From positions 1 to 64,000 of the forward strand of contig DASWRM010000029.1 in the NCBI GenBank assembly GCA_036403155.1: DNA of 64,000 nt, read 5' to 3'. The notes under the pieces are model-generated. The model saw only the letters and a program-made list of their open reading frames with translations, made no database searches and was not told the DNA's origin. Below are positions 1 through 64,000 of the stretch, piece by piece. Numbering within the stretch: the first letter of the stretch is position 1; each line of letters opens with the position of its first letter. A program made the translations under genes and the position numbers. Origin of the DNA: Gaiellales bacterium. Lineage in GTDB: Bacteria > Actinomycetota > Thermoleophilia > Gaiellales > JAICJC01.

Positions 1-150
1 GATCGCGGAGGCCGCCGTGGGGGCCGCGCGGTCCACGGCCACCCGGAGCCCGGCCGCCGCCGCGCTGTCCCCGCCGAGCCGTCCGGCGCCCACGAGCCCC
101 AGCGCGCCGAGCAGGGGCACGAGCACCAACAACAGCACGAGCAGGCTCAT
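1..150 (-). CDS. nuoM: NADH-quinone oxidoreductase subunit M, N-terminal fragment
   Basis: Only the first 50 codons lie in the window; the gene continues past base 1. The fragment starts with a strongly hydrophobic stretch (MSLLVLLLVLVPLLGALG) typical of the first transmembrane helix of the NuoM/ND4 antiporter-like subunit of proton-pumping complex I. Its ATG overlaps the stop of the preceding nuoL in an ATGA, so the two are probably coupled. The identity rests mainly on its place directly after nuoK and nuoL, the usual K-L-M-N order; the fragment is too short to show the antiporter core residues. Confidence 0.75.
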   Translation of the reverse strand, partial: MSLLVLLLVLVPLLGALGLVGAGRLGGDSAAAAGLRVAVDRAAPTAASAI

Positions 151-2186
151 CGCAGGCTCACCCCCGCGATGCCGAGGAGGACGACGCCCGCGGCGAGCCA
201 GGTCAGGTACGACGTCGTGACACCGCTCTGCACCCGGCTCACCCAGCGGCCGGTCCAGCGGGTGGCGACGGCGGTCGACCGCGCGTACGCGTCGACGACG
301 TCGACGTCACCACCGACGACCACCCTGGCGAGAGCCCGGACCGGACGAACCACGAGCCGGTGCTGCAGCCGGTCCAGGCCGAACCCGCCGAGCAGCCAGC
401 CCTCAACGCGCGTGGGCAGCAGCTCCAGCGGATCACCGAGCGGGGCCTGCGCCGCCATCCCGACGACCAGCAGCCCGGCGGCGACGACGAGGACCAGGGT
501 CAGCACCATCGTGGTCAGCGAGAGGTGCAGCCGCCCGGGGATCACCGACCCGAGCTGGAGCAGCCCGCCGAGGACGGTCGGCACGGTCAGGACCAGGACC
601 GGCCAGCGCATCGCATCCGGGACGACGCGACCTTCCAGCCCGTGCTCGGCGAGCGGCTCGACGGCCGGCACCGGCCCGACGTCGGTCACATCGGTGTCGG
701 TCTCGTCCTCCACCACGACGCGGACGTCGTCGGTGCGGTCGGCCTCGACGACGAAGACTGCCTCGGACCCGGGCGCCGTCCGGGCGGCAGAGACCGCGGC
801 CGCCCCCGGCTCACGCGCACCGCGGTCGGGGACGACGAGCAGCCAGGCCCGCATCGCGTACGCCGCGGTGACGAAGCTGGTGATGATCCCGACCACCAGG
901 ACGAGGACGGCGACCACGCGCACGTCGCCGTGGGTCGCGGCGCTCTCCGCGGCTGCAAGCACCGCCTCCTTCGACCAGAACCCGGACAGGGGCGGGACAC
1001 CGGCCAGCGCCGCCAGACCGAGGGTGAAGCAGGCCGCGACCAGTGGCGTACGGCGCCAGCTTCCACCCAGCCCGGTCAGCAGCGTCGTGCTGCTGACGTA
1101 GGTGAAGATGCCGGCGGCCAGGAACAGCAGGGCCTTGAACCCCGCATGGGCCAGGAGGTGCGCGATCCCGGGACCGGCGCCGGCACCGGTCGCCGGCGTG
1201 ACGGCCAGCGCGGCGAGGAGGTACGCGACCTGGCTGATCGTGGAGTAGGCCAGCAGCCGCTTGAGGTCAGCCTGCCCGAACGCCGCCAGCGCGGCCCCCA
1301 GCATGGAGATGCAGGCGATCACGGCCAGGACGTCGCGGGCCGCGGTCGACATCGCGAAGAGGGGCAGCAGCCGGGCGACGACGTACGCGCCGGCGGCCAC
1401 CATCGTCGCGGCGTGGATCAGCGCCGAGATGGGGGTCGGGCCCTCCATGGCGTCAGGCAGCCAGGTGTGCAGGGGGAACTGCGCGGACTTCCCGGCGACG
1501 CCGGCCACCAGGAACAGCAGAGCCAGCGGCCAGACCCAGCCGGGCAGGCCCTGCCGGGTCTGCGGAAGCAGCAGCTCCGAGATGCTGGCCGTCCGCGTGG
1601 CACTGATGATCGTGATGATGCCGAGGACGAACCCCACGTCCCCGACCCTTGTCACCAGGAAAGCTTTGACCGCAGCGCGCCGAGCGGCCAGGCGCTCGCT
1701 GTCGTGACCGACGAGGAGGTACGAGCACAGGCCCATGACCTCCCAGCCGACCAGGAGCAGCACCAGGTCGTCGGCCTGCACGACCAGCAGCATCGCGGCC
1801 GTGAACAGCGAGACCTCCGCGGCGTACGCCGGGTAGCGCCGGTCCGACGCGAGGTACGCCGTCGAATAGAGCTGCACGCAGAGGGCGACGACGGCCACGG
1901 CGACGGCCACCAGCGCCGAGAGCCGGTCCGCGCGCAGGGTGAGGCCGAGCACCACCAGGCCGGTGTCCGCGTGACCGGCCAGCCCGATCGACGAGCGGGC
2001 CTGTCCGCCGTGGGTCGCGGCCAGCTCGAGGACCGTCACCACGAGGGTCGCGGCCGCACCCACCACGGCGATCGCCGCCGCGCGGGAGTGCCGGCGGCGG
2101 GACAGCAGCAGCCCGGCCAGCGCGGCCAGGGTCGGCAGCAGCACCGCCAGCCGCGCGGTCGCGCCCAGCAGGCCGTGCGACGTCAC
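147..2186 (-). CDS. nuoL: NADH-quinone oxidoreductase subunit L
   Basis: This 679-residue polytopic membrane protein is the NuoL/ND5 proton-translocating subunit of respiratory complex I. The antiporter-fold signature is clear in the middle (HTWLPDAMEGPTPISALIHA followed by TMVAAGAYVVARL), as is GWEVMGLCSYLLVG. A hydrophilic insert rich in Asp/Glu/Val lies at about residues 455-525, before the C-terminal helices, and makes the protein slightly longer than the usual 610-650. Its start overlaps the nuoK stop in ATGA, and its stop overlaps the nuoM start in the same way, so K, L and M form one transcript. The membrane arm moves protons in step with quinone reduction. Confidence 0.95.
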   Translation of the reverse strand: MTSHGLLGATARLAVLLPTLAALAGLLLSRRRHSRAAAIAVVGAAATLVVTVLELAATHGGQARSSIGLAGHADTGLVVLGLTLRADRLSALVAVAVAVVALCVQLYSTAYLASDRRYPAYAAEVSLFTAAMLLVVQADDLVLLLVGWEVMGLCSYLLVGHDSERLAARRAAVKAFLVTRVGDVGFVLGIITIISATRTASISELLLPQTRQGLPGWVWPLALLFLVAGVAGKSAQFPLHTWLPDAMEGPTPISALIHAATMVAAGAYVVARLLPLFAMSTAARDVLAVIACISMLGAALAAFGQADLKRLLAYSTISQVAYLLAALAVTPATGAGAGPGIAHLLAHAGFKALLFLAAGIFTYVSSTTLLTGLGGSWRRTPLVAACFTLGLAALAGVPPLSGFWSKEAVLAAAESAATHGDVRVVAVLVLVVGIITSFVTAAYAMRAWLLVVPDRGAREPGAAAVSAARTAPGSEAVFVVEADRTDDVRVVVEDETDTDVTDVGPVPAVEPLAEHGLEGRVVPDAMRWPVLVLTVPTVLGGLLQLGSVIPGRLHLSLTTMVLTLVLVVAAGLLVVGMAAQAPLGDPLELLPTRVEGWLLGGFGLDRLQHRLVVRPVRALARVVVGGDVDVVDAYARSTAVATRWTGRWVSRVQSGVTTSYLTWLAAGVVLLGIAGVSLR

Positions 2187-2512
2187 GACCGCACCTCGGC
2201 CCGGCGCTCCCCGAGCGTGGTCGCCGCGCGCAGATCGACGTCCCCACGGGTGCGGAAGAGCAGCAGCACGACCGCGAGCGCGACGCCGACCTCGGCCGCC
2301 GCCAGGGTGATGACGAAGATGGTCAGCACCTGACCGGACCGCAGCTGGTCGCGGAACATCGCGTCGGCCGTGACCAGCAGGAGGGTCCCGGCGTTGAGCA
2401 GCAGCTCGACGCCCACGAGCACGAGGACGGCGTTGCGCCGCGCGAGCACGCCGTACATCCCGGTGCCGGCGAGCACAGCGGTCAACAACAGGACGGGCCA
2501 GAGGTGGATCAC
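2183..2512 (-). CDS. nuoK: NADH-quinone oxidoreductase subunit K
   Basis: This 109-residue, three-helix membrane protein matches NuoK/ND4L of complex I. The GVLARRNAVLVLVGVELLLN segment carries the helix-2 glutamate, and ITLAAAEVGVALAVVLLLFR carries the helix-3 glutamate; both are needed for proton transfer in the family. The GTG start at 2512 is chosen because it overlaps the stop of the upstream hydrolase in GTGA and gives the normal length. The reading frame is open much further upstream, but that part is an antisense-like shadow of the hydrolase. nuoJ, the usual gene before nuoK, is not here. Confidence 0.93.
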   Translation of the reverse strand: MIHLWPVLLLTAVLAGTGMYGVLARRNAVLVLVGVELLLNAGTLLLVTADAMFRDQLRSGQVLTIFVITLAAAEVGVALAVVLLLFRTRGDVDLRAATTLGERRAEVRS

Positions 2513-3798
2513 GTCGCGCGGCTCTCGTCGAGGGCCGCGCGCAGGCCGTCGAGCACCGAGCGGCCGTGCTTGCGCAGGCCGTCGTGGTGGTGCTCGGCGT
2601 CGACGACGAGACGCACCTGCGGGACTACCTCGGCCGTCGCCCGCGAGAGCTCCTCGGTCACGAACATGTCCTGCGCGTAGACGCACGCCGCGACCGGAAC
2701 ATCGTTGCGCCGCAAGGCATCCAGGTCGTAGAGCGGCCGCTCCCACTCCCGCGCCATCAGCCGGTCGGCGGTCTCGGTCAAGCCCTCGAGCCCGGCGCAT
2801 CGCTCGACCGTCGAGTGGTAGATCGCCTCTCCGGTCAGGCCGAGCGGGCCGTCCGCCTGGTCGACCCAGTCGAACTCGGGCCGGACCCGTTCGGCCGACC
2901 ACCGCGCGGACTGCCCGGCGTCGCAGTAGCAGGGCTCGTGCAGCAGCGCGTAGAGCGGGCTGACCCGGAAGCCGCCGATCAGCCCCTGCACCTCCTGCAG
3001 GAACGACTCGCTCAGCCGGTCACCGGCCCACGCGTCCTCGGCCAGGTAGTGCAGCTGCAACGGGCCGTCCTCGCGGCCCAGCACGTTCCCCACCTCCTGG
3101 AGCCGTTCGACCGTCAGCCGCTCACCGCTCGGGAGCCGCTCGTCCTCGGTGGCGATGTGGCGGGCGACGTCCCGCAGGCGCAGCCGGGTCTCCGGGTGGG
3201 CCACGTCCAGGTCGCCGATCCGCCGGCGGACCGCGCGGTACGTCGAGCGGTACACGTCGTCGATGTCGACCGTGAGCGGCGGGATCCCGCCGGTCAGCAG
3301 ACACTCCTGCAGGCCGTGCGGTGCGAAGGACAGGTAAGTGAACGCGCAGAACCCCCCGAACGACTGGCCCAGCACGGTCCACGGCCGGTCTCCGAGCAGC
3401 TCGCGACGGATGGCCTCCGCGTCCTGCACGATCGAGTCGGCCCGGAACAGCGCGAGATGGTCGGCCTGCGCGGCCGGTGATCCGAGGGCGCGGATCACCC
3501 TCGGGTCGAGGCGGTCCGAGCGGCCGGTGCCGCGCTGGTCGAGCAGCAGCACGCGCCAGTCCTTGAGCGCCCGGTCGAGCCAGGTGGAGGCGCGCGCCAG
3601 CGGGCGGGGCGACTCCATGCCGGGGCCGCCCTGAAGGTAGAGCAGCCACGGAAGCTCGTCGTGCTCGCGAGACGGCGCGACCGCCTCGCGGGCGAACACG
3701 GTGATCGCCTCGCCGTCCGGGCGCTCGTGGTCGAGCGGGACGGAGAACGCGTGGTCGGTGAGGACGAACCCGGGTGTTCGGTGGGTGGCGAGGCGCAT
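2509..3798 (-). CDS. Prolyl aminopeptidase-like alpha/beta hydrolase (S33 family)
   Basis: This 429-residue protein is a probable proline iminopeptidase, a cytosolic enzyme that removes N-terminal proline from peptides. Visible features are the oxyanion segment LLYLQGGPGMESP (about residues 52-64), LLDQRGTGRSDRLDP, the nucleophile elbow GQSFGGFC with its catalytic serine, a candidate acid in CVYAQDMFV, and the catalytic histidine region VVDAEHHHDGLRKHG near the C-terminus. No signal peptide is seen. The gene is co-directional with nuoK and overlaps it by 4 bases, an unexpected partner for complex I. The substrate could differ from proline peptides. Confidence 0.9.
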   Translation of the reverse strand: MRLATHRTPGFVLTDHAFSVPLDHERPDGEAITVFAREAVAPSREHDELPWLLYLQGGPGMESPRPLARASTWLDRALKDWRVLLLDQRGTGRSDRLDPRVIRALGSPAAQADHLALFRADSIVQDAEAIRRELLGDRPWTVLGQSFGGFCAFTYLSFAPHGLQECLLTGGIPPLTVDIDDVYRSTYRAVRRRIGDLDVAHPETRLRLRDVARHIATEDERLPSGERLTVERLQEVGNVLGREDGPLQLHYLAEDAWAGDRLSESFLQEVQGLIGGFRVSPLYALLHEPCYCDAGQSARWSAERVRPEFDWVDQADGPLGLTGEAIYHSTVERCAGLEGLTETADRLMAREWERPLYDLDALRRNDVPVAACVYAQDMFVTEELSRATAEVVPQVRLVVDAEHHHDGLRKHGRSVLDGLRAALDESRAT

Positions 3799-3852
3799 CG
3801 CGCCAGCCTACCGAGTCGCCCGCCCGGCGGCCCGGTGAACGACGGCGGGGGA

Positions 3853-3935
3853 TGCATCAGCCCCTCAAGTCGGGGAGGCGGCGTGCCGAGAAGGGGTGAC
3901 ATAGACGGCAAGCCTCGCGTGACCCCCCGAATGCG
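3853..3935. other. Intergenic palindromic cluster, possible structured RNA or repeat
   Basis: This lies in the 220-base gap upstream of the hydrolase-nuoKLM operon. On the + strand, CCCCTCAAGTCGGGG can form a hairpin. It is followed by nested arms GAGGC ... GCCTC and TGCCG ... CGGCA that enclose a 17-base loop containing AAGGGG. The CCCCT of the first hairpin could pair with that loop as a pseudoknot. The same pairings exist on the - strand, so the direction is unknown. I do not recognise it as a known riboswitch. Confidence 0.3.
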
Positions 3936-3962
3936 TCGCTCCACCCGTCGCGGCTCGCGAAC

Positions 3963-4001
3963 GGGCCCCCGGCCAGGTTGACCCCCCCGCGGCCGGGGCC
4001 C
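3963..4001 (-). terminator. GC-rich hairpin downstream of the YihY gene
   Basis: The arms GGGCCCCCGGCC (3963-3974) and GGCCGGGGCCC (3991-4001) pair over 11 bases with one bulged C. The hairpin starts 18 bases past the stop of the YihY gene in its direction of transcription. No U-tract follows, as is common in high-GC Actinomycetota. Confidence 0.4.
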
Positions 4002-4018
4002 GGAGCCGTCCCCCCGGG

Positions 4019-5071
4019 TCAGTCCTGCGCCGGCGCCTGGATCCGGTCCTGCGCGGGCTCGCCGCGTCGCAGCTCCCTGCTGCGCTCCGCCTCGGCGTTG
4101 ATCTCTCCGCCGATCAGCAGGGCAAGCGCCGACAGCCACAGCCACGTGAGCATGATGATCACCGCAGACAGGCTGCCCCAGGTCTTGTTGTACGACGAGA
4201 ACCCACTCGCGTAGAACGCGAACAGCGCCGAGGCGACCAGCCAGAGCGCCACGGCGAAGACCGCGCCGGGGCTGATGAACGACCACTTCGGCACTGAGAC
4301 GTTGGGCGCGAGGTACAGCACCACCGCGAACATGGCGAGCAGGCCGAGAATCAGGATCGGCCACTGCGCCGTCCACCACACCCAGCTGACGACGGTCGTG
4401 TTCCCGACCGCGTGCCCGATCCAGTCGGTCATGAACGGCCCGAGGATGAGGGCCACGAAGACCAGGCCGAAGGCAAGCAGGCAGCAGACGATCATCGCCA
4501 GCGCGATCAGCCGCTTCTTGACGAAGCCGCGCGTCTCCTCCCGCTCCCAGGCCATGTTCATCGCCCACATCACCGTCTGCATGGCGCCGGTCAGAGACCA
4601 CAGCGCGAGCAGGGCTCCGACGACGATCATGACGATCCCGCCGCTGTGCGCCTGCGTGGTCCGCGTCAGGCTCTGGTCGAGCAGGTCGACCACGCTGCTC
4701 GGCAGGACCGTCGAGAGGTGGTTGAGCAGGGTGTTGACCGTGTCCGGGCCGGCGAGCAGGCTGAACAGGCCGAGACCGACCAGCAACGCCGACGGAATCG
4801 CCAGGAAGGCGCAATACGCGATGGCCTGCGCGAGGTTCGTGACGTTGTCCTTGAGCGCGGACTTCACGCCCCGGACGATGATCGCGAGATAGTCGCGCTT
4901 CGTGAGGTCGCTGGGGCCCGGGTCGTGGAGCTTGGGCTCCGCCACCTCGGGCTGGGGGGTCAGCCGGCCGCGCTTGGCGTCGGCCGGCCGCTCGCCGGTG
5001 CGCGTCCTGGGCTCGTCGTGTGTCGCCATCCGCCGGGTGATGCCCAGCCGGCGAAGGCGGCTAACCCCCAT
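4019..5071 (-). CDS. YihY/virulence factor BrkB family membrane protein
   Basis: This 350-residue protein belongs to the YihY/BrkB (UPF0761) family, inner-membrane proteins with no settled biochemical role. After a charged N-terminal tail come about six transmembrane segments. Family landmarks are NLAQAIAYCAFLAIPSALLV (about 80-99), the LWSLTGAMQTVMWAMNMAW stretch and SLSAVIIMLTWLWLSALALL with the following GGEINAEAER tail. An alternative start, ATG at 5029, would remove 14 residues and begin MATHDEP; the sequence does not decide between them. The nearest gene upstream in the same direction ends 13 bases away, so the two may share a transcript. Confidence 0.88.
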   Translation of the reverse strand: MGVSRLRRLGITRRMATHDEPRTRTGERPADAKRGRLTPQPEVAEPKLHDPGPSDLTKRDYLAIIVRGVKSALKDNVTNLAQAIAYCAFLAIPSALLVGLGLFSLLAGPDTVNTLLNHLSTVLPSSVVDLLDQSLTRTTQAHSGGIVMIVVGALLALWSLTGAMQTVMWAMNMAWEREETRGFVKKRLIALAMIVCCLLAFGLVFVALILGPFMTDWIGHAVGNTTVVSWVWWTAQWPILILGLLAMFAVVLYLAPNVSVPKWSFISPGAVFAVALWLVASALFAFYASGFSSYNKTWGSLSAVIIMLTWLWLSALALLIGGEINAEAERSRELRRGEPAQDRIQAPAQD

Positions 5072-5083
5072 GTCTCGAGCCCT

Positions 5084-5737
5084 CTACACCGCGGTACGCG
5101 GTGCGACGAGGTCGGCGTACTCGGGGTGCCGCTCGATGTACTCGGCGATGAACGGGCAGAGCGGCACGACCGTCTCGCCGCGTCGCCGGGCGTCGTCCAG
5201 CACGGCCGCTGCCAGCATGCTCCCAAAGCCGCGCCCGGTGCACGCTTCCTCGACCTCCGTGTGCGTGATCGCCACCCTGCCGGGACGGCGCCGGTAGGCG
5301 GCGAGCCCGATCAGCCGCCCGTCCAGCCGCAGCTCGTAGCGGTCGCGGTCGGGAGCGTCGGTGACGGTGGCCTCGGCGGGCTGGCCATCGGCCGCCTCGA
5401 GGTCGTCGGTGCCCCGGAAGTACTCGATCATCTGCCCTGCAGCGTCGGACACCCGCGCATCGTGGTGGTCGCCGAAGCGGCGCCTGTGCGCGGCCGCGAA
5501 GGCCCAAGGGTCGCGTGCGCGCAGGTGCGCGAAGATCGCCCGGGTGCCGCGATGGAGCCCGCCGCCGTCGTCCTGCAGCACCGGGATCTGGTTCGTGCCC
5601 GCCAGCTCCTGGAGTGAGGAGCGGTCATCCGGCCACGGCTCCACCTGCCGCGCGACGAAGTCGATGCCCAGCTCGGTCAGCACCTCTCGCACCGCCGACG
5701 AGAACGGGCACCACTCGGCCTGGTAGAGCGTCACCAT
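5084..5737 (-). CDS. Glutaredoxin-like domain fused to GNAT-like acetyltransferase
   Basis: This 217-residue fusion has an N-terminal thioredoxin-fold domain (MVTLYQAEWCPFSSAVREVL) with a single redox cysteine in CPFS and the cis-proline loop NQIPVLQD at about 50-57, as in glutaredoxins and GST N-domains. The C-terminal third (GRVAITHTEVEEACTGRGFGSMLAAA, ending VPLCPFIAEYIERHPEYADLV) matches the short GNAT family related to YjdJ. ATG 5737 gives a clean glutaredoxin N-terminus; the frame is open further upstream but overlaps a divergent gene. Role unknown: the redox half may reduce or bind glutathione-like or mycothiol-linked substrates. Two separate ancestral genes probably fused. Confidence 0.85.
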   Translation of the reverse strand: MVTLYQAEWCPFSSAVREVLTELGIDFVARQVEPWPDDRSSLQELAGTNQIPVLQDDGGGLHRGTRAIFAHLRARDPWAFAAAHRRRFGDHHDARVSDAAGQMIEYFRGTDDLEAADGQPAEATVTDAPDRDRYELRLDGRLIGLAAYRRRPGRVAITHTEVEEACTGRGFGSMLAAAVLDDARRRGETVVPLCPFIAEYIERHPEYADLVAPRTAV

Positions 5738-5816
5738 GGCCGCAGGGTAGCCCCGCCCGGCGGCCTGCCGGCGGTTCGGGTGCAGGTGCGCTCCCGCCAT
5801 GTCATAGAGTCGGCGC

Positions 5817-7466
5817 GTGTCCCGGTCAGGCGCCGCGCCCACCGACGTGCTGCTCGCGGGCGGCACGGTCGTCGACGGCACCGGCGCCCCGCCGCGGCCC
5901 GCCGACGTCGCCCTTCGCGGCGGCAGGATCGCCGCGGTCGTCGAGCCGGGCGCCCTCTCGGCAGCATCCGCGGAGGTCGTCGACGCGCGCGGACACGTCG
6001 TCTGCCCCGGGTTCATCGACATCATGAGCCACTCCCTGTGGCCGCTCATGATCGACGGCCGATCGGTCTCGAAGCTCGTGCAGGGGGTGACGACCGAGGT
6101 CATGGGCGAGGGGTGGACGCCCGCCCCGTACGGTGGGATGGTGAGCGAGATCGAGCCGCCCATACCCGGCGTGCCGGACGAGTGGCGGGAGCGCATCCCG
6201 AGCTGGCGCCGCTTCTCGGACTGGCTGGAGGCAATGGAGCGGGACGGCGTCTCGCCGAATATCGCCTCGTTCATCGGCGGCGGCACCGTCCGCGAGTACG
6301 CCTGTGGGATGCGCATGGGAGAGGCGACCCGCGATCAGCTCGCGGTCATGTGCCGGGTGGTGGACGATGCGATGCGCGAGGGGGCCATGGGCGTCGCATA
6401 CGCGCTGATCTACCCGCCCGACGCGTACGCGTCGACCGACGAGATCGTCGCGGTGGCGGGCGTCGCCGCTGGGCACGATGGCGTGTACATCTGCCACATG
6501 CGATCGGAGAGCGAGCGGCTGCTCGAGGCGATCGACGAGACGGTCGAGATCGCCCGGCGCTCCGGGGCGCGGACCGAGATCTACCACCTGAAGGCGTCCG
6601 GCGGGCCGTCCAACTGGCATCGCATGGAGCCGGCCATCGAGCGGATCGACCGGGCGCGCGCGGACGGGCTTCCGCTGACCGCGGACATGTATCCCTATGC
6701 CGCCTCGGGCACGGGGCTGAGCGCGCGGTTACCGGTGAGCCTCGCGGCGGACGGCCGACTGTTCGACCGGCTGGCCGACCCGGCGGTGCGCGGGTGGGTG
6801 CGGGCCGAGCTCGCCCGCGGCACCGACGAGGTGGACGATCCGGGCCCGCCCGAGACGACCAATCCGATCGGCTTCCGCCGGCCGGAGCACGCGCCCTACA
6901 TCGGCATGAACCTGGCCGAGATCGCGGCCATGAGGGGACAGGACTGGCTCGACTGCGTGTTCGACCTGCTGATCGCAGAGGGGGCGGAGATCTTCACGAT
7001 CTACCACGAGATCGGCGAGGACAACCTCCGCCGGCAGCTGCGGCTGCCGTGGGTGATCGTCTGCTCGGACGGCGGCGGCCTCGACCCGGCCTGGGCGGCG
7101 GCGCACGGCCCGGTGCACCCCCGCGACTACGGGACGTTCGCGCGCGTGCTCGGCCGGTACGTGCGCGACGAGGGTGTCCTGACGCTCGAGGACGCCGTGC
7201 ACCGGATGAGCGGCGCCGTGGCCGGCCGGCTTCGGCTCGCCGATCGCGGGCGCGTCGCCGCCGGCATGGCCGCCGACGTCGTCGTGCTCGACCCGGACCG
7301 CGTCCGCGACCGAGCCACGTTCGAGCGCCCGCACGTGCTCGCCGAGGGCGTGCGCGACGTGTGGGTCAACGGGGTGGCGACGGTCCGGGGCGGGGAGCAC
7401 ACCGGCGCGCTCGCCGGCCGCTTCCTGCGTGGGCCGGGGGCCACGGCGCTCGACCGCACGTCCTGA
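5817..7466 (+). CDS. N-acyl-D-amino-acid deacylase-like amidohydrolase with altered metal site
   Basis: This 549-residue protein of the amidohydrolase superfamily is closest to D-aminoacylase and dihydroorotase-like enzymes. N- and C-terminal beta segments flank a TIM barrel. Retained are HMRSE (metal His), EIYHLKASG (metal His) and CSDGG (catalytic Asp). The usual FIDxHxH is PGFIDIMSHS, so the first His is Met. The NCG that supplies a bridging Cys in D-aminoacylase reads GEG at the matching QGVTTEVMGEGW position. The GTG start lies 7 bases past TAGAGT (5805-5810), suggesting a leaderless transcript. Function is probably hydrolytic, substrate unknown. It is divergent from the glutaredoxin/GNAT gene. 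Confidence 0.85.
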   Translation: MSRSGAAPTDVLLAGGTVVDGTGAPPRPADVALRGGRIAAVVEPGALSAASAEVVDARGHVVCPGFIDIMSHSLWPLMIDGRSVSKLVQGVTTEVMGEGWTPAPYGGMVSEIEPPIPGVPDEWRERIPSWRRFSDWLEAMERDGVSPNIASFIGGGTVREYACGMRMGEATRDQLAVMCRVVDDAMREGAMGVAYALIYPPDAYASTDEIVAVAGVAAGHDGVYICHMRSESERLLEAIDETVEIARRSGARTEIYHLKASGGPSNWHRMEPAIERIDRARADGLPLTADMYPYAASGTGLSARLPVSLAADGRLFDRLADPAVRGWVRAELARGTDEVDDPGPPETTNPIGFRRPEHAPYIGMNLAEIAAMRGQDWLDCVFDLLIAEGAEIFTIYHEIGEDNLRRQLRLPWVIVCSDGGGLDPAWAAAHGPVHPRDYGTFARVLGRYVRDEGVLTLEDAVHRMSGAVAGRLRLADRGRVAAGMAADVVVLDPDRVRDRATFERPHVLAEGVRDVWVNGVATVRGGEHTGALAGRFLRGPGATALDRTS

Positions 7467-7488
7467 CGGCCGCCGGCCGGACGCCGGG

Positions 7489-8208
7489 TCAGGGCAGCTC
7501 CGCCGTCACCAGCCGCCGCGACGCGGCGGCGACGGCGATCGCTGCGACGGCCGCCAGGATCACGGCTGACGCCACGGTGCCGGCGACCGGCTTCGCCGCC
7601 TGCGGCAGGGCGTGAGCGACGAACGCCCGCCCGTAGGCCGAGATCGAGAGCTTCGCCGCGGACGCGGCGAACGTGGCGATCGAGCCCTCCCAGAGCAGGA
7701 TGTACATGATGCCGATCACGACCGGCCTCCGGGTCATCAGCGACAGCCATGACGAGACGGCGCAGTAGGCCAGGCCGGACAGGATGACGCCCAGCAGCGG
7801 CCATGCGATCAGGCGCACGCTCGCCTGCCCACCGAGCGCGAGCAGGCCGGACAGCACCAGGCTGGGTACGAGCAGGACGAGCGTTGCCGTCCACGCGGCC
7901 GCCACCTTCGCGACCACCAGTTCGACCCGTGGCTGCGGCGTCGCGACCAGGTAGAGGATCGTCCCGTCCTCCCGCTCGTCGCCGAACGCGGACACGCCGA
8001 AGACCAGGGCGACCAGCGCGGCAACGGTGGGGACGAACAGCTGCTGGACGATCGTCGAGTAGAAGTCGTGCCTATCCGCGCCCGGGTCTCGCGCAAGCGC
8101 AAAGATCAACGAGGTCAGCACGGGAGCGAGCGCGATCAGCGCGAGCATCAGCGTCCGCTTCTGCACGAGCAGCGCGCGCACCGTCAGCCGGTAGATCGGC
8201 CCGATCAT
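7489..8208 (-). CDS. ABC transporter permease (ABC-2 type), second pair
   Basis: This 239-residue integral membrane protein has about six hydrophobic helices. The first helix follows a short cytosolic N-terminus (RLTVRALLVQKRTLMLALIA). The loop SAFGDEREDGTILYLVATPQPR is the classic ABC-2 permease segment between helices 2 and 3, seen in NosY- and Gld-type permeases. Its start overlaps the stop of the upstream ATPase (ATGA), so the pair is coupled. It is the last gene of a five-gene operon and presumably forms the membrane pore worked by the ATPase at 8205-9143. Substrate unknown. Confidence 0.85.
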   Translation of the reverse strand: MIGPIYRLTVRALLVQKRTLMLALIALAPVLTSLIFALARDPGADRHDFYSTIVQQLFVPTVAALVALVFGVSAFGDEREDGTILYLVATPQPRVELVVAKVAAAWTATLVLLVPSLVLSGLLALGGQASVRLIAWPLLGVILSGLAYCAVSSWLSLMTRRPVVIGIMYILLWEGSIATFAASAAKLSISAYGRAFVAHALPQAAKPVAGTVASAVILAAVAAIAVAAASRRLVTAELP

Positions 8209-9143
8209 CGCGCCTGTCCCCGCGCCCGCTCGTGGAGGTACGTGTAGACGCTCTCGAGGTCGTCGCCGACCGGCCGCACCTCGTGCAGCAGCGCCTCCGC
8301 GCGCACGGCCGCCACCGGCAGCTGGCGCGAGAGCCCGGACGGATCGCTCGTTTCGATCTCGACGCGCCCGTCGGCCAGCCGGACGGCATCGACCGCCGGC
8401 GTGGCGAGCAGCTCCCGCGCCAGCGCCCGGCTGTTGCCGTCGGCCGTCACCAGCACGCGCCGGGGCCGTTCGCTGATCAGGCGACGGATGCCGGCCGTCG
8501 AGCCCTCGGCCACGAGGTGGCCGTTCACGAGCACCAGAACGCGCGGCGCCATCCGCTCCACCTCGTGCAGCACGTGTGACGACACGAGCACCGTCCGGCC
8601 CTCGGTGCCGAGGCGGGTGAGGAGGTCGATCACGTGCTCGCGCTGGGTCGGATCAAGGCCGTTCAGCGGCTCGTCCAGCAGCAGCAGGTCGGGATCGTGC
8701 GCGAGCGCCTGGGCGAGCTTCACACGCTGGCGCATGCCGTGCGAGAAGCCGCCGACGGGCCGGTGTGCCTCGTCCGCGAGCTCCACGGTGGCGAGCGCAT
8801 GCTCCGCCGCCGCACGCGGATCGTCGACGCGGTGCAGCCGCGCGGACAGCTCGACCACCTCCCGGGCGGACAGGAACGGCCAGGGCGGGCTGTGGTCGGG
8901 GACCATCCCGAGCCGCCGGTACACGTCGGGCGATCGCCGTGGGTTCACGCCGAAGATGCGGACGCTTCCGGTGCTGGGCGTGGAGAAGCCGGCGCAGAGC
9001 TTCAGCGTCGTCGACTTCCCGGCGCCGTTGTGCCCGAGCAGGCCGACCACGCCGCCGTCGATGGTGAACGTCACGTCGGCGATGGACACGGTATCGCCGT
9101 ACCAGCGCGACACGCCGCTGAACTCGATCGCGGGCTGGCTCAC
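8205..9143 (-). CDS. ABC transporter ATP-binding protein, second pair
   Basis: This 312-residue protein has an N-terminal ABC nucleotide-binding domain: Walker A GHNGAGKST at about 37-45, signature FSHGMRQRVKLAQAL, Walker B LLLLDEPLNGLDP and switch His in VLVSSHVLHE. A C-terminal extension of about 90 residues, similar to DrrA/CcmA-type exporters, follows. The GTG start at 9143 is chosen because it overlaps the stop of the preceding permease in GTGA and sits just before the conserved fold. Coupled on both sides with permeases, it powers an ABC-2 exporter or remodeling system. Confidence 0.92.
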   Translation of the reverse strand: MSQPAIEFSGVSRWYGDTVSIADVTFTIDGGVVGLLGHNGAGKSTTLKLCAGFSTPSTGSVRIFGVNPRRSPDVYRRLGMVPDHSPPWPFLSAREVVELSARLHRVDDPRAAAEHALATVELADEAHRPVGGFSHGMRQRVKLAQALAHDPDLLLLDEPLNGLDPTQREHVIDLLTRLGTEGRTVLVSSHVLHEVERMAPRVLVLVNGHLVAEGSTAGIRRLISERPRRVLVTADGNSRALARELLATPAVDAVRLADGRVEIETSDPSGLSRQLPVAAVRAEALLHEVRPVGDDLESVYTYLHERARGQAR

Positions 9144-10009
9144 GCCTGCTCCCGCCCGTATCGCACGAGCAGCACGACCAGCGCGAGGACGGACACCTCG
9201 ACGGCGACCGACCCCCACACCCACGGGCCGATGTGGTTGCGGTCGGCGTAGCCCGGGAACAGCCCCTGGCCCGCCCGGACAGGGGCGGCGGCGAAGGCGA
9301 GCAGCCGCAGGTGCGGCGAGCCGAGCGCCTCGCCCAGCGTGCCGCCGACCACCGTCGGGATGGCGAGGAATGCCAGGTAGCCGCCGACGGCGAACGCGCG
9401 CCTGCCGGTCAGCGACGAGATGGCGAGCCCGACCACCGCATAGAACGTGGCGACGATCAGCCCCGATCCGATGATCCGGAGCAGGTCGCGGTCATGGTGC
9501 AGCAGGTATCCGAGCGGGTGCACCGAGAACAGCACCGTGCCGGCGTACAGCGTGAGCACCGGTGCCAGCGTGACGAGCAGGAGCGGCATCATTGCGGCGA
9601 TCAGCTTGCCGGCGAGGTAGTCGAACCGGCCAAGAGCGGTGGAGAAGTAGAGCGAGAGCGTGCGGTCGCGACGGTCCGCGCACACCAGCTCGGGCGTGAT
9701 GACGACGCTGAAGACGAGCACGACGATCGACACGGTGCTGACGTACGCGCTGTACGGCAGGGCGTCCACCACGCTGCGTGTCACCGACGACGAGCCGAAC
9801 AGCGCTCGCAGCCCGAGGATCACGAGGGCCGGCGCGAACGCGAGCAGCACGAGCGCGATCGGAATCACCTTCACCTTCCACCCTCTCCGTGCTCCCATCG
9901 CGCGCAATGCGCTCCAGCGTGCGAGCGACCAGATCGCGGCTGCGCGGCCCGCGCGCGGGCCGTCGTAGCGCGTGAACGCGCTGTCGACGAGGCGGGCGTC
10001 GGCGCTCAT
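9140..10009 (-). CDS. ABC transporter permease (ABC-2 type), first pair
   Basis: This 289-residue membrane protein has about six helices and an ABC-2 type layout. After a 50-residue cytosolic N-terminus comes VIPIALVLLAFAPALVILGL. The loop TPELVCADRRDRTLSLYFSTALGRFDYLAGKL matches the typical conserved loop before helix 3. The ATG at 10009 overlaps the upstream ATPase stop in ATGA; longer versions in the same frame run back into the ATPase and are rejected. It pairs with the ATPase at 10006-10923. The substrate is unknown, but the LolA-like gene at the head of the operon hints at lipid or envelope work. Confidence 0.85.
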   Translation of the reverse strand: MSADARLVDSAFTRYDGPRAGRAAAIWSLARWSALRAMGARRGWKVKVIPIALVLLAFAPALVILGLRALFGSSSVTRSVVDALPYSAYVSTVSIVVLVFSVVITPELVCADRRDRTLSLYFSTALGRFDYLAGKLIAAMMPLLLVTLAPVLTLYAGTVLFSVHPLGYLLHHDRDLLRIIGSGLIVATFYAVVGLAISSLTGRRAFAVGGYLAFLAIPTVVGGTLGEALGSPHLRLLAFAAAPVRAGQGLFPGYADRNHIGPWVWGSVAVEVSVLALVVLLVRYGREQA

Positions 10010-10923
10010 CCGATCGCTCCGATCAGCGATTGCTCGAGCGTCGGGCCGGCGGGCCGCAGCTCCCGCAGGCCGACGTCCGCGCTGCATGCCGCGTCGCGAA
10101 CCCCACGCAGCACCGCCTCGACGTTCGCGCCCCGCACCACCAGCCAGCCGTCCTGCGGCTCGACCAGCAGGCCGAGTCGTGTCGCCTCGGCCGTGAACCG
10201 GCCCGCGTCGCCGTCGATGCGCACCTGCACGTCACCCGCCCGCTCCTCGTCCGGCGCGGCGAGCTTCCGCGTCGCCGCCACGCGCCCCTCCCGCATGACG
10301 ATCACCGAGTCGCACGTGCGCACCACGTCCTCGAGCACATGGGACGACATGACGACGGCGATGCCAAGCTCGCTGGACAGGCGCCGCACCAGCGCCAGCA
10401 TCTCTTCGCGGCCGGCCGGGTCGAGCCCGTTGGTGGGCTCGTCGAGGATCACGAGGCTGGGGGAGTGGACGATCGCCTGCGCCAGGTTCGTCCGCTGTTT
10501 CATCCCGACGGAGAACGTTCTGATCAGCCGCGAGCGCTCCTCCTCGAGGCCGACCTGGAACAGCACCTCCGACGCCCGCAGCACCGCCACCCGTCGGGGC
10601 AGACCGCGCAGCTCTCCCATGTGAACGACCAGGTCGCGTGCGGTCATCCCCATGGGAAGCGCGCTGTGCTCGGGCATGTACCCGAGCCGTCTGCGGATAT
10701 CCCACGACCGCCCGAGACCCATGCCCATCACGTTGACGGTGCCCTCGTCCGGCCGGATGAGGCCAAGGATCGTCCGCATGAGCGTCGACTTGCCGGCCCC
10801 GTTCGCGCCGAGCAGGCCCACGGCGCGGTCCTCGATGCGCGCGCTGACGCCGTCGAGCGCCACGACCGATCCGTAGCGCTTGACGACGTTGTCGACCTCG
10901 ACCAGCGCGCCGCCGGTGCTCAT
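10006..10923 (-). CDS. ABC transporter ATP-binding protein, first pair
   Basis: This 305-residue ABC ATPase has Walker A GANGAGKST (39-47), signature FSVGMKQRTNLAQAI, Walker B LVILDEPTNGLDP and switch region VVMSSHVLEDV. The C-terminal extension resembles that of gliding/NatA-type exporters. ATG 10923 gives the normal N-terminus (MSTGGALVEVDNVVKRYG); the 24 codons before it are not conserved-looking. It lies 22 bases after the LolA-like gene and overlaps the permease by 4 bases. It drives the first ABC-2 permease of this double system. Confidence 0.92.
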   Translation of the reverse strand: MSTGGALVEVDNVVKRYGSVVALDGVSARIEDRAVGLLGANGAGKSTLMRTILGLIRPDEGTVNVMGMGLGRSWDIRRRLGYMPEHSALPMGMTARDLVVHMGELRGLPRRVAVLRASEVLFQVGLEEERSRLIRTFSVGMKQRTNLAQAIVHSPSLVILDEPTNGLDPAGREEMLALVRRLSSELGIAVVMSSHVLEDVVRTCDSVIVMREGRVAATRKLAAPDEERAGDVQVRIDGDAGRFTAEATRLGLLVEPQDGWLVVRGANVEAVLRGVRDAACSADVGLRELRPAGPTLEQSLIGAIG

Positions 10924-10945
10924 GACCGCGGTCTGGCGCCGCGGA

Positions 10946-12103
10946 TCACGACAGGGCGCGGGCCACGGCGATGATCGTGGAGGGCTGCCGGGCACCGAGC
11001 ACCACGAACTCCGTGCCTCCCCGCCTGAAGCTGACGATCGTGCCGAGCGTGGTCACGAGCTGGCTGCCCCGCGCGCCGTTGATCCGAATCGAGGGGAAGA
11101 GCGAGCCGTCGCTGCGGGCGGCCGCCTCACCGGATGCCTGCCGCTCGATCACCACCACCGAGCCGAGGCCGCGGCCGTAGACCGCGAGCAGCCCCCTCGC
11201 GCCGGAGCGGGAGAACGAGCGTGCAACCGTGCGCGGGAGGCCCGCTGCCGTGGCCGGCGCGGCCGCGGAGGGCGGCGCAGCCGAGCTGTGCCCGTCGCTG
11301 CGAGCGTTGTCCACAGCGTGGCGGAGCTCCGCCCTGGTCGGCAGCTCGACCGCGGTCACGTGCGTCCCGGCCGGCATCCGCACGGCGGTATCGCCGGCGG
11401 CGAGCTTGCCGTAGCGGATGTGCGTGACCTGCAGCTCGATGGCCGGCTGCGACGCCCCGCGCGGGTAGAGCGCAACGCGAAGCGGCGTGCCGTGCGCAGC
11501 GTCCCAGGCGAGGGCGAGCGGGCCGATCAGGCCGGAATCGTGGCGGGCGCTGATGCGGACCGTGTAGGCGGGGCGTCCGGCGACGTTGCCGGGCACTGCG
11601 CCGGAGATGTCCAGTGTGCGGCCGAGCTCGGAGAGCGTGCGGCGGATATCGGCGAGCGACGGTGGCGATCCGTGATTGCGGCTCGCTGTATCGCCGCCGT
11701 GATGCGGCACGGCCACCCGGTAGGCGGCGTGACGGTTCGGCGCGTAGAGCGTGACCGCCCGGCCGTCGAACCCGGCCTCGATCCTGCCGAGCTGCGAGCG
11801 CACCACGAGCCGCACCCGGTCGCCGCTCGCCCAGATGGTGCCGTGAGCGCCGCCGAGGAGGGCGCCGTCGAGAAGGGACGAGGCTCCAGGGATGAGGTGC
11901 TGGGAGATCGTGAACTGCGCACGCACGCCGCTCACATCCTTGGCCGTGAGCGCGTTGTGGATGGCGACCGCGAGCGGCCGCTTCGGCGGGCGTTCGCTGC
12001 TGCGGGTGAGCGCGTACGCGGTCACCGTGAGGGCGGCCGCCATCACCGCGGCGAGCGCGAGCCACCCGCCCAGCCGTGCCGTCGATCGTCGTGCCATACC
12101 CAT
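10946..12103 (-). CDS. LolA/RseB-like lipoprotein-carrier-fold protein, membrane-anchored
   Basis: This 385-residue protein has an N-terminal signal anchor (LGGWLALAAVMAAALTVTAYAL, about 11-32) and an extracytoplasmic body that looks like the LolA/RseB-type beta-barrel half-fold: IHNALTAKDVSGVRAQFTISQHLI, then repeated strands such as GTIWASGDRVRLVVR and PAYTVRISAR. It ends with a domain containing VVVIERQASG and GTIVSFRRGGTEFVVLGARQ. ATG 12103 or ATG 12097 both fit. As the first gene of an operon with two ABC ATPase/permease pairs, it may sense or carry a lipophilic ligand for them. The fold call is from pattern and context, not a database match. Confidence 0.65.
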   Translation of the reverse strand: MGMARRSTARLGGWLALAAVMAAALTVTAYALTRSSERPPKRPLAVAIHNALTAKDVSGVRAQFTISQHLIPGASSLLDGALLGGAHGTIWASGDRVRLVVRSQLGRIEAGFDGRAVTLYAPNRHAAYRVAVPHHGGDTASRNHGSPPSLADIRRTLSELGRTLDISGAVPGNVAGRPAYTVRISARHDSGLIGPLALAWDAAHGTPLRVALYPRGASQPAIELQVTHIRYGKLAAGDTAVRMPAGTHVTAVELPTRAELRHAVDNARSDGHSSAAPPSAAAPATAAGLPRTVARSFSRSGARGLLAVYGRGLGSVVVIERQASGEAAARSDGSLFPSIRINGARGSQLVTTLGTIVSFRRGGTEFVVLGARQPSTIIAVARALS

Positions 12104-12289
12104 GATGCCTACCGCCTCCCCGTGTGGACCCGCTCAGGGTAGCTTCGGATTCTGAGGGTTTTCTGAGCGGGGCGCGCCGGTGGCCGCCGGATCGACGCCG
12201 CGCGTGACCGGCCGGGCTGTTTTTCGCTCGCCGTACGGGGGAACAGCCACCGGCGAACGGCGGGACGATCACCGAACCAGGGAGGCGGC

Positions 12290-12727
12290 ATGGCGACGAA
12301 GTCCGATTTCAGCGAGCAGGAGTGGGAAGAGCTGCACAGAGGTGTGACGGGAGCGGGGCTCCTGGTATCGGTCAGCGATCGCAGCTTCTTCGACGGGTTC
12401 AAGGAGGCCGGCGCGATGGCGCGTCACCTGGCCGAGGCGCGCTCGCACGGCGACAACCTGCTGGTGCGTGACCTCGCGTCCGAGCGCGGCACCGGCTTCG
12501 GCCTCGCCGACCGGCCGGACAAGGTCGAGCAGGAGACGCTCGCCGCGCTTCGCACGGCCGTGACGACGCTGCAGGAGAAGGCGCCGTCCGATCTTCCGGC
12601 GTACCGGACGTTCGTGCTCGACGTGGCCCGGTCGGTCGCGGCGGCGGCATCGGGCGGCGACGAGGCCGAGCGCGGGACGGTGGCCAAGCTGGAGGCCGCC
12701 CTCTCCACGGAGCCGTCGGCGACGTAA
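12290..12727 (+). CDS. Conserved hypothetical protein, helical, 145 aa
   Basis: This soluble, charged, mainly helical 145-residue protein has no signal peptide or membrane segment. The N-terminus MATKSDFSEQEWEELHRGVTGAG and the following VSVSDRSFFDGFKEAGAMARHL look like an actinobacterial family of unknown role that I have seen only as hypothetical. A good ribosome-binding site (AGGGAGG, 12279-12285) precedes the ATG, so the start is firm. It is alone between the LolA-like operon (divergent) and the DrrAB-like exporter. A role in stress or protein binding is possible, but nothing in the sequence supports one. Confidence 0.75.
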   Translation: MATKSDFSEQEWEELHRGVTGAGLLVSVSDRSFFDGFKEAGAMARHLAEARSHGDNLLVRDLASERGTGFGLADRPDKVEQETLAALRTAVTTLQEKAPSDLPAYRTFVLDVARSVAAAASGGDEAERGTVAKLEAALSTEPSAT

Positions 12728-12869
12728 GACCGTCCGGCCGAAGGGCCTTTCGAGCCACCGATCCTCCACCGCAGCGCCGGCTGCGTGCATCCGAACGGTC
12801 GTGCTACCTCCACGCGCGCCGGGGGATGGCACCAGTGCCGGCGGCACCGTCATGGATGATTGTTGCACC

Positions 12870-13769
12870 ATGACTGTCAGTGCCGCCATATCGGTGCGGG
12901 GCCTCGAGATGGCCTACGGCGCCGTTCGGGCTGTCCAGGGGATCGACCTGGAGGTGCAGCGCGGCGAGATCTTCGCGTTCCTCGGCCCAAACGGAGCGGG
13001 GAAGACGACCACCCTCGAGATCCTCGAGGGCTACCGACGCCCCACGGCCGGCAGCGTCGCCGTGCTGGGTCAGGACCCGTGGAACGCGGACGGAGGGTGG
13101 CGTGCGCGGATCGGGGTCGTGCTTCAGGAGTCGGAGCCCGATCCCGGCCTGACGGTGTCGGAGGCCGTTGCGCTGTACGCCGGATACCACGCCCGGCCGC
13201 TCGGCGTATCGGAAACGCTGCAGCTCGTGGGGCTCGAGGGCGAGCGGGACATGCTCGCAACCACGCTGTCGGGCGGCCAGCGTCGCAGGCTGGACGTCGG
13301 GCTGGCGCTGGTCGGCCGGCCGGAGGTGGTGTTCCTCGACGAGCCGACGACCGGCTTCGACCCGGCTGCACGGCGGGCAGCCTGGGCGATGATCGAGGGG
13401 CTGCGAGCGACCGGAACGACGGTCTTCCTGACGACGCATGCGATGGACGAGGCGGCCCATCTCGCCGACCGGATCGCGGTGCTCGCCGGCGGCCGCGTGA
13501 TCGCAGAGGGAACCCCGGCCACGATCGGGGGTCGCGATACGGCTGCCAGCATCGTGTCCTTCGTCGCCGACCTGCCGGCGCTGCCGGAACGATTTCGCGA
13601 TCGAGCCCAGCTCGTCGGCGGAAAGGTGCAGTTCGAAAGCACCAGCCCGCTTGCAGACCTCGCGGAGCTTGCCGCCAACGGCGTCGCCGTCTCCGATCTC
13701 GAGGTGCGGCCGCCGTCGCTCGAGGACGTCTACCTCTCGCTCACCCGCGGCCCGGTCGGCGTCTCGTGA
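12870..13769 (+). CDS. ABC exporter ATP-binding protein, DrrA-like
   Basis: This 299-residue ABC ATPase has Walker A GPNGAGKTT (39-47), Q-loop VVLQESEPDPGLTV, signature LSGGQRRRLDVGLAL, Walker B VVFLDEPTTGFDP and switch His FLTTHAMDEA. The C-terminal domain resembles DrrA-type exporters. ATG 12870 is preferred because the domain begins directly after it; ATG 12852 (adding MDDCCT) is an alternative. The stop overlaps the GTG of the permease in GTGA. Together they should export a small lipophilic compound or antibiotic-like molecule; the neighbours give no substrate. Confidence 0.9.
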   Translation: MTVSAAISVRGLEMAYGAVRAVQGIDLEVQRGEIFAFLGPNGAGKTTTLEILEGYRRPTAGSVAVLGQDPWNADGGWRARIGVVLQESEPDPGLTVSEAVALYAGYHARPLGVSETLQLVGLEGERDMLATTLSGGQRRRLDVGLALVGRPEVVFLDEPTTGFDPAARRAAWAMIEGLRATGTTVFLTTHAMDEAAHLADRIAVLAGGRVIAEGTPATIGGRDTAASIVSFVADLPALPERFRDRAQLVGGKVQFESTSPLADLAELAANGVAVSDLEVRPPSLEDVYLSLTRGPVGVS

Positions 13770-14551
13770 CCCGGCGTCCCTACACCCTGCTGGTGCACCA
13801 GACCGAGTACGACCTGCGCGCCTTCCGCCGCAATCGGCAGGCATGCCTCGGCACGATCCTGCTGCCGTTGCTGCTGCTCGTGGTGATCGTCAGTGCCAAT
13901 GGCGGGGACACCGTCCCGTACCATCATGCGCGAGTATCCCTGGCGGAGTACATCACTCCCGGGCTGGCAGCGTTCGGCGTCGTTGCCGCGTCCTTCCTGA
14001 GCCTGATCGTCGAGGTGGTGACGCAGCGCGAGACCGGCGTCCTCAAGCGCCGGCGGGCGACGCCGGTGCCGGCGTGGGTCCTGATCGGCGGCCGCACCCT
14101 GACGGCCGCGGTCGCTTCACTCGCCGTGATGTTCCTGCTACTTGTCGTGGCAGGCAACAGCTACAACGCGACCATCCCCAGCGCCGGCCTCCCGGCGGCG
14201 GTGCTCGCCGTGGCGATCGGTGCGGCCAGCTTCGCGAGCATCGGGTTCGCGGTATCGACGGCCGTCCGCAACGCCGCCGCCGCGCAGCCGGTCGCGTCCC
14301 TGATCCTGCTGCCGCTGCTGCTGATCTCGAGCGTGCTGGTTCCGACGACGCAGCTGCCCGACTCGCTGGCGACCATTGCTTCCCTGTTCCCGCTCGAACA
14401 TCTTGCCGACGCCCTCCGGTACGCGCTCGATCCGTCGGTGGGCGGCTCGCACGTCGCCGCCGAAGACCTCGCCGTCGTGTCGGCGTGGGGTGTGGCGGGG
14501 TTCGTGGTGGCGTACCGCCGCTTCGCCTGGCTGCCCGCGGTCTCTGGCTGA
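13766..14551 (+). CDS. ABC-2 type permease, DrrB-like
   Basis: This 261-residue permease has about six helices: FRRNRQACLGTILLPLLLLVVI at the start, then the ABC-2 block VVTQRETGVLKRRRATPVPAWVLIGGRTL, LILLPLLLISSVLVPTTQLPDSL and the closing helix before AYRRFAWLP. The GTG start overlaps the ATPase stop. The end is in keeping with the family, so I take 14551 as genuine even though a methyltransferase frame on the other strand runs into this gene. It is the membrane half of the exporter. Confidence 0.88.
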   Translation: MTRRPYTLLVHQTEYDLRAFRRNRQACLGTILLPLLLLVVIVSANGGDTVPYHHARVSLAEYITPGLAAFGVVAASFLSLIVEVVTQRETGVLKRRRATPVPAWVLIGGRTLTAAVASLAVMFLLLVVAGNSYNATIPSAGLPAAVLAVAIGAASFASIGFAVSTAVRNAAAAQPVASLILLPLLLISSVLVPTTQLPDSLATIASLFPLEHLADALRYALDPSVGGSHVAAEDLAVVSAWGVAGFVVAYRRFAWLPAVSG

Positions 14552-15336
14552 CCGCATTCCGAAGCCGCTGCCGGAACCCCCTTCTCCGCCACGACGGCGA
14601 TCTTCCGCACGCGTCCCGTCTCGAGCCATGCGCTCCACAGGTGGTGCGCGCGGAGCAGATCGTCGAGCGCGCGGCGGCCGACGCGCGACGCGATCGCCGG
14701 CGCGTCATCGGCGAACGCGTCGTGGAGCGCCTCCGCCACGGCGCGATGCTGGTCGGTGTGATCGTCCTCCCAGCACACGGTCAGGCCGGCGTCGCCGAGC
14801 AGTTCCCGTACCTCCTCCAGCGGCGTCAGCCACACCGTGTCGGCGTCTGGCATCGCGTTGCGCTCCCCGTCGCCGAGCGGCGCGCCGGCCTCGAGCGTGA
14901 AGGCGAACCGTCCGCCCACTGCCAGCGTGCGTCCGATCTCCCTGACCAGCGTCCGCTTGTCCGGGAAGGCGAGCATCGTCTCGAGCAGCAGAACGACGTC
15001 GAACGGGCCCGGCGGAAGCGGCGGCACCCGTGCCACCTCGAAGCGGCAGTCCAGCCCGTGTGCGCGGGCGCGCGCGATGTCGATCGCGCTCGCGCTGGAG
15101 TCGACTCCCAGGTAGCTGCAGCCGAGCGCGCGCGTGATGAAGCGTCCGGGTCCCGCCACGCCGCAGCAGACGTCCAGCACCGAGACGCCCGGCGCGACGC
15201 CGGCCCGCTCCGCGAGATCGCGGATCTCGCCGGCGCGCATGAAGCCCTCCTGCTCCACGTACTCGCCCGCCGGGTACGCGCGCTCGCGGGCGCGCCGCAG
15301 CGCCTCCACGAAGCCGTGGCGCTCGTCCTGCTTCAC
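14161..15336 (-). CDS. Class I SAM-dependent methyltransferase with overrunning 3' end
   Basis: This is a SAM methyltransferase with motif I SVLDVCCGVAGPGRF, acidic LGVDSSASAIDIA, and FDVVLLLETMLAFPD. The homologous-looking part ends near base 14590 (VRKIAVVAEKG), but no stop follows in this frame until 14161, deep inside the permease on the other strand. None of the three - frames has a stop near 14540-14600, so a simple frameshift does not restore a normal end. The protein may carry a junk tail of about 140 residues, or the stop was lost by mutation or assembly error. The GTG start at 15336 (VKQDERHGFVEAL) is a judgement. Substrate unknown. Confidence 0.7.
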   Translation of the reverse strand: MKQDERHGFVEALRRARERAYPAGEYVEQEGFMRAGEIRDLAERAGVAPGVSVLDVCCGVAGPGRFITRALGCSYLGVDSSASAIDIARARAHGLDCRFEVARVPPLPPGPFDVVLLLETMLAFPDKRTLVREIGRTLAVGGRFAFTLEAGAPLGDGERNAMPDADTVWLTPLEEVRELLGDAGLTVCWEDDHTDQHRAVAEALHDAFADDAPAIASRVGRRALDDLLRAHHLWSAWLETGRVRKIAVVAEKGVPAAASECGQPETAGSQAKRRYATTNPATPHADTTARSSAATCEPPTDGSSAYRRASARCSSGNREAMVASESGSCVVGTSTLEISSSGSRIRDATGCAAAALRTAVDTANPMLAKLAAPIATASTAAGRPALGMVAL

Positions 15337-15434
15337 GGTTGAACGACACCCATGCGATCGGCCATCGTGTACCCCGTCCAGCTGTGGATCGTCGACGTGA
15401 ACCGGACGAGGGGCTGCAGAGTAGTGCCGTGAGG

Positions 15435-17825
15435 ATGGATGAGTGGGGACGCATGCTGCGGGCGGCTCACCGCGCTCCGCTGGTCGCGCTCGCCGCGCAG
15501 CCGGTGCTGCTCGCCGCCCTGACCGCGACGGCCGGCCTCGGCCCCGCCGGTTGGGGCGTCGGCCTCGCATGCGGGGTGGGCGGCGGCGTGCTGTTCGCCC
15601 GCGCGCTGCGTCGCCACGGCACGGTGCGGCTCGGCCCGGCGGGGTGGCTCACCCTCGCCCGCGCCACGCTCGCCGCCGGCGTGGCGGCGCTTGCGGCCGA
15701 GACGCTCGCCGGAGCGGGCTCGACGACCGCGCTGGTGGCTCTGGCAGCCGTCGCGCTGGCGCTCGACTACGTCGACGGGCGCGTCGCGCGGCGCACGGGG
15801 ACGGTGTCGGAGCTGGGCGGCCGGCTGGACGGCGAGGTCGACGCCTTCCTGATTGCCGCGCTGGCGGTCGACGTCGCGCCGAAGGTGGGAGCGTGGGTGC
15901 TCGCGATCGGGGCGGCGCGGTATGCGTTCCTCGCCGCAGGGTGGACGGTCGAATGGATGCGAGCGCCGCTGCCGCGGCGAGACTGGCGAAAGCGCGTCAC
16001 CGCCGCGCAGGGCCTCACCCTGACGGCGGCCGCGGCCAGCGTCGTGCCGGTGGCCGCGATTCGCGTCGCCCTTGCCGCCGCGCTGCTGCTCCTGGCCGAG
16101 TCGTTCGGCCGCGACGTCTGGTGGCTCTGGCGCCACCGCGATGCGCCGGGCCCCGCCGCTGCTCCCGCCGACCGTCCGTCGACGCCCGCCGTGCTCGCTG
16201 GCGGCTCGGGCGGCGGACGCACGCGGGCGCGCATCCAGACCGCCCTCACCGTCCTGGCATTCCTGGCCGTGTGGCTCGTCCTCGTCGCGCCGAACCAGCC
16301 GAGCAGGCTGTCGCCCGAGGCGTTCATCCGCCTTCCCATCGAGGGCGTCGTCGTCGTGGCCCTGGCCGTGGCCCTTCCGGTCAGGGCACGGCGCGCGCTG
16401 GCCGCCGTCGTGGGGCCGCTGCTCGGCCTGCTCGTATTCGTGAAGCTGCTCGACATCGGCTTCTTCATGGCGTTCGACCGGCCGTTCAATCCGACCGACG
16501 ACTGGCGGTACACGCGCATCGGCATCGAGACGCTGCACGAGTCGGTCGGCCGCACGACGGGCAACGTGGCGCTGGCCGGCGTCGTGGCGCTGCTCGCGCT
16601 GGGCCTTGCGCTGCCGACGCTCGCCGTGTTCCGCGTGACCGGCGCCGCTGCGGGCCACCGCCGGACGTCGCTGCGCGCGGTCGGGGTGCTGGCCCTCGCA
16701 TGGGTGGTCTGCTGGACGTCGGGACTGCACCTGCTTGCCGGCGAGCCGATCGCGTCCACCAGTGCCGCCGAGCTGGCCGTCCGCGAGGTGCGCGCAGTCA
16801 AGCTGGGCCTGGAGGATCGGGCTCGCTTTGCGGCGCAGATCCGCCGCGACCGGTATCGCGGCGCTCCGGGTGCCCGGCTGCTGACCGCGCTGCGCGGCAA
16901 GGACGTCCTGCTCGTCTTCGTCGAGAGCTACGGCAAGGTCGCGGTGGAGGGATCGTCCTTCTCCCCCGGGGTGGACGCCGTGCTCGACGCGGGAACGAGT
17001 CAGCTGCGGGCCGCCGGCTTCTCGTCCAGGAGCGGCTGGCTGACGTCGCCCACGTTCGGCGGGATCAGCTGGCTGGCCCACTCCACCATGGAGGCCGGGG
17101 TCTGGGTCAACACGCAGGGGCGCTACGACCAGCTCGTCGCCAGCCGTCGGGTGACCCTGAGCGACGCCTTCGGGCGAGCCGGTTGGCGCACCGTCGGCGA
17201 CGTGCCGTCCGACAACCGCCACTGGCCCGAGGGCACGGGCTTCTACCACTACGACAGGGTCTACGATCGCCGCGACGTCGGCTACCGGGGCCCGACCTAT
17301 GCATACGCCTCGATGCCGGATCAGTACGTGTACCTCGCCCTGCAGCGCCTCGAGCTCGCCCGCCGCGATCGCCCGCCCGTGTTCGCCGAGGTCGACCTGG
17401 TATCCAGCCACGAGCCGTGGACGCAGATCCCGCCGCTGATCCCCTGGAGTGAGGTGGGCGACGGCTCGGTCTTCTACCGGCTCCCGGTCGACATGACGGG
17501 GAACGGCGACACCAAGGCGGCGTACGGCAGGTCGATCCAGTACACGCTGAGCACGCTCTTCTCCTTCGTCCGGCACTACGGCCGCCGGAACCTCGTGATG
17601 GTCGTGCTCGGAGACCACCAGCCGGCGGCCATCGTCAGCGGCGAGGGCGCGAGCCACCAGGTGCCGATCTCGGTGATCGCGCACGATCCGTCCGTCATAG
17701 CGCGCATCTCCGGCTGGGGGTGGGTGGACGGCATGCGACCCGATTCGAAGGCGCCGGTGTGGCCGATGAGCGCGTTTCGCGACCGCTTCCTGACGGCGTT
17801 CGGGCCGCGCCCCGGGTCGCCGTAG
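15435..17825 (+). CDS. CDP-alcohol phosphotransferase fused to LtaS-like sulfatase domain
   Basis: This 796-residue membrane protein has two enzyme modules. The N-terminal part carries a complete CDP-alcohol phosphotransferase signature, D111, D114-G115, A118-R119, G128, D132 and D136 (DYVDGRVAR then GGRLDGEVD). Several helices follow. From about residue 480 an alkaline-phosphatase/sulfatase domain like lipoteichoic-acid synthase begins: LLVFVESYGKV, SPTFGGISW, DLVSSHEPW and VVLGDHQPAA. The start is uncertain (15429 GTG, 15435 ATG or 15453 ATG). Its stop is 8 bases from that of the convergent RibD-like gene. It probably makes or transfers a phospho-alcohol group on a membrane lipid or glycan. 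Confidence 0.85.
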   Translation: MDEWGRMLRAAHRAPLVALAAQPVLLAALTATAGLGPAGWGVGLACGVGGGVLFARALRRHGTVRLGPAGWLTLARATLAAGVAALAAETLAGAGSTTALVALAAVALALDYVDGRVARRTGTVSELGGRLDGEVDAFLIAALAVDVAPKVGAWVLAIGAARYAFLAAGWTVEWMRAPLPRRDWRKRVTAAQGLTLTAAAASVVPVAAIRVALAAALLLLAESFGRDVWWLWRHRDAPGPAAAPADRPSTPAVLAGGSGGGRTRARIQTALTVLAFLAVWLVLVAPNQPSRLSPEAFIRLPIEGVVVVALAVALPVRARRALAAVVGPLLGLLVFVKLLDIGFFMAFDRPFNPTDDWRYTRIGIETLHESVGRTTGNVALAGVVALLALGLALPTLAVFRVTGAAAGHRRTSLRAVGVLALAWVVCWTSGLHLLAGEPIASTSAAELAVREVRAVKLGLEDRARFAAQIRRDRYRGAPGARLLTALRGKDVLLVFVESYGKVAVEGSSFSPGVDAVLDAGTSQLRAAGFSSRSGWLTSPTFGGISWLAHSTMEAGVWVNTQGRYDQLVASRRVTLSDAFGRAGWRTVGDVPSDNRHWPEGTGFYHYDRVYDRRDVGYRGPTYAYASMPDQYVYLALQRLELARRDRPPVFAEVDLVSSHEPWTQIPPLIPWSEVGDGSVFYRLPVDMTGNGDTKAAYGRSIQYTLSTLFSFVRHYGRRNLVMVVLGDHQPAAIVSGEGASHQVPISVIAHDPSVIARISGWGWVDGMRPDSKAPVWPMSAFRDRFLTAFGPRPGSP

Positions 17826-17833
17826 CCGGCGGC

Positions 17834-18523
17834 TCAGGCGGGCTGGTAGCGGTCCGAGAGGGCATAGCGCAGCAGCACGACGTCGCCGATCTGCCGCACG
17901 TCGGCGAGCGTTGCCCGCCGGCCCGGGTTCCAGGGGAAGCAACCGTCCTGCACGAACCTGGGTGCGTCGGAGTCGCCGACGAACACCGGCGCCACGACCA
18001 GCTGCAGCTCGTCGGCCAAGTCCTCGGCGAGGAACTGCGTGTGCACCTCACCGCCGCCCTCGACCATCAGCCGCGCCACGCCGCGCGCCGCGAGGTCGTC
18101 GCTGACGGCCGTCATCGCGACCGGATGTCCGCCGTCGACCACGGTGGCGACCGATCCGAGTCGCGTGCGCGCCTCGGCCACCCGTGGGCTCGGGCAGTAG
18201 ACGAGCTTCTCCGCGTCGCCCGTCGTGAAGAAGCTCGCGGCGGCGTCCAGTGCCACGCGCCGGGTCACCGTCACCTTCGTCGGTGACGGCGGCTGTCCGC
18301 CCACCGTCCGCGCATGGCGGCGCGCCTGCGAGCGGACGAGCAGCCGCGGGTCGTCGATCCGTACTGTGGCGGCGCCCACGAGGATGGCATCGCAGCTGGC
18401 GCGGACGGCGTCGACGCGGTCGAAATCAGCGTCGTTGGACAGGAGCAGCCGCGACGCCGGGCCGCCGATGTAGCCGTCGATCGACATGCTGCAGCTGAGC
18501 ACGGTGTACGGGCGGTCAGACAC
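17834..18523 (-). CDS. RibD C-terminal/dihydrofolate-reductase-fold reductase
   Basis: This 229-residue protein is of the RibD reductase-domain family, which uses NADPH to reduce ribosylaminopyrimidines or related rings. Typical features are LSCSMSIDGYIGG, SCDAILVGAATVRIDDPRL, and LMVEGGGEVHTQFL with the glycine-rich NADPH loop. The deaminase half of RibD is missing. The GTG at 18523 fits the family N-terminus (VSDRPYTVLSCSMSIDG) and overlaps the preceding gene by 8 bases. It is the last gene of the six-gene cluster, so it probably reduces an intermediate of the cluster product. Confidence 0.88.
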   Translation of the reverse strand: MSDRPYTVLSCSMSIDGYIGGPASRLLLSNDADFDRVDAVRASCDAILVGAATVRIDDPRLLVRSQARRHARTVGGQPPSPTKVTVTRRVALDAAASFFTTGDAEKLVYCPSPRVAEARTRLGSVATVVDGGHPVAMTAVSDDLAARGVARLMVEGGGEVHTQFLAEDLADELQLVVAPVFVGDSDAPRFVQDGCFPWNPGRRATLADVRQIGDVVLLRYALSDRYQPA

Positions 18524-19604
18524 GCCTCGCCCCGTGCTGGTGAGTCGCCACCGCGACCCGGCATTCGGCGGCGGGCATCGGCCGGCGGCGTGAGGAACCA
18601 CGGCGGAGCCATGCGCCGGCGAGGAGCAGGCCGCCCGGAAGGCTCGCAACCAGCACCATGACACCGTATGCGACGGCGGTGGAGACGCCCAGCCCCGCCC
18701 CCAGGCCCGCCGACCCGAAGACCCAGGCCGCCGCTCCTTCCCGCGGGCCCCAGCCGCCGAGGCTGGGCACGACCATCGCCAGCATGGCGAGCAGGGCCAG
18801 CGGCAGCACGCGCGAGGCCGGCGCGCTGGCGCCCGCCGTTCGCGCCGCGATCGCGAACGTCGTCGCGTGTCCGAGGACGACGGCCGACGAGGCGATCGCC
18901 ATCGGCGCCAGCGACCTGCGGGCCAGCACCCCGGCCCGCAGGTCGCCCGCGATGACGCGACGGACGTGCCCAGGCCGCCTCCGGCGCACGAGCAGGATGC
19001 CGAGGGCCGCGACGGCGACGCCGGCCACCACCACCGGCATGGACGAGCGCGCAGGAGACGGCAGTGCGAGCAGGACCAGCACGGTGAGCGCGAGCTGGAC
19101 GGCCTGGCCGATCCCGCGCTCCCATGCGACGGCCCTCAGCGCCCGGCCCATGTTCTTCGCCTCGCGGCCGTGCGTGACGCCGCGGTGAATGTCGCCCACC
19201 ACTCCACCGGGCAGCGTCAAGTTGAGGAACAGCGACCGGTAGTACGCTGCGACCGCGGCGGGGAGCGAGATGTGGATGTCGAGCGCGCGGGCGACGACCG
19301 TCCACCGCCAGGCGCAGCAGACCGTGGTGACGGCCCCGATCAGCGTCGCGGCGGCCAACGCGCCGGCGTCCACGGCCCGAAGGCCGTCGAGGAAGGGTCC
19401 GCCGCCGAGGCGCCAGACCACGATGACGAGCACCGCGGCGGCGCTCGCCGGCCGCGCCCACCTCCACATCATCGTGCGGATGGGGTTTTCGACATGCTCC
19501 AGATTGCCTCGCTCCGTGTCGGGTCGGCCGGCGAGCGCCGAGGGGCCACGTCTGGCAGTACGGGGCGCACGGCCGCTCGGTTCTGCACGCACGGCGGGTG
19601 TCAC
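18516..19604 (-). CDS. Flippase-like integral membrane protein (LPG synthase TM/UPF0104)
   Basis: This 362-residue membrane protein has about seven to eight helices and the landmarks of the lysylphosphatidylglycerol-synthase transmembrane family: CCAWRWTVVARAL, YYRSLFLNLTLPGGVVGDIHRG and ERGIGQAVQLALTVLVLLAL, and MVVPSLGGWGPREGAAAWVF near the end. Family members are flippases or lipid-handling partners (the MprF N-half, AglD-type). The GTG start overlaps the methyltransferase stop in GTGA. In this cluster it may move a lipid-linked product across the membrane. No soluble lysyltransferase domain is attached. Confidence 0.85.
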   Translation of the reverse strand: MTPAVRAEPSGRAPRTARRGPSALAGRPDTERGNLEHVENPIRTMMWRWARPASAAAVLVIVVWRLGGGPFLDGLRAVDAGALAAATLIGAVTTVCCAWRWTVVARALDIHISLPAAVAAYYRSLFLNLTLPGGVVGDIHRGVTHGREAKNMGRALRAVAWERGIGQAVQLALTVLVLLALPSPARSSMPVVVAGVAVAALGILLVRRRRPGHVRRVIAGDLRAGVLARRSLAPMAIASSAVVLGHATTFAIAARTAGASAPASRVLPLALLAMLAMVVPSLGGWGPREGAAAWVFGSAGLGAGLGVSTAVAYGVMVLVASLPGGLLLAGAWLRRGSSRRRPMPAAECRVAVATHQHGARRV

Positions 19605-20422
19605 GGAAGCACGAGCAGGTCGGCATGACCCACGGTCGCTGCGAGCTGTCCGGTCCGCACCTGGTGGAGGCGGTCACGGACATACCCCTCGATCTCTGCC
19701 GCCAGCTCGGGCTCGTGCTCGCAGGCGGCATCTGCCCAGCCCGTGAACCACGCCTCCGTCAGGGACGCATCGGCCCCGCCCAGCCGCCACGGGCTGGGGC
19801 GGACGAGCACGTCGGCGCCACCCCGGCGAAACCGCGCGGCGGCGGTTGCCGGCGCATCGGGGCCGAGCAGGCGGCCGCCCGGCGTCACGCGGCGCTGATG
19901 GGCGTCGAACGCGCACGCGACCCGGGCGTCGAGCGGGTGGCCGGGCGTCAACCCGACGTCCCCGGTGACAGACAGCGTGAGCAGCACCGGGCATCCCGCC
20001 GCGGCGCACAGGTCGACGACGGCCGCCAGCTCCGCCGCGGTCAGCAGGTCGAGCACTGCCGATGCGGTGATCAGCGTGGCGCGGGCAACGTCGTTTGGCT
20101 CCAGCCGGGTGATGTCCGACCGCCGCGGCTCGACGTCGACGCGACCCCCGTCCGCGGACACCTGCGGCACCGCCCCGGCCGCCACGCCCAGGAGATGCTC
20201 GTCACGGTCGTGGATCACCCACCGCTGCGGCCCCGGCAGGTGCGGCGCAAGCCACCGCGTCATGGCGCCCGTCCCGCAGGCGAGGTCGTGGACGATCCAC
20301 GGGCCCGTGTCTGCGGCGTGTCGCAGAAGCGCGCTGACGAGATCCGTGGACCGTGCGGCCGCGTCGGCGCCCTCGCGAAGCCTCAGCCATTCGGGCGCCA
20401 CACGGATCGCCTCGACGGTCAC
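19601..20422 (-). CDS. SAM-dependent methyltransferase of the PTPS-like cluster
   Basis: This 273-residue class I methyltransferase has motif I WIVHDLACGTGAMTRWLAPHL, then VIHDRDEHLL with the acidic residue for the SAM ribose, and VLDLLTAAELAAVVDLC. A conserved-looking C-terminal part includes GADVLVRPSPWRLG and AWFTGWADAA. The GTG at 20422 overlaps the glycosyltransferase stop in GTGA; the frame is open upstream but would invade that gene. It is coupled on both sides and presumably methylates the cluster's small molecule or sugar. Confidence 0.88.
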   Translation of the reverse strand: MTVEAIRVAPEWLRLREGADAAARSTDLVSALLRHAADTGPWIVHDLACGTGAMTRWLAPHLPGPQRWVIHDRDEHLLGVAAGAVPQVSADGGRVDVEPRRSDITRLEPNDVARATLITASAVLDLLTAAELAAVVDLCAAAGCPVLLTLSVTGDVGLTPGHPLDARVACAFDAHQRRVTPGGRLLGPDAPATAAARFRRGGADVLVRPSPWRLGGADASLTEAWFTGWADAACEHEPELAAEIEGYVRDRLHQVRTGQLAATVGHADLLVLP

Positions 20423-21477
20423 CGCGCCGCTCCTTCGAGCGCACCGGCGATCAGAGACGTGGTGGTCGACCATCCCGGGAGGGTGGAGCGCCGTCGTGCG
20501 GCGGCCCGCCGCAGCCCGCGGCGCAGGTCGTCATCCGTGAGCCACGCCCGCAGCTGCGCGGCCAGCGCGCGCGCGTCGTCCGGTGGCACGAGCAGCCCGG
20601 GCCGCGTCCCGTCCGCCGCCCGGCCGAGCGCCTCTGGTATGCCGCCGACGTCGGTGGCCACCACCGGCAGGCCCCGGGCGAGCGCCTCGGTGACGACCAT
20701 GCCGTACGTCTCGCCGCGGGACGCGAGCACGAGCACGTCTGCGGCCGCGTACATCCGGTGGAGCTCGGCCCGCGGCACCGCTCCCTCGAAGCGGATGCGG
20801 CCGGCGAGTCCGGCGGCGGACATGCGGCGGCGGAGCGATTCCGCGAACCCGGGATCGCGGTCGACGGTGCCGGCGCACACGCACTCCCACCCGATCTCTG
20901 CGATGCCGGCGAGCGCGTCGACCAGCACGTCGTGGCCCTTGCCGGGGATCACGGCCGCGACGCAGAGCAGCGCACCGCCGGTCGCCGTCCCGGGTGCGAT
21001 CTCTGCGGCATCGACTCCGGGCTCCGCGACGTGCACCCGCTCGGCGGGCAGGCCGTGGAGGTCGAGCAGCACGCTTCGCGCCCAGTGGCTCGTCGTCACG
21101 ATGCGGGCGGCGGCGGACAGCACGGCGCCCTCCCCGCCCGCCGTGTCGGCATCCGCCGCTCCCTGGCCAAGCGGCATGTGGACGAGCACGACCAGGCGCA
21201 AGCGCCTCGACTCCGGCAGCACGACGTGCGGCGCCGGCGAGGCGACCAGCCCGTCCACCAGGACGATGTCCGCGTCGGGGATCGCGCCGAGCACCGCGGC
21301 GAGCGCCGCCAGCGAAACCGTGTCCGTCCGTGGCCATGAGCCGGGCACCGCATGGACGTGCACCGGCCGGCCCAGGGACTCCAGCCCGCGGATCACGCGG
21401 CTGTCGTAGAGGTTGCCGCCACTCGGCCGGGCCGGATCGTCGATGCCGTCCGGGACGACGGCGTGGAGTGGCGTCAC
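20419..21477 (-). CDS. GT4-type glycosyltransferase of the PTPS-like cluster
   Basis: This 352-residue GT-B fold retaining glycosyltransferase has acceptor half [17 protein letters not shown] and [12 protein letters not shown], and donor half [56 protein letters not shown] with the conserved E-x7-E. No signal peptide. The GTG start overlaps the PTPS-like gene's stop in GTGA. It likely transfers a sugar from a nucleotide donor onto the product made by the surrounding enzymes; donor and acceptor cannot be read from sequence. Confidence 0.92.
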
Positions 21478-21872
21478 AGCGCTCGCTCGTAGCCGGCCCA
21501 GGCGACGTGCGACTCGTGCAGCGTTACGACCAGCGCGTCGAGGGTCTGTGCGGTCTCCCCGAGATCCCCGGCTCGAATGCGTTCGGCGAGCCGGTCGGCG
21601 ATCACCCGCGCGAGTTGTTCGGTCGTCGTATTGAGGGCCGCCAACTCCGGTTCGTCGTCGAGGTTCCGGTAGTCCAGATCGGCGAGCACCGCGCGTAGCG
21701 CGTCGGACGCGCGGCCGATGTCGACCACCACCCCGTCGGCGTCGAGCTCTGCCCGGCGGAACGTCGCGTCGATCACGTACGTGGCGCCGTGGAGGCGCTG
21801 GGCCGGCCCGAACGCCGCCCCGCGGAGGCTGTGGGCGATCATCATGTGATCGCGCACGGTGACGCTGAACAT
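21474..21872 (-). CDS. Degenerate 6-pyruvoyltetrahydropterin synthase (T-fold) paralogue
   Basis: This 132-residue T-fold protein resembles PTPS/QueD. In canonical enzymes zinc is held by three His (A-H and the HGH pair), and catalysis uses a Cys four residues before HGH plus a His in LDH. Here H14 and H28 are kept, but HGH is HGA (A30), the Cys is A24, and LDH is LDY (Y68). The substrate-anchoring Glu is present in [13 protein letters not shown] (E120). The fold probably still binds a pterin- or purine-like ring, while the normal reaction looks impossible. Start ATG 21872 gives the family length. It is five bases from the dehydrogenase and overlaps the glycosyltransferase. Confidence 0.87.
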
Positions 21873-21877
21873 CCCGG

Positions 21878-22933
21878 CTACCCCTCTCCGTAGACGATCG
21901 AGTGGCAGAGCCCGGGCAGGTCGTCCGATGCCAGACGCGCCATCACGTCGGGCAGGTCGTCGAACCGCGACTCTCCGGTGAGGACCGAGTCGAAGGCCGG
22001 ATCCCGCAACAGGTCGAGCGCGAGGGCGAGCCGCGCTGCAGCGCTGCGACGCGGCCGGCGCGACGGGGCGACCATCCCCACCTGGCTCGATCGTATGGCC
22101 AGGCGCCTGGAGTGGAACGCCCCGCCCAGCGACAGCTGGACCTCCGCGTTGCCGTACCAGCTGAGGTCGATCACGGCACCCTCCGTCCCGAGCATCTCGA
22201 TCGACCGCTGGAGCCCGGCGCCGGTGGCGCTCGTGTGCACGACCAGGTCCAGGTCCCCCGGCGCGTCGCCTGGGAGGGCGAAGGCCGCGCCGAGCGCCCC
22301 GGCCACCTCCGCCCGCTGCTCGTCGACATCGACCACGGTCACCTCCACCGCGGGGAGCCGGCTGAGCAGTCGCGCGACGCAGCAGCCCACCATCCCCCCG
22401 CCGACGACCGCGACGCGGTCCCCCACCAGCGGGCCCGCGTCCCACAACGCGTTGACTGCGGTCTCCACCGTCCCGGCCAGCACGGCGCGGGCCGGGGGCA
22501 CCTCATCCGGTACGACGACGACCGCGTCCGCGGGCACGACGTAGGCGGTCTGGTGGGGGTGCAGGCAGAACACGGTGCGGCCGCGCAGCGCCGCGGAGCC
22601 CTGCTCGACCTGGCCAACGCTCAGGTAGCCGTACTTGACAGGGCCGGGGAACTCGCCGTCCTGGAACGGCGCCCGCATCGCGGCGTGCTGATCCGGCGGC
22701 ACACCTCCGCGGAACACGAGCGCCTCTGTGCCGCGGCTGACCGCCGAGCGCAGGGCTCGCACGAGGACGTCGTCAGGCCCGGGCGCGGCCAGCGTGGCTG
22801 ACCGGATCTCGCCTTGGCCGGGCGCGCGCACCCAGAACGCGCGTGCGACCCGTTCGTTGCTTCCCCCAGCGGTGGAGGCACGGTTCGCGTCCTGCATCGG
22901 CGGTGAGTCGACCACCGGCTGAGGATAGGGCAC
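21878..22933 (-). CDS. Medium-chain dehydrogenase/reductase, zinc-alcohol-dehydrogenase-like
   Basis: This 351-residue MDR-superfamily oxidoreductase has a GroES-like N-half ([38 protein letters not shown]) and a Rossmann half with [20 protein letters not shown]. The catalytic-zinc Cys of true alcohol dehydrogenases is not visible at the usual place (SAVSRGTE instead of CGTD-like), nor is a structural-zinc four-Cys lobe. It may therefore be a zinc-free reductase. It is the first gene of the six-gene operon. Start ATG 22897 (MQDANRAS) is an alternative. It probably oxidises or reduces a cluster intermediate. Confidence 0.88.
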
Positions 22934-22980
22934 CTTCGTGGGTCGAAGCCGTCACCCGGCGCACGGCGGCCCTACGGCCG

Positions 22981-23367
22981 TCAGGTCGGCATTTCGGCGT
23001 ACTGCGGCGCGTCGTCGCCGATCTCGTGCCACGCGGCCTTGTATGCCACCTGCTGGTGGAAGCTCGGGCGCATGTCGAGGTCAGGCATCAGCCCCGCGGC
23101 CACGAAGTACACCGCTCCGAGATCGTCGTACAGGCTCGAGCCGCAGTCGCTGCAGAAGTTGCGAGGCGCGAGGTGGCTCTCGTAGGTCTTCACAAGGTCC
23201 TGGCCCTTGGTGAACTGGAAGTTCTCCTTCGCGACCACGACGCCGGCCAGGCTCGATCCCGTCCAGTGCTGACAGCGCGTGCAGTGGCAGTACCCCAGCG
23301 ACTGCGGGTCGCGGACCTCGTACTCGACACCGCCGCAGAGGCACGTTCCCGTGAGCGTCTCAGACAT
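22981..23367 (-). CDS. GFA/CENP-V family zinc protein
   Basis: This 128-residue protein is of the GFA family, which is built around glutathione-dependent formaldehyde-activating enzyme. Zinc cysteines are visible in TCLCGG (residues 8-13), YCHCTRC (27-32) and FCSDCGSS (72-79). The frame continues upstream, but ATG 23367 sits at the conserved MSETLTGTCLCGGVEYEV start and is taken. Actinomycetota lack glutathione, so the label formaldehyde-activating should not be taken literally. Neighbours are single-gene units, so context adds nothing. Confidence 0.9.
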   Translation of the reverse strand: MSETLTGTCLCGGVEYEVRDPQSLGYCHCTRCQHWTGSSLAGVVVAKENFQFTKGQDLVKTYESHLAPRNFCSDCGSSLYDDLGAVYFVAAGLMPDLDMRPSFHQQVAYKAAWHEIGDDAPQYAEMPT

Positions 23368-23456
23368 CGCGACCCCTCCTACGTTCGTCAACCGATCCGC
23401 GCCCACCGTACCAAGACGGGGGCATTGCTGCCTGGCGCGCGCTGCACCGCCGAGCG

Positions 23457-23475
23457 GCCCGGTCAGCGTCCGGGC
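23457..23475 (-). terminator. Small hairpin after the VOC gene
   Basis: GCCCGG (23457-23462) and CCGGGC (23470-23475) form a 6-bp hairpin immediately past the VOC stop in its own direction. There is no U-tract, so this is only a candidate. Confidence 0.25.
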
Positions 23476-23476
23476 G

Positions 23477-23869
23477 TCACCGCGTTCGCGCGTCGCCGAT
23501 CTGTTGCAGCGCCCAGCTGTTTCCGTCCGGATCGGCGAAGTGCGCATAGCGCACCCCTCCCATGTCCCTGATCTCGCCGACATCGACCCCGCGCTTCACG
23601 AGCGCGGAGCGGGCATCGGAGATGTCGTCGACCACCAGGTGGATGTTGCGGACGCGTCCCTGCGTCGAGGGGGCGCCCATGCCGCTGCCGATGACGATCG
23701 AGCAGGCCGAGCCCGGCGGCGTCAGCTGGACGACGCGCATGCCGTTTCCGGGCCGGATGTCGTGATCGACCGCGAAGCCGGCTTGCTCGGCATAGAACGC
23801 CTTGCTCGCGTCGACATCGTCGACCGGGAGCGGGACGAGCTCGAGCCGCATCTCGGGTAGTTCGGCCAT
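23477..23869 (-). CDS. VOC family (glyoxalase/bleomycin-resistance fold) protein
   Basis: This 130-residue protein has the vicinal-oxygen-chelate fold: LELVPLPVDDVDASKAFYAEQAGF at the start, GSACSIVIGSG in the middle, and VRNIHLVVDDISDARSALVKRG then ADPDGNSWALQQI at the end. A strong ribosome-binding site (GAGGAG, 23874-23879 read on the - strand) precedes ATG 23869, which settles the start against an ATG four codons upstream. The substrate is unknown; family members include glyoxalases, dioxygenases and resistance proteins. Metal ligands cannot be assigned safely. Confidence 0.9.
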   Translation of the reverse strand: MAELPEMRLELVPLPVDDVDASKAFYAEQAGFAVDHDIRPGNGMRVVQLTPPGSACSIVIGSGMGAPSTQGRVRNIHLVVDDISDARSALVKRGVDVGEIRDMGGVRYAHFADPDGNSWALQQIGDARTR

Positions 23870-24016
23870 GGGTCTCCTCACGTCGCGTGTGGCAGCGGTC
23901 CCGGCGCAGCGCCGGCATCGCCATCGAACCGATCAGGGTAGCGGGCGTCGCAGGCCGGCTCGTCGTACGGGAGACGGAGGAGGGGCGGATGGAGTGCGTT
24001 GCTAGGCTGATCCGCG

Positions 24017-24550
24017 ATGATCATCGTCGACGAGATCGTATCGGCCGACGGGTGGGCGGCCCGGGCCGATGGAGACATCGATTTCTTCGTCGGGCGAGAG
24101 GGGCTTGTTGACTCGGTCGGCAACGCGGAGCGCATGGCGCGCGTGGCGGCCGTGCTCCTGGGCACCCGGACATACCGTGAGTTCAGCGACTACTGGCCGA
24201 CGCAGGACCCGGCTCTGCCGGTCAACCGCCTACCGAAGCACGTGCTCTCGACGACGCTCGACGATGCACCATGGGGCGCCCTCGAGCCGGCAACGGTCGA
24301 GCGTGGGGACGCGGTCGAGGTCGCTCGGAACCTGGAGCGGCACCATGGCGGCGATCTCATCGTCTGGGGCAGCCTGACGCTCGCTCGGGCGCTGCTCGCG
24401 GCCGGCGCCGTCGAGGAGGTGTGGCTCCGTATCGTGCCGACGGCGCTCGGCACCGGACGCACGTTTTGGCCCGAGCGGGACATCGAGTTTCGCGGCGTGG
24501 AGACGGTGCAGCACCCCGGCGGTTGGACGACCGCCCGCCTCCGCCTCTGA
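24017..24550 (+). CDS. Dihydrofolate reductase/RibD-C family protein
   Basis: This 177-residue protein is of the RibD C-terminal/DHFR-like family (MIIVDEIVSADGWAARADGD, VAAVLLGTRTYREFSDYW, LIVWGSLTLARALLAAGAVEEV, RIVPTALGTGRTFWPE). It is a second, separate member in the window and not part of the PTPS-like cluster. The ATG is preceded by TAGGCT (24003-24008) with 8 bases between, suggesting a near-leaderless transcript. It probably binds NADPH; the true substrate of these stand-alone proteins is unknown. It converges on a methyltransferase with a 9-base gap. Confidence 0.9.
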   Translation: MIIVDEIVSADGWAARADGDIDFFVGREGLVDSVGNAERMARVAAVLLGTRTYREFSDYWPTQDPALPVNRLPKHVLSTTLDDAPWGALEPATVERGDAVEVARNLERHHGGDLIVWGSLTLARALLAAGAVEEVWLRIVPTALGTGRTFWPERDIEFRGVETVQHPGGWTTARLRL

Positions 24551-24559
24551 CGCGGCGGT

Positions 24560-25360
24560 TCACCCCCCGGCCGTGCCGGGCTTCCTCGCGTGGTAGGTCA
24601 GGAAACGGGTGTCCGCCGTAGGGGCAACGGGCTGGTAGTCGGCGTGCACCGCCCGAAGCTCGAAGCCGGTCGCCGCGAGCAGGGAGCGCAGCTCGTGGTC
24701 GAAGTACGCGCGCATCGTGAGCGGCCACACCTCCGTGGCCACCAGCTCGCCGTCTCGCCACAGGTCGGCCACGAGTTCCAGGGTGATCGTCTGGTCAAGC
24801 GGATCGGCTGCCAGGGCGCGGCTGCGCAGCTCGCGTTCGGTCCCGTCGGGCGCCTGCGTGCGGTGCCGGTTGGTGGGGAGGGGCTGCGGCAGGTCGGCCC
24901 TCGCCTCCGCCGTCCAACACTTCCACAGCCCGGCGTTGGCGTAGGGCGCCTCGTTGTCGAGGAACAGCGTGCCGCCCGGCTCCAGCGCGTCGTACAGCCG
25001 GCGAAGCGCCTCGACGTCCTGTTCGCGCGTGGTGCCCAGGCCGAACACGCCGCAGACGACGACGGCTTGATAGCCGCGCGGCATCTCCAGCTCGTGCAGC
25101 GGCTGGACAGCCAGCGTCGGCTCGCGGGCCGCCGCCCCAGCCCGTCTCCGGCAGTGCGCGATCATGTCCTCCGAGACGTCCGCCCCGTCCACGTCGTATC
25201 CCGCCCGCAGCCACGGGACGAGCAGGCGGCCGGTGCCGCAGCCGGCGTCGAGCGCCGGCTGGCCCGCGGAGACGTACCGGCCGAAGTAGTCGATCTCCGG
25301 TCCTTCGGTATTGAAGAGCGCCCACCAGTCGGCGACCAAGCCGTGATGCCAGGTGGCCAT
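24560..25360 (-). CDS. Class I SAM-dependent methyltransferase
   Basis: This 266-residue methyltransferase has motif I PALDAGCGTGRLLVPWLRAGYDVDGADVS, with the acidic residues that hold SAM, then VVVCGVFGLGTTREQDVEALRRLYDALEPGGTLFLDNEAP. The C-terminal part resembles the small-molecule methyltransferase group (TMRAYFDHELRSLLAATGF). ATG 25360 is used; an ATG one codon upstream is equally possible. It is divergent from the PhyH dioxygenase and shares a 124-base promoter region with it. Confidence 0.9.
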   Translation of the reverse strand: MATWHHGLVADWWALFNTEGPEIDYFGRYVSAGQPALDAGCGTGRLLVPWLRAGYDVDGADVSEDMIAHCRRRAGAAAREPTLAVQPLHELEMPRGYQAVVVCGVFGLGTTREQDVEALRRLYDALEPGGTLFLDNEAPYANAGLWKCWTAEARADLPQPLPTNRHRTQAPDGTERELRSRALAADPLDQTITLELVADLWRDGELVATEVWPLTMRAYFDHELRSLLAATGFELRAVHADYQPVAPTADTRFLTYHARKPGTAGG

Positions 25361-25392
25361 CACGCCACCCTATGCAACTCTGCGCGCGCCTG

Positions 25393-25404
25393 CCAACCGG
25401 TTGG
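25393..25404. promoter_or_regulatory. 12-bp perfect palindrome between divergent genes
   Basis: CCAACCGGTTGG lies in the 124-base region between the methyltransferase and the PhyH gene, which are transcribed apart. A perfect palindrome here may be an operator shared by both promoters; no regulator gene is adjacent. Confidence 0.3.
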
Positions 25405-25483
25405 GGCCATAGAAGCATCCCGGCAGGTGGGGTACCTTGCCGTCCGGGGCAGGCGTTCGGCGGGCACCCGGACGACGGAAACG

Positions 25484-26320
25484 ATGACGGAGCCAGGACT
25501 CACGACGATCGATGCGGCCGCGGTCGCCGGCGGCCTCGCAGGCGACGGCATCGTCGGCCTGCCCGGTGCGCTCACCCCGGAGTGGGCGGACAGGCTGCAC
25601 GACGACTGCCTCCGGCTGCACGACGCCGCCAGCTCGTATCCCACGGGACGCATCAGCCGCGGCCGCAACCGCTGGTACTTCGCCGTGCACCCCGAGCAGG
25701 TGTCCGGCATCGCCGACCTCCTCACCCATCCCTGGGTCACGACCATCTGCGAGCGGATCCTGGGGCCGGCGTACCAGGTTGCCGAGGTGGCGTTCGACGT
25801 GTCGTTCCCGGGGTCGAAGTACCAGCCGTGGCATCGCGACTTCCGCAAGCACGTCGGGATGCGGGTGGATGGCAGCCTCTGCGCGCTCGCGTTCAACGTG
25901 CCCACGGTCGACGTGGTCGACGAGATGGGGCCGTTCGAGATCGTCCGCGGCACCCAGGGCGACGACATCCCCACCGACAACCAGATGTTCCCCGACTCCG
26001 AGGGGCAGCGCCGCTACGAGGACGACGACCGGCGGACGTTGATGCGGCCCCGGCGTGGCGGGATGTCGGTGCGAACCCCGCTGGCGATCCACCGGGGGAC
26101 GCCGAACGTCTCGCAGCAGGTGCGGCCGGTGATGGTTCTGACCGCGTATGCCGGGGACGTCGACCTGCTCAAGGGCCATGACGTGCTCGCGGCGACGCGC
26201 GGGTTCCTCGATCGCCTCCCGGAGCAGGCGCGCGACCACCTGCACTGCGCCGTCGTGGACAGCCTGGAGCGGATCGACCAGGGCCACGACATCGAGGGCT
26301 TGGTGATGGGCGAGGAGTGA
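25484..26320 (+). CDS. Phytanoyl-CoA dioxygenase (PhyH) family protein
   Basis: This 278-residue Fe(II)/2-oxoglutarate oxygenase is of the PhyH family. The iron triad is visible: HxD in KYQPWHRDFRK (about 115-125) and the distal His in TPLAIHRGTPN, followed by RPVMVLTAYAG with the 2-oxoglutarate-binding Arg. Start ATG 25484 (MTEPGLTTIDAAAV) gives the usual length; the frame runs open far upstream through the antisense of the methyltransferase and that part is rejected. It faces the P450, 40 bases apart. It likely hydroxylates a small molecule; the substrate cannot be read. Confidence 0.9.
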   Translation: MTEPGLTTIDAAAVAGGLAGDGIVGLPGALTPEWADRLHDDCLRLHDAASSYPTGRISRGRNRWYFAVHPEQVSGIADLLTHPWVTTICERILGPAYQVAEVAFDVSFPGSKYQPWHRDFRKHVGMRVDGSLCALAFNVPTVDVVDEMGPFEIVRGTQGDDIPTDNQMFPDSEGQRRYEDDDRRTLMRPRRGGMSVRTPLAIHRGTPNVSQQVRPVMVLTAYAGDVDLLKGHDVLAATRGFLDRLPEQARDHLHCAVVDSLERIDQGHDIEGLVMGEE

Positions 26321-26360
26321 CCGGCTCCGCCCGGCTCGGGGCCGGGGGCGAGGGTCGCGG

Positions 26361-27566
26361 TCATGCATCCCAGACGACGGGCAGCGACTTGGCCGCGCGG
26401 ACGAACCATCCGTGAACCACGGGCTGCCGCTCCGGATGCAGCCGCAGGCCGGGCAGTCGCCGGAACGCCTCCTCCACCGAGAGGCGCGCGACCTGCCGCG
26501 CGACGTAGTGGCCGACGCAGAAATGGGCACCGAATCCGAAGGTGAACGTGTTCAACCGCGTGCGCTTCAGATCGAACGTGTCGGGATCGTCGAAGCGGCG
26601 CTCATCGCGGTTTGCGGAGCCGATCACCATGGCGATCTCGGTGCCGGCGGGGATCAGCTTGCCGCCGAGGACGACGTCCGCAGTGGTCAGCTTCTCCGTC
26701 ATGTTGAAGGGCGAGATCCAGCGGAGGCCCTCGTGCACCGCCGCTGACGACAACCCCGCGGGATCGGCGGCGACAGCGGCGGCCTGCTCGGGGCGGCCGA
26801 GCAGCCCCAGCAGCGTGTTCGCGGCGCCGTGGGCGGGCTCCTGAAACCCGCCGACGATCATCGTGCCGACGGTGCCGATGATCTCGTCGACGGAGCGAAC
26901 CTGCCCGTCGGGCATTGCGTGACGCACCATGTGCGCGATCGTGCTCCCATCGGAGTGCGTTCGTAGGTCATCGACCCTGCCGGCCAGGTATTCGCGAAGC
27001 TCGGCCTTGACCGCCTCGGCACGCTCGGCGATGGCGGGGTCGTCCCGGCCCAGGTCGACGAGGTACGCGGCGAGCCCGTGGAACCATCGGAGCAGCGTGT
27101 CGTCGGGCACATCCGCGAGCCCGAGCACGTCGCCGACAGCCCGTGCGCTGATTCGCTCCAGGACGTCTCCCGTGAGATCGGCACTGCCCCGCTCCCTGAC
27201 CGCCTCGACGTACCGGACCGCGGTTGGCCGCAGGAGCGACTCGACGTAGTCGTTGACCGCGCGAGGCCGGAAGCGAGCGTCCAGCGGCGCACGGGCCTGT
27301 CGATGTTCCTCACCCGACATGGCCATCACGTTGGGCAAGCCGTACACCAGGGCGTGGACCTCGGTCGTCGGCCCGAAGATCTCGTCGGCCGCCCCGGCCT
27401 CGGCGCACAGGTCCCACGTCGTGATCCACAACCGCCCCGTCTCAGGCACCCAGGCGACCGGTTGCTCACGGCGCATCCAGGCGTAGAGCGGATAGGGGTC
27501 GGCCTCGATGTCGGCGAGACGGGCGTCGACGACGGTGTCCGTGGCGAGGGGAGGGGTGGTGGGCAT
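26361..27566 (-). CDS. Cytochrome P450
   Basis: This 401-residue soluble bacterial P450 has the heme loop FGFGAHFCVGHYVAR with the axial Cys, ExxR in HEGLRW, and SGEEHRQARAPLDARFRP. The I-helix reads MIVGGFQEPAHGAAN, so the usual acid-threonine pair for oxygen activation is Glu-Pro. ATG 27566 (MPTTPPLATD) is chosen over an upstream ATG in the same frame, because it begins at the normal P450 N-terminus. No ferredoxin gene is near. It may take part in specialised metabolism along with the PhyH enzyme, though they are convergent rather than co-transcribed. Confidence 0.93.
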   Translation of the reverse strand: MPTTPPLATDTVVDARLADIEADPYPLYAWMRREQPVAWVPETGRLWITTWDLCAEAGAADEIFGPTTEVHALVYGLPNVMAMSGEEHRQARAPLDARFRPRAVNDYVESLLRPTAVRYVEAVRERGSADLTGDVLERISARAVGDVLGLADVPDDTLLRWFHGLAAYLVDLGRDDPAIAERAEAVKAELREYLAGRVDDLRTHSDGSTIAHMVRHAMPDGQVRSVDEIIGTVGTMIVGGFQEPAHGAANTLLGLLGRPEQAAAVAADPAGLSSAAVHEGLRWISPFNMTEKLTTADVVLGGKLIPAGTEIAMVIGSANRDERRFDDPDTFDLKRTRLNTFTFGFGAHFCVGHYVARQVARLSVEEAFRRLPGLRLHPERQPVVHGWFVRAAKSLPVVWDA

Positions 27567-27697
27567 GACGTGCGTCGCGGACAGTCCACCACAAAACATC
27601 GGGCCAACCCAGCCGGCCCACCACCGCGTCCGCCCGAGAACGGCCTCAACGCCGGGTGCAGCCCCGCCCCCCGTGAGCCCCCCACGTCCTCCCCTGA

Positions 27698-27770
27698 TGC
27701 GCCCGGCACGATTCGAACGTGCGGCCTCTGCCTCCGCAGGGCAGCGCTCTATCCCCTGAGCTACGGGCGC
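27698..27770 (-). tRNA. tRNA-Arg, anticodon GCG
   Basis: A full cloverleaf can be drawn: acceptor GCGCCCG/CGGGCGC, D-arm GCTC/GAGC, anticodon stem CTGCC/GGCAG with loop CTGCGGA, variable AGGCC, T-arm GCACG-TTCGAAT-CGTGC, discriminator A. CCA is not encoded. The anticodon is GCG, reading CGC (and CGU). Most bacteria use tRNA-Arg(ACG) with inosine for these codons, so a G34 version is noteworthy. Confidence 0.9.
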
Positions 27771-27822
27771 GGGAGCGGCAGTCTATCAGTGGCCTCGGGG
27801 CCGGCCCCGGTTGGGTGGTTGC

Positions 27823-27852
27823 TTGACATGTGACCAAAAGGTCACATATAGT
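27823..27852 (+). promoter_or_regulatory. ArsR-gene promoter with embedded operator
   Basis: TTGACA (-35, 27823-27828) and TATAGT (-10, 27847-27852) are 18 bases apart. The spacer is filled by the perfect inverted repeat ATGTGACC-AAAA-GGTCACAT (27828-27847). The ATG of the regulator is at 27859, seven bases past the -10, so the transcript is probably leaderless. A dimeric ArsR protein bound here would block RNA polymerase, giving self-repression. Confidence 0.8.
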
Positions 27853-27858
27853 GCGCCC

Positions 27859-28176
27859 ATGGACGACGACGCGGTGTTCAAGGCGCTTGCCGATTCCACC
27901 CGCAGACATCTGCTCGACCGCCTGTTCGAGCGTGACGGCCGCACGCTCTCGGAGCTCGAGTCCGAGCTGGACATGACCCGCTTCGGCGTCATGAAGCACC
28001 TGCGCATCCTCGAGGCCGCCGGCCTCGTCGTCGCCCGCCGCTCGGGCCGGGAGAAGCTCCACTACCTGAACCCCGTCCCGATCAGGCTGATCCACGACCG
28101 GTGGATCGACAAGTACACCGAGCGCCGCGTGTCCGCGCTCGCCGACCTCAAATCCCAACTGGAGGACTCCGCATGA
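27859..28176 (+). CDS. ArsR family transcriptional repressor
   Basis: This 105-residue winged-helix regulator reads MDDDAVFKALADSTRRHLLDRLF, ERDGRTLSELESELDMTRFGVMKHLRILEAAGLV (recognition helix) and VARRSGREKLHYLNPVPIRLI (wing and start of C-terminal helix). No metal-binding Cys pair is visible, as in the subfamily that pairs with AHSA1/SRPBCC genes. ATG 27859 is used because the -10 box overlaps any earlier start. It overlaps the next gene in ATGA. It probably represses its own operon through the operator at 27828-27847. Confidence 0.93.
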   Translation: MDDDAVFKALADSTRRHLLDRLFERDGRTLSELESELDMTRFGVMKHLRILEAAGLVVARRSGREKLHYLNPVPIRLIHDRWIDKYTERRVSALADLKSQLEDSA

Positions 28177-28619
28177 CGACCACCATCGCGCCGGCCACCA
28201 CCCAGATTTACCAGATCTACATCCGGGCGACGCCCGAGCAGATCTGGCAGGCCATCACCACGCCGGAGTGGACCGCCCGCTACTACCACGGCGCCCACAT
28301 CACCGTCACGCCCGACCACTACGACTCGCGTAGCGGCGACGGCGACGTCTGGGGCGACGAGTCGGTGATGGAGTTCGATCCACCGCGCCGGCTCGTTCAC
28401 GGCTGGCGCTCGCTCTACGACCCGGACATGGCGGCCGAGAAGCGCAGCCGCGTGACGTGGGAGATCGAGGTCCAGGAGGGCGGCTATTGCCTGTTGACGG
28501 TCGTCCACGACCAGCTCGACGGGGCGCCGAAGACGGCAGCCAGCGTCTCCGGCACCGGCTGGATGGGCGTGCTCAGCAACCTGAAGACCCTGCTCGAAAC
28601 CGGCACTTCGCTCTTCTGA
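28173..28619 (+). CDS. SRPBCC/AHSA1 domain protein
   Basis: This 148-residue START-like protein reads QIYQIYIRATPEQIWQAITTPEWTARYYHGAHI, then GDVWGDESVMEFDPPRRLVHGWRSLYDP, RSRVTWEIEVQEGGYCLLTVVHDQL and the C-terminal helix GWMGVLSNLKTLLETG. Such proteins form a hydrophobic pocket for a small ligand. Coupled by ATGA with the ArsR gene, a pairing common in bacteria, it probably binds or handles the compound that relieves repression. No catalytic residues are evident. Confidence 0.92.
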   Translation: MTTTIAPATTQIYQIYIRATPEQIWQAITTPEWTARYYHGAHITVTPDHYDSRSGDGDVWGDESVMEFDPPRRLVHGWRSLYDPDMAAEKRSRVTWEIEVQEGGYCLLTVVHDQLDGAPKTAASVSGTGWMGVLSNLKTLLETGTSLF

Positions 28620-28627
28620 TCCTCATC

Positions 28628-28686
28628 GCTACGGGGATATCCGTAACTGCGTCCGCTATGATGGACGTTACGGATATCTCCGTAGC
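28628..28686. repeat. 20-bp inverted repeat directly before the ATPase gene
   Basis: The arms at 28628-28647 and 28667-28686 are inverted copies with one mismatch, separated by 19 bases. Each arm also holds a smaller palindrome: TACGGGGATATCCGTA (28630-28645) and TACGGATATCTCCGTA (28669-28684). A TATGAT hexamer (28657-28662) lies between them and could be a -10 box. The ATPase ATG follows at 28690. A third copy of the motif follows the gene at 29855-29872. Confidence 0.8.
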
Positions 28687-28689
28687 ACC

Positions 28690-29850
28690 ATGCCTCGGCC
28701 ACCTCGCGTCCACACCAACCCCTTCCGGTTCGGCGACATCGCGCTCGACGACGCCTTCGCCGACCGTGAGCAGGAGGTCCGCGAGCTCACCGCCGACGCG
28801 CTGAACGGCCAGAACGTCGTCGTCTTCGCCCCGCGCCGCTACGGCAAGACCTCGCTGGTCGAGCGCGTCGCACACGAGCTGGCTCTCAAGCGCGCGCTCG
28901 TCGCCGCGGTCAACCTGATGAAGGCGGCGACCAAGGAGCAGTTCGTCGAGCAGGTGATGCACGCCGTCCATGACGACATCGCAACGCCCCTCACCCGCGC
29001 GCGGGACAGCGCCCTGCAGCTCTTTCGAGGCCTCCGCGTCACGCCGCGCATCTCGCTCGACCCGTCCGACAACTCGGTCACGTTCTCGATCGACGGCGTG
29101 TATTCGAACGAGGACGTCGATGCGACGCTCGCACGGCTGCTCGAGCTGCCGGCCCGGCTCGCGGCCGAGCGAAACCGCCAGGTGGTGCTGATCTTCGACG
29201 AGTTCCAGGAGATCGTGTCGCTCGACCCGCACCTGCCCGCGCTGCTTCGCTCGGTGTTCCAGGAGCAGCCGCACGTCGGGCACATCTACCTGGGCAGCAA
29301 GCGCCACATGATGCAGCGGATCTTCAACGACCAGAACGAGCCGTTCTGGCGCAGCGCGAAGCACATGGAGCTGGGCCCCATCCCCGCCGGCGAGTTTGCC
29401 CGGTTCGTGCGCCGCCGGTTCTCGTCGACAGGCCGGTCGATCGACCGCGAGGCGGCGGATGCGCTGGTCGAGATCACGAACGGGCACCCCTACGGCACCC
29501 AGGAGCTCGCCTACGCGGTATGGCAGGCGACGGGGACGGGCGACTCGGCCGGCTACCCGCAGCTGGACGCCGGGCTGGACGCGGTGCTTCGCTCCGAGCA
29601 TTCGCACTTCGCGCGCATCTGGGAAAAGGGCACGAAGAACCAGCGGCTGATCCTCCGGGCGCTCGCGGCCGAGCCGGGCCACCTGCTGGCAGCGGCATAC
29701 CGAGCACGGCACCGGCTGGGCACGCCGTCCACCGTGCAGTACGCGGCCGGCACGCTCGTCGAGGACGAACTGATCGGCAAGGACAGCGGCGGCGCGTACC
29801 GGATCGTCGAGCCGTTCCTCGCCGACTGGATCCGGCGCACCGCCGCGTAG
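28690..29850 (+). CDS. AAA/STAND-type ATPase with C-terminal winged-helix-like region, flanked by palindromes
   Basis: This 386-residue protein resembles the archaeal-ATPase group of P-loop proteins. Walker A is APRRYGKTSL (48-57), Walker B is VVLIFDEFQEI, sensor-like HIYLGSKRHMM follows, then the GHPYGTQELAYAVW helical lid. The last 80 residues (NQRLILRALAAE, TPSTVQYAAGTLVEDELIGKD, YRIVEPFLADWIRR) look like a winged helix that could bind DNA. No nuclease or toxin domain is attached. Copies of one palindrome lie just before the start and just after the stop, suggesting self-regulation or a mobile cassette. Function unknown. Confidence 0.85.
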   Translation: MPRPPRVHTNPFRFGDIALDDAFADREQEVRELTADALNGQNVVVFAPRRYGKTSLVERVAHELALKRALVAAVNLMKAATKEQFVEQVMHAVHDDIATPLTRARDSALQLFRGLRVTPRISLDPSDNSVTFSIDGVYSNEDVDATLARLLELPARLAAERNRQVVLIFDEFQEIVSLDPHLPALLRSVFQEQPHVGHIYLGSKRHMMQRIFNDQNEPFWRSAKHMELGPIPAGEFARFVRRRFSSTGRSIDREAADALVEITNGHPYGTQELAYAVWQATGTGDSAGYPQLDAGLDAVLRSEHSHFARIWEKGTKNQRLILRALAAEPGHLLAAAYRARHRLGTPSTVQYAAGTLVEDELIGKDSGGAYRIVEPFLADWIRRTAA

Positions 29851-29854
29851 TTCA

Positions 29855-29872
29855 TTACGGGGTTATCCGTAA
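29855..29872. repeat. Third copy of the ATPase-flanking palindrome
   Basis: TTACGGGGTTATCCGTAA begins 4 bases after the ATPase stop. It has perfect 6-bp arms, and 15 of the 16 bases from TACGG to CCGTA match the first upstream site. Its place ahead of the K+ channel gene means it could also regulate that gene. Confidence 0.75.
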
Positions 29873-29908
29873 CGGACGCTCCCGTATTGCGGTCCACGTG
29901 GCGAAACC

Positions 29909-30700
29909 GTGTCCAGCGGGTACTCCTGGGGCACCTTGGTGCCCGGAGCGACACCCACTCAGACGCGCGAGCAGCGCTGGGCCCGCAGGCTCGAGGCCCC
30001 GATGCTGGTCGCCTCGCTTGCGGTGATCCCGCTCGTCATCATCGCGGCCGACGACTTCGGCAGCGAGGTGGAGCAGATCGGCCGCATCCTCAACTGGGGC
30101 ACGTGGCTCATGTTCGTCCTCGAGATCGCCATCATGCTGGCCGTCACGGACAACCGCCTGCGGTGGCTTCGGAGCCATCCGGCCGAGCTGATCGCGACCG
30201 TGCTCTCGCCGCCGATCCTGCCTGGGCCGTTGCAGACCATCCGCGTGCTTCGCGTCCTGCGGCTGGCCCGGCTCGCCGTCACCGTGCAGATGCTGCGCCG
30301 CTTCATGAGCCCGGATGGCCTTCGCGACGCCGGCCTCTTCACGCTGTTCGTCGTGCTCGGCGGTGGGGTGGCGTTCAGTCAGGTGGAGAAGGGCCAGCAG
30401 CTGTCCGCATGGGACGGCGTGTGGTGGGCGACCAGCACCATCACCACGGTCGGGTACGGCGACGTGACGCCGCAGACGGTGAGCGGCCGGTTGATTGCGA
30501 TCGTCATGATGGTCTCGGGCATCGGCTTCGTCGCCCTGCTGACCGCCGCGGTCGCCGAGCGGTTCATTCGCGACGAGCACGCGTCCGAGCAGTCGATCGA
30601 GCGGCACATGGTCAACCTGACCGAGGAGCTGCGGCACATCCGCCGGCGGCTCGACCGCCTCGAGGCCGGGGCCCGCGAGCGGCAGAGCTCGGATCGCTAG
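29909..30700 (+). CDS. Voltage-gated-type potassium channel
   Basis: This 263-residue ion channel has a voltage-sensor-like region with an arginine-rich S4 (LQTIRVLRVLRLARLAVTVQMLRR, about 110-133), a pore loop with the potassium filter TITTVGYGDVTPQT, an S6 helix, and a C-terminal coiled-coil-like tail rich in Arg/Glu (NLTEELRHIRRRLDRLE). The GTG at 29909 gives the N-terminus; a downstream start is possible. The stop TAG overlaps that of the convergent transporter in CTAG. It conducts K+ through the plasma membrane. Confidence 0.9.
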   Translation: MSSGYSWGTLVPGATPTQTREQRWARRLEAPMLVASLAVIPLVIIAADDFGSEVEQIGRILNWGTWLMFVLEIAIMLAVTDNRLRWLRSHPAELIATVLSPPILPGPLQTIRVLRVLRLARLAVTVQMLRRFMSPDGLRDAGLFTLFVVLGGGVAFSQVEKGQQLSAWDGVWWATSTITTVGYGDVTPQTVSGRLIAIVMMVSGIGFVALLTAAVAERFIRDEHASEQSIERHMVNLTEELRHIRRRLDRLEAGARERQSSDR

Positions 30701-31200
30701 CCGGCTGCGCCGCCGAGGGCGGCGCTGATCCCGGCGATGATGGCGCCACCGACCGCGACCGACGCGAACGAGCGCAGGAACGACGTCTCGAAGAACTTCC
30801 ACCGCAGCACCGCGAGGGCGAACAGCTCGATGGCGATGGTGGCGATCGCCGCGATCAGGGCGGCGCGGTAGTGCGGGATCAGGAACGGCAGGGTGTGGAA
30901 GATGCCGCCGATGAACGTGCCCAGCCCGGTGATCGACCCCCGCACCAGCGGGCTGCCGCGGCCGGTCACCTCGCCGGTGTCCGAGAGGCCCTCCGAGAAC
31001 GCCATGCTGACGCCTGCCCCGATCGCCGTTGCGAGGCCCGAGACGAACGCGTAGTGCGGGCGGTGTGTGGCAAGCGCCACGGCGAAGATCGGCGCGAGCG
31101 TCGAGAGCGAGCCGTCGATGAGACCGGTCATCGCCGGCTGCACACGCTGCAGCAGGAATGAGCGATCACGGTCGTTCAATGCGGAGACGGTCTCGGCCAC
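30697..31200 (-). CDS. VIT/CCC1-like iron or manganese transporter family protein
   Basis: This 167-residue membrane protein has about five helices, with QPAMTGLIDGSLSTLAPIFAVALA, FVSGLATAIGAGVSMAFSEGLSD and RGSITGLGTFIGGIFHTLPFLIP. These match the VIT1/CCC1 family, whose helices 1-2 carry the GxxDG and SxGxG-type elements for metal export. The start is not certain; GTG 31200 keeps the N-terminal helix without the Pro/Ser-rich extension. Without the cytosolic metal-binding domain of plant VIT it is a short version. It likely moves Fe2+ or Mn2+ out of the cytosol. Confidence 0.75.
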   Translation of the reverse strand: MAETVSALNDRDRSFLLQRVQPAMTGLIDGSLSTLAPIFAVALATHRPHYAFVSGLATAIGAGVSMAFSEGLSDTGEVTGRGSPLVRGSITGLGTFIGGIFHTLPFLIPHYRAALIAAIATIAIELFALAVLRWKFFETSFLRSFASVAVGGAIIAGISAALGGAAG

Positions 31201-31243
31201 GGGTCGAAGGATTATGGCGGCTGGGTCAGGCGGGCTGACCCGG

Positions 31244-31552
31244 CTACTCCGCCAGGGTCCTGCCGGCGGGGCTGAGCTGTCCGTTGAGCGACCGCTGGTG
31301 TGCCGCCCCGGGGCGGGCCGGCCCGTCACCGAGCAGCGCTGCGCGGATGTCGGTCAGGAGCGCGACCTGATGTTCCAGGCACGACAGTCGCTGCTCCGCC
31401 AGCTCGTTGCGCATCACCGCCAGGCTGACCTGGTGCTCTCGCAGCGCGTTGCCTCGGATCTGCGTCCTGCGCTGGACGTAGGCCACCATGGCGAGCACCA
31501 GGTTGCCCACCCCGAGGGCGATGATCACCGCGTAGTAGCCGACCTGACCCAT
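31244..31552 (-). CDS. Small single-pass membrane protein with coiled-coil tail
   Basis: This 102-residue protein has an N-terminal helix GYYAVIIALGVGNLVLAMVAYV (about 5-26) and a long amphipathic region (REHQVSLAVMRNELAEQRLSCLEHQVALLTDIRAAL) with heptad-like spacing. No family is recognised. It stands between tRNA-Ser(CGA) and the VIT-like gene, both on the same strand. Coding is supported by the clear membrane helix and its position in an otherwise empty gap; function unknown. Confidence 0.6.
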   Translation of the reverse strand: MGQVGYYAVIIALGVGNLVLAMVAYVQRRTQIRGNALREHQVSLAVMRNELAEQRLSCLEHQVALLTDIRAALLGDGPARPGAAHQRSLNGQLSPAGRTLAE

Positions 31553-31611
31553 GCATATCGGCTACCCGCTGCCGCGGAGGCGAAACACGAGCCGCTGCGA
31601 TGGGCGAAAGG

Positions 31612-31701
31612 CGGAGGGGGAGGGATTCGAACCCTCGACTGAGGATAACCCCCAGTAACGGTTTTCGAGACCGCCGCATTCAACCACTCTGCCACCCCTC
31701 C
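31612..31701 (-). tRNA. tRNA-Ser, anticodon CGA
   Basis: This type II tRNA has acceptor GGAGGGG/CCCCTCC, anticodon stem GCGGT/ACCGT with loop CTCGAAA (anticodon CGA, reading UCG), a long variable arm starting TACTGGGGG, T-arm GAGGG-TTCGAAT-CCCTC and discriminator G. CCA is not encoded. It precedes potA on the same strand but is a separate unit. Confidence 0.95.
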
Positions 31702-31741
31702 GCGGGTGGTGCGACGCGCAGTCTAGTCCCCGGGTGTCCGG

Positions 31742-32911
<1,170 letters not shown>

Positions 32912-32965
32912 GCCTCACGGCTCCTCTCGTTGGGGACGCTCAGGGTACAGCACCACGTCCATCGG

Positions 32966-33904
32966 CTAGATCCCGAACCCAGCGACGTCGTCGATCGCCG
33001 ATCCCCGGTCGCCCTCGCCCCGCGTGAAGAAGCGGAAGACGGCCACGCCGCCGAGCACCGAGATCAGCGTGATCACCATGATCACCGTCGCGATGCCGTC
33101 GGTCGACGGCTGCGGCGTCGCCCGCGTCGCGTTGTAGATCGTCATCGGCACGGTGGTCGAGTTTGCGCCGTTCGAGAGCCACTGGCTGATCACGAAGTCG
33201 TCGATCGAGATCGCGAACACGATCGCGCCGCTGGCCACGACGGCCGGCAGGAGCAGCGGCAGCAGGACGCGGTAGAGCGCGACGGCGGGCGGCGCGCCCA
33301 GATCGGCTGCGGCTTCCTCGTACGACCGGCCGATCGAGAACAGGCGGCCGCGGACGATGACGACGACGTAGCTGATCGAGAAGGTGACGTGCCCGAGCAC
33401 CTGCGCCGACGTGCCGAACGGCACGATGGTGAGCAGCTGTGAGAAGAGCAGGAGCAGCGAGACGCCCATCACGATCTCCGGCGTCACCAGCGGGAACAGC
33501 ATGAGGAAGTTCGACGCGCCGGATCCCCGCCCGCGCCAGCGGGCCAGGCCGAGCGCGAGCAGCACGCCGATCGGCGTGGCGATGACGACGTCGAGCGCCG
33601 CCAGCTTCAGGCTCTGCCCGAGCGCACCGCGCAGGCCCGGGTCGTGGAACACCGAGTTGATCCCGGGCGCCGTGCTCGTGTACCACTTGGTGGTGAATCC
33701 CTGCCAGACCGTCAGCGACCGGCCGTCGTTGAACGAGAACTGGATCGCGACCAGCACGGGGGCGATCGACCAGATGATGTAGGCCCAGGTGACCACGACG
33801 AGGAACCGCGGCTTTCCCCACGGATTGCCGATCCAGCCGCCCGCGCGCCGCCAGAGGCTGAACTCCTTGGTGCGCGTGCGAGGTGTGGCGACGGCCTGGC
33901 TCAT
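32966..33904 (-). CDS. potC: Polyamine-type ABC importer permease
   Basis: This 312-residue permease of the binding-protein-dependent type has six helices with the EAA loop EEAAADLGAPPAVALYRVLLPLLLP that contacts the ATPase. It begins MSQAVATPRTRTKEF; ATG 33904 overlaps the stop of potB in ATGA, fixing the start. The conserved stretch VFAISIDDFVISQWLSNG near the C-terminus is typical of PotC. It makes the membrane channel with PotB. Confidence 0.93.
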   Translation of the reverse strand: MSQAVATPRTRTKEFSLWRRAGGWIGNPWGKPRFLVVVTWAYIIWSIAPVLVAIQFSFNDGRSLTVWQGFTTKWYTSTAPGINSVFHDPGLRGALGQSLKLAALDVVIATPIGVLLALGLARWRGRGSGASNFLMLFPLVTPEIVMGVSLLLLFSQLLTIVPFGTSAQVLGHVTFSISYVVVIVRGRLFSIGRSYEEAAADLGAPPAVALYRVLLPLLLPAVVASGAIVFAISIDDFVISQWLSNGANSTTVPMTIYNATRATPQPSTDGIATVIMVITLISVLGGVAVFRFFTRGEGDRGSAIDDVAGFGI

Positions 33905-34818
33905 GCCGGCAGGTCCCTCGACGCGCGGTGGATCGTCCACATGTAGTAGCCCATCAGCAGCACCAGGAACGCGGACAGCAGGATCGTGATCGCTGCGCCG
34001 ATCGTGGGCTGCGGGCCGCCGTGGAAGTAGAGATCGATCTGGTTTCCGATCATCGACGTGGTCGGTGCGCCGGACACGATGTTCGGCGTGTAGTAGTCAC
34101 CGAACATGGGGAGCACGATCAGCACCGCGCCGCCGAGCAGGCCGGTGCGGGAGAGCGGGAGCGTGACATGCAGGAACGCCCGGAACGGGCTCGCGCCGAG
34201 GTCGCGGGCAGCCTCCAGGTGCGACCGGTCGATGCGGTCGAGCGACGCATACAGCGGCAGGATGAAGTACGGGATGTACCCGTAGATCAGCGCGATGATG
34301 ACGGTGAAGCTCTCGCCGCCCAGGTAGTTGTTGGGGTCGCTGACCAGCCCCAGGTGAAAGAGCAGGTCGTTCAGGTGGGTGAACGCCAGGAACCGCTGGG
34401 CGTACCCGCCCGGCGACAGCAGGTTGATCCACGCCAGCATCCGCATCAGGTAGCTGATCCAGAACGGCAGTACGAGCAGGATCAGGAGCATGCTCTTCGT
34501 CCGCGAGGCGTGACGGGCGATGTAGTAGGCGACCGGGTACCCGATCAGGATGCAGCCCCCCAGCGACAGCCCCACGTACTCCACCGTCCGCACGAACACG
34601 TCCCAGTAGATGCCACCGGGCTCCAGCTCGGTGAGCACCTGGGACACCCAGCCGAAATTCCACTGCAGCGGGTTCCACGCCGGCACCGCGGTGAGCAGGA
34701 TCGGATCGACGCTGCCGAAGGCCACGCCCACGACGGCGTAGAAGGGCAGCACAAACAGGACCAGCAGCCAGATGACGCCGGGGAGCGAGAAGAGAGGCCA
34801 CAGCCAGCGTGGATACAT
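33901..34818 (-). CDS. potB: Polyamine-type ABC importer permease
   Basis: This 305-residue permease has the PotB pattern: FSLPGVIWLLVLFVLPFYAVVGVAF at the start, SLGGCILIGYPVAYYIARHA, LLILLVLPFWISYLMRMLAW, and the EAA loop LEAARDLGASPFRAFLHVTLPLS. It overlaps potC by 4 bases and follows potD by 9. It forms a heterodimeric pore with PotC. Confidence 0.93.
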   Translation of the reverse strand: MYPRWLWPLFSLPGVIWLLVLFVLPFYAVVGVAFGSVDPILLTAVPAWNPLQWNFGWVSQVLTELEPGGIYWDVFVRTVEYVGLSLGGCILIGYPVAYYIARHASRTKSMLLILLVLPFWISYLMRMLAWINLLSPGGYAQRFLAFTHLNDLLFHLGLVSDPNNYLGGESFTVIIALIYGYIPYFILPLYASLDRIDRSHLEAARDLGASPFRAFLHVTLPLSRTGLLGGAVLIVLPMFGDYYTPNIVSGAPTTSMIGNQIDLYFHGGPQPTIGAAITILLSAFLVLLMGYYMWTIHRASRDLPA

Positions 34819-34827
34819 CGGCGCTCC

Positions 34828-36117
34828 CTACGCTCCCGACAGGAACTGCGAGTAGGCGTTCTGCCAGAGCGCCTGGCCCTGCGTGGTGAGGGTCATCTCC
34901 TGAAGCGATGTCGGGCCCAGATCGTCGGCGGTCAGCACGGTGTTCTGGAGCGACTCGGGGAGGATCCCGTCCTGCACCATCTGGCCCGGGTCGATCTCGG
35001 TCAGCGGCGGCTGGTAGCCGTTGTAGTTCAGGAAATTGTTGCGCGCCTGCGTGTTGTCGAGGATGAAGTTGAGGAACAGGTGCGAGAGCACCGGCTTCTT
35101 CGTCGAGGAGCAGATGCTGAACATGTCGTTCTGGATCGGCCCGTTGCCGCGCCCCGGGTTCCAGAACCGCAGCGCCTGCTTTGATTCCTTGTCGGCATAG
35201 AACAGATACCCGGCGATCGCGTCGCCCGACCACGCCTGGTTCAGGTACGCCTTACGCTCGGCGACAGCCGAGTACTGCAGGTCGCCGACCTTGACGTTGC
35301 AGATCCCGTACAGCTGCTGGAGGTCCTTGACGGCCTGGTCGATCTTCGCCGGGTCCTCGGTGTTGATGTCCTTGTCACCGCGGTGGAGCAGCGCCATGGC
35401 GATCGTCTCGCGCACCTCGGAGAGCAGCGCCGTCTTGCCCCGGTACTTCTGCGCACGCCAGAAGATGTCCCACGGATTGGGGGTGAGGGTCGGGATGTCC
35501 TCCTTCACGAAATCCGTGCGGTACAGGATGCCGGTCGTGTAGCACGTGTAGGGCACGCTGTAGCGCGAGCCCTTGTCGTAGAACGGGTCGACCAGCGACG
35601 GCCAGACGTTCTTCTGGAGGTTGGGGATGTAGTCCAGGTTCAGCGGCTTGATCAGCTTCGCGGCGACGACGCGCGCGATGTTGTCCGGCGTCATCTCCAT
35701 CACGTCCGGCTTCACGGTGCCCGAAGCGAGCTTGGTGATGCCGCTGTTGATGTCGTCGAACGGCGTCACCTTGCACGTCACGCCGTACTTCTTGCCGAAC
35801 GCCTTCAGCAGCGCCGGGTCGATGTAGTCGGGGTAGTTGAAGATGACGAAGTCGCCGCCCGTCTCGGGCTGCATGCCCGAGGCGATCGGCTGCTCGTAGC
35901 GCGGGATCGTGACCGGCCCGTTGGGGCGGGCCAGCGGCAGCCCCAGCGGGCCGAGCTTCTGGCCGTTGGCGCCGGTCGCGACGCTGTTGTTGGCCGTCGT
36001 GCTGTTGCTGCAGGCCGCCAGGAGGCTGCCCGCGCCGGAGAGGGCGAACGCCGCGCCGCCCGACCGCAGCAGGAAATCGCGGCGGGTGGCGCCGGAGCGC
36101 CGGTCCTTCGGATGCAT
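34828..36117 (-). CDS. potD: Polyamine-type ABC importer substrate-binding lipoprotein
   Basis: This 429-residue extracytoplasmic binding protein has a twin-arginine signal (GATRRDFLLRSGGAAFALSG) that ends in a lipobox-like LLAAC, so it is probably a Tat-exported lipoprotein. The mature part has the PotD/PotF pattern: FVIFNYPDYIDPALLKAFGKKYG, VMEMTPDNIARVVAAKLIKPLN, YSVPYTCYTTGILYRTDFV, and the typical SGDAIAGYLFY. ATG 36117 is the first in frame and fits the signal. It binds a polyamine or similar ligand outside the cell. Confidence 0.93.
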   Translation of the reverse strand: MHPKDRRSGATRRDFLLRSGGAAFALSGAGSLLAACSNSTTANNSVATGANGQKLGPLGLPLARPNGPVTIPRYEQPIASGMQPETGGDFVIFNYPDYIDPALLKAFGKKYGVTCKVTPFDDINSGITKLASGTVKPDVMEMTPDNIARVVAAKLIKPLNLDYIPNLQKNVWPSLVDPFYDKGSRYSVPYTCYTTGILYRTDFVKEDIPTLTPNPWDIFWRAQKYRGKTALLSEVRETIAMALLHRGDKDINTEDPAKIDQAVKDLQQLYGICNVKVGDLQYSAVAERKAYLNQAWSGDAIAGYLFYADKESKQALRFWNPGRGNGPIQNDMFSICSSTKKPVLSHLFLNFILDNTQARNNFLNYNGYQPPLTEIDPGQMVQDGILPESLQNTVLTADDLGPTSLQEMTLTTQGQALWQNAYSQFLSGA

Positions 36118-36134
36118 GTGAAGCCCTCCCGTCC

Positions 36135-36154
36135 TTGACTGACTAGCCAGTCAA
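36135..36154. promoter_or_regulatory. Imperfect 20-bp palindrome upstream of potD
   Basis: TTGACTGACTAGCCAGTCAA has perfect 7-bp outer arms (TTGACTG/CAGTCAA) around a CTAG core, with one mismatched pair. It lies 18 bases upstream of the potD start, in the region shared with the divergent TetR gene, and looks like a TetR-type operator. Confidence 0.6.
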
Positions 36155-36289
36155 CTGCCGTGCTCGTGCGACTGTACCGAGTTGGGAGGCGGTGTCAAGG
36201 ACGCACCTCACGCGCTCGTGAGCCCAGTCGCTGGGTTCCTTGGTGCGCGATTCAAGCAATCCACCGGCGCTGCGTCAAGACTGGGGCAG

Positions 36290-36305
36290 CGAACGCTTGC
36301 GTTCG
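36290..36305. promoter_or_regulatory. Second palindrome, near the TetR gene start
   Basis: CGAACGCTTGCGTTCG has perfect 7-bp arms around TT and ends 30 bases before the TetR ATG. Its sequence differs from the potD-side palindrome, so it may be bound by the same regulator with lower affinity or by another protein. Confidence 0.5.
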
Positions 36306-36334
36306 TTCAATGCCACCGGTAAGAATGGCGCGCC

Positions 36335-36949
36335 ATGGCACGGCCAAAGAACCAGACCGAGCGCCGTCGCCAGCTGACCGAGGCGGCGGGCCGGGCGATC
36401 GTCGCTCGCGGTGCGGCGGCGGTGCGGCTGAAGGACATCGCCGACCAGGCGGGAATCACCCCGGGCGCCGTTCTCTACTACTACCCGGACGTGGACGCAC
36501 TGCTGGTCGAGGCGCACCGGGCCGCCGGCGAGCGCTTCTGCGAGGACCGGATCGCGGCGCTGGCGGAGATCGACGATCCACGGGAGCGCATGGTCGCGGC
36601 GATCCGCACCGGCCTGCCCACCGGGCCGGAGGACGAGGCGGTGCGGATGCTCTACGAGATGGACGCGCTGGTCGGAAGGAGCGCGCTGTACTCGGCGCTC
36701 ACCGTGTCGTTCTTCGAGCGGCAGGTGGCGCTCTACCAGGTGATCCTCGAGGCCGGGGTCGCGCGCGGGCTGTTCGACCTGACCGACGACTCGCATACGC
36801 TCGGGCGCAACATCGTGGCGCTCGAGGACGCGCACGGGCTGCATGTCCTGATGGGCGACTCGCCGATCGACCGGCGTGAGGCGGAGCGGCTGATCGTCGC
36901 CCACGCGTCGGCTGTCACCCGGTGCGACCTTCGCGCCGTCGCAGGCTGA
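36335..36949 (+). CDS. TetR family transcriptional regulator
   Basis: This 204-residue regulator has the TetR helix-turn-helix at the N-terminus: RRQLTEAAGRAIVARGAAAVRLKDIADQAGITPGAVLYYYPDVDALLVEAHR (about 11-62). The rest is a helical ligand-binding domain without a recognisable pattern. It is divergent from potDBCA with two palindromes between, so it probably represses polyamine-type uptake and itself. ATG 36335 is the first sensible start. Confidence 0.93.
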   Translation: MARPKNQTERRRQLTEAAGRAIVARGAAAVRLKDIADQAGITPGAVLYYYPDVDALLVEAHRAAGERFCEDRIAALAEIDDPRERMVAAIRTGLPTGPEDEAVRMLYEMDALVGRSALYSALTVSFFERQVALYQVILEAGVARGLFDLTDDSHTLGRNIVALEDAHGLHVLMGDSPIDRREAERLIVAHASAVTRCDLRAVAG

Positions 36950-37003
36950 CCGGTCCGGTTCTGCCGGCAGAGCTGGGCCCCCCTCTGGCAGACTCCCGGC
37001 CCG

Positions 37004-39061
37004 ATGCCTCGAGACCTGCAGCCGCTGTTCGCGCCGCGCTCCGTCGCCATCCTGGGCGCCTCCAACGACCCTGCGAAATGGGGAAACTGGCTCGCGCGCG
37101 GAGCGCTGCGCGGCAAGCATCGCCGTCCCGTGTACCTGGTCAACCGAAACGGGGGCGAGGTGCTCGGCGAGCCGGCGTTCCGCTCGCTGGCCGAGCTGCC
37201 CGGCGATCCCGAGCTGGTCGTCATCTCCGTTCCGGCGCCCGCGTTCGAGCAGGCCGTGGACGACGCGCTGGCGCGAAACGCCAAGGCGCTGATCGGCATC
37301 ACGGCCGGGCTGGGGGAGTCCGGAGACGAGGCGGCCGCCCGCGAGCGGGAGCTCGTGTGGCGCATCCGCGAGGCCGGCGCGATGCTGCTCGGGCCGAACT
37401 GCCTGGGCGTCTACGACGCGTCGAGCGACCTCGGGCTGGCATCGAACGAGTTTCCGCCGGGCGCGATCGGGCTGATCTCACAGAGCGGCAACCTCGCCCT
37501 CGAGCTGGGCCTGCTGGCGGGGCGGTACGGGCTCGGATTCTCACGGTTCGCGTCGATCGGCAACCAGGCCGACCTCGACCTCGCCGAACTGGTCGCGTCC
37601 TACGCGGCCCACGAGCAGACCGAGCTGATCGCGATCTACGTGGAGGACTTCCGCGACGGGCGCGCGTTCGTCGACGCGGCCGCGAACGCCGGCAAGCCGT
37701 GCGTGCTGATCACCGTCGGCCGCAGCGATGCCAGCGGCAGGGCGGCCGCATCGCACACCGGCGCGATGGTCTCGGACCACAGCGTCGTCGATGCCGCATG
37801 CCGGGCTGCGGGCGTGTCCCTGGTGTCGACGCCCGCGCAGATGATCGACCTCGCCCACGCGCTGCTGCAGCCGCGCCGGCTGGGCGGCTCGCGCGTTGCG
37901 GTGCTCGGCGATGGTGGCGGCCATGGTGCCATCGCGTGCGATGTCGCCGTCGCCGCGGGTCTCGACGTTCCCACGCTGTCGCCCGAGCTGCAGGCGGCGC
38001 TCGCCGAGCCGCTGCCCGTGACCGCCTCGACCAGGAACCCCGTGGATCTCGCCGGCGGAGGGGAGGAGGATTTCTACAACTACTCGCGCATGGCGCGCGG
38101 CCTGCTCGAGTCGGGTGACGTCGACGGGCTGCTGATGACCGGCTACTTCGGCGGCTACAGCCAGTATTCGGACGAGTTCTCGGAGCGCGAGACCGATGTG
38201 GCGCGCGAGATCGCCCGGGCGGTCGAGGAGACCGGCAAGCCGCTGGTAGCCCAGTCCATGTACCCCGACGGCGCGCCCAACCTCGTGCTGCGCGAGCGTG
38301 GGATACCCGTGTACGCGACGATCGAGGCCGCGGCCTCTGCGCTCTCGGCGCTGCGCCTCCCGGGCCACGTGCCGGGCTCACCAACGTTGCCCGATCCGGA
38401 GACGGAGCCGTTCGAGGTCTCGTACTTCGGCGCCCGTGAGCTGCTGGCCGCGGGCGGCGTTCCGTTCGTCGAGGCGCTTCGCGTCCGCACGCGCGAGGAG
38501 GCGCTCGTCGCCGCGGACGGCGTCGGCTACCCGATCGTGCTGAAGGCGCTCGGCCTGCTGCACAAGTCGGACGCGGGCGGCGTGGCGGTCGGCCTGACCG
38601 ACGAGGAGACGCTCGGCCGCGCGTTCGACGACATGACGTCGCGGCTCTCGCCCCCGGAGCTCTCGGTCGAGGCGATGGCGCCGCTCTCCCAGGGAGTGGA
38701 GCTGATCATCGGCGCCAAGCGCGATCCCCGCTTCGGCCCCGTGGCCCTGGTCGGCATGGGCGGTGTCTACGCCGAACTGCTGCTCGATGTGGCGGAGGCG
38801 CTCGCCCCCGTCTCGGCGGAGCAGGCGATCGAGATGATCGAGTCGCTGAACGGCGCCCCGGTGCTGAAGGGCGCACGCGGCCGTCCGGCGCTCGACATCC
38901 CCGCCGCGGCAAGCGCGCTGGTGGCGCTCTCGCGGGTGGCCGCCGCACGGCCGGAGATCGCCGAGATCGAGGTGAACCCGCTGCTGGTGCTGCCGAGGGG
39001 CGCGCTGGCGCTCGACGCGCGCATCATCCACGCCGACGAAGGAGGCCAGGATGCTGGTTGA
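37004..39061 (+). CDS. NDP-forming acyl-CoA ligase, fused alpha-beta type
   Basis: This 685-residue fusion has a CoA-binding Rossmann domain (SVAILGASNDPAKWGNW), a succinyl-CoA-ligase-like domain with SQSGNLALELG, the phosphohistidine loop GRAAASHTGAMV, and a C-terminal ATP-grasp half (FGARELLAAGGVPF, YPIVLKALGLLHKSDAGGVAVGL). Such acetate--CoA ligase (ADP-forming) family enzymes make acyl-CoA plus NTP or the reverse, and some activate aromatic or branched acids. It overlaps the dienoyl-CoA-reductase-like gene by 11 bases, suggesting an acyl-CoA pathway. Which acid is unknown. Confidence 0.92.
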   Translation: MPRDLQPLFAPRSVAILGASNDPAKWGNWLARGALRGKHRRPVYLVNRNGGEVLGEPAFRSLAELPGDPELVVISVPAPAFEQAVDDALARNAKALIGITAGLGESGDEAAARERELVWRIREAGAMLLGPNCLGVYDASSDLGLASNEFPPGAIGLISQSGNLALELGLLAGRYGLGFSRFASIGNQADLDLAELVASYAAHEQTELIAIYVEDFRDGRAFVDAAANAGKPCVLITVGRSDASGRAAASHTGAMVSDHSVVDAACRAAGVSLVSTPAQMIDLAHALLQPRRLGGSRVAVLGDGGGHGAIACDVAVAAGLDVPTLSPELQAALAEPLPVTASTRNPVDLAGGGEEDFYNYSRMARGLLESGDVDGLLMTGYFGGYSQYSDEFSERETDVAREIARAVEETGKPLVAQSMYPDGAPNLVLRERGIPVYATIEAAASALSALRLPGHVPGSPTLPDPETEPFEVSYFGARELLAAGGVPFVEALRVRTREEALVAADGVGYPIVLKALGLLHKSDAGGVAVGLTDEETLGRAFDDMTSRLSPPELSVEAMAPLSQGVELIIGAKRDPRFGPVALVGMGGVYAELLLDVAEALAPVSAEQAIEMIESLNGAPVLKGARGRPALDIPAAASALVALSRVAAARPEIAEIEVNPLLVLPRGALALDARIIHADEGGQDAG

Positions 39062-39854
39062 CGGCTGCTATGACGGCCGTGTCGCGATCGTCACCGGCGG
39101 TGGCAGCGGCATGGGGCGCGCGATGGCGAAGGAGTTCGCGCGGCTCGGCGCCTCCGTGCTGGTTGCGGGCCGCCGGGCCGAGCCGCTCGAGGAGACGGTC
39201 GCGCTGATCCAGCAGGCCGGCGGCGTCGCGGCCGCGCAGCCGACCGACGTGCGGGATCCCGAACAGGTGGACGCGATGGCGGCGGCCGCCGTCGACCGGT
39301 TCGGCCGCGTCGACTGCCTGGTCAACAACGCCGCGGGCAACTTCGTCGTGCGGGGCGAGGACCTGTCGCCGAACGGGTGGCGCGCCGTGGTCTCGATCGT
39401 GCTGGACGGAGGGTTCCTCTGCACCCGCGCGGCCGGGCGGCGGATGATCGAGCAGGGCGGCGGCGGCGCCGTGCTCTCCGTGATCGCGAGCTACGCCTGG
39501 ACGGGCGGTCCCGGCACGGTGCACTCCGCGGCCGCGAAGGCCGGCCTGCTGGCGATGACCAAGACGCTTGCCGTCGAATGGGCGCCGCACCGGATCCGGC
39601 TGAACACGATCTGTCCCGGGCCGACCGACACCGAGGGCGCGGGCCAGGCCCTGTGGCCCGAGCCGGCCGACCGCGAGCGGGTGGAGCGAAGCGTGCCGGC
39701 CGGGAGGCTCGCATCCGTTGAGGAGATCGCATGGTGGACGACCGCCCTCTGTTCCGACTTCGGCTCCTACGTGACCGGCATGAACTTCACGATCGACGGC
39801 GGGCACTGGCTCGAGCAGGAGAGCTACATGCCGTCCCTGAAGGCGCGCGAGTAG
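39051..39854 (+). CDS. SDR oxidoreductase, 2,4-dienoyl-CoA reductase-like
   Basis: This 267-residue short-chain dehydrogenase has VAIVTGGGSGMGRAMAKEF for NADP(H), VNNAAGN, and a catalytic region SVIASYAWTGGPGTVHSAAAKAG. The usual YxxxK is HSAAAK, so Tyr is absent while Lys is kept, as in DECR/FadH-type 2,4-dienoyl-CoA reductases. The C-terminal ICPGPTDTEGAGQALWP also matches that group. It overlaps the upstream CoA ligase by 11 bases. It likely reduces an unsaturated acyl-CoA; exact chain length is unknown. Confidence 0.85.
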   Translation: MLVDGCYDGRVAIVTGGGSGMGRAMAKEFARLGASVLVAGRRAEPLEETVALIQQAGGVAAAQPTDVRDPEQVDAMAAAAVDRFGRVDCLVNNAAGNFVVRGEDLSPNGWRAVVSIVLDGGFLCTRAAGRRMIEQGGGGAVLSVIASYAWTGGPGTVHSAAAKAGLLAMTKTLAVEWAPHRIRLNTICPGPTDTEGAGQALWPEPADRERVERSVPAGRLASVEEIAWWTTALCSDFGSYVTGMNFTIDGGHWLEQESYMPSLKARE

Positions 39855-39858
39855 CGAC

Positions 39859-39882
39859 GGCCGGCCTCCGTCATGGCCGGCC
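39859..39882 (+). terminator. GC-rich hairpin after the SDR gene
   Basis: GGCCGGCC (39859-39866) and GGCCGGCC (39875-39882) form an 8-bp stem with loop TCCGTCAT, 4 bases after the SDR stop. TCTAGGTTT follows, which is a weak T-tract. Confidence 0.55.
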
Positions 39883-39896
39883 TCTAGGTTTGCGCC

Positions 39897-40487
39897 ATGC
39901 GGTTGCCCTCGCGAGGCGGTGCCACCGGCCTGGGAGACGTGCGCCCGGGCTGGTTGACCGCCGGAGGAATCAGGCTGGCCGTGCTGTGCCTCTTCATCGT
40001 CGCGATCGAGATGCTGCGCCCCCACCTGTCGCCCCATTCCGCGGGCTGGGTTGCGGTGGCCGGGGCGGTGGCGGTGGCCGCCGGCGGCGCGGTGTTCGTC
40101 GGCGCCACCCGCAGGCTGGCTGAGCGCCTGCCGTTCCTGACGGGATCGCAGCGCCTGGCGGACGCGGCGGTGCTGCAGCTGCGGCGGATCGGGCTGCCGC
40201 TGCTCGGGCTGCTGTTCTTCCTGTTCTGGACGTTCGTGTACCTGGCGCTGTGGGCCGTGCACCCGGACGACGCGTTCCGCGGGCTGGGATCCCAGCCGAG
40301 GTTCGCCGACTTCTTCTACTACGCCGTCTCGACGGCGCTGATCTCGCCGCCGGGGGACATCCTCGCCCACTCCCGCGGCGCGCGGGCGGCCACCATGATC
40401 GAGATGCTCACCGGCTTCGGCGTCCTGACGGCGTACCTGTCGAGCTTCATGGACTGGAACCGGCGCGAGGGAACGGAGGCGGAGTGA
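39897..40487 (+). CDS. Ion-channel-like membrane protein with altered pore loop
   Basis: This 196-residue protein has about four helices. The second half mimics a two-helix potassium channel: FTVYLALWAVHP-type helix, then FFYYAVSTALISPPGDILAHSRGARAATMIEM, where the filter GYGD is replaced by SPPGD, and a final helix LTGFGVLTAYLSSFM. The normal backbone of the filter is unlikely to conduct K+ in the usual way. A TAGGTT (39885-39890) is 6 bases from the ATG, so the transcript looks leaderless. Function unknown, probably channel or receptor-like. Confidence 0.75.
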   Translation: MRLPSRGGATGLGDVRPGWLTAGGIRLAVLCLFIVAIEMLRPHLSPHSAGWVAVAGAVAVAAGGAVFVGATRRLAERLPFLTGSQRLADAAVLQLRRIGLPLLGLLFFLFWTFVYLALWAVHPDDAFRGLGSQPRFADFFYYAVSTALISPPGDILAHSRGARAATMIEMLTGFGVLTAYLSSFMDWNRREGTEAE

Positions 40488-40515
40488 GCCGCCGATGGGC
40501 CGGCGGTCCCATCGC

Positions 40516-40596
40516 TCAGCGCTCGGGCCGCTCCAGGCGCAGGCCGGCGGCCACCAGCACCAGCTCTACGATGATTGCGCCGATCAGCCATCCCAT
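40516..40596 (-). CDS. Possible 26-residue membrane peptide
   Basis: A short frame reads MGWLIGAIIVELVLVAAGLR followed by a charged LERPER tail. AGGAG lies 9 bases upstream of its ATG on the - strand. It sits between the channel-like gene and tRNA-Ser(GCT). Coding is not proven; the hydrophobic helix and the ribosome-binding site are the only support. Confidence 0.4.
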   Translation of the reverse strand: MGWLIGAIIVELVLVAAGLRLERPER

Positions 40597-40620
40597 CTGC
40601 GTCAGCTCCTGCTCGGGGAA

Positions 40621-40710
40621 CGGAGAGGGAGGGATTCGAACCCTCGCTGGAGGTTTACCCCCCAGACCCACTTAGCAGGCGGGCGCCTTAAGCCACTCGG
40701 CCACCTCTCC
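40621..40710 (-). tRNA. tRNA-Ser, anticodon GCT
   Basis: This type II tRNA has acceptor GGAGAGG/CCTCTCC, anticodon stem CCCGC/GTGGG with loop CTGCTAA (anticodon GCT, reading AGC/AGU), a long variable arm starting TCTGGGGGG, T-arm GAGGG-TTCGAAT-CCCTC and discriminator G. CCA is not encoded. Confidence 0.95.
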
Positions 40711-40950
40711 CCGTGCCACCGCCCGGCGGCGGCAATGTCCGTACGATACTCGGTCGGCACGGCGACGCGCTTGAGCGCGACGGGCCCCCGCGTGACGGCC
40801 GGTTGAGCCAGCACCTCCCCGCGAAAGGTCGTAGGTTTTCCGCTGGTTCGGCGAACACCGCCGCCGTGTACCCACAGAAGCGGCGGCGTTGCGCCCGCGC
40901 TGCGAGACGAGGGAGGCGCCCTGGAGGGATCGGAAGCCGTTCGGAGCGAG

Positions 40951-42057
40951 ATGCGTGCCGCACGCGTGCGGCGCATCCCTGCCGCCGCGCGCAACATCGT
41001 CGTGCTGTGGTCCGCAAGCCGCGTCGCCGTCGTGCTGCTCGGCTGGCTGTTGAGCACTCGTCTGGGATGGCACCGCGTGCTCGAGCCGTGGCAGCGCCAG
41101 CCCTGGACGGCGCTCACCGGCTGGGACTCGGTCTACTACATCCGCATCGCGCACGACGGCTACGCGAAGGGGCCGCGCGTCGCGTTCTTCCCGCTGTATC
41201 CGCTCCTGATCCGCGCCGCTGAGACGCTGATCGGCCTCGGAGACGCGCTGGCGTCGCTGGCCGTCTCGAACGGCTGCGCGCTGATCGGCCTGGCCGGCAT
41301 CTACGTCCTCGGCCGCGACCGGCTGTCGCCCCAGCACGCCTGGCGTGCGGTGCTGTATCTGGTGCTCTCGCCCTATGCCTTCGCGCTGGTGCTCGCCTAC
41401 AGCGAAGGCGTCTTCATCGCCCTGGCCAGCTGGCTGTTCGTGTTCAGCGACCGCCGCCGCCATCTGCCGGCCGCGGCGCTCGGCGTGCTCGCCGGCGTGA
41501 CCCGCGTCAACGGCCTGGCGCTGATCGCGCCGCTGGCCCTCGTGGCCTGGCGGCGCCGTTCGGCGGCCGATGCCGTGGTGGCGGCGGCACCGGCGGCCGG
41601 GCTGGGCCTGCACATGCTGTGGCTGTGGCACGCCGTCGGCGATCCGCTCGCCTTCGTGCACGCCCAGGGACACTGGGGCGGTCACGCCAGCTTTCCACCG
41701 CTCGCCCTCGGCGAGGAGTTCTGGCAGTTCGCGCAGACCGGACGAGCGATCCACCTGCTCAGCGGCCTCACCGTCGTCGTCTACCTGGCACTGCTCGTGC
41801 CGATCCTGCGGCGGTCAGGGTTTGTGCGCCACCGGTGGGAGGATGCGCTCTACGTCCTCGGGATCTTCGCGCTGCCGCTGCTCGCGGGCGTCCTGCAGTC
41901 GTCGGGGCGCTTCGGCCTGCTCGCCTTTCCGCTGTTCTTCGCGCTCGCCGACCTGGGGCTGCGGCATCCCTCGCTGCACCGCGCCTACGTCGTCTTCGCG
42001 CCCGTCATCCAGGTGCTGGCGTTCGGCTACGTCGCGCTCGGGTACCTGGTGCCCTAG
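40951..42057 (+). CDS. GT-C mannosyltransferase, PIG-V-like
   Basis: This 368-residue polytopic protein is similar to PIG-V-type mannosyltransferases that use a lipid-phosphate sugar. The conserved motifs are WDSVYYIRIAHDGY (about 58-71, with the catalytic-type Asp) and VAFFPLYPLLIRAAETL. Several helices follow, with LAYSEGVFIALASWLFVF and GVTRVNGLALIAP. A good GGAG ribosome-binding site precedes the ATG. Its stop is 2 bases from that of the convergent surface protein gene. It probably adds mannose to an envelope glycolipid or protein. Confidence 0.9.
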   Translation: MRAARVRRIPAAARNIVVLWSASRVAVVLLGWLLSTRLGWHRVLEPWQRQPWTALTGWDSVYYIRIAHDGYAKGPRVAFFPLYPLLIRAAETLIGLGDALASLAVSNGCALIGLAGIYVLGRDRLSPQHAWRAVLYLVLSPYAFALVLAYSEGVFIALASWLFVFSDRRRHLPAAALGVLAGVTRVNGLALIAPLALVAWRRRSAADAVVAAAPAAGLGLHMLWLWHAVGDPLAFVHAQGHWGGHASFPPLALGEEFWQFAQTGRAIHLLSGLTVVVYLALLVPILRRSGFVRHRWEDALYVLGIFALPLLAGVLQSSGRFGLLAFPLFFALADLGLRHPSLHRAYVVFAPVIQVLAFGYVALGYLVP

Positions 42058-42059
42058 CC

Positions 42060-44012
42060 CTACCGCTCCGTCCACGCGGTCTGGCCGATCGTCACGCCGT
42101 TTGGCTTGTGCCGCGTGTACGCGTAGAGGAAGAACGTGTAGGCGCTCCCGTGCGTCAGGCTGCGGCCGGCGCCGCCGTACCGCCAGTCGCTCGGGATGTG
42201 GAACCGGCTCTTGCGGACGTAGTGCACCCAGATCGTCTTGCCGCTCCGCTGCAGGATGAAGGCGTACGACCGCGCGCCGCTGTAGGACGTCCAGTCGACG
42301 GTCGGCGTGAGATCGCCGATCGCGGCGCCGTTTCGCGGCGTGCAGATGCGTCCGGTGTGGATCTTCGCGCGCATGCCGGGCGAGTAGAAGATGCGCTCGC
42401 CGTTGTACGACCCGTACCGCGAGAACAGCGTGTAGCGGTACGTGCGAAGCGGCCTCGGGCCGCGGTCGAGGACGCTCGTCCCGTGGTGCCGGACGACCAC
42501 CCCGTCACCTGGGCCCTTCGGGTAGTGCCGGCGGCCGCGGACGACGATCACCTTCTTGAACATCGGCGCGTCCGGATTTCGCCACGAGAGCTTTGCATCC
42601 GAGCAGCCGACCGCCGTCTGCAGGTGGCTCCCGTCCGGCGGCCTCTGGCCGGCACCCGTCAGCGCGATGCTCTGGTCCTGCCCGGCGTCGTTGACGAAGA
42701 CCAGCGTCGCCACCCGCCCCGACGTCTTGGCCGGCGCGAACCTGACGCTCGCCGTGCACGTGTCATGCGGGGCCACGGGCCCATCGGTGCAGTTCTCCGA
42801 CCCGAGGACGAACGAGCGCCGGTTCAGCCCCCCGATCCTGACGTTGCCGATGTGCAGGTTGGCGTCGCCGGTGTTGGTGATCGTCACCGGCGTGGCGTCG
42901 CTGATCCGCCCCTCGACCAGCGTGCCGAACGGGACCGTGGTGGGACTCGCCTGGATGCCGGGAACCTGCACCGTGCCGACCAGGCCGACCTGCTGGTGGC
43001 TGCCCGAGGCGGAGCCGTCGTCGTCCGTGAACGTCAGCGTCGCGTTGAAGGCGCCGGTCGAGCCGGGCTTGAACTGGATCTGCGACTGGCACGACGCACC
43101 GGGCTGAAGCGCGGCGTTGCCGCAGTTCCCGGTGCCAGTGTTGCTGAACGCGTTGTCGCCCGTGAGCGACACGCCGTTGACGTTCAGCACGGCGTTGCCG
43201 GTGTTGGTCAGTGTCACCGGCGCCACCTTGGCAACGTTGACCGGCGTTGCAAAAGCCACGGTTGCGGGGACGGACGCCTGCGGCACCGTGCCGGTGCCGC
43301 TCAGCTGAGCGAGAACCGGAGCAACACCGTCCTGCGAGGAGGTGACCGAGAGCGTCCCGGTGAGGGGGCCCGTTGCCCCGGGCGCAAACGTGACGGTGAC
43401 GGTGCACGGCGCGTTCGTGTCGGTGCACCCGTTCGAGGCGATGGTGAACGCGGGATCCGAGCCGCTCGCGATCGACACGTTCGCGATGTGCAGCGTGGTG
43501 CCCGGGTCGCCGCCGTTTGAGATCGTGAACTGCTGTGCGCCCGAGGTCGTCCCCTTCTTCTGGTTCCCGAAGTCGAAGGGATCGGGGCTGATGTCGATGG
43601 CCGCCTGGTTCGCCGTGCCGCTGACCGCAACCTGGTCGGGTGACGTCGGAGCGTCGCTGGCCATCTCGAGGACGGCGTCGTATGACCCGGCCGTGGCCGG
43701 ATCGAATGTCACGTCGACCTGGCAGGTCCCGTTCGGGGACACGGTGCTGCCGGAGCAACCGTCATTCGCCGTCCCAAAGGCGTTCGGGTTGGTTCCGGAG
43801 AACGAGAATGCGCCCGACCCGATCGCCATGTCCGTGTCGCCGGTGTTCTGCACCGTCACGGTCGTGTGCGAATGGCCACCCACCTGCACCGTGCCGAGCT
43901 GCACCGGCGACGGCGTGAAGTCAGCCGGCCCTGACGTCGCGGATGAGACGGCGACGGTCGTCAGCGTCAGTGCGGCGAGCAGGAAGAGGGTCAGGGGCAG
44001 GCGTCGGCGCAT
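42060..44012 (-). CDS. Secreted choice-of-anchor-D / ASH-domain repeat protein
   Basis: This 650-residue protein has a signal peptide (LPLTLFLLAALTLTTVAVSSAT) and four repeats of about 100 residues of the ASH/HYDIN-like immunoglobulin type, each with the pattern VTxxNTGD...F...C..G.L.PG..C...V.F.P (for example TVTVQNTGDTDMAIGSGAFS and VTITNTGDANLHIGNVRIGG). The C-terminal 200 residues (PMFKKVIVVRGRRHYPKGPG, GAAIGDLTPTVDWTSYSGAR, ending GVTIGQTAWTER) resemble a fibronectin-like tail. No LPXTG. It is probably a cell-surface or secreted adhesion-like protein, co-transcribed with the gene at 44017-44541. Confidence 0.88.
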   Translation of the reverse strand: MRRRLPLTLFLLAALTLTTVAVSSATSGPADFTPSPVQLGTVQVGGHSHTTVTVQNTGDTDMAIGSGAFSFSGTNPNAFGTANDGCSGSTVSPNGTCQVDVTFDPATAGSYDAVLEMASDAPTSPDQVAVSGTANQAAIDISPDPFDFGNQKKGTTSGAQQFTISNGGDPGTTLHIANVSIASGSDPAFTIASNGCTDTNAPCTVTVTFAPGATGPLTGTLSVTSSQDGVAPVLAQLSGTGTVPQASVPATVAFATPVNVAKVAPVTLTNTGNAVLNVNGVSLTGDNAFSNTGTGNCGNAALQPGASCQSQIQFKPGSTGAFNATLTFTDDDGSASGSHQQVGLVGTVQVPGIQASPTTVPFGTLVEGRISDATPVTITNTGDANLHIGNVRIGGLNRRSFVLGSENCTDGPVAPHDTCTASVRFAPAKTSGRVATLVFVNDAGQDQSIALTGAGQRPPDGSHLQTAVGCSDAKLSWRNPDAPMFKKVIVVRGRRHYPKGPGDGVVVRHHGTSVLDRGPRPLRTYRYTLFSRYGSYNGERIFYSPGMRAKIHTGRICTPRNGAAIGDLTPTVDWTSYSGARSYAFILQRSGKTIWVHYVRKSRFHIPSDWRYGGAGRSLTHGSAYTFFLYAYTRHKPNGVTIGQTAWTER

Positions 44013-44016
44013 CGGG

Positions 44017-44541
44017 TCAGCGGATCAGGATGTTCCCGCCGCCCACCTTCCTACCCTGCGACCGCGATCGCGACACGAGCATCGACACGCCAAGCGCGAT
44101 GCACGCCAGCAGCACCAGCGTCGCCGCCGCAAGCGAGGCGATGATCGCGATGCGCGGGATCGCGCTCGCCGACGACGAGTCGGCCGACACGGTGCGGCTC
44201 GCGGCCTTGCCCTGCTTCGGCGGCTGAGGCGTGGAGGCAGGGCCTGCGCCGGACTTCGACGTCTTCGTCGCCTTTCGGGCGTGCCGTTTCCTCGCATGCT
44301 TCTTGTGCGTGCGCGGGTGCGTCACCGCCTGTGACGACGTCGCGGGGGGCGACGTCGTGGTTCCGGTCGACGTCGTGACGGGCGGCGGGTTGCTCGTCGG
44401 GGGCGGCGCGGGAGTGGAGCTGGTCGGCGGTGGTGGCGGGGGCGGGGGCGTACCCGCCACGGCGACCGCGGCCAGGCCGAGGCCGGACGCGAGCGCGACG
44501 ACGCATCCCACCACGACACCTATGACCCGCGAAGCCCTCAT
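44017..44541 (-). CDS. Pro/Thr-rich surface protein with C-terminal membrane helix
   Basis: This 174-residue protein has a signal peptide (VIGVVVGCVVALASGLGLAAVAVAG), a proline-rich stretch and a low-complexity Pro/Ser/Thr region, a Lys/Arg-rich patch (RTHKKHARKRHARKATK), and a C-terminal transmembrane helix (IAIIASLAAATLVLLACIALGVSML) with a basic tail. This is a stalk-like architecture that spans the cell wall. ATG 44541 is chosen because it starts the signal peptide. Four bases separate it from the choice-of-anchor-D gene, so the two are probably made together. Confidence 0.7.
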   Translation of the reverse strand: MRASRVIGVVVGCVVALASGLGLAAVAVAGTPPPPPPPPTSSTPAPPPTSNPPPVTTSTGTTTSPPATSSQAVTHPRTHKKHARKRHARKATKTSKSGAGPASTPQPPKQGKAASRTVSADSSSASAIPRIAIIASLAAATLVLLACIALGVSMLVSRSRSQGRKVGGGNILIR

Positions 44542-44647
44542 CTGCCCCCTGTGCGGCCCTCTGCCCCGGCTGCCGCACACCATGCGCTGTTTCACGTCGA
44601 GCCTAGCACCGTGCGGGGCGCAGTCAAGTCGCCGCCCGGCACGCCCG

Positions 44648-44833
44648 CTACCCGACGACTTCGCCCTCGAGCACCTCTGCTTCGCCCGCGGCAGCGTCGT
44701 CCTGAGGGCCCAGGATGACCGTGTCAGCCCAGAAGAACTGGCGCCCGAGAGCGTCGTACACGTCCACCACGCCGCCGCTGCCGGCACGGAGCTCGGCGGG
44801 GGTTGCGGTGACGACGATCCGCTCGCGATTCAT
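44648..44833 (-). CDS. Small hypothetical protein, 61 aa
   Basis: This 61-residue acidic soluble protein (MNRERIVVTATPAELRAGSGG then VVDVYDALGRQFFWADTVIL and an acidic end GEAEVLEGEVVG) is not recognised. The strands and the Trp/Phe motif suggest a small beta fold. It is divergent from the helicase leader and upstream of the surface-protein operon on the same strand. Coding is supported by length and position only. Confidence 0.5.
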   Translation of the reverse strand: MNRERIVVTATPAELRAGSGGVVDVYDALGRQFFWADTVILGPQDDAAAGEAEVLEGEVVG

Positions 44834-44878
44834 GGTTCGAGCGTACGAGCCGATGCAGGGGTTGTCGACCCCGACTGC

Positions 44879-44994
44879 TACCCTGCAAACCACGGGCGGC
44901 GGAGTGCCGCCCCGTGAGGTTCCCTCTCTCCCTGTGAGGGGCGAACCTCGCCCCGACACGAACGGCGGCCTGGCCGGTCGCCCAGAGGAGAGAC
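44879..44994 (+). promoter_or_regulatory. Structured 5' leader of the DEAD-box helicase gene
   Basis: Two strong stems lie in the 110 bases before the helicase ATG. The first is CACGGGCGGC / GCCGCCCCGTG (44893-44902 and 44908-44918, loop GGAGT, one bulged C). The second is GAGGTTC / GAACCTC (44918-44924 and 44945-44951), with an inner CCTC/GAGG. GGAGAG follows as ribosome-binding site. Such a leader suits cold-inducible helicase control, but I do not recognise a named RNA family. Confidence 0.55.
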
Positions 44995-46169
<1,175 letters not shown>

Positions 46170-46173
<4 letters not shown>

Positions 46174-46793
46174 GCGAGCGTCAGCTCGACTGGCGGTCGC
46201 TGCTGCGCGACCCGGCGCTCTTCGACACGCTGACCGGGCAGAACGACTATCTCGACGAGTTCGTCCGGGTGCACAAGACGATCCAATGGCCGAAGCACCT
46301 GGACGAGCGCCCGGCGCTGGTGCAGCGGTACTCGTGGGCGCTTCCCACGGATGAGGCGCTCGATGTGGTCGCGCGCTACCAGCCGATCGTCGAGATGGGC
46401 GCGGGCGGAGGCTACTGGGCGTTCCTGATGCGGGAGCGCGGCATCGACGTGATCGCCTATGACCGCGAGCGGCCGCACGACGAGAACTACTTCGCGCGGC
46501 ACCTGTGGACGCGGATCGACCCCGGCCGGCCGGCCGCGCTGCGGGAGCACGCCGATCGGACGCTGTTTCTCTGCTGGCCCCCGAACAACAGCGCGATGGC
46601 GACCAACTGCCTCAAGCAGTGGTCGGGCAGGCACGTGATCCACGTCGGCGAGTGGCGGATCTCGACCGGCAGCAAGGGCTTCTACGACCGGCTCGAAGCC
46701 GGGTTCGACCTCGCCGAGAAGCTGTCCATCCCGCAGTGGGAGGGGATGTACGACATGCTGACGGTGTGGCGGAGGCGCGAAGCCGCCGCGTAG
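46170..46793 (+). CDS. SAM-methyltransferase-fold-like hypothetical protein
   Basis: This 207-residue soluble protein overlaps the helicase by GTGA. The central part reads QPIVEMGAGGGYWAFLMRERGIDVIAYDRERP, which looks like SAM motif I and the acidic residue of a class I methyltransferase, and LFLCWPPNNSAMATNCLKQW resembles motif IV (NPPY-like, here WPPN). The fold is likely methyltransferase-like, but activity is uncertain. Coupling to a helicase suggests an RNA-linked role, which is inference. No family name is recognised. Confidence 0.75.
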
Positions 46794-46796
46794 CGG

Positions 46797-47174
46797 CTAC
46801 GCGGCCCGCAGGTGCACGACCTCGCCCTGCCGGGCGTTGTGCAGGATCGTCGCGACCAGGTTGTCGAACCCGGGGATCGACTCCGCGATCTCGATCTGCC
46901 GGTCCGGGCTCGAGGCGACGACGTGCACCGTCATGCGCCCCCAGGTCGTGCGAGAGCGGTGGACGGCGCCGACCTCGTCCCAGCCGATCCGGGCGTACCC
47001 CGCGAGCGACCGCGCGAAGATGCCGTCCTCGGACAGCTCCACGCGGTCGGCGCGCCGCGCCGCCGGCCACGCCAGCCCCGCGAGCGGCCGCAGGAAGGGC
47101 AGCACGCGCGCGAGGCGGTGCGCGCGATCGCGGAGCGGGCAGTCCTCGTACTCGAAGAGCGAGCGGTCATCCAT
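46797..47174 (-). CDS. Hypothetical protein, PH-like domain candidate, 125 aa
   Basis: This 125-residue protein has a basic N-terminal half and a beta-rich part (RVELSEDGIFARSLAGYARIGWDEVGAVHRSRTTWGRMTVHVVASS then a C-terminal helix DNLVATILHNARQG). The strand-strand-helix pattern resembles small bacterial PH-like domains. No signal or membrane helix is clear. The stop is 3 bases from that of the convergent gene. Function unknown. Confidence 0.65.
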   Translation of the reverse strand: MDDRSLFEYEDCPLRDRAHRLARVLPFLRPLAGLAWPAARRADRVELSEDGIFARSLAGYARIGWDEVGAVHRSRTTWGRMTVHVVASSPDRQIEIAESIPGFDNLVATILHNARQGEVVHLRAA

Positions 47175-47215
47175 GCTCTACGACTATCGCCGCGGCCGGC
47201 CGTGATGCGTATCCG

Positions 47216-47242
47216 CAGGGTGGGGGAGCCGTTCTCACCCTG
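47216..47242 (-). terminator. 7-bp hairpin upstream of the PH-like gene
   Basis: CAGGGTG (47216-47222) and CACCCTG (47236-47242) are perfect inverted repeats. The hairpin lies downstream of the stop of the membrane protein at 47370-47858 in its direction of transcription, so it could terminate that unit. No U-tract. Confidence 0.35.
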
Positions 47243-47340
47243 CCCTGCCGCGCCGGATCACGCGATGTGCGCCGCTGACTGCAAACGCGCCAGACACACA
47301 GAGCCCGACTCGGGAACTGCGTGCCTTCCGAGTGCGTTGT

Positions 47341-47395
47341 GTGACAGCTCGTCACTGAGCGGTGACGCGTCAGTTCTGTGACGTTTCACTGACGC
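47341..47395. repeat. Cluster of GTGAC half-sites
   Basis: Within 55 bases there are GTGAC at 47341, 47362 and 47378, an inverted copy GTCAC at 47351, and TGAC at 47390, plus the perfect palindrome TGACGCGTCA (47363-47372). The cluster overlaps the end of the membrane protein gene and lies upstream of the PH-like gene. It could be a multi-site operator. Confidence 0.35.
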
Positions 47396-47858
47396 GGCTG
47401 CGCCGGCCGCGCGCGTCGGCCCAGATGGTGACGCGATCGGCGTTGCGTGCGACCCAGACGCACACCAGCGCGAGCGGTCCCTCGGCGACGATCGCCATCA
47501 CCGCCGCCACCATCAGCTCGTGCGTCGTACGCGACGTGAGCACGTCGAACCAGGCGTCGCAGACGAGCAGCGTCGCCGCCGACGACGCCGCTCCCTGGGT
47601 CCACCGCGACCTGCGCAGGGCTCCGATCGCCGTTGCCAGCAGCGTCACTGCGATGGCGACGTCGAATCCCGCCCACGCGACGTCCCAGTTGTCGGCCGTC
47701 GCGCGTGACGGCAGCGTTCGGTACAGCCACACCGTCCACGGCAGCATCGCCAGCGAACAGGCAACGAAGGCGTAGGCGAGCCACCGCGGCGCAGGATCGA
47801 CCGGCGCACCGCCGTCCCGGCGCTGCGCCGCCCGCCCCATCGCGTTGCGCACGCTCAT
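47370..47858 (-). CDS. Hypothetical four-helix membrane protein
   Basis: This 162-residue protein has four hydrophobic segments (LAYAFVACSLAMLPWTVWLY, WAGFDVAIAVTLLATAIGAL, AASSAATLLVCDAWFDVLTS and LMVAAVMAIVAEGPLALVCVWVA). The Asp and Trp residues within helices are notable (DVAWAGFD, CDAWFD). No family is recognised. It is divergent from the DUF2156 gene. Start ATG 47858 is the first in frame. Confidence 0.75.
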   Translation of the reverse strand: MSVRNAMGRAAQRRDGGAPVDPAPRWLAYAFVACSLAMLPWTVWLYRTLPSRATADNWDVAWAGFDVAIAVTLLATAIGALRRSRWTQGAASSAATLLVCDAWFDVLTSRTTHELMVAAVMAIVAEGPLALVCVWVARNADRVTIWADARGRRSRVSETSQN

Positions 47859-47912
47859 CCCGGCAACCTAGCCGCGCTTCACGAACCGCGGCCGGATTCC
47901 GATGACGTCCGT

Positions 47913-49505
47913 ATGCTCCCTGACGTGCTCGCGCGCATCCGCCGCCTCCGCCAGCCGCCATCGGCGCTGGCGGCGCTCACCATGCTGGTCGGCGTCATCG
48001 ACGTCGTGTCGGCGCTGACCCCGGAGCTGGGTGACCGTGTGCACGAGGTCAGCCGCGTGCTCTCGCTCGACCTCCAGATGACCGCGCGCGGCCTCACGCT
48101 CGCGGCCGGCGTGGCGCTGCTGCTGCTCGCCTCGTCGCTCGCGCGCCGCAAGCGACGGGCGTGGGTGCTGGCCGTCGTCCTTGTCACCGCCGGCGCCGTC
48201 CTGCACGTCGTCAAGGGCCTCGACGTCGAGGAGTCGGTGCTGAACGCCGCCCTGCTCATCCTGCTCCTCCGCTCACGGCGCTGGTTCACGGCTCCCGGCG
48301 ACCCCGCCTCGATACGGCTGCTCCTGGCCGGCATCGCGCTCCTGTCGTGGCTCGCTGTGGCGGTGATTGCGCTGCCTGCCGGCCCCGGCATGGACGAGAT
48401 GCGCATCCTCCACGTCGGCCTCCTCACCCTGGCCGTGATGACCGCCGTCTGGCTCGTGCACCTCTGGCTGCGACCGTGGCGCGAGCCGGACGTCCAGACC
48501 GAGGCCGAGCACGAGCTGGCCCGACACATCGTCCTGGAATGGGGCGACGACAGCCTCTCGTTCTTCGCACTGCGCCGCGACCGCCGGTACGCGTTCTCCG
48601 CGGCGGGCGATGCCCTGCTCGCCTACCGTGTCGTCGCCGGATGCGCGCTCGTGTCCGGCGACCCGATCGGCAACCCGGAATCGATTCCCGCCCTGGTCGA
48701 CGACTTCGCGGCCACCGCACACCAGCGCGGCTGGCGCCTCGTCGTGCTGCACTGCTCCGACGAGTGGGTGGGCCTCTTCCGCGCCATGGGGCTTCGCGCG
48801 CTGCCGATCGGCGACGAGGCGGTGCTTCGCCCCGACAGCTTCTCGCTCGACGGCCGGGCCATCCGAAAGGTGCGCCAGTCGGTCAGCCGCCTGCAGCGGC
48901 TCGGCTACCGGGTCGAGGTGCTCGGCCCCGACGCCCTGGACGACCGCATGCGTGCCGCCGTGGACGGGGTCTCCGAGGAGTGGCTGAACGGATGGCCGGA
49001 TCGCGGCTTCTCGATGGCCATGGACGACCTCTACTCGCATCCCCAGGCGCGCTTCGCTCTGACGTACGACGCCGCCGGCCGGCTTCAGGGCTTCCTTCAC
49101 ATGGTGCCGTCGCGCCGTGGCTACTCGCTTTCCTCGATGCGCCGCCGGCGCGGCACCCCGAACGGCCTGATCGAGTACGCGATCGCCGAGACGGCCGTCT
49201 GGGCGCGCGCCGAGGGCGCGGAGGAGATCTCGCTCAACTTCTCGGTGTTCGCCGACGTGCTGCGCGCCGACGGCACCGCCTCCTGGCCGATCCGCGCCAC
49301 GCGCTGGTCGCTCCTGCGGGTCGACCGCCTGTTTCAGCTGGAGCGGCTCTTCAGCTTCAACCGCAAGTTCTTCCCGGAATGGCGCCGCCGCTACATCTGC
49401 TTCGAGCGGCGGCGTGACGTGCCGTTGCTCGGCCTCGCGACGCTGCACGTCGAGCGGCTGCTGGCGCCGCCGCGCCCTACGCCGCCGCGCTTCGTGCGGC
49501 GCTGA
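47913..49505 (+). CDS. DUF2156/phosphatidylglycerol-lysyltransferase-like membrane protein
   Basis: This 530-residue protein has about five to six N-terminal helices and a C-terminal tandem-GNAT (DUF2156) domain as in MprF and LysX. Landmarks: IVLEWGDDSLSFFALRRDRRYAFS at about 205-228, AYRVVAGCALVSGDPIGNPE, LHMVPSRRGYSLSSMRRRRGTPNGLIEYAIAETAVWA and ISLNFSVFADVLRAD. It may transfer an amino acid from a tRNA to a lipid such as phosphatidylglycerol, giving the envelope positive charge. The flippase half that MprF carries is reduced to short helices. Related flippase-like genes occur elsewhere in the window (18516 and 60196). Confidence 0.9.
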   Translation: MLPDVLARIRRLRQPPSALAALTMLVGVIDVVSALTPELGDRVHEVSRVLSLDLQMTARGLTLAAGVALLLLASSLARRKRRAWVLAVVLVTAGAVLHVVKGLDVEESVLNAALLILLLRSRRWFTAPGDPASIRLLLAGIALLSWLAVAVIALPAGPGMDEMRILHVGLLTLAVMTAVWLVHLWLRPWREPDVQTEAEHELARHIVLEWGDDSLSFFALRRDRRYAFSAAGDALLAYRVVAGCALVSGDPIGNPESIPALVDDFAATAHQRGWRLVVLHCSDEWVGLFRAMGLRALPIGDEAVLRPDSFSLDGRAIRKVRQSVSRLQRLGYRVEVLGPDALDDRMRAAVDGVSEEWLNGWPDRGFSMAMDDLYSHPQARFALTYDAAGRLQGFLHMVPSRRGYSLSSMRRRRGTPNGLIEYAIAETAVWARAEGAEEISLNFSVFADVLRADGTASWPIRATRWSLLRVDRLFQLERLFSFNRKFFPEWRRRYICFERRRDVPLLGLATLHVERLLAPPRPTPPRFVRR

Positions 49506-49541
49506 CCAGAGGCCCATCATGACGCTCCGTTCGGCGCGCCC

Positions 49542-49796
49542 TCAGCCGGGGCCGTCCGTCTCCCAGGAGAGCGCCTCGCCGAGCTCCTGCATCGCGGCCG
49601 CCACCTCGAGCTCGCTCTGCGCGTGGTGGATGCGGACGCGGCACGGCGTATCCCCGGCCGGCGAGCGCAGCTCGCCGTAGTACCCGGAGGCCGCCCGCGC
49701 CGTCACCTCCTGCTGCGTCCCTGCTCCCACCGTCACCCAGCGGTTCGGCCGGTACAGGTTGAACTGCACCTGCGCAAGGGTCAACCGTTCGCCCAT
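49542..49796 (-). CDS. Small hypothetical protein, 84 aa
   Basis: This 84-residue soluble protein (MGERLTLAQVQFNLYRPNRW, GTQQEVTARAASGYYGELRSP and a C-terminal helix SELEVAAAMQELGEAL) reads like a real small protein with three strands and a helix. ATG 49796 starts the conserved-looking part; an ATG at 49853 would add 19 residues but runs into the -10 region of the divergent gene. Function unknown. Confidence 0.6.
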   Translation of the reverse strand: MGERLTLAQVQFNLYRPNRWVTVGAGTQQEVTARAASGYYGELRSPAGDTPCRVRIHHAQSELEVAAAMQELGEALSWETDGPG

Positions 49797-49872
49797 GAAC
49801 GGACCGTACCCGTCGCCTCGTCCGGCTACGCCTCCCACAAGGGGGATTTGCATTTGGCCTATCCTGCCGGAG

Positions 49873-50427
49873 ATGACGTGGGTCGACCCGGCACAGGAGC
49901 TGGCCGCCATTCACCGGTGGTTCGCCGAGCGCGACCTCGAGCTGGAGCTGTTCGAGCGGAGCGACGGCAGGTGGCGCGGCATGATCAGCCGGGCCGGGGA
50001 GTCGCGGGGAACCGGTGAGTACGTCGACGGCACGGACGAGCTCGACGCCGCCCGGCTCGCGCAGCGGCGGCATTCCTCCCGCCAGCTTCGGGCCGCGCTC
50101 GACGGCCTCTCGCAGGTCGCCCAGAGCGAGGTGGTTCAGCTGCTCGCGGCCGAGGTGATGCTCGCTCGCATTCCCGGCGGCCGTTCGCGGGCGGGACGGC
50201 AGGCGGCACTTGCGACGGCGGTCTGGATGCTCGACCCCAAGCGGCGCGCGGCCACACGGACGGTGGGCAAGGTGGCCGGCGAGTGGGCGCGGTTGCGCAT
50301 CGCCTCACGCGACAGCGCCGGCGCCGAACTGCCGCGCGGGCGCGCGCAGGAGATGCTGCCCGCCGCACTCGGCGCGACCGAGCGCGGCCTCGATGCACTA
50401 CGGGTCAGGCTGCAGCAGCGCCGCTGA
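49873..50427 (+). CDS. Hypothetical helical protein, 184 aa
   Basis: This 184-residue soluble, largely helical protein is rich in Arg and Ala. It begins MTWVDPAQELAAIHRWFAERDLELELFERSDGRW and continues with basic helices (RRHSSRQLRAALDGLSQV, ARIPGGRSRAGRQAALATAVWMLDPKRRAATRTVGKV). The abundance of Arg suggests nucleic-acid or ribosome binding, but no domain is recognised. TATCCT at 49860-49865 lies 7 bases before the ATG, so the transcript is perhaps leaderless. Confidence 0.65.
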   Translation: MTWVDPAQELAAIHRWFAERDLELELFERSDGRWRGMISRAGESRGTGEYVDGTDELDAARLAQRRHSSRQLRAALDGLSQVAQSEVVQLLAAEVMLARIPGGRSRAGRQAALATAVWMLDPKRRAATRTVGKVAGEWARLRIASRDSAGAELPRGRAQEMLPAALGATERGLDALRVRLQQRR

Positions 50428-50450
50428 GCGCCGCGCCGCGCCGCCGCCGG

Positions 50451-51581
50451 TCAGAACCGCACGACGACGCCCAGGCCGCCGACCTCGTCGAGGTCCCGCC
50501 GGTCGACGTCGAGCAGCTCCCACACCTGGCCGCCGCGCGTGAGCGTCTCGCCGACCACGGCCTCGACGCCGTCCGGGTCGCCCTGGATGAAGCTTCCGTC
50601 CACCGGGCACACCTGCGCGTGATCGGACAGACGGCCGCACTGCGGGCACGAGAAGATCTCCGGGTCGGCGCCGGGCGCGATCAGGAGCGTCTCGACCCGG
50701 GCGTCGGACACCGCCGCGAGCGACCAGTCCAGCGAGCGCTCGGCATCGTCGCGCCCCGATTGCGCGGCCCACCGCTCCAGCAGGGCGTCCTCCCGCCGGG
50801 CGTCGTGCTCGCGGGCCTGCGCGGCGAGCGCCTCGAGCAGGTCGGCCGCGCCCATGTCCCGCGCGTTCGGGATCGTGCCGATCACCGCCTCGGAGAGCTC
50901 CTGTCCGAGCGAGTCGCTGACCACCGCCGTGTTCTCCTCGGTGCCCGCGATCACCACCGGCGGCCGGTCGAGCCGTGCGTGGACGCGCTCTGCGATCTCG
51001 ACGACGTGTTTGAGGTGGAGCTCCGCCTGGCGGTCCGTGTAGCGCTGGAGCTTCGACTGGGCCCAGCCGCCCTTGCTGTGGCGGTTTTCGACGTCCTCGT
51101 CCGCGTCCAGCACCTCGAGCAGGCTCCCGTCGCTGAGCAGCGCGATCCGCCCGAGCTCCCGTCCTGCGACCAGCAGCAGCACCTCGCTCGTGCGGCTGTC
51201 CGCGGCCGCGAGCCGGCGCAGCGCGAACCTCCGCCCGACGCGCACGTCCTCACCGGCCGAGCGCCAGAGTGGCCGTGCGGCGAACGTGTCCTCGCCGTGC
51301 GCGAACAGCGCGGCGCCGTGCACCTGGCCTTCCCCGCGCACGTTTGTGTCACGCAGGAACTCCTCGATCCGGTCGACCGCCGGCTGGAACCGCCGCTTCG
51401 CCCCACCGTCCTGCGGCGCCGCCTGCCGCAGGCGGTCGACGGCCGACGTGACGCGGCTGGCCAGGTCGGCGCCGGTGGGCGTGACCGCCGGGTCGAGGTC
51501 GAGGTAGACGCTCACGGCCGTCTCCTCGTCGTCGCGCACGCCGGCGAGCGACGTCAGCTCGGAGTGTGAGATCACTGTCAT
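50451..51581 (-). CDS. Bacterial archaeo-eukaryotic release-factor-like (baeRF) protein
   Basis: This 376-residue protein resembles the eRF1/Vms1-like bacterial families (baeRF). The N-terminal part has TAVSVYLDLDPAVTPTGAD, then LLLVAGRELGRIALLSDGSLLEVLDADEDV. The loop GGWAQSKLQRYTDRQAELHLKHV is in the position of the peptidyl-tRNA hydrolysing GGQ-like or GxxQ loop. A small zinc-ribbon-like element FSCPQCGRLSDHAQVCPVDG lies near the C-terminus. Such proteins may rescue stalled ribosomes or cut tRNA. Which factor is present is not certain. Confidence 0.85.
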   Translation of the reverse strand: MTVISHSELTSLAGVRDDEETAVSVYLDLDPAVTPTGADLASRVTSAVDRLRQAAPQDGGAKRRFQPAVDRIEEFLRDTNVRGEGQVHGAALFAHGEDTFAARPLWRSAGEDVRVGRRFALRRLAAADSRTSEVLLLVAGRELGRIALLSDGSLLEVLDADEDVENRHSKGGWAQSKLQRYTDRQAELHLKHVVEIAERVHARLDRPPVVIAGTEENTAVVSDSLGQELSEAVIGTIPNARDMGAADLLEALAAQAREHDARREDALLERWAAQSGRDDAERSLDWSLAAVSDARVETLLIAPGADPEIFSCPQCGRLSDHAQVCPVDGSFIQGDPDGVEAVVGETLTRGGQVWELLDVDRRDLDEVGGLGVVVRF

Positions 51582-51623
51582 GGCGACCCGATGCCCGCAT
51601 CCGGCCGGCCGTACACGCAGGTC

Positions 51624-52259
51624 TCAGGCGGTGAGCAGCGCGAACGTCCCCGACACGACGAACGCCGTGGCCCAGATGCCGTCCAGGTTTGGCCAGATCC
51701 GCCGGAGCAGGGTCGTGGAGAACCGGGAGTAGACGCCGACTGCAACGGCCGCCGTCACCCCGATCATCGCCGCCGCGTGCAGCGTCACGAGCAGCGCCGT
51801 CTCGGGGAGGTCGAGGCGCGTGCCGGCCAGCAGGTCGTGGCCGCCCCCGCTCGAGGCGCCGGCAATCAGCAGCGGCGCGACCATCAGGCCCGCACCGTGC
51901 GCGCTCGACATCAGGAACGACCACACGACCAGCTCCCGCCCGCGTACGCGCATGCGCGTCCACCGCGGGTGCCACCGCGGCCGCACGAAGCGGAAGGCGC
52001 CGAACCCGATCAGCGCCGTGGCCGCGGCCACCTGAAGGATCGCCGGACTGGCGAGCAGCCCGAGACCCGAAACGATGACCGCGACCACGACCACCGACAG
52101 CTCGTGTCCGACCGCGATCGCCGGAAGCGCGCGCACCACCGACCGCCGGCTGCCGTCCTGCATGCCCAGGCTCACGGCGAACAGCCAGCCCATGGCCGGG
52201 TTCGCGCCGTGGTAGGCGCCGAGCGCGCAGATCAGCAGTGCCAGCGTGAGGTGGTGCAC
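51624..52259 (-). CDS. Polytopic membrane protein linked to SBP56
   Basis: This 211-residue membrane protein has about six helices. It starts VHHLTLALLICALGAYHGANPAMGWLFAVSLGMQ, with a helix-1 HGANP that resembles the HxxDP-like metal motif of NicO/RcnA-type transporters, and has SFLMSSAHGAGLMVAPLLIAG later. Its GTG start is 7 bases from the SBP56 stop, so the two are one transcript. A transport role for a sulfur or metal compound handled by SBP56 is inferred from context only. Confidence 0.7.
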   Translation of the reverse strand: MHHLTLALLICALGAYHGANPAMGWLFAVSLGMQDGSRRSVVRALPAIAVGHELSVVVVAVIVSGLGLLASPAILQVAAATALIGFGAFRFVRPRWHPRWTRMRVRGRELVVWSFLMSSAHGAGLMVAPLLIAGASSGGGHDLLAGTRLDLPETALLVTLHAAAMIGVTAAVAVGVYSRFSTTLLRRIWPNLDGIWATAFVVSGTFALLTA

Positions 52260-52266
52260 CTCCGCG

Positions 52267-53685
52267 TCAGCCGTTCGGGAAGCAGTAGGAGTCCGACGAC
52301 GCGTCGCCGCCCTGCAGGCGCACCTGATGGGGCCGCTCGCCCTTCGGGAACTCGATGAAGAAGTCCGGATCGAGCCGGAACTCCCCACCCGGCTCGGAAT
52401 CGAGCTTGACCATCCAGCCGTCGATGCCCTCCGGGTAGAACTGCTCGTCCCAGCTCGCGTAGAGCGAGTTCGTCAGGTAGACGCGTCGGCCGTCTCGGCT
52501 CAGCTCGACCATCTGCGGTCCGCCGTTCACGGGGCCGGAGGCGGGGTGCGGGCTGCGCCCGGTGATGCCGCCGATGCGCACGCTGCCCGCGTCCACCGGG
52601 TTGGCCGGGTCGGAGACGTCCCACCGCTTCAGCTCGCCGGTGCCCCAGCAGGAGGCGTACAGGTAGCGGTCGTCGACGGAGAGCGCGATGTCGGTGATCA
52701 GCGGCGGCACTGCGGAGAAGGGCTTCAACGCGTCCGGCAGCTGCTCGGGATCCGCCGGCTCGGCCGGCACCGTGATCACCTTGCGAGCCTCGAAGCTGCC
52801 GCCGGACGTCTGCTGCCAGAGCCAGATCGACGCCGACAGGTCGGCGGTCGAGACGACGACGCCAACGAACCCGTACGCCTTCGTCGGGTCGTGCGACGGC
52901 CGCAGCTCGAGCACCATCTGGTGCTCGGCCCCGAGATCGATCGTCTGCCGGTGCGTCCGCGCATCGAGGTCCCAGATGTGCAGGCGGTGGCCGTAGCCGT
53001 TCGACAGCAGGATCTCCGGGTTGACGCCGCCCTCGACCATGTTGGGCGTGCCCCACTCGCTGCTGATCAGTGTGTTGTGACCGAGGTGCCACCAGAAGTC
53101 GTAGGCCAGCTGCTGGTCGCCGCGGTCTCGCTCCCACGGGCCCTTGATGTCGAGCGAGTCGTGGTCGAGCAGGAAGAGGCCGCCGGGTCCGTCGCCCTCC
53201 GGGTTGCCGAGCGCGCCCATGTAGATCCCATCGGGGCCGCAGTGACTGGTGTGCGGGCGGCTGTAGCCGGTCTTGCGCGCGATCTCCTCCGGCTCGATCA
53301 CCTTCGCAATCGTCGGCTTCCGTGGGTCGTCCTTGACATCGACGATGTGCAGGCGCGATGACCGCAGCCCCGGGATCAGCAGGTACCGCCGCTCGAGGTG
53401 CGGGTGAGGTGCCCACGGGCACAGCGCTGAGGAGCACGCGTTCCAGCCGAAATGGTGCAGCTCGTCGCCGACGTTCGGCATCTCCAGGCGGTTGACGAGC
53501 TGGCCGTACGACGGAGACTGCGGGTCGAGGTCGACGGTGCAGAGGGCGTCTGGCCGGCCGTCGCCGTTGTGGCCCGTGGCTGCACCGGGGTTCAGCGTGA
53601 CGACGTAGGCGAGGCGCTCGGGGTCGGCCGCGGCCGCTTCCCGGGCGGTCGCATAGAAGGTGGGGTCGGGCGTGAAACGTGCCAC
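52267..53685 (-). CDS. Selenium-binding protein SBP56, methanethiol oxidase family
   Basis: This 472-residue beta-propeller-like protein has all the landmarks of SBP56/SELENBP1: DELHHFGWNACSS, GYSRPHTSHCGPDGIYMGALG, GPWERDRGDQQLAYDFWWHLGHN, ISSEWGTPNM, ITDIALSVDDRYLYASCWGTGELKRWDVSDP and FYPEGIDGW. Family members oxidise methanethiol to formaldehyde, sulfide and peroxide using a metal held by the His residues. The GTG at 53685 gives the family length. It is co-transcribed with the membrane protein and divergent from a tandem rhodanese, a sulfur context. Confidence 0.93.
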   Translation of the reverse strand: MARFTPDPTFYATAREAAAADPERLAYVVTLNPGAATGHNGDGRPDALCTVDLDPQSPSYGQLVNRLEMPNVGDELHHFGWNACSSALCPWAPHPHLERRYLLIPGLRSSRLHIVDVKDDPRKPTIAKVIEPEEIARKTGYSRPHTSHCGPDGIYMGALGNPEGDGPGGLFLLDHDSLDIKGPWERDRGDQQLAYDFWWHLGHNTLISSEWGTPNMVEGGVNPEILLSNGYGHRLHIWDLDARTHRQTIDLGAEHQMVLELRPSHDPTKAYGFVGVVVSTADLSASIWLWQQTSGGSFEARKVITVPAEPADPEQLPDALKPFSAVPPLITDIALSVDDRYLYASCWGTGELKRWDVSDPANPVDAGSVRIGGITGRSPHPASGPVNGGPQMVELSRDGRRVYLTNSLYASWDEQFYPEGIDGWMVKLDSEPGGEFRLDPDFFIEFPKGERPHQVRLQGGDASSDSYCFPNG

Positions 53686-53846
53686 TGGGTCACCGTCCTC
53701 GGGTGGTGGGTGATGGAGACGACGTGGTTGGATACCGCCGTCGCGTGGGCCGCGATCGTACGCCCACGTACGACGTCTTTGCAACGGCCGTGGTAGGGTG
53801 CCGCCGCGGTACGTCACTTTATACATAGATCTACTGGAGATTTCGC

Positions 53847-54530
53847 TTGAGCACCGTCACCGTCTCGACACCAGGCATGATCGCGGCCGCGGGGCGCCGC
53901 GCCGCGCGACTCGGCATCGACCCGCGTGACCTCGACCGCCGGCGCCGAAGCGGGCGAGCGGTCGTCATCGACACCCGGCCCGCCGACGTGTTCGACGCCG
54001 GCCACATTCCGGGCGCGCTGAGCGTGACCGGCGAGATCGGCTGGGGCGCCCTCGCGGCGCTGCTTCCCTCCGGCGCCACCGTCGCCGTCGTCGGAGCGAC
54101 GCCGGATGATGCGCGCTGGGCGGCGTTCCGGATCGCCGACCGCGTGGCCGGCTGCGCGCCATCGCTGCTGGCCGGTGGGTTCAGCCGCTGGCGCCGCCAT
54201 GGGCTGCCGGTCGAGCGCGGTCTCGCGATCGATCCCGAACGAGCCGCCGGGCAGCTCGTGCAGGGCGGCGTGGCGCTGATCGACGTGCGCCCCGCGTCCG
54301 AGTACGCGCAGGCTCACGTCGTCGGCTCGATCAACGTGCCGATCGACGAGTGGACGGCGCCTCGGCGCGCGCTGCCGCGGCTGCCCCTGATGGTCGCCGC
54401 GGCGACCGGCGAGGCGGCCGCCACGGCAGCCAGCCTGTTCCGGGCGGCGGGCCACGGATGTGTTTGGCGCGTTGACAGCGGAGGCATCGAAGCGATGCTC
54501 GACGCGGGCGCCGCGCCGCCCATCCGATGA
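53847..54530 (+). CDS. Tandem rhodanese-fold protein without catalytic cysteines
   Basis: This 227-residue protein has two rhodanese domains (VVIDTRPADVFDAGHIPGAL and VALIDVRPASEYAQAHVVGSINVP). The active loop that normally starts with Cys reads VVGATPDDARW in the first and VAAATGEAAAT in the second, so both lack the sulfur-carrying Cys. The TTG start follows GGAG at a good distance (CTGGAGATTTCGCTTG). It is divergent from SBP56 across a 161-base region. It may bind sulfur-containing ligands or act as a scaffold rather than an enzyme. Confidence 0.88.
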   Translation: MSTVTVSTPGMIAAAGRRAARLGIDPRDLDRRRRSGRAVVIDTRPADVFDAGHIPGALSVTGEIGWGALAALLPSGATVAVVGATPDDARWAAFRIADRVAGCAPSLLAGGFSRWRRHGLPVERGLAIDPERAAGQLVQGGVALIDVRPASEYAQAHVVGSINVPIDEWTAPRRALPRLPLMVAAATGEAAATAASLFRAAGHGCVWRVDSGGIEAMLDAGAAPPIR

Positions 54531-54688
54531 CCGACACCCCGGCCCGCCTGCGGTAGCGGCTCGAGGGGTGGATGCGCGGGACCGGCGACCCGCTGCTGGA
54601 CGGTCCGGTCGCTCCTCCGCCCGGCGCCGAGGTCAACGACCCGGACTTCATGTCGGCGGGCGATCCGCCGCCGCACGTTGCCGGCTGA
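54527..54688 (+). pseudogene. Sulfatase C-terminal relic with in-frame stop
   Basis: An ATG that overlaps the rhodanese stop (ATGA) opens nine codons (MTDTPARLR), then TAG at 54554. The same frame continues RLEGWMRGTGDPLLDGPVAP, then PPGAEVNDPDFMSAGDPPPH, which looks like the end of a type I sulfatase (WM..TGDPLLDG). Only the last 50 codons remain, without the catalytic core. This points to an earlier sulfatase lost by deletion. Alternatively TAG ends a very short unrelated frame, but the match is distinctive. Confidence 0.6.
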
Positions 54689-54742
54689 CCCATCAGCGTT
54701 CACACACCATGCCGTGTTCTGGGGACTATGTCAGTTCTTAAC

Positions 54743-54770
54743 TTTGTCTACAGAAAAAATGGGGTATGCT
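54743..54770 (+). promoter_or_regulatory. Promoter candidate before the FAD oxidoreductase
   Basis: TTTGTC (54743-54748) and TATGCT (54765-54770) are 16 bases apart in a stretch that is locally AT-rich. It precedes the start at 54881 by 110 bases, so the gene has a leader of about 105 bases. I do not recognise a riboswitch in it. Confidence 0.45.
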
Positions 54771-54880
54771 GTCGAGACGGTTGGACCGAGGAGACGTCAG
54801 GTGTCGACGACAGCGGTGATGGGATCCATGGTGGCCTCGACGCTCCCGTGCTCGCCGCCGCGGGACGCCGGGGAGTCTTG

Positions 54881-56257
54881 TTGAGCGCCGGCCGGCCGGT
54901 GGCCGTGGTCGTGGGGGGCGGGGCGTCCGGCACGCTGGCCGCGACTGCGCTGCTGGAGCGGACCCGGGCAGATGTGATCGTGGTCGAGCCGCGGCGGCGC
55001 CTGGGCCGGGGGGTGGCCTACTCGACTCCCGATCCGCTCCACCGGCTGAACGTGCCTGCGGGCTCGATGAGTGCGTACCCCGACGATCCCGGGCATCTGC
55101 TGCGCTGGCTGGCGCGGCGGGGCGCGGGCCACGACGGTGCCTTCAGCTTCCCGCGCAGGAGCGAGTACGGCGTCTATCTGGCCGAGACGCTTCGCGATGC
55201 CGCGGACCGGTCGTCGGCGCGTCTTGCCCACCTGCGCGACACGGTCGCCGGCCTCGACCGGCGGGCGGGCGCGTGGCGCGCGCGGCTGGCGTCCGGCCGC
55301 GACCTGGCCGCCGACCTGGTGGTGCTCGCGGTCGGCGGAACGAGGGCTCCCGGAACGGCGGGCTGGGCGGACGCCCTGCGAGCGGATCCCCGGTACGTGG
55401 ACGACCCCTGGGCCGAGGACGCGATCACGCAGCTTCCCGATGCCCCCGTACTGTGCGTCGGCACGGGGCTGACGGCCGTGGACGTTGCGCTGTCCGCCAC
55501 GGAATGGTCACGGTGCGCGTCGGTGGTCGCCGTCTCCCGCCACGGGCTGCGGCCTGTGGCGCACCGGGTCGACGGTGCGCCTGCCTGGTCGCCGCGGCTG
55601 GCCGCCGGTCGTCCTGCAACGGCGCTCGGCTTGTTGCGTGCGGCGCGCGCCGAGGTGGCGCTCGCGACCGCACGTGGCCTCGACTGGCGCGACGTGATCA
55701 ACGGCCTGCGGCCGTCGGTTCCGGCGCTGTGGGCCGCGTTGCCCGACCACGAGCGGGAGCGCTTCGCGTCACGCCTGGGTCGCTACTGGGACGTGCACCG
55801 CCATCGGCTGGCGCCGGACATCGCGCAGCGCGTGGGCGGATTGGAGCGAAGCGGGCGCCTGCGCTTCGAGGCGGCAACCGTGGCGCGCGTCGAGCATGCC
55901 GACCGGGCGCTCCGTGTCGTGCTCCGCCACCCGGACGCGTCGACCAGCCGCGTCGTGGTTGCTGCGGTCGTGAACTGCACCGGCCGCAGCGTCGACGTCG
56001 CAGACCATCCCCTGCTTGCGAACCTGCACGCCGCCGGGCTGTGCCGTCGCGGCTCGGCCGGGCTCGGCATCGCGTGCGACCCCACCGGCCGCGTGCTCGG
56101 CGCATCCGGTGATGTGACCGGGCTGATGGCGCTCGGCCCGCTGCGGCGCGGCGACGTGTGGGAGTCGACAGCCGTGCCGGAGATCCGCGAGCAGGCCTTC
56201 ACCCTGGCGGCCGCTGTTCGCGGCCGGCGCTCGAACCTGGCCCGTATGGCGGGCTGA
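54881..56257 (+). CDS. FAD-NAD(P)-binding oxidoreductase
   Basis: This 458-residue protein has the FAD dinucleotide motif PVAVVVGGGASGTLAATALLERT at the N-terminus, VVEPRRRLGRGVAYSTPDPLHRLNVPAGSMSAYPDDP, an NAD(P)-like site PVLCVGTGLTAVDVALSA, and a C-terminal CTGRSVDVADHPLLANLHAAGL. It resembles the FAD/NAD(P)-binding family found near acyl or sulfur metabolism, with unknown substrate. The TTG at 54881 is preceded by GGGGAG; TTG 54878 and other starts are possible. The carbonic anhydrase follows 17 bases downstream. Confidence 0.85.
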   Translation: MSAGRPVAVVVGGGASGTLAATALLERTRADVIVVEPRRRLGRGVAYSTPDPLHRLNVPAGSMSAYPDDPGHLLRWLARRGAGHDGAFSFPRRSEYGVYLAETLRDAADRSSARLAHLRDTVAGLDRRAGAWRARLASGRDLAADLVVLAVGGTRAPGTAGWADALRADPRYVDDPWAEDAITQLPDAPVLCVGTGLTAVDVALSATEWSRCASVVAVSRHGLRPVAHRVDGAPAWSPRLAAGRPATALGLLRAARAEVALATARGLDWRDVINGLRPSVPALWAALPDHERERFASRLGRYWDVHRHRLAPDIAQRVGGLERSGRLRFEAATVARVEHADRALRVVLRHPDASTSRVVVAAVVNCTGRSVDVADHPLLANLHAAGLCRRGSAGLGIACDPTGRVLGASGDVTGLMALGPLRRGDVWESTAVPEIREQAFTLAAAVRGRRSNLARMAG

Positions 56258-56274
56258 ACGACGAGAGGAGACCC

Positions 56275-56769
56275 ATGAGCACCACAGCACGGCTGGTCGA
56301 GAACGCGCGCGGCTATGCGGAGCGGTTCGACGACGGCGATCTGCCACTCCCGCCCTCCGGCCGGGTTGCGGTGGTCGCCTGCATGGATGCACGGCTCGAC
56401 CCGTTCGGCCTGCTCGGCCTGCAGCAGGGAGAGGCGCATGTGATCCGCAACGCGGGCGGCGTGGCCACAGCCGATGTGATCCGCTCGCTCGCAATCTCCC
56501 AGCGTCTGCTCGGCACCGAGGAGATCGTCCTGATCCACCACACCGACTGCGGGATGCTGACGTTCAGCGACGACGAGTTCCGCCGGTCCGTGGAACGCGA
56601 CACCGGCATCCGGCCGGAGTGGGCGGCGGAGGCGTTCCCGAACCTCGACGACGACGTTCGCCAGTCGATCGCCCGGATCAAGGCCAGCCCGTTCATCCCA
56701 CGGACGGACAAGGTGCGCGGGTTCGTCTATTCCGTCGAAGACGGCTCGCTGCGAGAGGTGACTCCGTAG
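56275..56769 (+). CDS. Beta-carbonic anhydrase
   Basis: This 164-residue protein has the beta-carbonic anhydrase motifs: ACMDARLDP (zinc Cys and Asp-Arg dyad, about 38-46), VIRNAGGVATADVIRSL, and LIHHTDCGM with the zinc His and Cys. GAGGAGACCC precedes the ATG, so the start is firm. It follows the FAD oxidoreductase 17 bases away, suggesting one operon. It speeds CO2/bicarbonate interconversion in the cytosol. It is at the short end of the family. Confidence 0.93.
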   Translation: MSTTARLVENARGYAERFDDGDLPLPPSGRVAVVACMDARLDPFGLLGLQQGEAHVIRNAGGVATADVIRSLAISQRLLGTEEIVLIHHTDCGMLTFSDDEFRRSVERDTGIRPEWAAEAFPNLDDDVRQSIARIKASPFIPRTDKVRGFVYSVEDGSLREVTP

Positions 56770-56775
56770 GCTGCC

Positions 56776-56795
56776 GCCCGGCGGCTCCGCCGGGC
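56776..56795 (+). terminator. Hairpin after the carbonic anhydrase gene
   Basis: GCCCGGCGG and CCGCCGGGC form a 9-bp perfect stem with loop CT, starting 6 bases past the stop. No U-tract, but the spacing and strength fit a terminator. Confidence 0.55.
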
Positions 56796-56811
56796 GGGTA
56801 GCGTCCCGGGC

Positions 56812-58146
56812 ATGGCGAGCACGGTCGCCTCCCGGGAACCGCATCGAGTCGTCGTCATCGGCGGCGGCTTCGGCGGGCTGCGGACGGCGCAGCGGCTCGC
56901 GCGCGAGGGCGATGCCGTCGACGTGACGCTGATCGATCGCACCAACCACCACGTCTTCCAGCCGCTGCTCTACCAGGTGGCGACCGGCATCCTCTCGCCC
57001 GGCCAGATCGCCCCCGCGCTTCGCACCCTCTTCACCCGGCGGACGAACGTGCGAGTCGTGCTGGGAGACGCCACGGCGATCGACCTCGATGCCCGCGAGG
57101 TGACCGTGCGCGACGTCGTCGACGTGCCGTTCGCATACGACACGCTCGTGGTGGCCGCGGGAGCGGGGCAGTCGTACTTCGGTCACGACGACTGGGCGGA
57201 CGTCGCGCCCGGCCTGAAGACGATCGAGGACGCCGAGCGGATACGTTCTCGCGTGCTCGGTGCGTACGAGGCCGCCGAAATGCTGCCGGTCGACGCCGAC
57301 CGGCGCCCGTGGCTGACGTTCGTGGTGGTCGGCGCGGGGCCCACGGGCGTGGAGTTGTCCGGCCAGTTCGCCTTCCTCGCGAGACGGACGCTCGCGGGGC
57401 AGTTCCGGCGCTTCCGCAGCAGCGATGCCCGTGTGGTGCTGCTCGACGCCGGCCCGGCCGTGCTGCCCGCGTTTCCCGAGCGGCTGCAGCGCCGTGCCGC
57501 CGCTGAGCTCGAGCGGATGGGCGTCGAGATCCGCCTCGACAGCGGTGCCATGGGCATCGACGCCGACGGCATCGACGTCGAAGGCCCCGACGGCCCGCAA
57601 CGCATCGAGTCGCGAACCGTGATCTGGGCCGCCGGCGTGCGTGCGTCGGAGCTCGGTGGGCAGCTGGCCGCCCAGAGCGATGCGGCAACCGACCGCGACG
57701 GGCGGCTGCTGGTCGCCCCCGACCTCACGTTGCCCGGCCGGCCGGAGGTCTTCGCGATCGGCGACATGGCGGCGGTTGACGGTGTGCCGGGCGTTGCCCA
57801 GGCCGCACTGCAGGAGGGCTCGTACGCCGCGCGCGTGATCCGCGCGCGGCTGCACCGGCGCCCGGCTCCCGAGCCGTTCCGCTACCGCGACAAGGGCAGC
57901 ATGGCCGTGGTGGGCCGCAGCTGGGCCGTCGCTGATATCAAGGGCGTCCCGCTGGCCGGCCGCCTCGCCTGGCTCGTCTGGGCGGTCATCCACATCACGT
58001 TCCTGGTCGGGTGGCAGAACCGCCTCGAGACGGTGCGCCGCTGGCTCTGGGATCTGATCAGCCTGAACCGGGCCGAGCGGCTGGTGTCCGCCGGCGAGAT
58101 TGCCCGCCGGGCGCCGGGTGTTTCGGGCCGTCTCCCGCCCGGGTAG
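56812..58146 (+). CDS. ndh: Type II NADH dehydrogenase-like flavoprotein
   Basis: This 444-residue NDH-2-like enzyme has the FAD motif RVVVIGGGFGGLRTAQRLA, the quinone-region VFQPLLYQVATGILSPGQIAP, the NADH motif FVVVGAGPTGVELSGQFA, VIWAAGVRAS, FAIGDMAAVDGVPGVAQAALQEG, and a C-terminal amphipathic/membrane part LAWLVWAVIHITFLVGWQNR. TAGCGT (56799-56804) is 7 bases from the ATG, so a leaderless transcript is likely. It oxidises NADH and reduces quinone without pumping protons, complementing complex I. Confidence 0.92.
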   Translation: MASTVASREPHRVVVIGGGFGGLRTAQRLAREGDAVDVTLIDRTNHHVFQPLLYQVATGILSPGQIAPALRTLFTRRTNVRVVLGDATAIDLDAREVTVRDVVDVPFAYDTLVVAAGAGQSYFGHDDWADVAPGLKTIEDAERIRSRVLGAYEAAEMLPVDADRRPWLTFVVVGAGPTGVELSGQFAFLARRTLAGQFRRFRSSDARVVLLDAGPAVLPAFPERLQRRAAAELERMGVEIRLDSGAMGIDADGIDVEGPDGPQRIESRTVIWAAGVRASELGGQLAAQSDAATDRDGRLLVAPDLTLPGRPEVFAIGDMAAVDGVPGVAQAALQEGSYAARVIRARLHRRPAPEPFRYRDKGSMAVVGRSWAVADIKGVPLAGRLAWLVWAVIHITFLVGWQNRLETVRRWLWDLISLNRAERLVSAGEIARRAPGVSGRLPPG

Positions 58147-58317
58147 CAGGGCGGCACTGTCGAGCAGACCCGCGCACGATGATCCGCGACCATCCGCGCA
58201 TGTCCGCGATCTCTGAAGGCGACATCCTGCTCGGGATACACGCCTGCCGTTGATGGGAATGACTGTGCGGGCGGGGGCGCCGCCTCCGGCCGCACGGACG
58301 CACCCAAGGAGGCCGAG

Positions 58318-58485
58318 ATGCCACATCACAACAAGCGATCGGACAAGCTGCAGACGCCGCAGGGCAAGGAGCCGGTGAACCCGAGCGCCGAGTCGTCGCT
58401 CAGGCAGGGGCCGCAGGACACATCGGACGCGCGCGCCAAGAACAGCGGTCACGGGAAGAAGACGGCAGACAAGTGGAACCAGTGA
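58318..58485 (+). CDS. Small hydrophilic hypothetical protein, 55 aa
   Basis: A frame of 55 residues reads MPHHNKRSDKLQTPQGKEPV then a Gln/Ser/Lys-rich end with AKNSGHGKKTADKWNQ. It is fully disordered-looking. A strong AAGGAGG (58306-58312) precedes the ATG, and the next gene starts 2 bases after its stop. The good ribosome-binding site and spacing make it likely real. Function unknown. Confidence 0.75.
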   Translation: MPHHNKRSDKLQTPQGKEPVNPSAESSLRQGPQDTSDARAKNSGHGKKTADKWNQ

Positions 58486-58486
58486 C

Positions 58487-59236
58487 GTGACGACGACGAT
58501 CCTGGAACGCAACGCCGCGCCGGGGATCCACCGCGTCGACCAGGCATACGTCAACTGGTACGCGGTCGAGGACGGCAGCGAGCTCACCATCGTCGACGCG
58601 GGGCTGCCACGGTCGTGGTCGGCGCTGAGCCGGCTGCTTCGCCTGCTCCGACGGCCGCTCTCCGCAGTCTCTGCGCTCGTGCTCACCCATGCGCACTTCG
58701 ACCACACGGGATTCGCGGCGCGGCTGCAGCGCCGTGGCGTCCCTGTGTTCATCCATGAGATGGATGCCAGCCTCTTGACGCATCCGCTGCACTACCAGCA
58801 CGAGGCGCCGAGGAGCAGGTACCTGCGCCACCCGGGCTTTGCGCGCGCCCTGGGGGCGATGGTGCTGGCCGGGATGCCGTTGACGCGTGGCACGACGCCG
58901 AGCACGACCTTCGCCGACGGCGAGGTGCTGGACGTTCCCGGGCGGCCGCGCGTCGTCTTCACCCCAGGCCACACGTTCGGGCACTGCGCGCTTCACCTCC
59001 CCGACGCGGGCACCGTCATCGCCGGCGACGCCATCGTGACGTTCGACATCTACAGCCAGCAGCTGGGGCCGCGGATCGTGGCGGCGGGAGCGACGGCATC
59101 GGTTCCGGAGGCGCTCGATTCGCTTGCGCGGTTCCAGGCGTTGGATGCCGACACGCTGCTCCCAGGGCATGGCGACCCCTGGCATGGCTCGATGTCGGAC
59201 GCCGCCCACCGAGCGCGCCAGGCCGGGCCTGCATGA
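58487..59236 (+). CDS. MBL-fold metallo-hydrolase
   Basis: This 249-residue protein has the metallo-beta-lactamase fold with HAHFDH (zinc ligands) at about 66-71, PGHTFGHCALHL, GDAIVTFD and LPGHGDPW. It resembles cytosolic hydrolases of glyoxalase II or lactonase type. The GTG start is 1 base after the previous gene's stop. The substrate is unknown. The four genes from here to the flippase-like protein have the same direction and little space between them. Confidence 0.9.
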   Translation: MTTTILERNAAPGIHRVDQAYVNWYAVEDGSELTIVDAGLPRSWSALSRLLRLLRRPLSAVSALVLTHAHFDHTGFAARLQRRGVPVFIHEMDASLLTHPLHYQHEAPRSRYLRHPGFARALGAMVLAGMPLTRGTTPSTTFADGEVLDVPGRPRVVFTPGHTFGHCALHLPDAGTVIAGDAIVTFDIYSQQLGPRIVAAGATASVPEALDSLARFQALDADTLLPGHGDPWHGSMSDAAHRARQAGPA

Positions 59237-59502
59237 GCCTGCTGGCCGGCGCCGGCCAGGCAGTGCTCGTGGGCGCGGGCCTGATCGTGGTGCTCGCGAT
59301 CGCCGCCGCCCCGTTTGCGCTTGCGCCGGAGCGGCGGCCGGGTCCAACGGCGGGCGTGTTCGTCGGCGAGCGGGAGGGGGAGCGGCTCGACCGCCAGGAG
59401 CGTGAGGTGGAGGACGCCGACTCCGTCGCCGGCCCGGCGATCGACCGTGGAGCAGGCGGCCCTCAGGGCACCCAGGCGCCGAGTGGCGGGTTGCCGACGT
59501 GA
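59233..59502 (+). CDS. Small single-pass membrane protein, 89 aa
   Basis: This 89-residue protein has an N-terminal helix GQAVLVGAGLIVVLAIAAAPFAL and a charged, disordered tail (EREGERLDRQEREVEDADSV). Its ATG overlaps the MBL gene stop in ATGA. No family recognised. It may anchor to the membrane with the tail in the cytosol. Confidence 0.7.
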   Translation: MSLLAGAGQAVLVGAGLIVVLAIAAAPFALAPERRPGPTAGVFVGEREGERLDRQEREVEDADSVAGPAIDRGAGGPQGTQAPSGGLPT

Positions 59503-59521
59503 CCCCGGGCCGGGGGGCGCG

Positions 59522-60133
59522 GTGACCTCGATCGTCTCGCTCCCAAGCGCGGTGACGTACCCCGCGCTGTTCCTGCTCGTGCTCGCCGAGTCGGGCGGGC
59601 TCCCCGTGCCGGGCGAGTCGAGCATCATGGTCGCCGCCCTGACGGCGTCGCGCGGCTCCCTGTCGATCGTCGCGGTGCTGGTGATCGGCAGCGCAGCCGC
59701 GGTGATCGGCGACAACCTCGGGTACCTGGGCGGCCGCGTGTTCGGTCGTCGTGTGCTGCTGTGGGGGAGCTGGCAGCGCGACCGGCGGCGCCGCTGGCTG
59801 GAGGAGGGCGACCGCTTCCTCGACGACCACGGCGCCGTGGCGGTGATCGGCGGCCGCTGGCTGCCCGTGGCGCGGTTCACCGTCGCCTGGCTGGCCGGCA
59901 TCAACCACATGCCGTGGCGACGGTTCGTCGTCTGGAACGCGATCGGCGGCGTCAGCTGGGTGACGACGATCGGGCTCGCCGCGTACTTCATCGGCCACGC
60001 CGCCGAGAGTGCGATCACCGCGCTTGGCCTGGTTGGGCTGTTCGGCCTCGTCGTCGCTCTGGCCGGCCACGGGATCTGGAGCAGGCGCACATCGCGCGCA
60101 CCCCGGCGCGCGGCCGGCGGCCGCTCTGGCTGA
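59522..60133 (+). CDS. DedA family membrane protein
   Basis: This 203-residue DedA-type protein has the pattern LFLLVLAESGGLPVPGESSIMVAALTAS, IGDNLGYLGGRVFGRRVL, DRFLDDHGAVAVIGGRWLPVARFTVAWLAGINHMPWRRFVVWNAIGG, and the last helix. DedA proteins are lipid scramblase/transporter-like proteins with a role in undecaprenyl-phosphate or other lipid turnover. The start GTG 59522 gives a good N-terminus. It is in the same run as the MBL and flippase genes, possibly one operon. Confidence 0.9.
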   Translation: MTSIVSLPSAVTYPALFLLVLAESGGLPVPGESSIMVAALTASRGSLSIVAVLVIGSAAAVIGDNLGYLGGRVFGRRVLLWGSWQRDRRRRWLEEGDRFLDDHGAVAVIGGRWLPVARFTVAWLAGINHMPWRRFVVWNAIGGVSWVTTIGLAAYFIGHAAESAITALGLVGLFGLVVALAGHGIWSRRTSRAPRRAAGGRSG

Positions 60134-60195
60134 GAGCGCCGAGCGGAGCCGTCCGGCCGCTTGGCGGCGCAGACTACGGGGCATGGTGTTCGCGC

Positions 60196-61281
60196 ATGGC
60201 GACCCACCAGCATCCCCGCAACGCGGCCGACCCGATGCCTGCGGCGATGCCGCGAGCACCGCGCAGGCCGGCCGGCCGTCGCATCCTCGGCACGGCGGTC
60301 GCGCTCGCGGTCGTCATCGCGGTGTTCGCCGTGCTGCTCCCGCGGATCGCCGATTACGGCGACGTCTGGGGGGTGATGTCTGGTTTGTCAACGCGAGAGC
60401 TGGCTGCGCTGGCAGCCGCGACGATCATCAACCTCGCGACGTACGCGCCGCCCTGGATGGCTGCGCTTCCCGGGCTCGGGTACCGGCAGGCCTCCGTGCT
60501 GACGCAGACGTCGACGGCGCTCTCGATCGCCGTCCCCGGCGGGGATGCGGTGGGGCTGGCCGCGTCCTACGCGATGCTGCGGAGCTGGCGCTACCGGACG
60601 GCAGCGATCGCGGTGGCCGTGCTCGTGACCGCCGCCTGGAATCAGATCGTCAACGTGACGCTGCCGATGCTCGCCCTGGTGCTGTTGCTCCTGACGGGCG
60701 GGTCGAGCCCGCTGCTCCTGACCGCGGGGCTGATCGGCATGGGTGTCGTGGTGGCGCTGACCATCGCGCTGGTGCTCGCGCTGCGCGGAGACCGCCAGGC
60801 GCGGTGGTTGGGCGACCACGCTCAGCGGGTGGTCAACGCGCTGCTCTGCGTCGTGCGCCGGCAGCGGCGCGAGGGGTGGGGCGATGCCGCCGTGGGGTTC
60901 CGGCACGAGACGGTGGGTCTGCTCGCCCGCCGCTGGCACGTGATCACCCTGGCGGCGTTCGCGGGGCATCTCGCGGTATTCGGAGTGCTCATGGTGACGT
61001 TGCGAGCGACCGGGGTCGGCGCGGATCAGGTCAGCTGGGTCGAGGCCATGGCCGCATGGGGCCTGATCCGGTTGCTCACGGCCGTGCCGGTCACCCCGGC
61101 CGGCGTCGGGATCGTCGAGCTCGGGCTGTCCTCGGCGCTGGTCGGGTTCGGCGCCGGGAATGCCAACGCCGTCGCCGCCGTCCTGCTCTATCGGGTGTTG
61201 ACCGTGCTGCCGACACTCGCGCTGGGAGCGGTGTTCGGGCTGACTTGGAGGCGTCAGCGGGCGCCGGAAGCGGCCACGTGA
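60196..61281 (+). CDS. Flippase-like integral membrane protein (LPG synthase TM/UPF0104)
   Basis: This 361-residue protein has about eight helices. It matches the LPG-synthase-type membrane family with ALVVIAVFAVLLPRIADYGDVW, TSTALSIAVPGGDAVGLAASYAMLRSWRYR, WNQIVNVTLPMLALVLLLL and AVPVTPAGVGIVELGLSSALVGFG near the C-terminus. The start ATG 60196 (MATHQHPRNAADP) may be late or early. It is a second flippase-like protein of the window, and follows DedA. A role in lipid translocation is likely. Confidence 0.85.
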   Translation: MATHQHPRNAADPMPAAMPRAPRRPAGRRILGTAVALAVVIAVFAVLLPRIADYGDVWGVMSGLSTRELAALAAATIINLATYAPPWMAALPGLGYRQASVLTQTSTALSIAVPGGDAVGLAASYAMLRSWRYRTAAIAVAVLVTAAWNQIVNVTLPMLALVLLLLTGGSSPLLLTAGLIGMGVVVALTIALVLALRGDRQARWLGDHAQRVVNALLCVVRRQRREGWGDAAVGFRHETVGLLARRWHVITLAAFAGHLAVFGVLMVTLRATGVGADQVSWVEAMAAWGLIRLLTAVPVTPAGVGIVELGLSSALVGFGAGNANAVAAVLLYRVLTVLPTLALGAVFGLTWRRQRAPEAAT

Positions 61282-61296
61282 ATCGCGCCTGACGGC

Positions 61297-61330
61297 GTGC
61301 CGCCACTCCCACGAGCAGCGGGCGCGGCAC
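61297..61330 (+). terminator. Hairpin between convergent genes
   Basis: GTGCCGC (61297-61303) and GCGGCAC (61324-61330) are perfect inverted repeats with a 20-base loop, between the flippase-like gene and the convergent SDR. It could serve both transcripts. Confidence 0.4.
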
Positions 61331-61348
61331 CTCCGACTTGTGTGAACG

Positions 61349-62122
61349 CTACGCCGGCGCGTCGCGCGGGTCGTACCACATGCCGGTCAGCAGGCCCCCG
61401 TCGACGATCACCGTCTCGCCGTTCACGTACGCCGCGTCGTCCGAGGCGAGAAAGCAGATCACGGCCGCCTGCTCCTCAGCGGTCGACGGCCGGCGCATGG
61501 GGATGCGCTCGCGGTACACGCCCGCGATCCGGTCCCATGACTCGTCCATCGTCATCGGTGTGGCCGTCAGCCCGGGGGCGACGGCATTGGTGCGAATGCC
61601 GAGATGGCCCAGCTCGTGTGCGAACCCCCGGGTCATTGCCACCACGCCGGCCTTTGAGACGCAGTAGTGCACGGCAGGCGAATCGGCCACGAAGGCGTCG
61701 ATGGACGCGACGTTGACGATTGCGCCGCCGCCCGCATCGGCCATGTGCCTGGCGGCCGCCTGGGATGCGACGAACGCGCCGGTCAGGTTCGTCTGGAGGG
61801 TGTCCTGCCAGTGCGCCTCATCGATGTCGAGCACCGGGTCGAGCCGTGCGGTGCCGGCGCAATTGACGAGCACGTCGATCCCGCCATGGCGCGCCGCCAC
61901 CGCGCCGACGAGGTCGCGAACCGCCCCGCTGTCGCGCACGTCCAGCGGCTGGGGCACGATCCGCCCGGCCGGTCCCGCTGCGGCCAGCTGCTCGAGCGCC
62001 GCGGTGGATCGTGCGGCCGCCACGACGGTCGCACCCTCGTCGGCCAACCGCGCGGCGGTCGCCCGGCCGATGCCGCTCGAGGCGCCGGTGACGACGGCGA
62101 TCCGGTGGTCGAAGCGACCCAT
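61349..62122 (-). CDS. SDR family oxidoreductase
   Basis: This 257-residue short-chain dehydrogenase has VVTGASSGIGRATAARL for NAD(P)H, CAGTARLDPVLD, NVASIDAFV, HYCVSKAGVVAMTRGFAHEL with catalytic Tyr and Lys, and NGETVIVDGGLLTG near the end. ATG 62122 is used because it is followed at once by the Rossmann motif; a longer frame runs into the divergent glycosyltransferase. It likely reduces or oxidises a carbonyl or hydroxyl; substrate unknown. Confidence 0.92.
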   Translation of the reverse strand: MGRFDHRIAVVTGASSGIGRATAARLADEGATVVAAARSTAALEQLAAAGPAGRIVPQPLDVRDSGAVRDLVGAVAARHGGIDVLVNCAGTARLDPVLDIDEAHWQDTLQTNLTGAFVASQAAARHMADAGGGAIVNVASIDAFVADSPAVHYCVSKAGVVAMTRGFAHELGHLGIRTNAVAPGLTATPMTMDESWDRIAGVYRERIPMRRPSTAEEQAAVICFLASDDAAYVNGETVIVDGGLLTGMWYDPRDAPA

Positions 62123-62234
62123 GTCGGGACGTTCTGTGGCCGTGCGCCGGAGTCCTGCCTGCGGCGCGCTTCGGGCTTGCCAGTACGGACATGCACGGCG
62201 ATGCTTGAGGCGTGCTTGACCACCGGATCCCGGG

Positions 62235-63614
62235 ATGACCTCGTCACGAACCTGGCGCGCGGCGGCGTGCCTGCTCGCCGTCCTGGCGGTCGGGTCGTTC
62301 GCGCGGCTGGACGGGCTGGGAACGCCGGCAACGTTCATCGCGGACGAAGGCTTCTACGCGCCGGATGGGTGCGTCTACGCGGTGGGCAACGCGCGCACCT
62401 GCCAAAGGACGGTGGAGAGCACCCCCGAGCACCCGCCCCTCGGCAAGTGGCTGATCGGCGCCGGCATCCGGGCTGACGGGTTCACCCCAACCGGCTGGCG
62501 GCTCGCGCCCGCGGTGGCAGGCATCCTCACCGTTGGCCTCCTGTTCGTGCTCGCGCTGCTGCTCCTCGACTCCGTGCCGATCGCGGCGTTCACCGCTCTG
62601 CTGCTGGCGGTGGAGCCGCTGCACGTGGTCCAGTCGCGCATTGCGACGCTCGACGTCTTCGTCGCCTTCTTCGGCCTCGCCGCGATCGTCTGCGCGGTGC
62701 TCGACGTGCGGCGCCCGTCCATCCGCCGGCTCCCGCCGTGGCGGCTCGCCGCGGGGGCCGCCGCCGGGGCCGCGGTCGCCTCGAAGTGGTCCGGTGTGCT
62801 TGCGCTGGTCGCCGTGGCGGCGCTGATCCTGTTCGCGAACCGCTCACGTCTGCGCTCCGTGCTGCCGTCGACGGTCGTGGGGCTCGGCGCCGTGCCGATC
62901 GGCGTCTACGTGCTCACGTTCGTTGGGCGGGTGCACGGGAAGCTGCTGGCCCTGCCATGGGCGCACGGCGCACTCGTCCGCGCCTTCGCCCACCGCCAGC
63001 TCTCGATGTGGCGAAATCAGACCGGGCACTTCGCGACGAGCGCCTACCAGTCTCCGCCCTGGTCGTGGCCGCTCCTGCGCAGGGCCGACGCGCACTACAT
63101 CTCGGTCAGCGGGGGCAACGTGCGGGAGGTGCTGGCCGTCGGCAGTCCGCTGATCTGGTGGTGCGGCTTCGCGGCTGCCGCGGCCGCGGTGGCGCTCGCC
63201 GTGCGGTCGCGCGGAACCGATCTGGCCGCGCTCGCCGTCGCGCTCGGCGTCGGCTGCACGTACGTCCCATGGCTGCTGCTCGCACACGGCCGGTCGTTCG
63301 TGTTCCTTTACTACATGACGCCCGTCGTCCCGTTCCTGTGCCTGGCGGTTGGGTGGGCGGCCGTGCGTGTCGGCCATGCGGCCGTCTGGGCGGCCCCGGC
63401 GTTCGCGGTCCTGTCGATCGCGCTGCTGGTGTTCTGGTGGCCTGTTCTGACGGCGCGTCCCGTCGCGTTCGGCGGTTGGCGCGACCGGGTGGTGTTCCAC
63501 CACTGCCGCCCGGAGGATCAGCCGCAGCGGCTGCCCCGTGACCGCAACGGCCGTCCCCTGGCATGGATCCGCGTGCTGCACGGGTCACCGCCTGCGGGCT
63601 GGTGCTGGGTCTGA
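62235..63614 (+). CDS. GT39/PMT-type membrane glycosyltransferase
   Basis: This 459-residue GT-C enzyme has about ten to eleven helices and the protein O-mannosyltransferase motif near the N-terminus: FIADEGFYAPDG (about 34-45, with the catalytic Asp-Glu) and STPEHPPLGKWLIGAGI, with RIATLDVFVAFFGLAAIVCAVLD and ASKWSGVLALVAVAALIL further on. It likely transfers mannose from polyprenyl-phosphate-mannose to exported proteins or an envelope glycan. Its stop abuts that of the convergent DUF2182 gene. Confidence 0.9.
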   Translation: MTSSRTWRAAACLLAVLAVGSFARLDGLGTPATFIADEGFYAPDGCVYAVGNARTCQRTVESTPEHPPLGKWLIGAGIRADGFTPTGWRLAPAVAGILTVGLLFVLALLLLDSVPIAAFTALLLAVEPLHVVQSRIATLDVFVAFFGLAAIVCAVLDVRRPSIRRLPPWRLAAGAAAGAAVASKWSGVLALVAVAALILFANRSRLRSVLPSTVVGLGAVPIGVYVLTFVGRVHGKLLALPWAHGALVRAFAHRQLSMWRNQTGHFATSAYQSPPWSWPLLRRADAHYISVSGGNVREVLAVGSPLIWWCGFAAAAAAVALAVRSRGTDLAALAVALGVGCTYVPWLLLAHGRSFVFLYYMTPVVPFLCLAVGWAAVRVGHAAVWAAPAFAVLSIALLVFWWPVLTARPVAFGGWRDRVVFHHCRPEDQPQRLPRDRNGRPLAWIRVLHGSPPAGWCWV

Positions 63615-64000
63615 TCACATCGGCATCGGGCCGCCGTCCGGCTGGTGCAGGCCCGGCGCGAGCTCGGGGTGGAACAGCACGACGACGGCGAGCACGAGCA
63701 GGCCGGCAGCGGCGCCGTAGGTCATCCACCGCCCGTGTCGCGGGTGTCGTTCAAGGACGACCACGGCGGTGAGCAGCATCATCCACCCGATGCTCATCGC
63801 CCCGAGGGCGAGCAGGCAGGCCATGAGCGGGATGCAGCAGGCGGCGCAGATGCCGCCGTGGAGGACGCCTGCACGGAGATCGCGCATCGACCCGCGCCGT
63901 GCCGTCAGGCGAAACAGGAGCGCGAACGGCGCGCGGCAGTGCCGCAGGCAGCGGGCGCGGAGCGGGGACAGCTGGTAGGCGGCCGTCACCCCGAACACCG
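63615..64000 (-). CDS. DUF2182-like metal-related membrane protein, C-terminal part
   Basis: The gene runs off the window's right edge; about 128 residues are seen. They read TAAYQLSPLRARCLRHCRAPFAL, HGGICAACCIPLMACLLALGAMSIGWMMLLTAVVVLERHPRHG and end GLHQPDGGPMPM. This looks like the C-terminal half of DUF2182 integral membrane proteins, which have Cys pairs and are called metal-binding. An upstream start is missing. Function unknown. Confidence 0.75.
   Translation of the reverse strand, partial: VFGVTAAYQLSPLRARCLRHCRAPFALLFRLTARRGSMRDLRAGVLHGGICAACCIPLMACLLALGAMSIGWMMLLTAVVVLERHPRHGRWMTYGAAAGLLVLAVVVLFHPELAPGLHQPDGGPMPM

Follow-up and report, generated by a model that had tools for sequence, protein, structure and literature searches.

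The locus described here lies closest to two known families of membrane phosphotransferases and to a gene cluster that is known in part. The CDP-alcohol phosphatidyltransferases (PF01066) include PgsA, PIP synthase and the choline/ethanolaminephosphotransferases. In the bifunctional AF2299 (PDB 4o6m), a CDP-alcohol phosphotransferase (CDP-AP) is joined to a second domain, a presumably cytosolic one that is nucleotidyltransferase-like. The other family is that of LtaS and the lipoteichoic acid (LTA) primase LtaP; the LtaS layout presumably comprises five membrane helices before the catalytic domain. For LtaS of Listeria, the active-site description in PMC4192460 assigns Glu263, Thr307, Asp481 and His482 to the metal site, and His353, Trp360, Arg362 and His422 to the phosphate site. 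The cluster is named here after SCO6650, for which a structure has been deposited (3d7j). We know of no product of the SCO6650 cluster. A table row in PMC2853524 gives SCO6655, a number close to SCO6650, as GTP cyclohydrolase II, and a table row in PMC3610822 gives SCO6652 as a hypothetical protein. With both domain families already known and the SCO6650 cluster known in part, it is the domain architecture that is new; searches of a limited library of CC-licensed literature returned no report of it, and no title or abstract in that library dealt with this fusion or with the product of the SCO6650 cluster.

In the window, by which we mean the whole 64,000-nucleotide stretch of DNA analysed, the gene under study is organized as follows.

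15435 to 17825, plus strand: fused gene for a CDP-alcohol phosphotransferase plus an LtaP/LtaS-like domain, 796 aa in a single open frame, with full-length single-frame relatives
15645 to 16076, plus strand: CDP-alcohol phosphotransferase core, aa 71-214, by PF01066 and by profile A2 against the PDB
15765 to 15842, plus strand: CDP-AP signature D..DG..AR(8)G...D...D, aa 111-136, a motif in the chain
16140 to 16232, plus strand: short, variable, basic linker, probably cytosolic, aa 236-266, by an 11-row alignment and charge count
16233 to 16736, plus strand: five predicted membrane helices toward the outer face, aa 267-434, by hydropathy and charge
16872 to 17822, plus strand: LtaP/LtaS-like catalytic domain, aa 480-796, by profile A1 against PDB 4uop and Foldseek of a poor model

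The frame runs from an ATG at 15435 to a stop at 17825 on the plus strand, with no interruption. An earlier note on this DNA had seen a complete DG..AR..G...D...D signature and four further motifs in one chain, and all of them are in place: the signature reads DYVDGRVARRTGTVSELGGRLDGEVD (aa 111-136), and VESYGK (496-501), SPTFGGISW (538-546), DLVSSHEPW (654-662) and GDHQP (726-730) follow in the same 796-aa protein. The fused protein that the note proposed is real, a CDP-alcohol phosphotransferase joined to a domain of LtaS/LtaP type, as judged from the single frame, the homology of the halves to both families and the single-frame relatives. A frameshift joining two genes was looked for and none was found, the window gene being one open frame.

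With E 1e-15 as the limit, 12 of 299 genomes in the class have a match to the fused gene. Ten of these matches are full length and in a single frame; in the other two genomes, G004 and G626, the match is confined to the C-half, on a short frame where the contig ends. In other genomes, the identity is 54-69% along the whole chain, again in one frame. Altogether there are 11 full-length fusions, 10 in Thermoleophilia-class genomes and one in a Burkholderiaceae MAG (locus L003); locus L002 and genome G001, apparently the same contig (51,655 bases in both) with the same match, were counted once. The halves also occur apart. In G262, another actinobacterium, two neighbouring genes on the same strand encode them, arranged as in the fusion and inside the same cluster. 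In six genomes of a single genus (G083, G187, G220, G240, G251 and G390), Streptomyces-like in size and gene content, the C-half is far off or on another contig. These separate genes could speak for an error of assembly or a frameshift that had joined two genes, but 11 full-length single-frame fusions from separate genomes, which form one tree group, rule out such an artefact, and the probability we give it is next to nil. When 22 C-halves, 12 of them fused and 10 separate, were placed in a tree, the fused rows made up one side of a 100/100 branch, a topology that is consistent with a single fusion event without proving one.

The N-half is recognized directly. The Pfam domain search suggested in the earlier note gives CDP-OH_P_transf (PF01066) at E 4.7e-11 and 43.7 bits, against a cut-off of 22, and in the PDB the N-half profile A2 finds cholinephosphotransferases (1.9e-4), a phosphatidylserine synthase (7.9e-4) and AF2299 (0.0055). 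Of the 11 full-length fusions, 10 have the whole CDP-AP signature; in the eleventh (L064) the spacer is one residue shorter. Structure prediction, with three sequences as input, gave poor models (mean pLDDT 42.7 for the whole protein and 38.3 for the C-domain). The top Foldseek matches of the low-confidence whole-protein model are PgsA1 and PGP synthase, weak at E 0.067 and above, and an NCBIfam scan found no equivalog above cut-off for the fusion protein.

Hydropathy of the N-half indicates six clear segments, and the poor model suggests eight helices. Basic charge is found in the linker and in the loops placed inside. Since an even number of helices is followed by five, the CDP-AP site would lie inside and the C-domain outside. 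This prediction from hydropathy and charge agrees with the outer-face location that the earlier note had assumed for the second activity, and the two sites are probably on opposite faces of the membrane.

The C-half is more diverged. The earlier note had spoken of a sulfatase/LtaS-like domain, and a Pfam search for Sulfatase (PF00884) bears out this assignment for relatives only: neither the window protein at E 0.01 nor its C-half at E 1 is matched, and 11 of 17 C-halves are, at E up to 1 (best 1.1e-8). When ten relatives were scanned one by one, PF00884 matched five, including three of the seven that are fused, and L044 alone passed the family cut-off (27.5 bits vs. 25). The window C-half being too diverged for Pfam alone, it is recognized via its relatives. 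Profile A1, built from the 17 C-halves, has a single match in the PDB, LtaP (4uop, E 2.1e-5); a phmmer search of the PDB with the single window protein gave no match at E 0.01, and an NCBIfam scan of the C-halves yielded nothing relatable. In the Foldseek search with the low-confidence C-domain model, 3lxq of the alkaline-phosphatase superfamily (E 2.7e-4) and LtaP (4uop, 6.9e-4) lead, which lends weak support, and sulfatases are also among the matches. In hhalign against E. coli OpgB, a weak test with a single sequence, the probability was 0.3 of 100.

The alignment to LtaP places the following residues in the putative active site (LtaS_Lm is LtaS of Listeria).

16923 to 16925, plus strand: Glu497, metal ligand by alignment to LtaP, equivalent to LtaS_Lm Glu263
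17052 to 17054, plus strand: Thr540, proposed nucleophile, aligned with the Thr of LtaP SNTADAE
17409 to 17411, plus strand: His659, equivalent to LtaS_Lm His422, invariant in A1 and aligned to LtaP SSHMPF
17613 to 17618, plus strand: Asp727-His728, metal ligands by alignment, equivalent to LtaS_Lm Asp481-His482, invariant in A1 and aligned to LtaP GDH

The alignment of Asp727-His728 to LtaP GDH comes from another segment of the match to LtaP, a weak one worth 6 bits. The Thr in LtaP SNTADAE is taken as the catalytic Thr-279 because of its likeness to the LtaS peptide GKTADSE given in PMC4192460. The loss of the metal site in the C-terminal half, a concern of the earlier note, was looked for by alignment, and no metal residue is missing. 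Moreover, all 12 fused C-halves examined (G626 was left out) retain the metal residues and a Thr at the position of Thr540, and Ser545 is invariant across the 17-row alignment. Three of 10 stand-alone C-halves have Ile or Val in place of Thr540. These are paralogues, L045 9303-10946, L050 8779-10416 and L052 8934-10577, in which the Glu, His and Asp-His motifs are kept.

The name of PF00884 and the sulfatases among the fold matches of the poor model could be taken to mean that the C-half is a sulfatase in the strict sense. Sulfatases that depend on formylglycine carry the motif Cys/Ser-x-Pro-x-Arg. The nucleophile position reads LTSPTFGGISW in the window protein, and neither there nor in the relatives is the formylglycine motif present, so we rejected this assignment as very improbable.

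His353 and Arg362 of LtaS have no clear counterpart, the profile alignment being gapped in this part, in which Trp597 is conserved. Without clear counterparts of these two residues, the substrate need not be glycerol phosphate. That the acceptor-site residues cannot be recognized would also suit a phosphodiesterase or phosphatase that hydrolyses the phosphodiester lipid of the N-half outside and thereby releases the product; the alkaline-phosphatase superfamily does include hydrolases, and the fold matches of the poor model include both 3lxq, from that superfamily, and sulfatases. Set against this, the one sequence match of profile A1 in the PDB is a transferase, and the domain is preceded by five predicted membrane helices, presumably as in LtaS. 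We regard a hydrolase as improbable, with a small chance of being correct.

The genes around the fusion are listed below; those from the RibD_C-type reductase to the BchC-like dehydrogenase lie downstream of it on the opposite strand.

14577 to 15270, minus strand: methyltransferase MT1, conserved part, divergent from the fusion (Methyltransf_25)
17834 to 18664, minus strand: RibD_C-type pyrimidine reductase (PF01872; TIGR01508 below cut-off; PDB 5xv5 and 6p8c among the matches)
18516 to 19604, minus strand: LPG_synthase_TM flippase-like membrane protein (PF03706)
19601 to 20473, minus strand: methyltransferase-like protein MT2 (Methyltransf_25, 26.9 bits with a cut-off of 27)
20419 to 21477, minus strand: GT4 glycosyltransferase (PF00534)
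21474 to 21872, minus strand: PTPS homologue, orthologue of SCO6650 (PF01242; 3d7j, E 8.1e-56; QueD comparison)
21878 to 22933, minus strand: alcohol-dehydrogenase-superfamily protein, BchC-like (ADH_zinc_N and TIGR01202 bchC, both below cut-off)

The window thus has the make-up of an SCO6650-type cluster, an SCO6650-like PTPS together with GT4, dehydrogenase, flippase and CDP-AP. Compared with E. coli QueD, the PTPS homologue retains LHG and a Glu close to its C-terminus; LHGA replaces LHGH, LDYR replaces LDHH, and the KCG Cys has no aligned residue. The residues that differ are presumably zinc and catalytic residues of QueD, and the homologue looks inactive. Similarity links the reductase to 2,5-diamino-6-ribosylamino-pyrimidinone phosphate reductases (the family TIGR01508, at a score below its cut-off, and the structures 5xv5, which is presumably archaeal, and 6p8c).

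MT1 adjoins the fusion in the window and in nine other full-length loci of the class (L002, L058, L059, L060, L063, L064, L065, L066 and L067) and was not found in L003. The MT1 frame of the window (14161-15570, minus strand) extends about 400 bases beyond the conserved end at about 14577, into a convergent frame whose end is at 14551; the MT1 frame of L058, L059 and L060 stops shortly past the conserved end. Upstream of the cluster, 8205-10995 and 12801-14551 hold frames that, from their translations, are ABC-transporter-like and similar to each other. A GTP cyclohydrolase II gene adjoins the fusion in 5 of the 11 full-length loci (L060, L063, L065, L066 and L067) and is also found beside the fusion or reductase in L044 and within the L046-L048 clusters. 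In its place, L002/L057, L058, L059, L061 and L064 have an Acyl_transf_3 gene, called by Pfam on the L058 copy and by similarity on the others. Neither gene stands beside the fusion in the window or in L003. GTP cyclohydrolase II is absent from the window, and the best match in its own genome is a 465-aa frame on contig C65, at 49%. For L063-L067, about 5 kb each were covered and hence part of the cluster only.

The earlier note had likened the protein to a one-protein route to a teichoic-acid-like or phospholipid modification. The teichoic-acid part of this reading finds no backing: of ten proteins of the region that were scanned, not one attains the threshold for any teichoic-acid family, and the similarity of the GT4 to TuaC and to an LTA glycolipid GT is far below their cut-offs. 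We rejected a teichoic-acid route, for which there are no supporting genes; the cluster carries pyrimidine/pterin-type genes instead, which the earlier note leaves unmentioned.

Across genomes, the fusion goes with the SCO6650-type PTPS. In the class (299 genomes), the fusion occurs in 12, the PTPS in 13 and both in 12 (Fisher p 1.5e-20), that is, the PTPS is present in 12 of 12 fusion genomes and in 1 of 287 others, and the match in this thirteenth PTPS genome (G659) covers 50 residues. In a phylum sample of 396 genomes, the N-half occurs in 10, the PTPS in 10 and both in 9 (p 1.7e-16) at a threshold of E 1e-20; G303 has only a weak, partial N-half, and G088 only a partial PTPS. The C-half, with at most two candidates scored per genome, was found in 8 of the 396 genomes, all 8 with the PTPS (p 3e-15), and in six of these eight it is located elsewhere. 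G068 has the N-half and the PTPS, with no C-half among the two candidates scored. All these p-values ignore relatedness.

Positions 10001-17545 of L003, on the contig of a Burkholderiaceae MAG, hold an SCO6650-type cluster with the fused gene. Its G+C content is 0.60-0.67, compared with 0.56-0.62 in the surrounding genes, which include DUF2501, GTP-type PEPCK and gamma-glutamyltranspeptidase. The reductase and flippase genes are separated by a cytochrome c gene, and MT2 was not found in this cluster. The simplest reading is that the block moved to another phylum; mis-binning or mis-assembly may be an alternative.

Collectively, we tentatively propose, with somewhat less than even confidence, that the fusion is a bifunctional membrane-spanning phosphotransferase of an SCO6650-type cluster, which would act in lipid attachment inside and then in transfer or release at the outer face. 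The domain families, the conserved catalytic residues and the pathway membership are supported; the topology, the substrates, the donor, the acceptor, the order of steps and the relay itself we infer. The cytosolic N-terminal CDP-AP site would use a CDP-activated donor to join an alcohol to a lipid phosphate. The alcohol would most likely be a ribityl- or pterin-like, possibly glycosylated, product of the neighbouring genes. From the gene content of the cluster, an alcohol of ribityl-pyrimidine or pterin-like type may be expected, with glycosylation, methylation and sometimes acylation. The product would then be flipped, perhaps by the neighbouring LPG_synthase_TM protein, and the outer LtaP/LtaS-like site, with one metal ion and Thr540 as the nucleophile, would pass the phospho-group on, either to an acceptor on the outside or to water.

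It is also possible, if on the unlikely side, that the two domains are tethered partners with no relay between them, both active in the same pathway on different substrates. As an example, the N-half could provide a lipid anchor and the C-half could move the glycerol phosphate of phosphatidylglycerol, in the manner of LtaP, onto an exported glycosylated product. The nearest solved relative of the C-half, LtaP, is a GroP transferase, and the halves sit at separate loci in the Streptomyces-like genomes, both of which would suit such an arrangement. As the halves are not neighbours in the six Streptomyces-like genomes, their coupling is not required there. In contrast, the gene order in G262, which the fusion shares, and the short linker suggest consecutive steps, this being the easiest way to understand them, though no proof.

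Extending the proposed inside-to-outside phosphotransferase to its product, the cluster may make a membrane lipid or an envelope polymer that bears a ribityl-pyrimidine or pterin-type glycoside as its headgroup. In two steps, the fusion would attach the polyol, derived from a nucleobase, to a lipid phosphate inside and hand the phospho-headgroup to an outer acceptor. We consider this extension doubtful; if true, it would mean a new class of bacterial envelope phosphodiester and a product for the SCO6650 cluster. Because the fusion, the gene order and the co-occurrence tie two membrane phosphotransferases to the cluster, a membrane or cell-surface product is indicated rather than a soluble pterin, and the SCO6650 cluster is pointed toward a compound of that kind.

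How the fusion relates to the known systems can be stated for each. With the CDP-alcohol phosphatidyltransferases it shares the signature and a Pfam match above cut-off; it differs by additional membrane helices at the N-terminus and by a predicted outer-face domain at the C-terminus. As in AF2299, a CDP-AP is joined to a second domain, but the partner in the window is a predicted outer-face phosphotransferase. LtaP and LtaS (PDB 4uop and 4uor), as described in PMC4192460, likewise have an alkaline-phosphatase-type domain after membrane helices. The Glu and Asp-His ligands, the Thr position and the equivalent of His422 are all kept in the fusion; in the window, however, the domain is fused to a CDP-AP, equivalents of His353 and Arg362 were not recognized, and the setting is a pterin/pyrimidine-type cluster rather than LTA synthesis. 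Archaeal riboflavin synthesis uses a creatininase-family deformylase, and a creatininase-family gene lies inside a Streptomyces-like cluster (L046 14851-15669, minus strand), which would fit a formylated pyrimidine intermediate. The SCO6650-type clusters of the Streptomyces-like L046-L048 differ from the window in carrying GTP cyclohydrolase II and in having the LtaS-like partner elsewhere, and neither the RibD-type reductase nor MT1 was found in them; PTPS (the SCO6650 homologue, 3d7j), GT4, dehydrogenase, MT2, flippase and CDP-AP are common to the window and the L046-L048 clusters.
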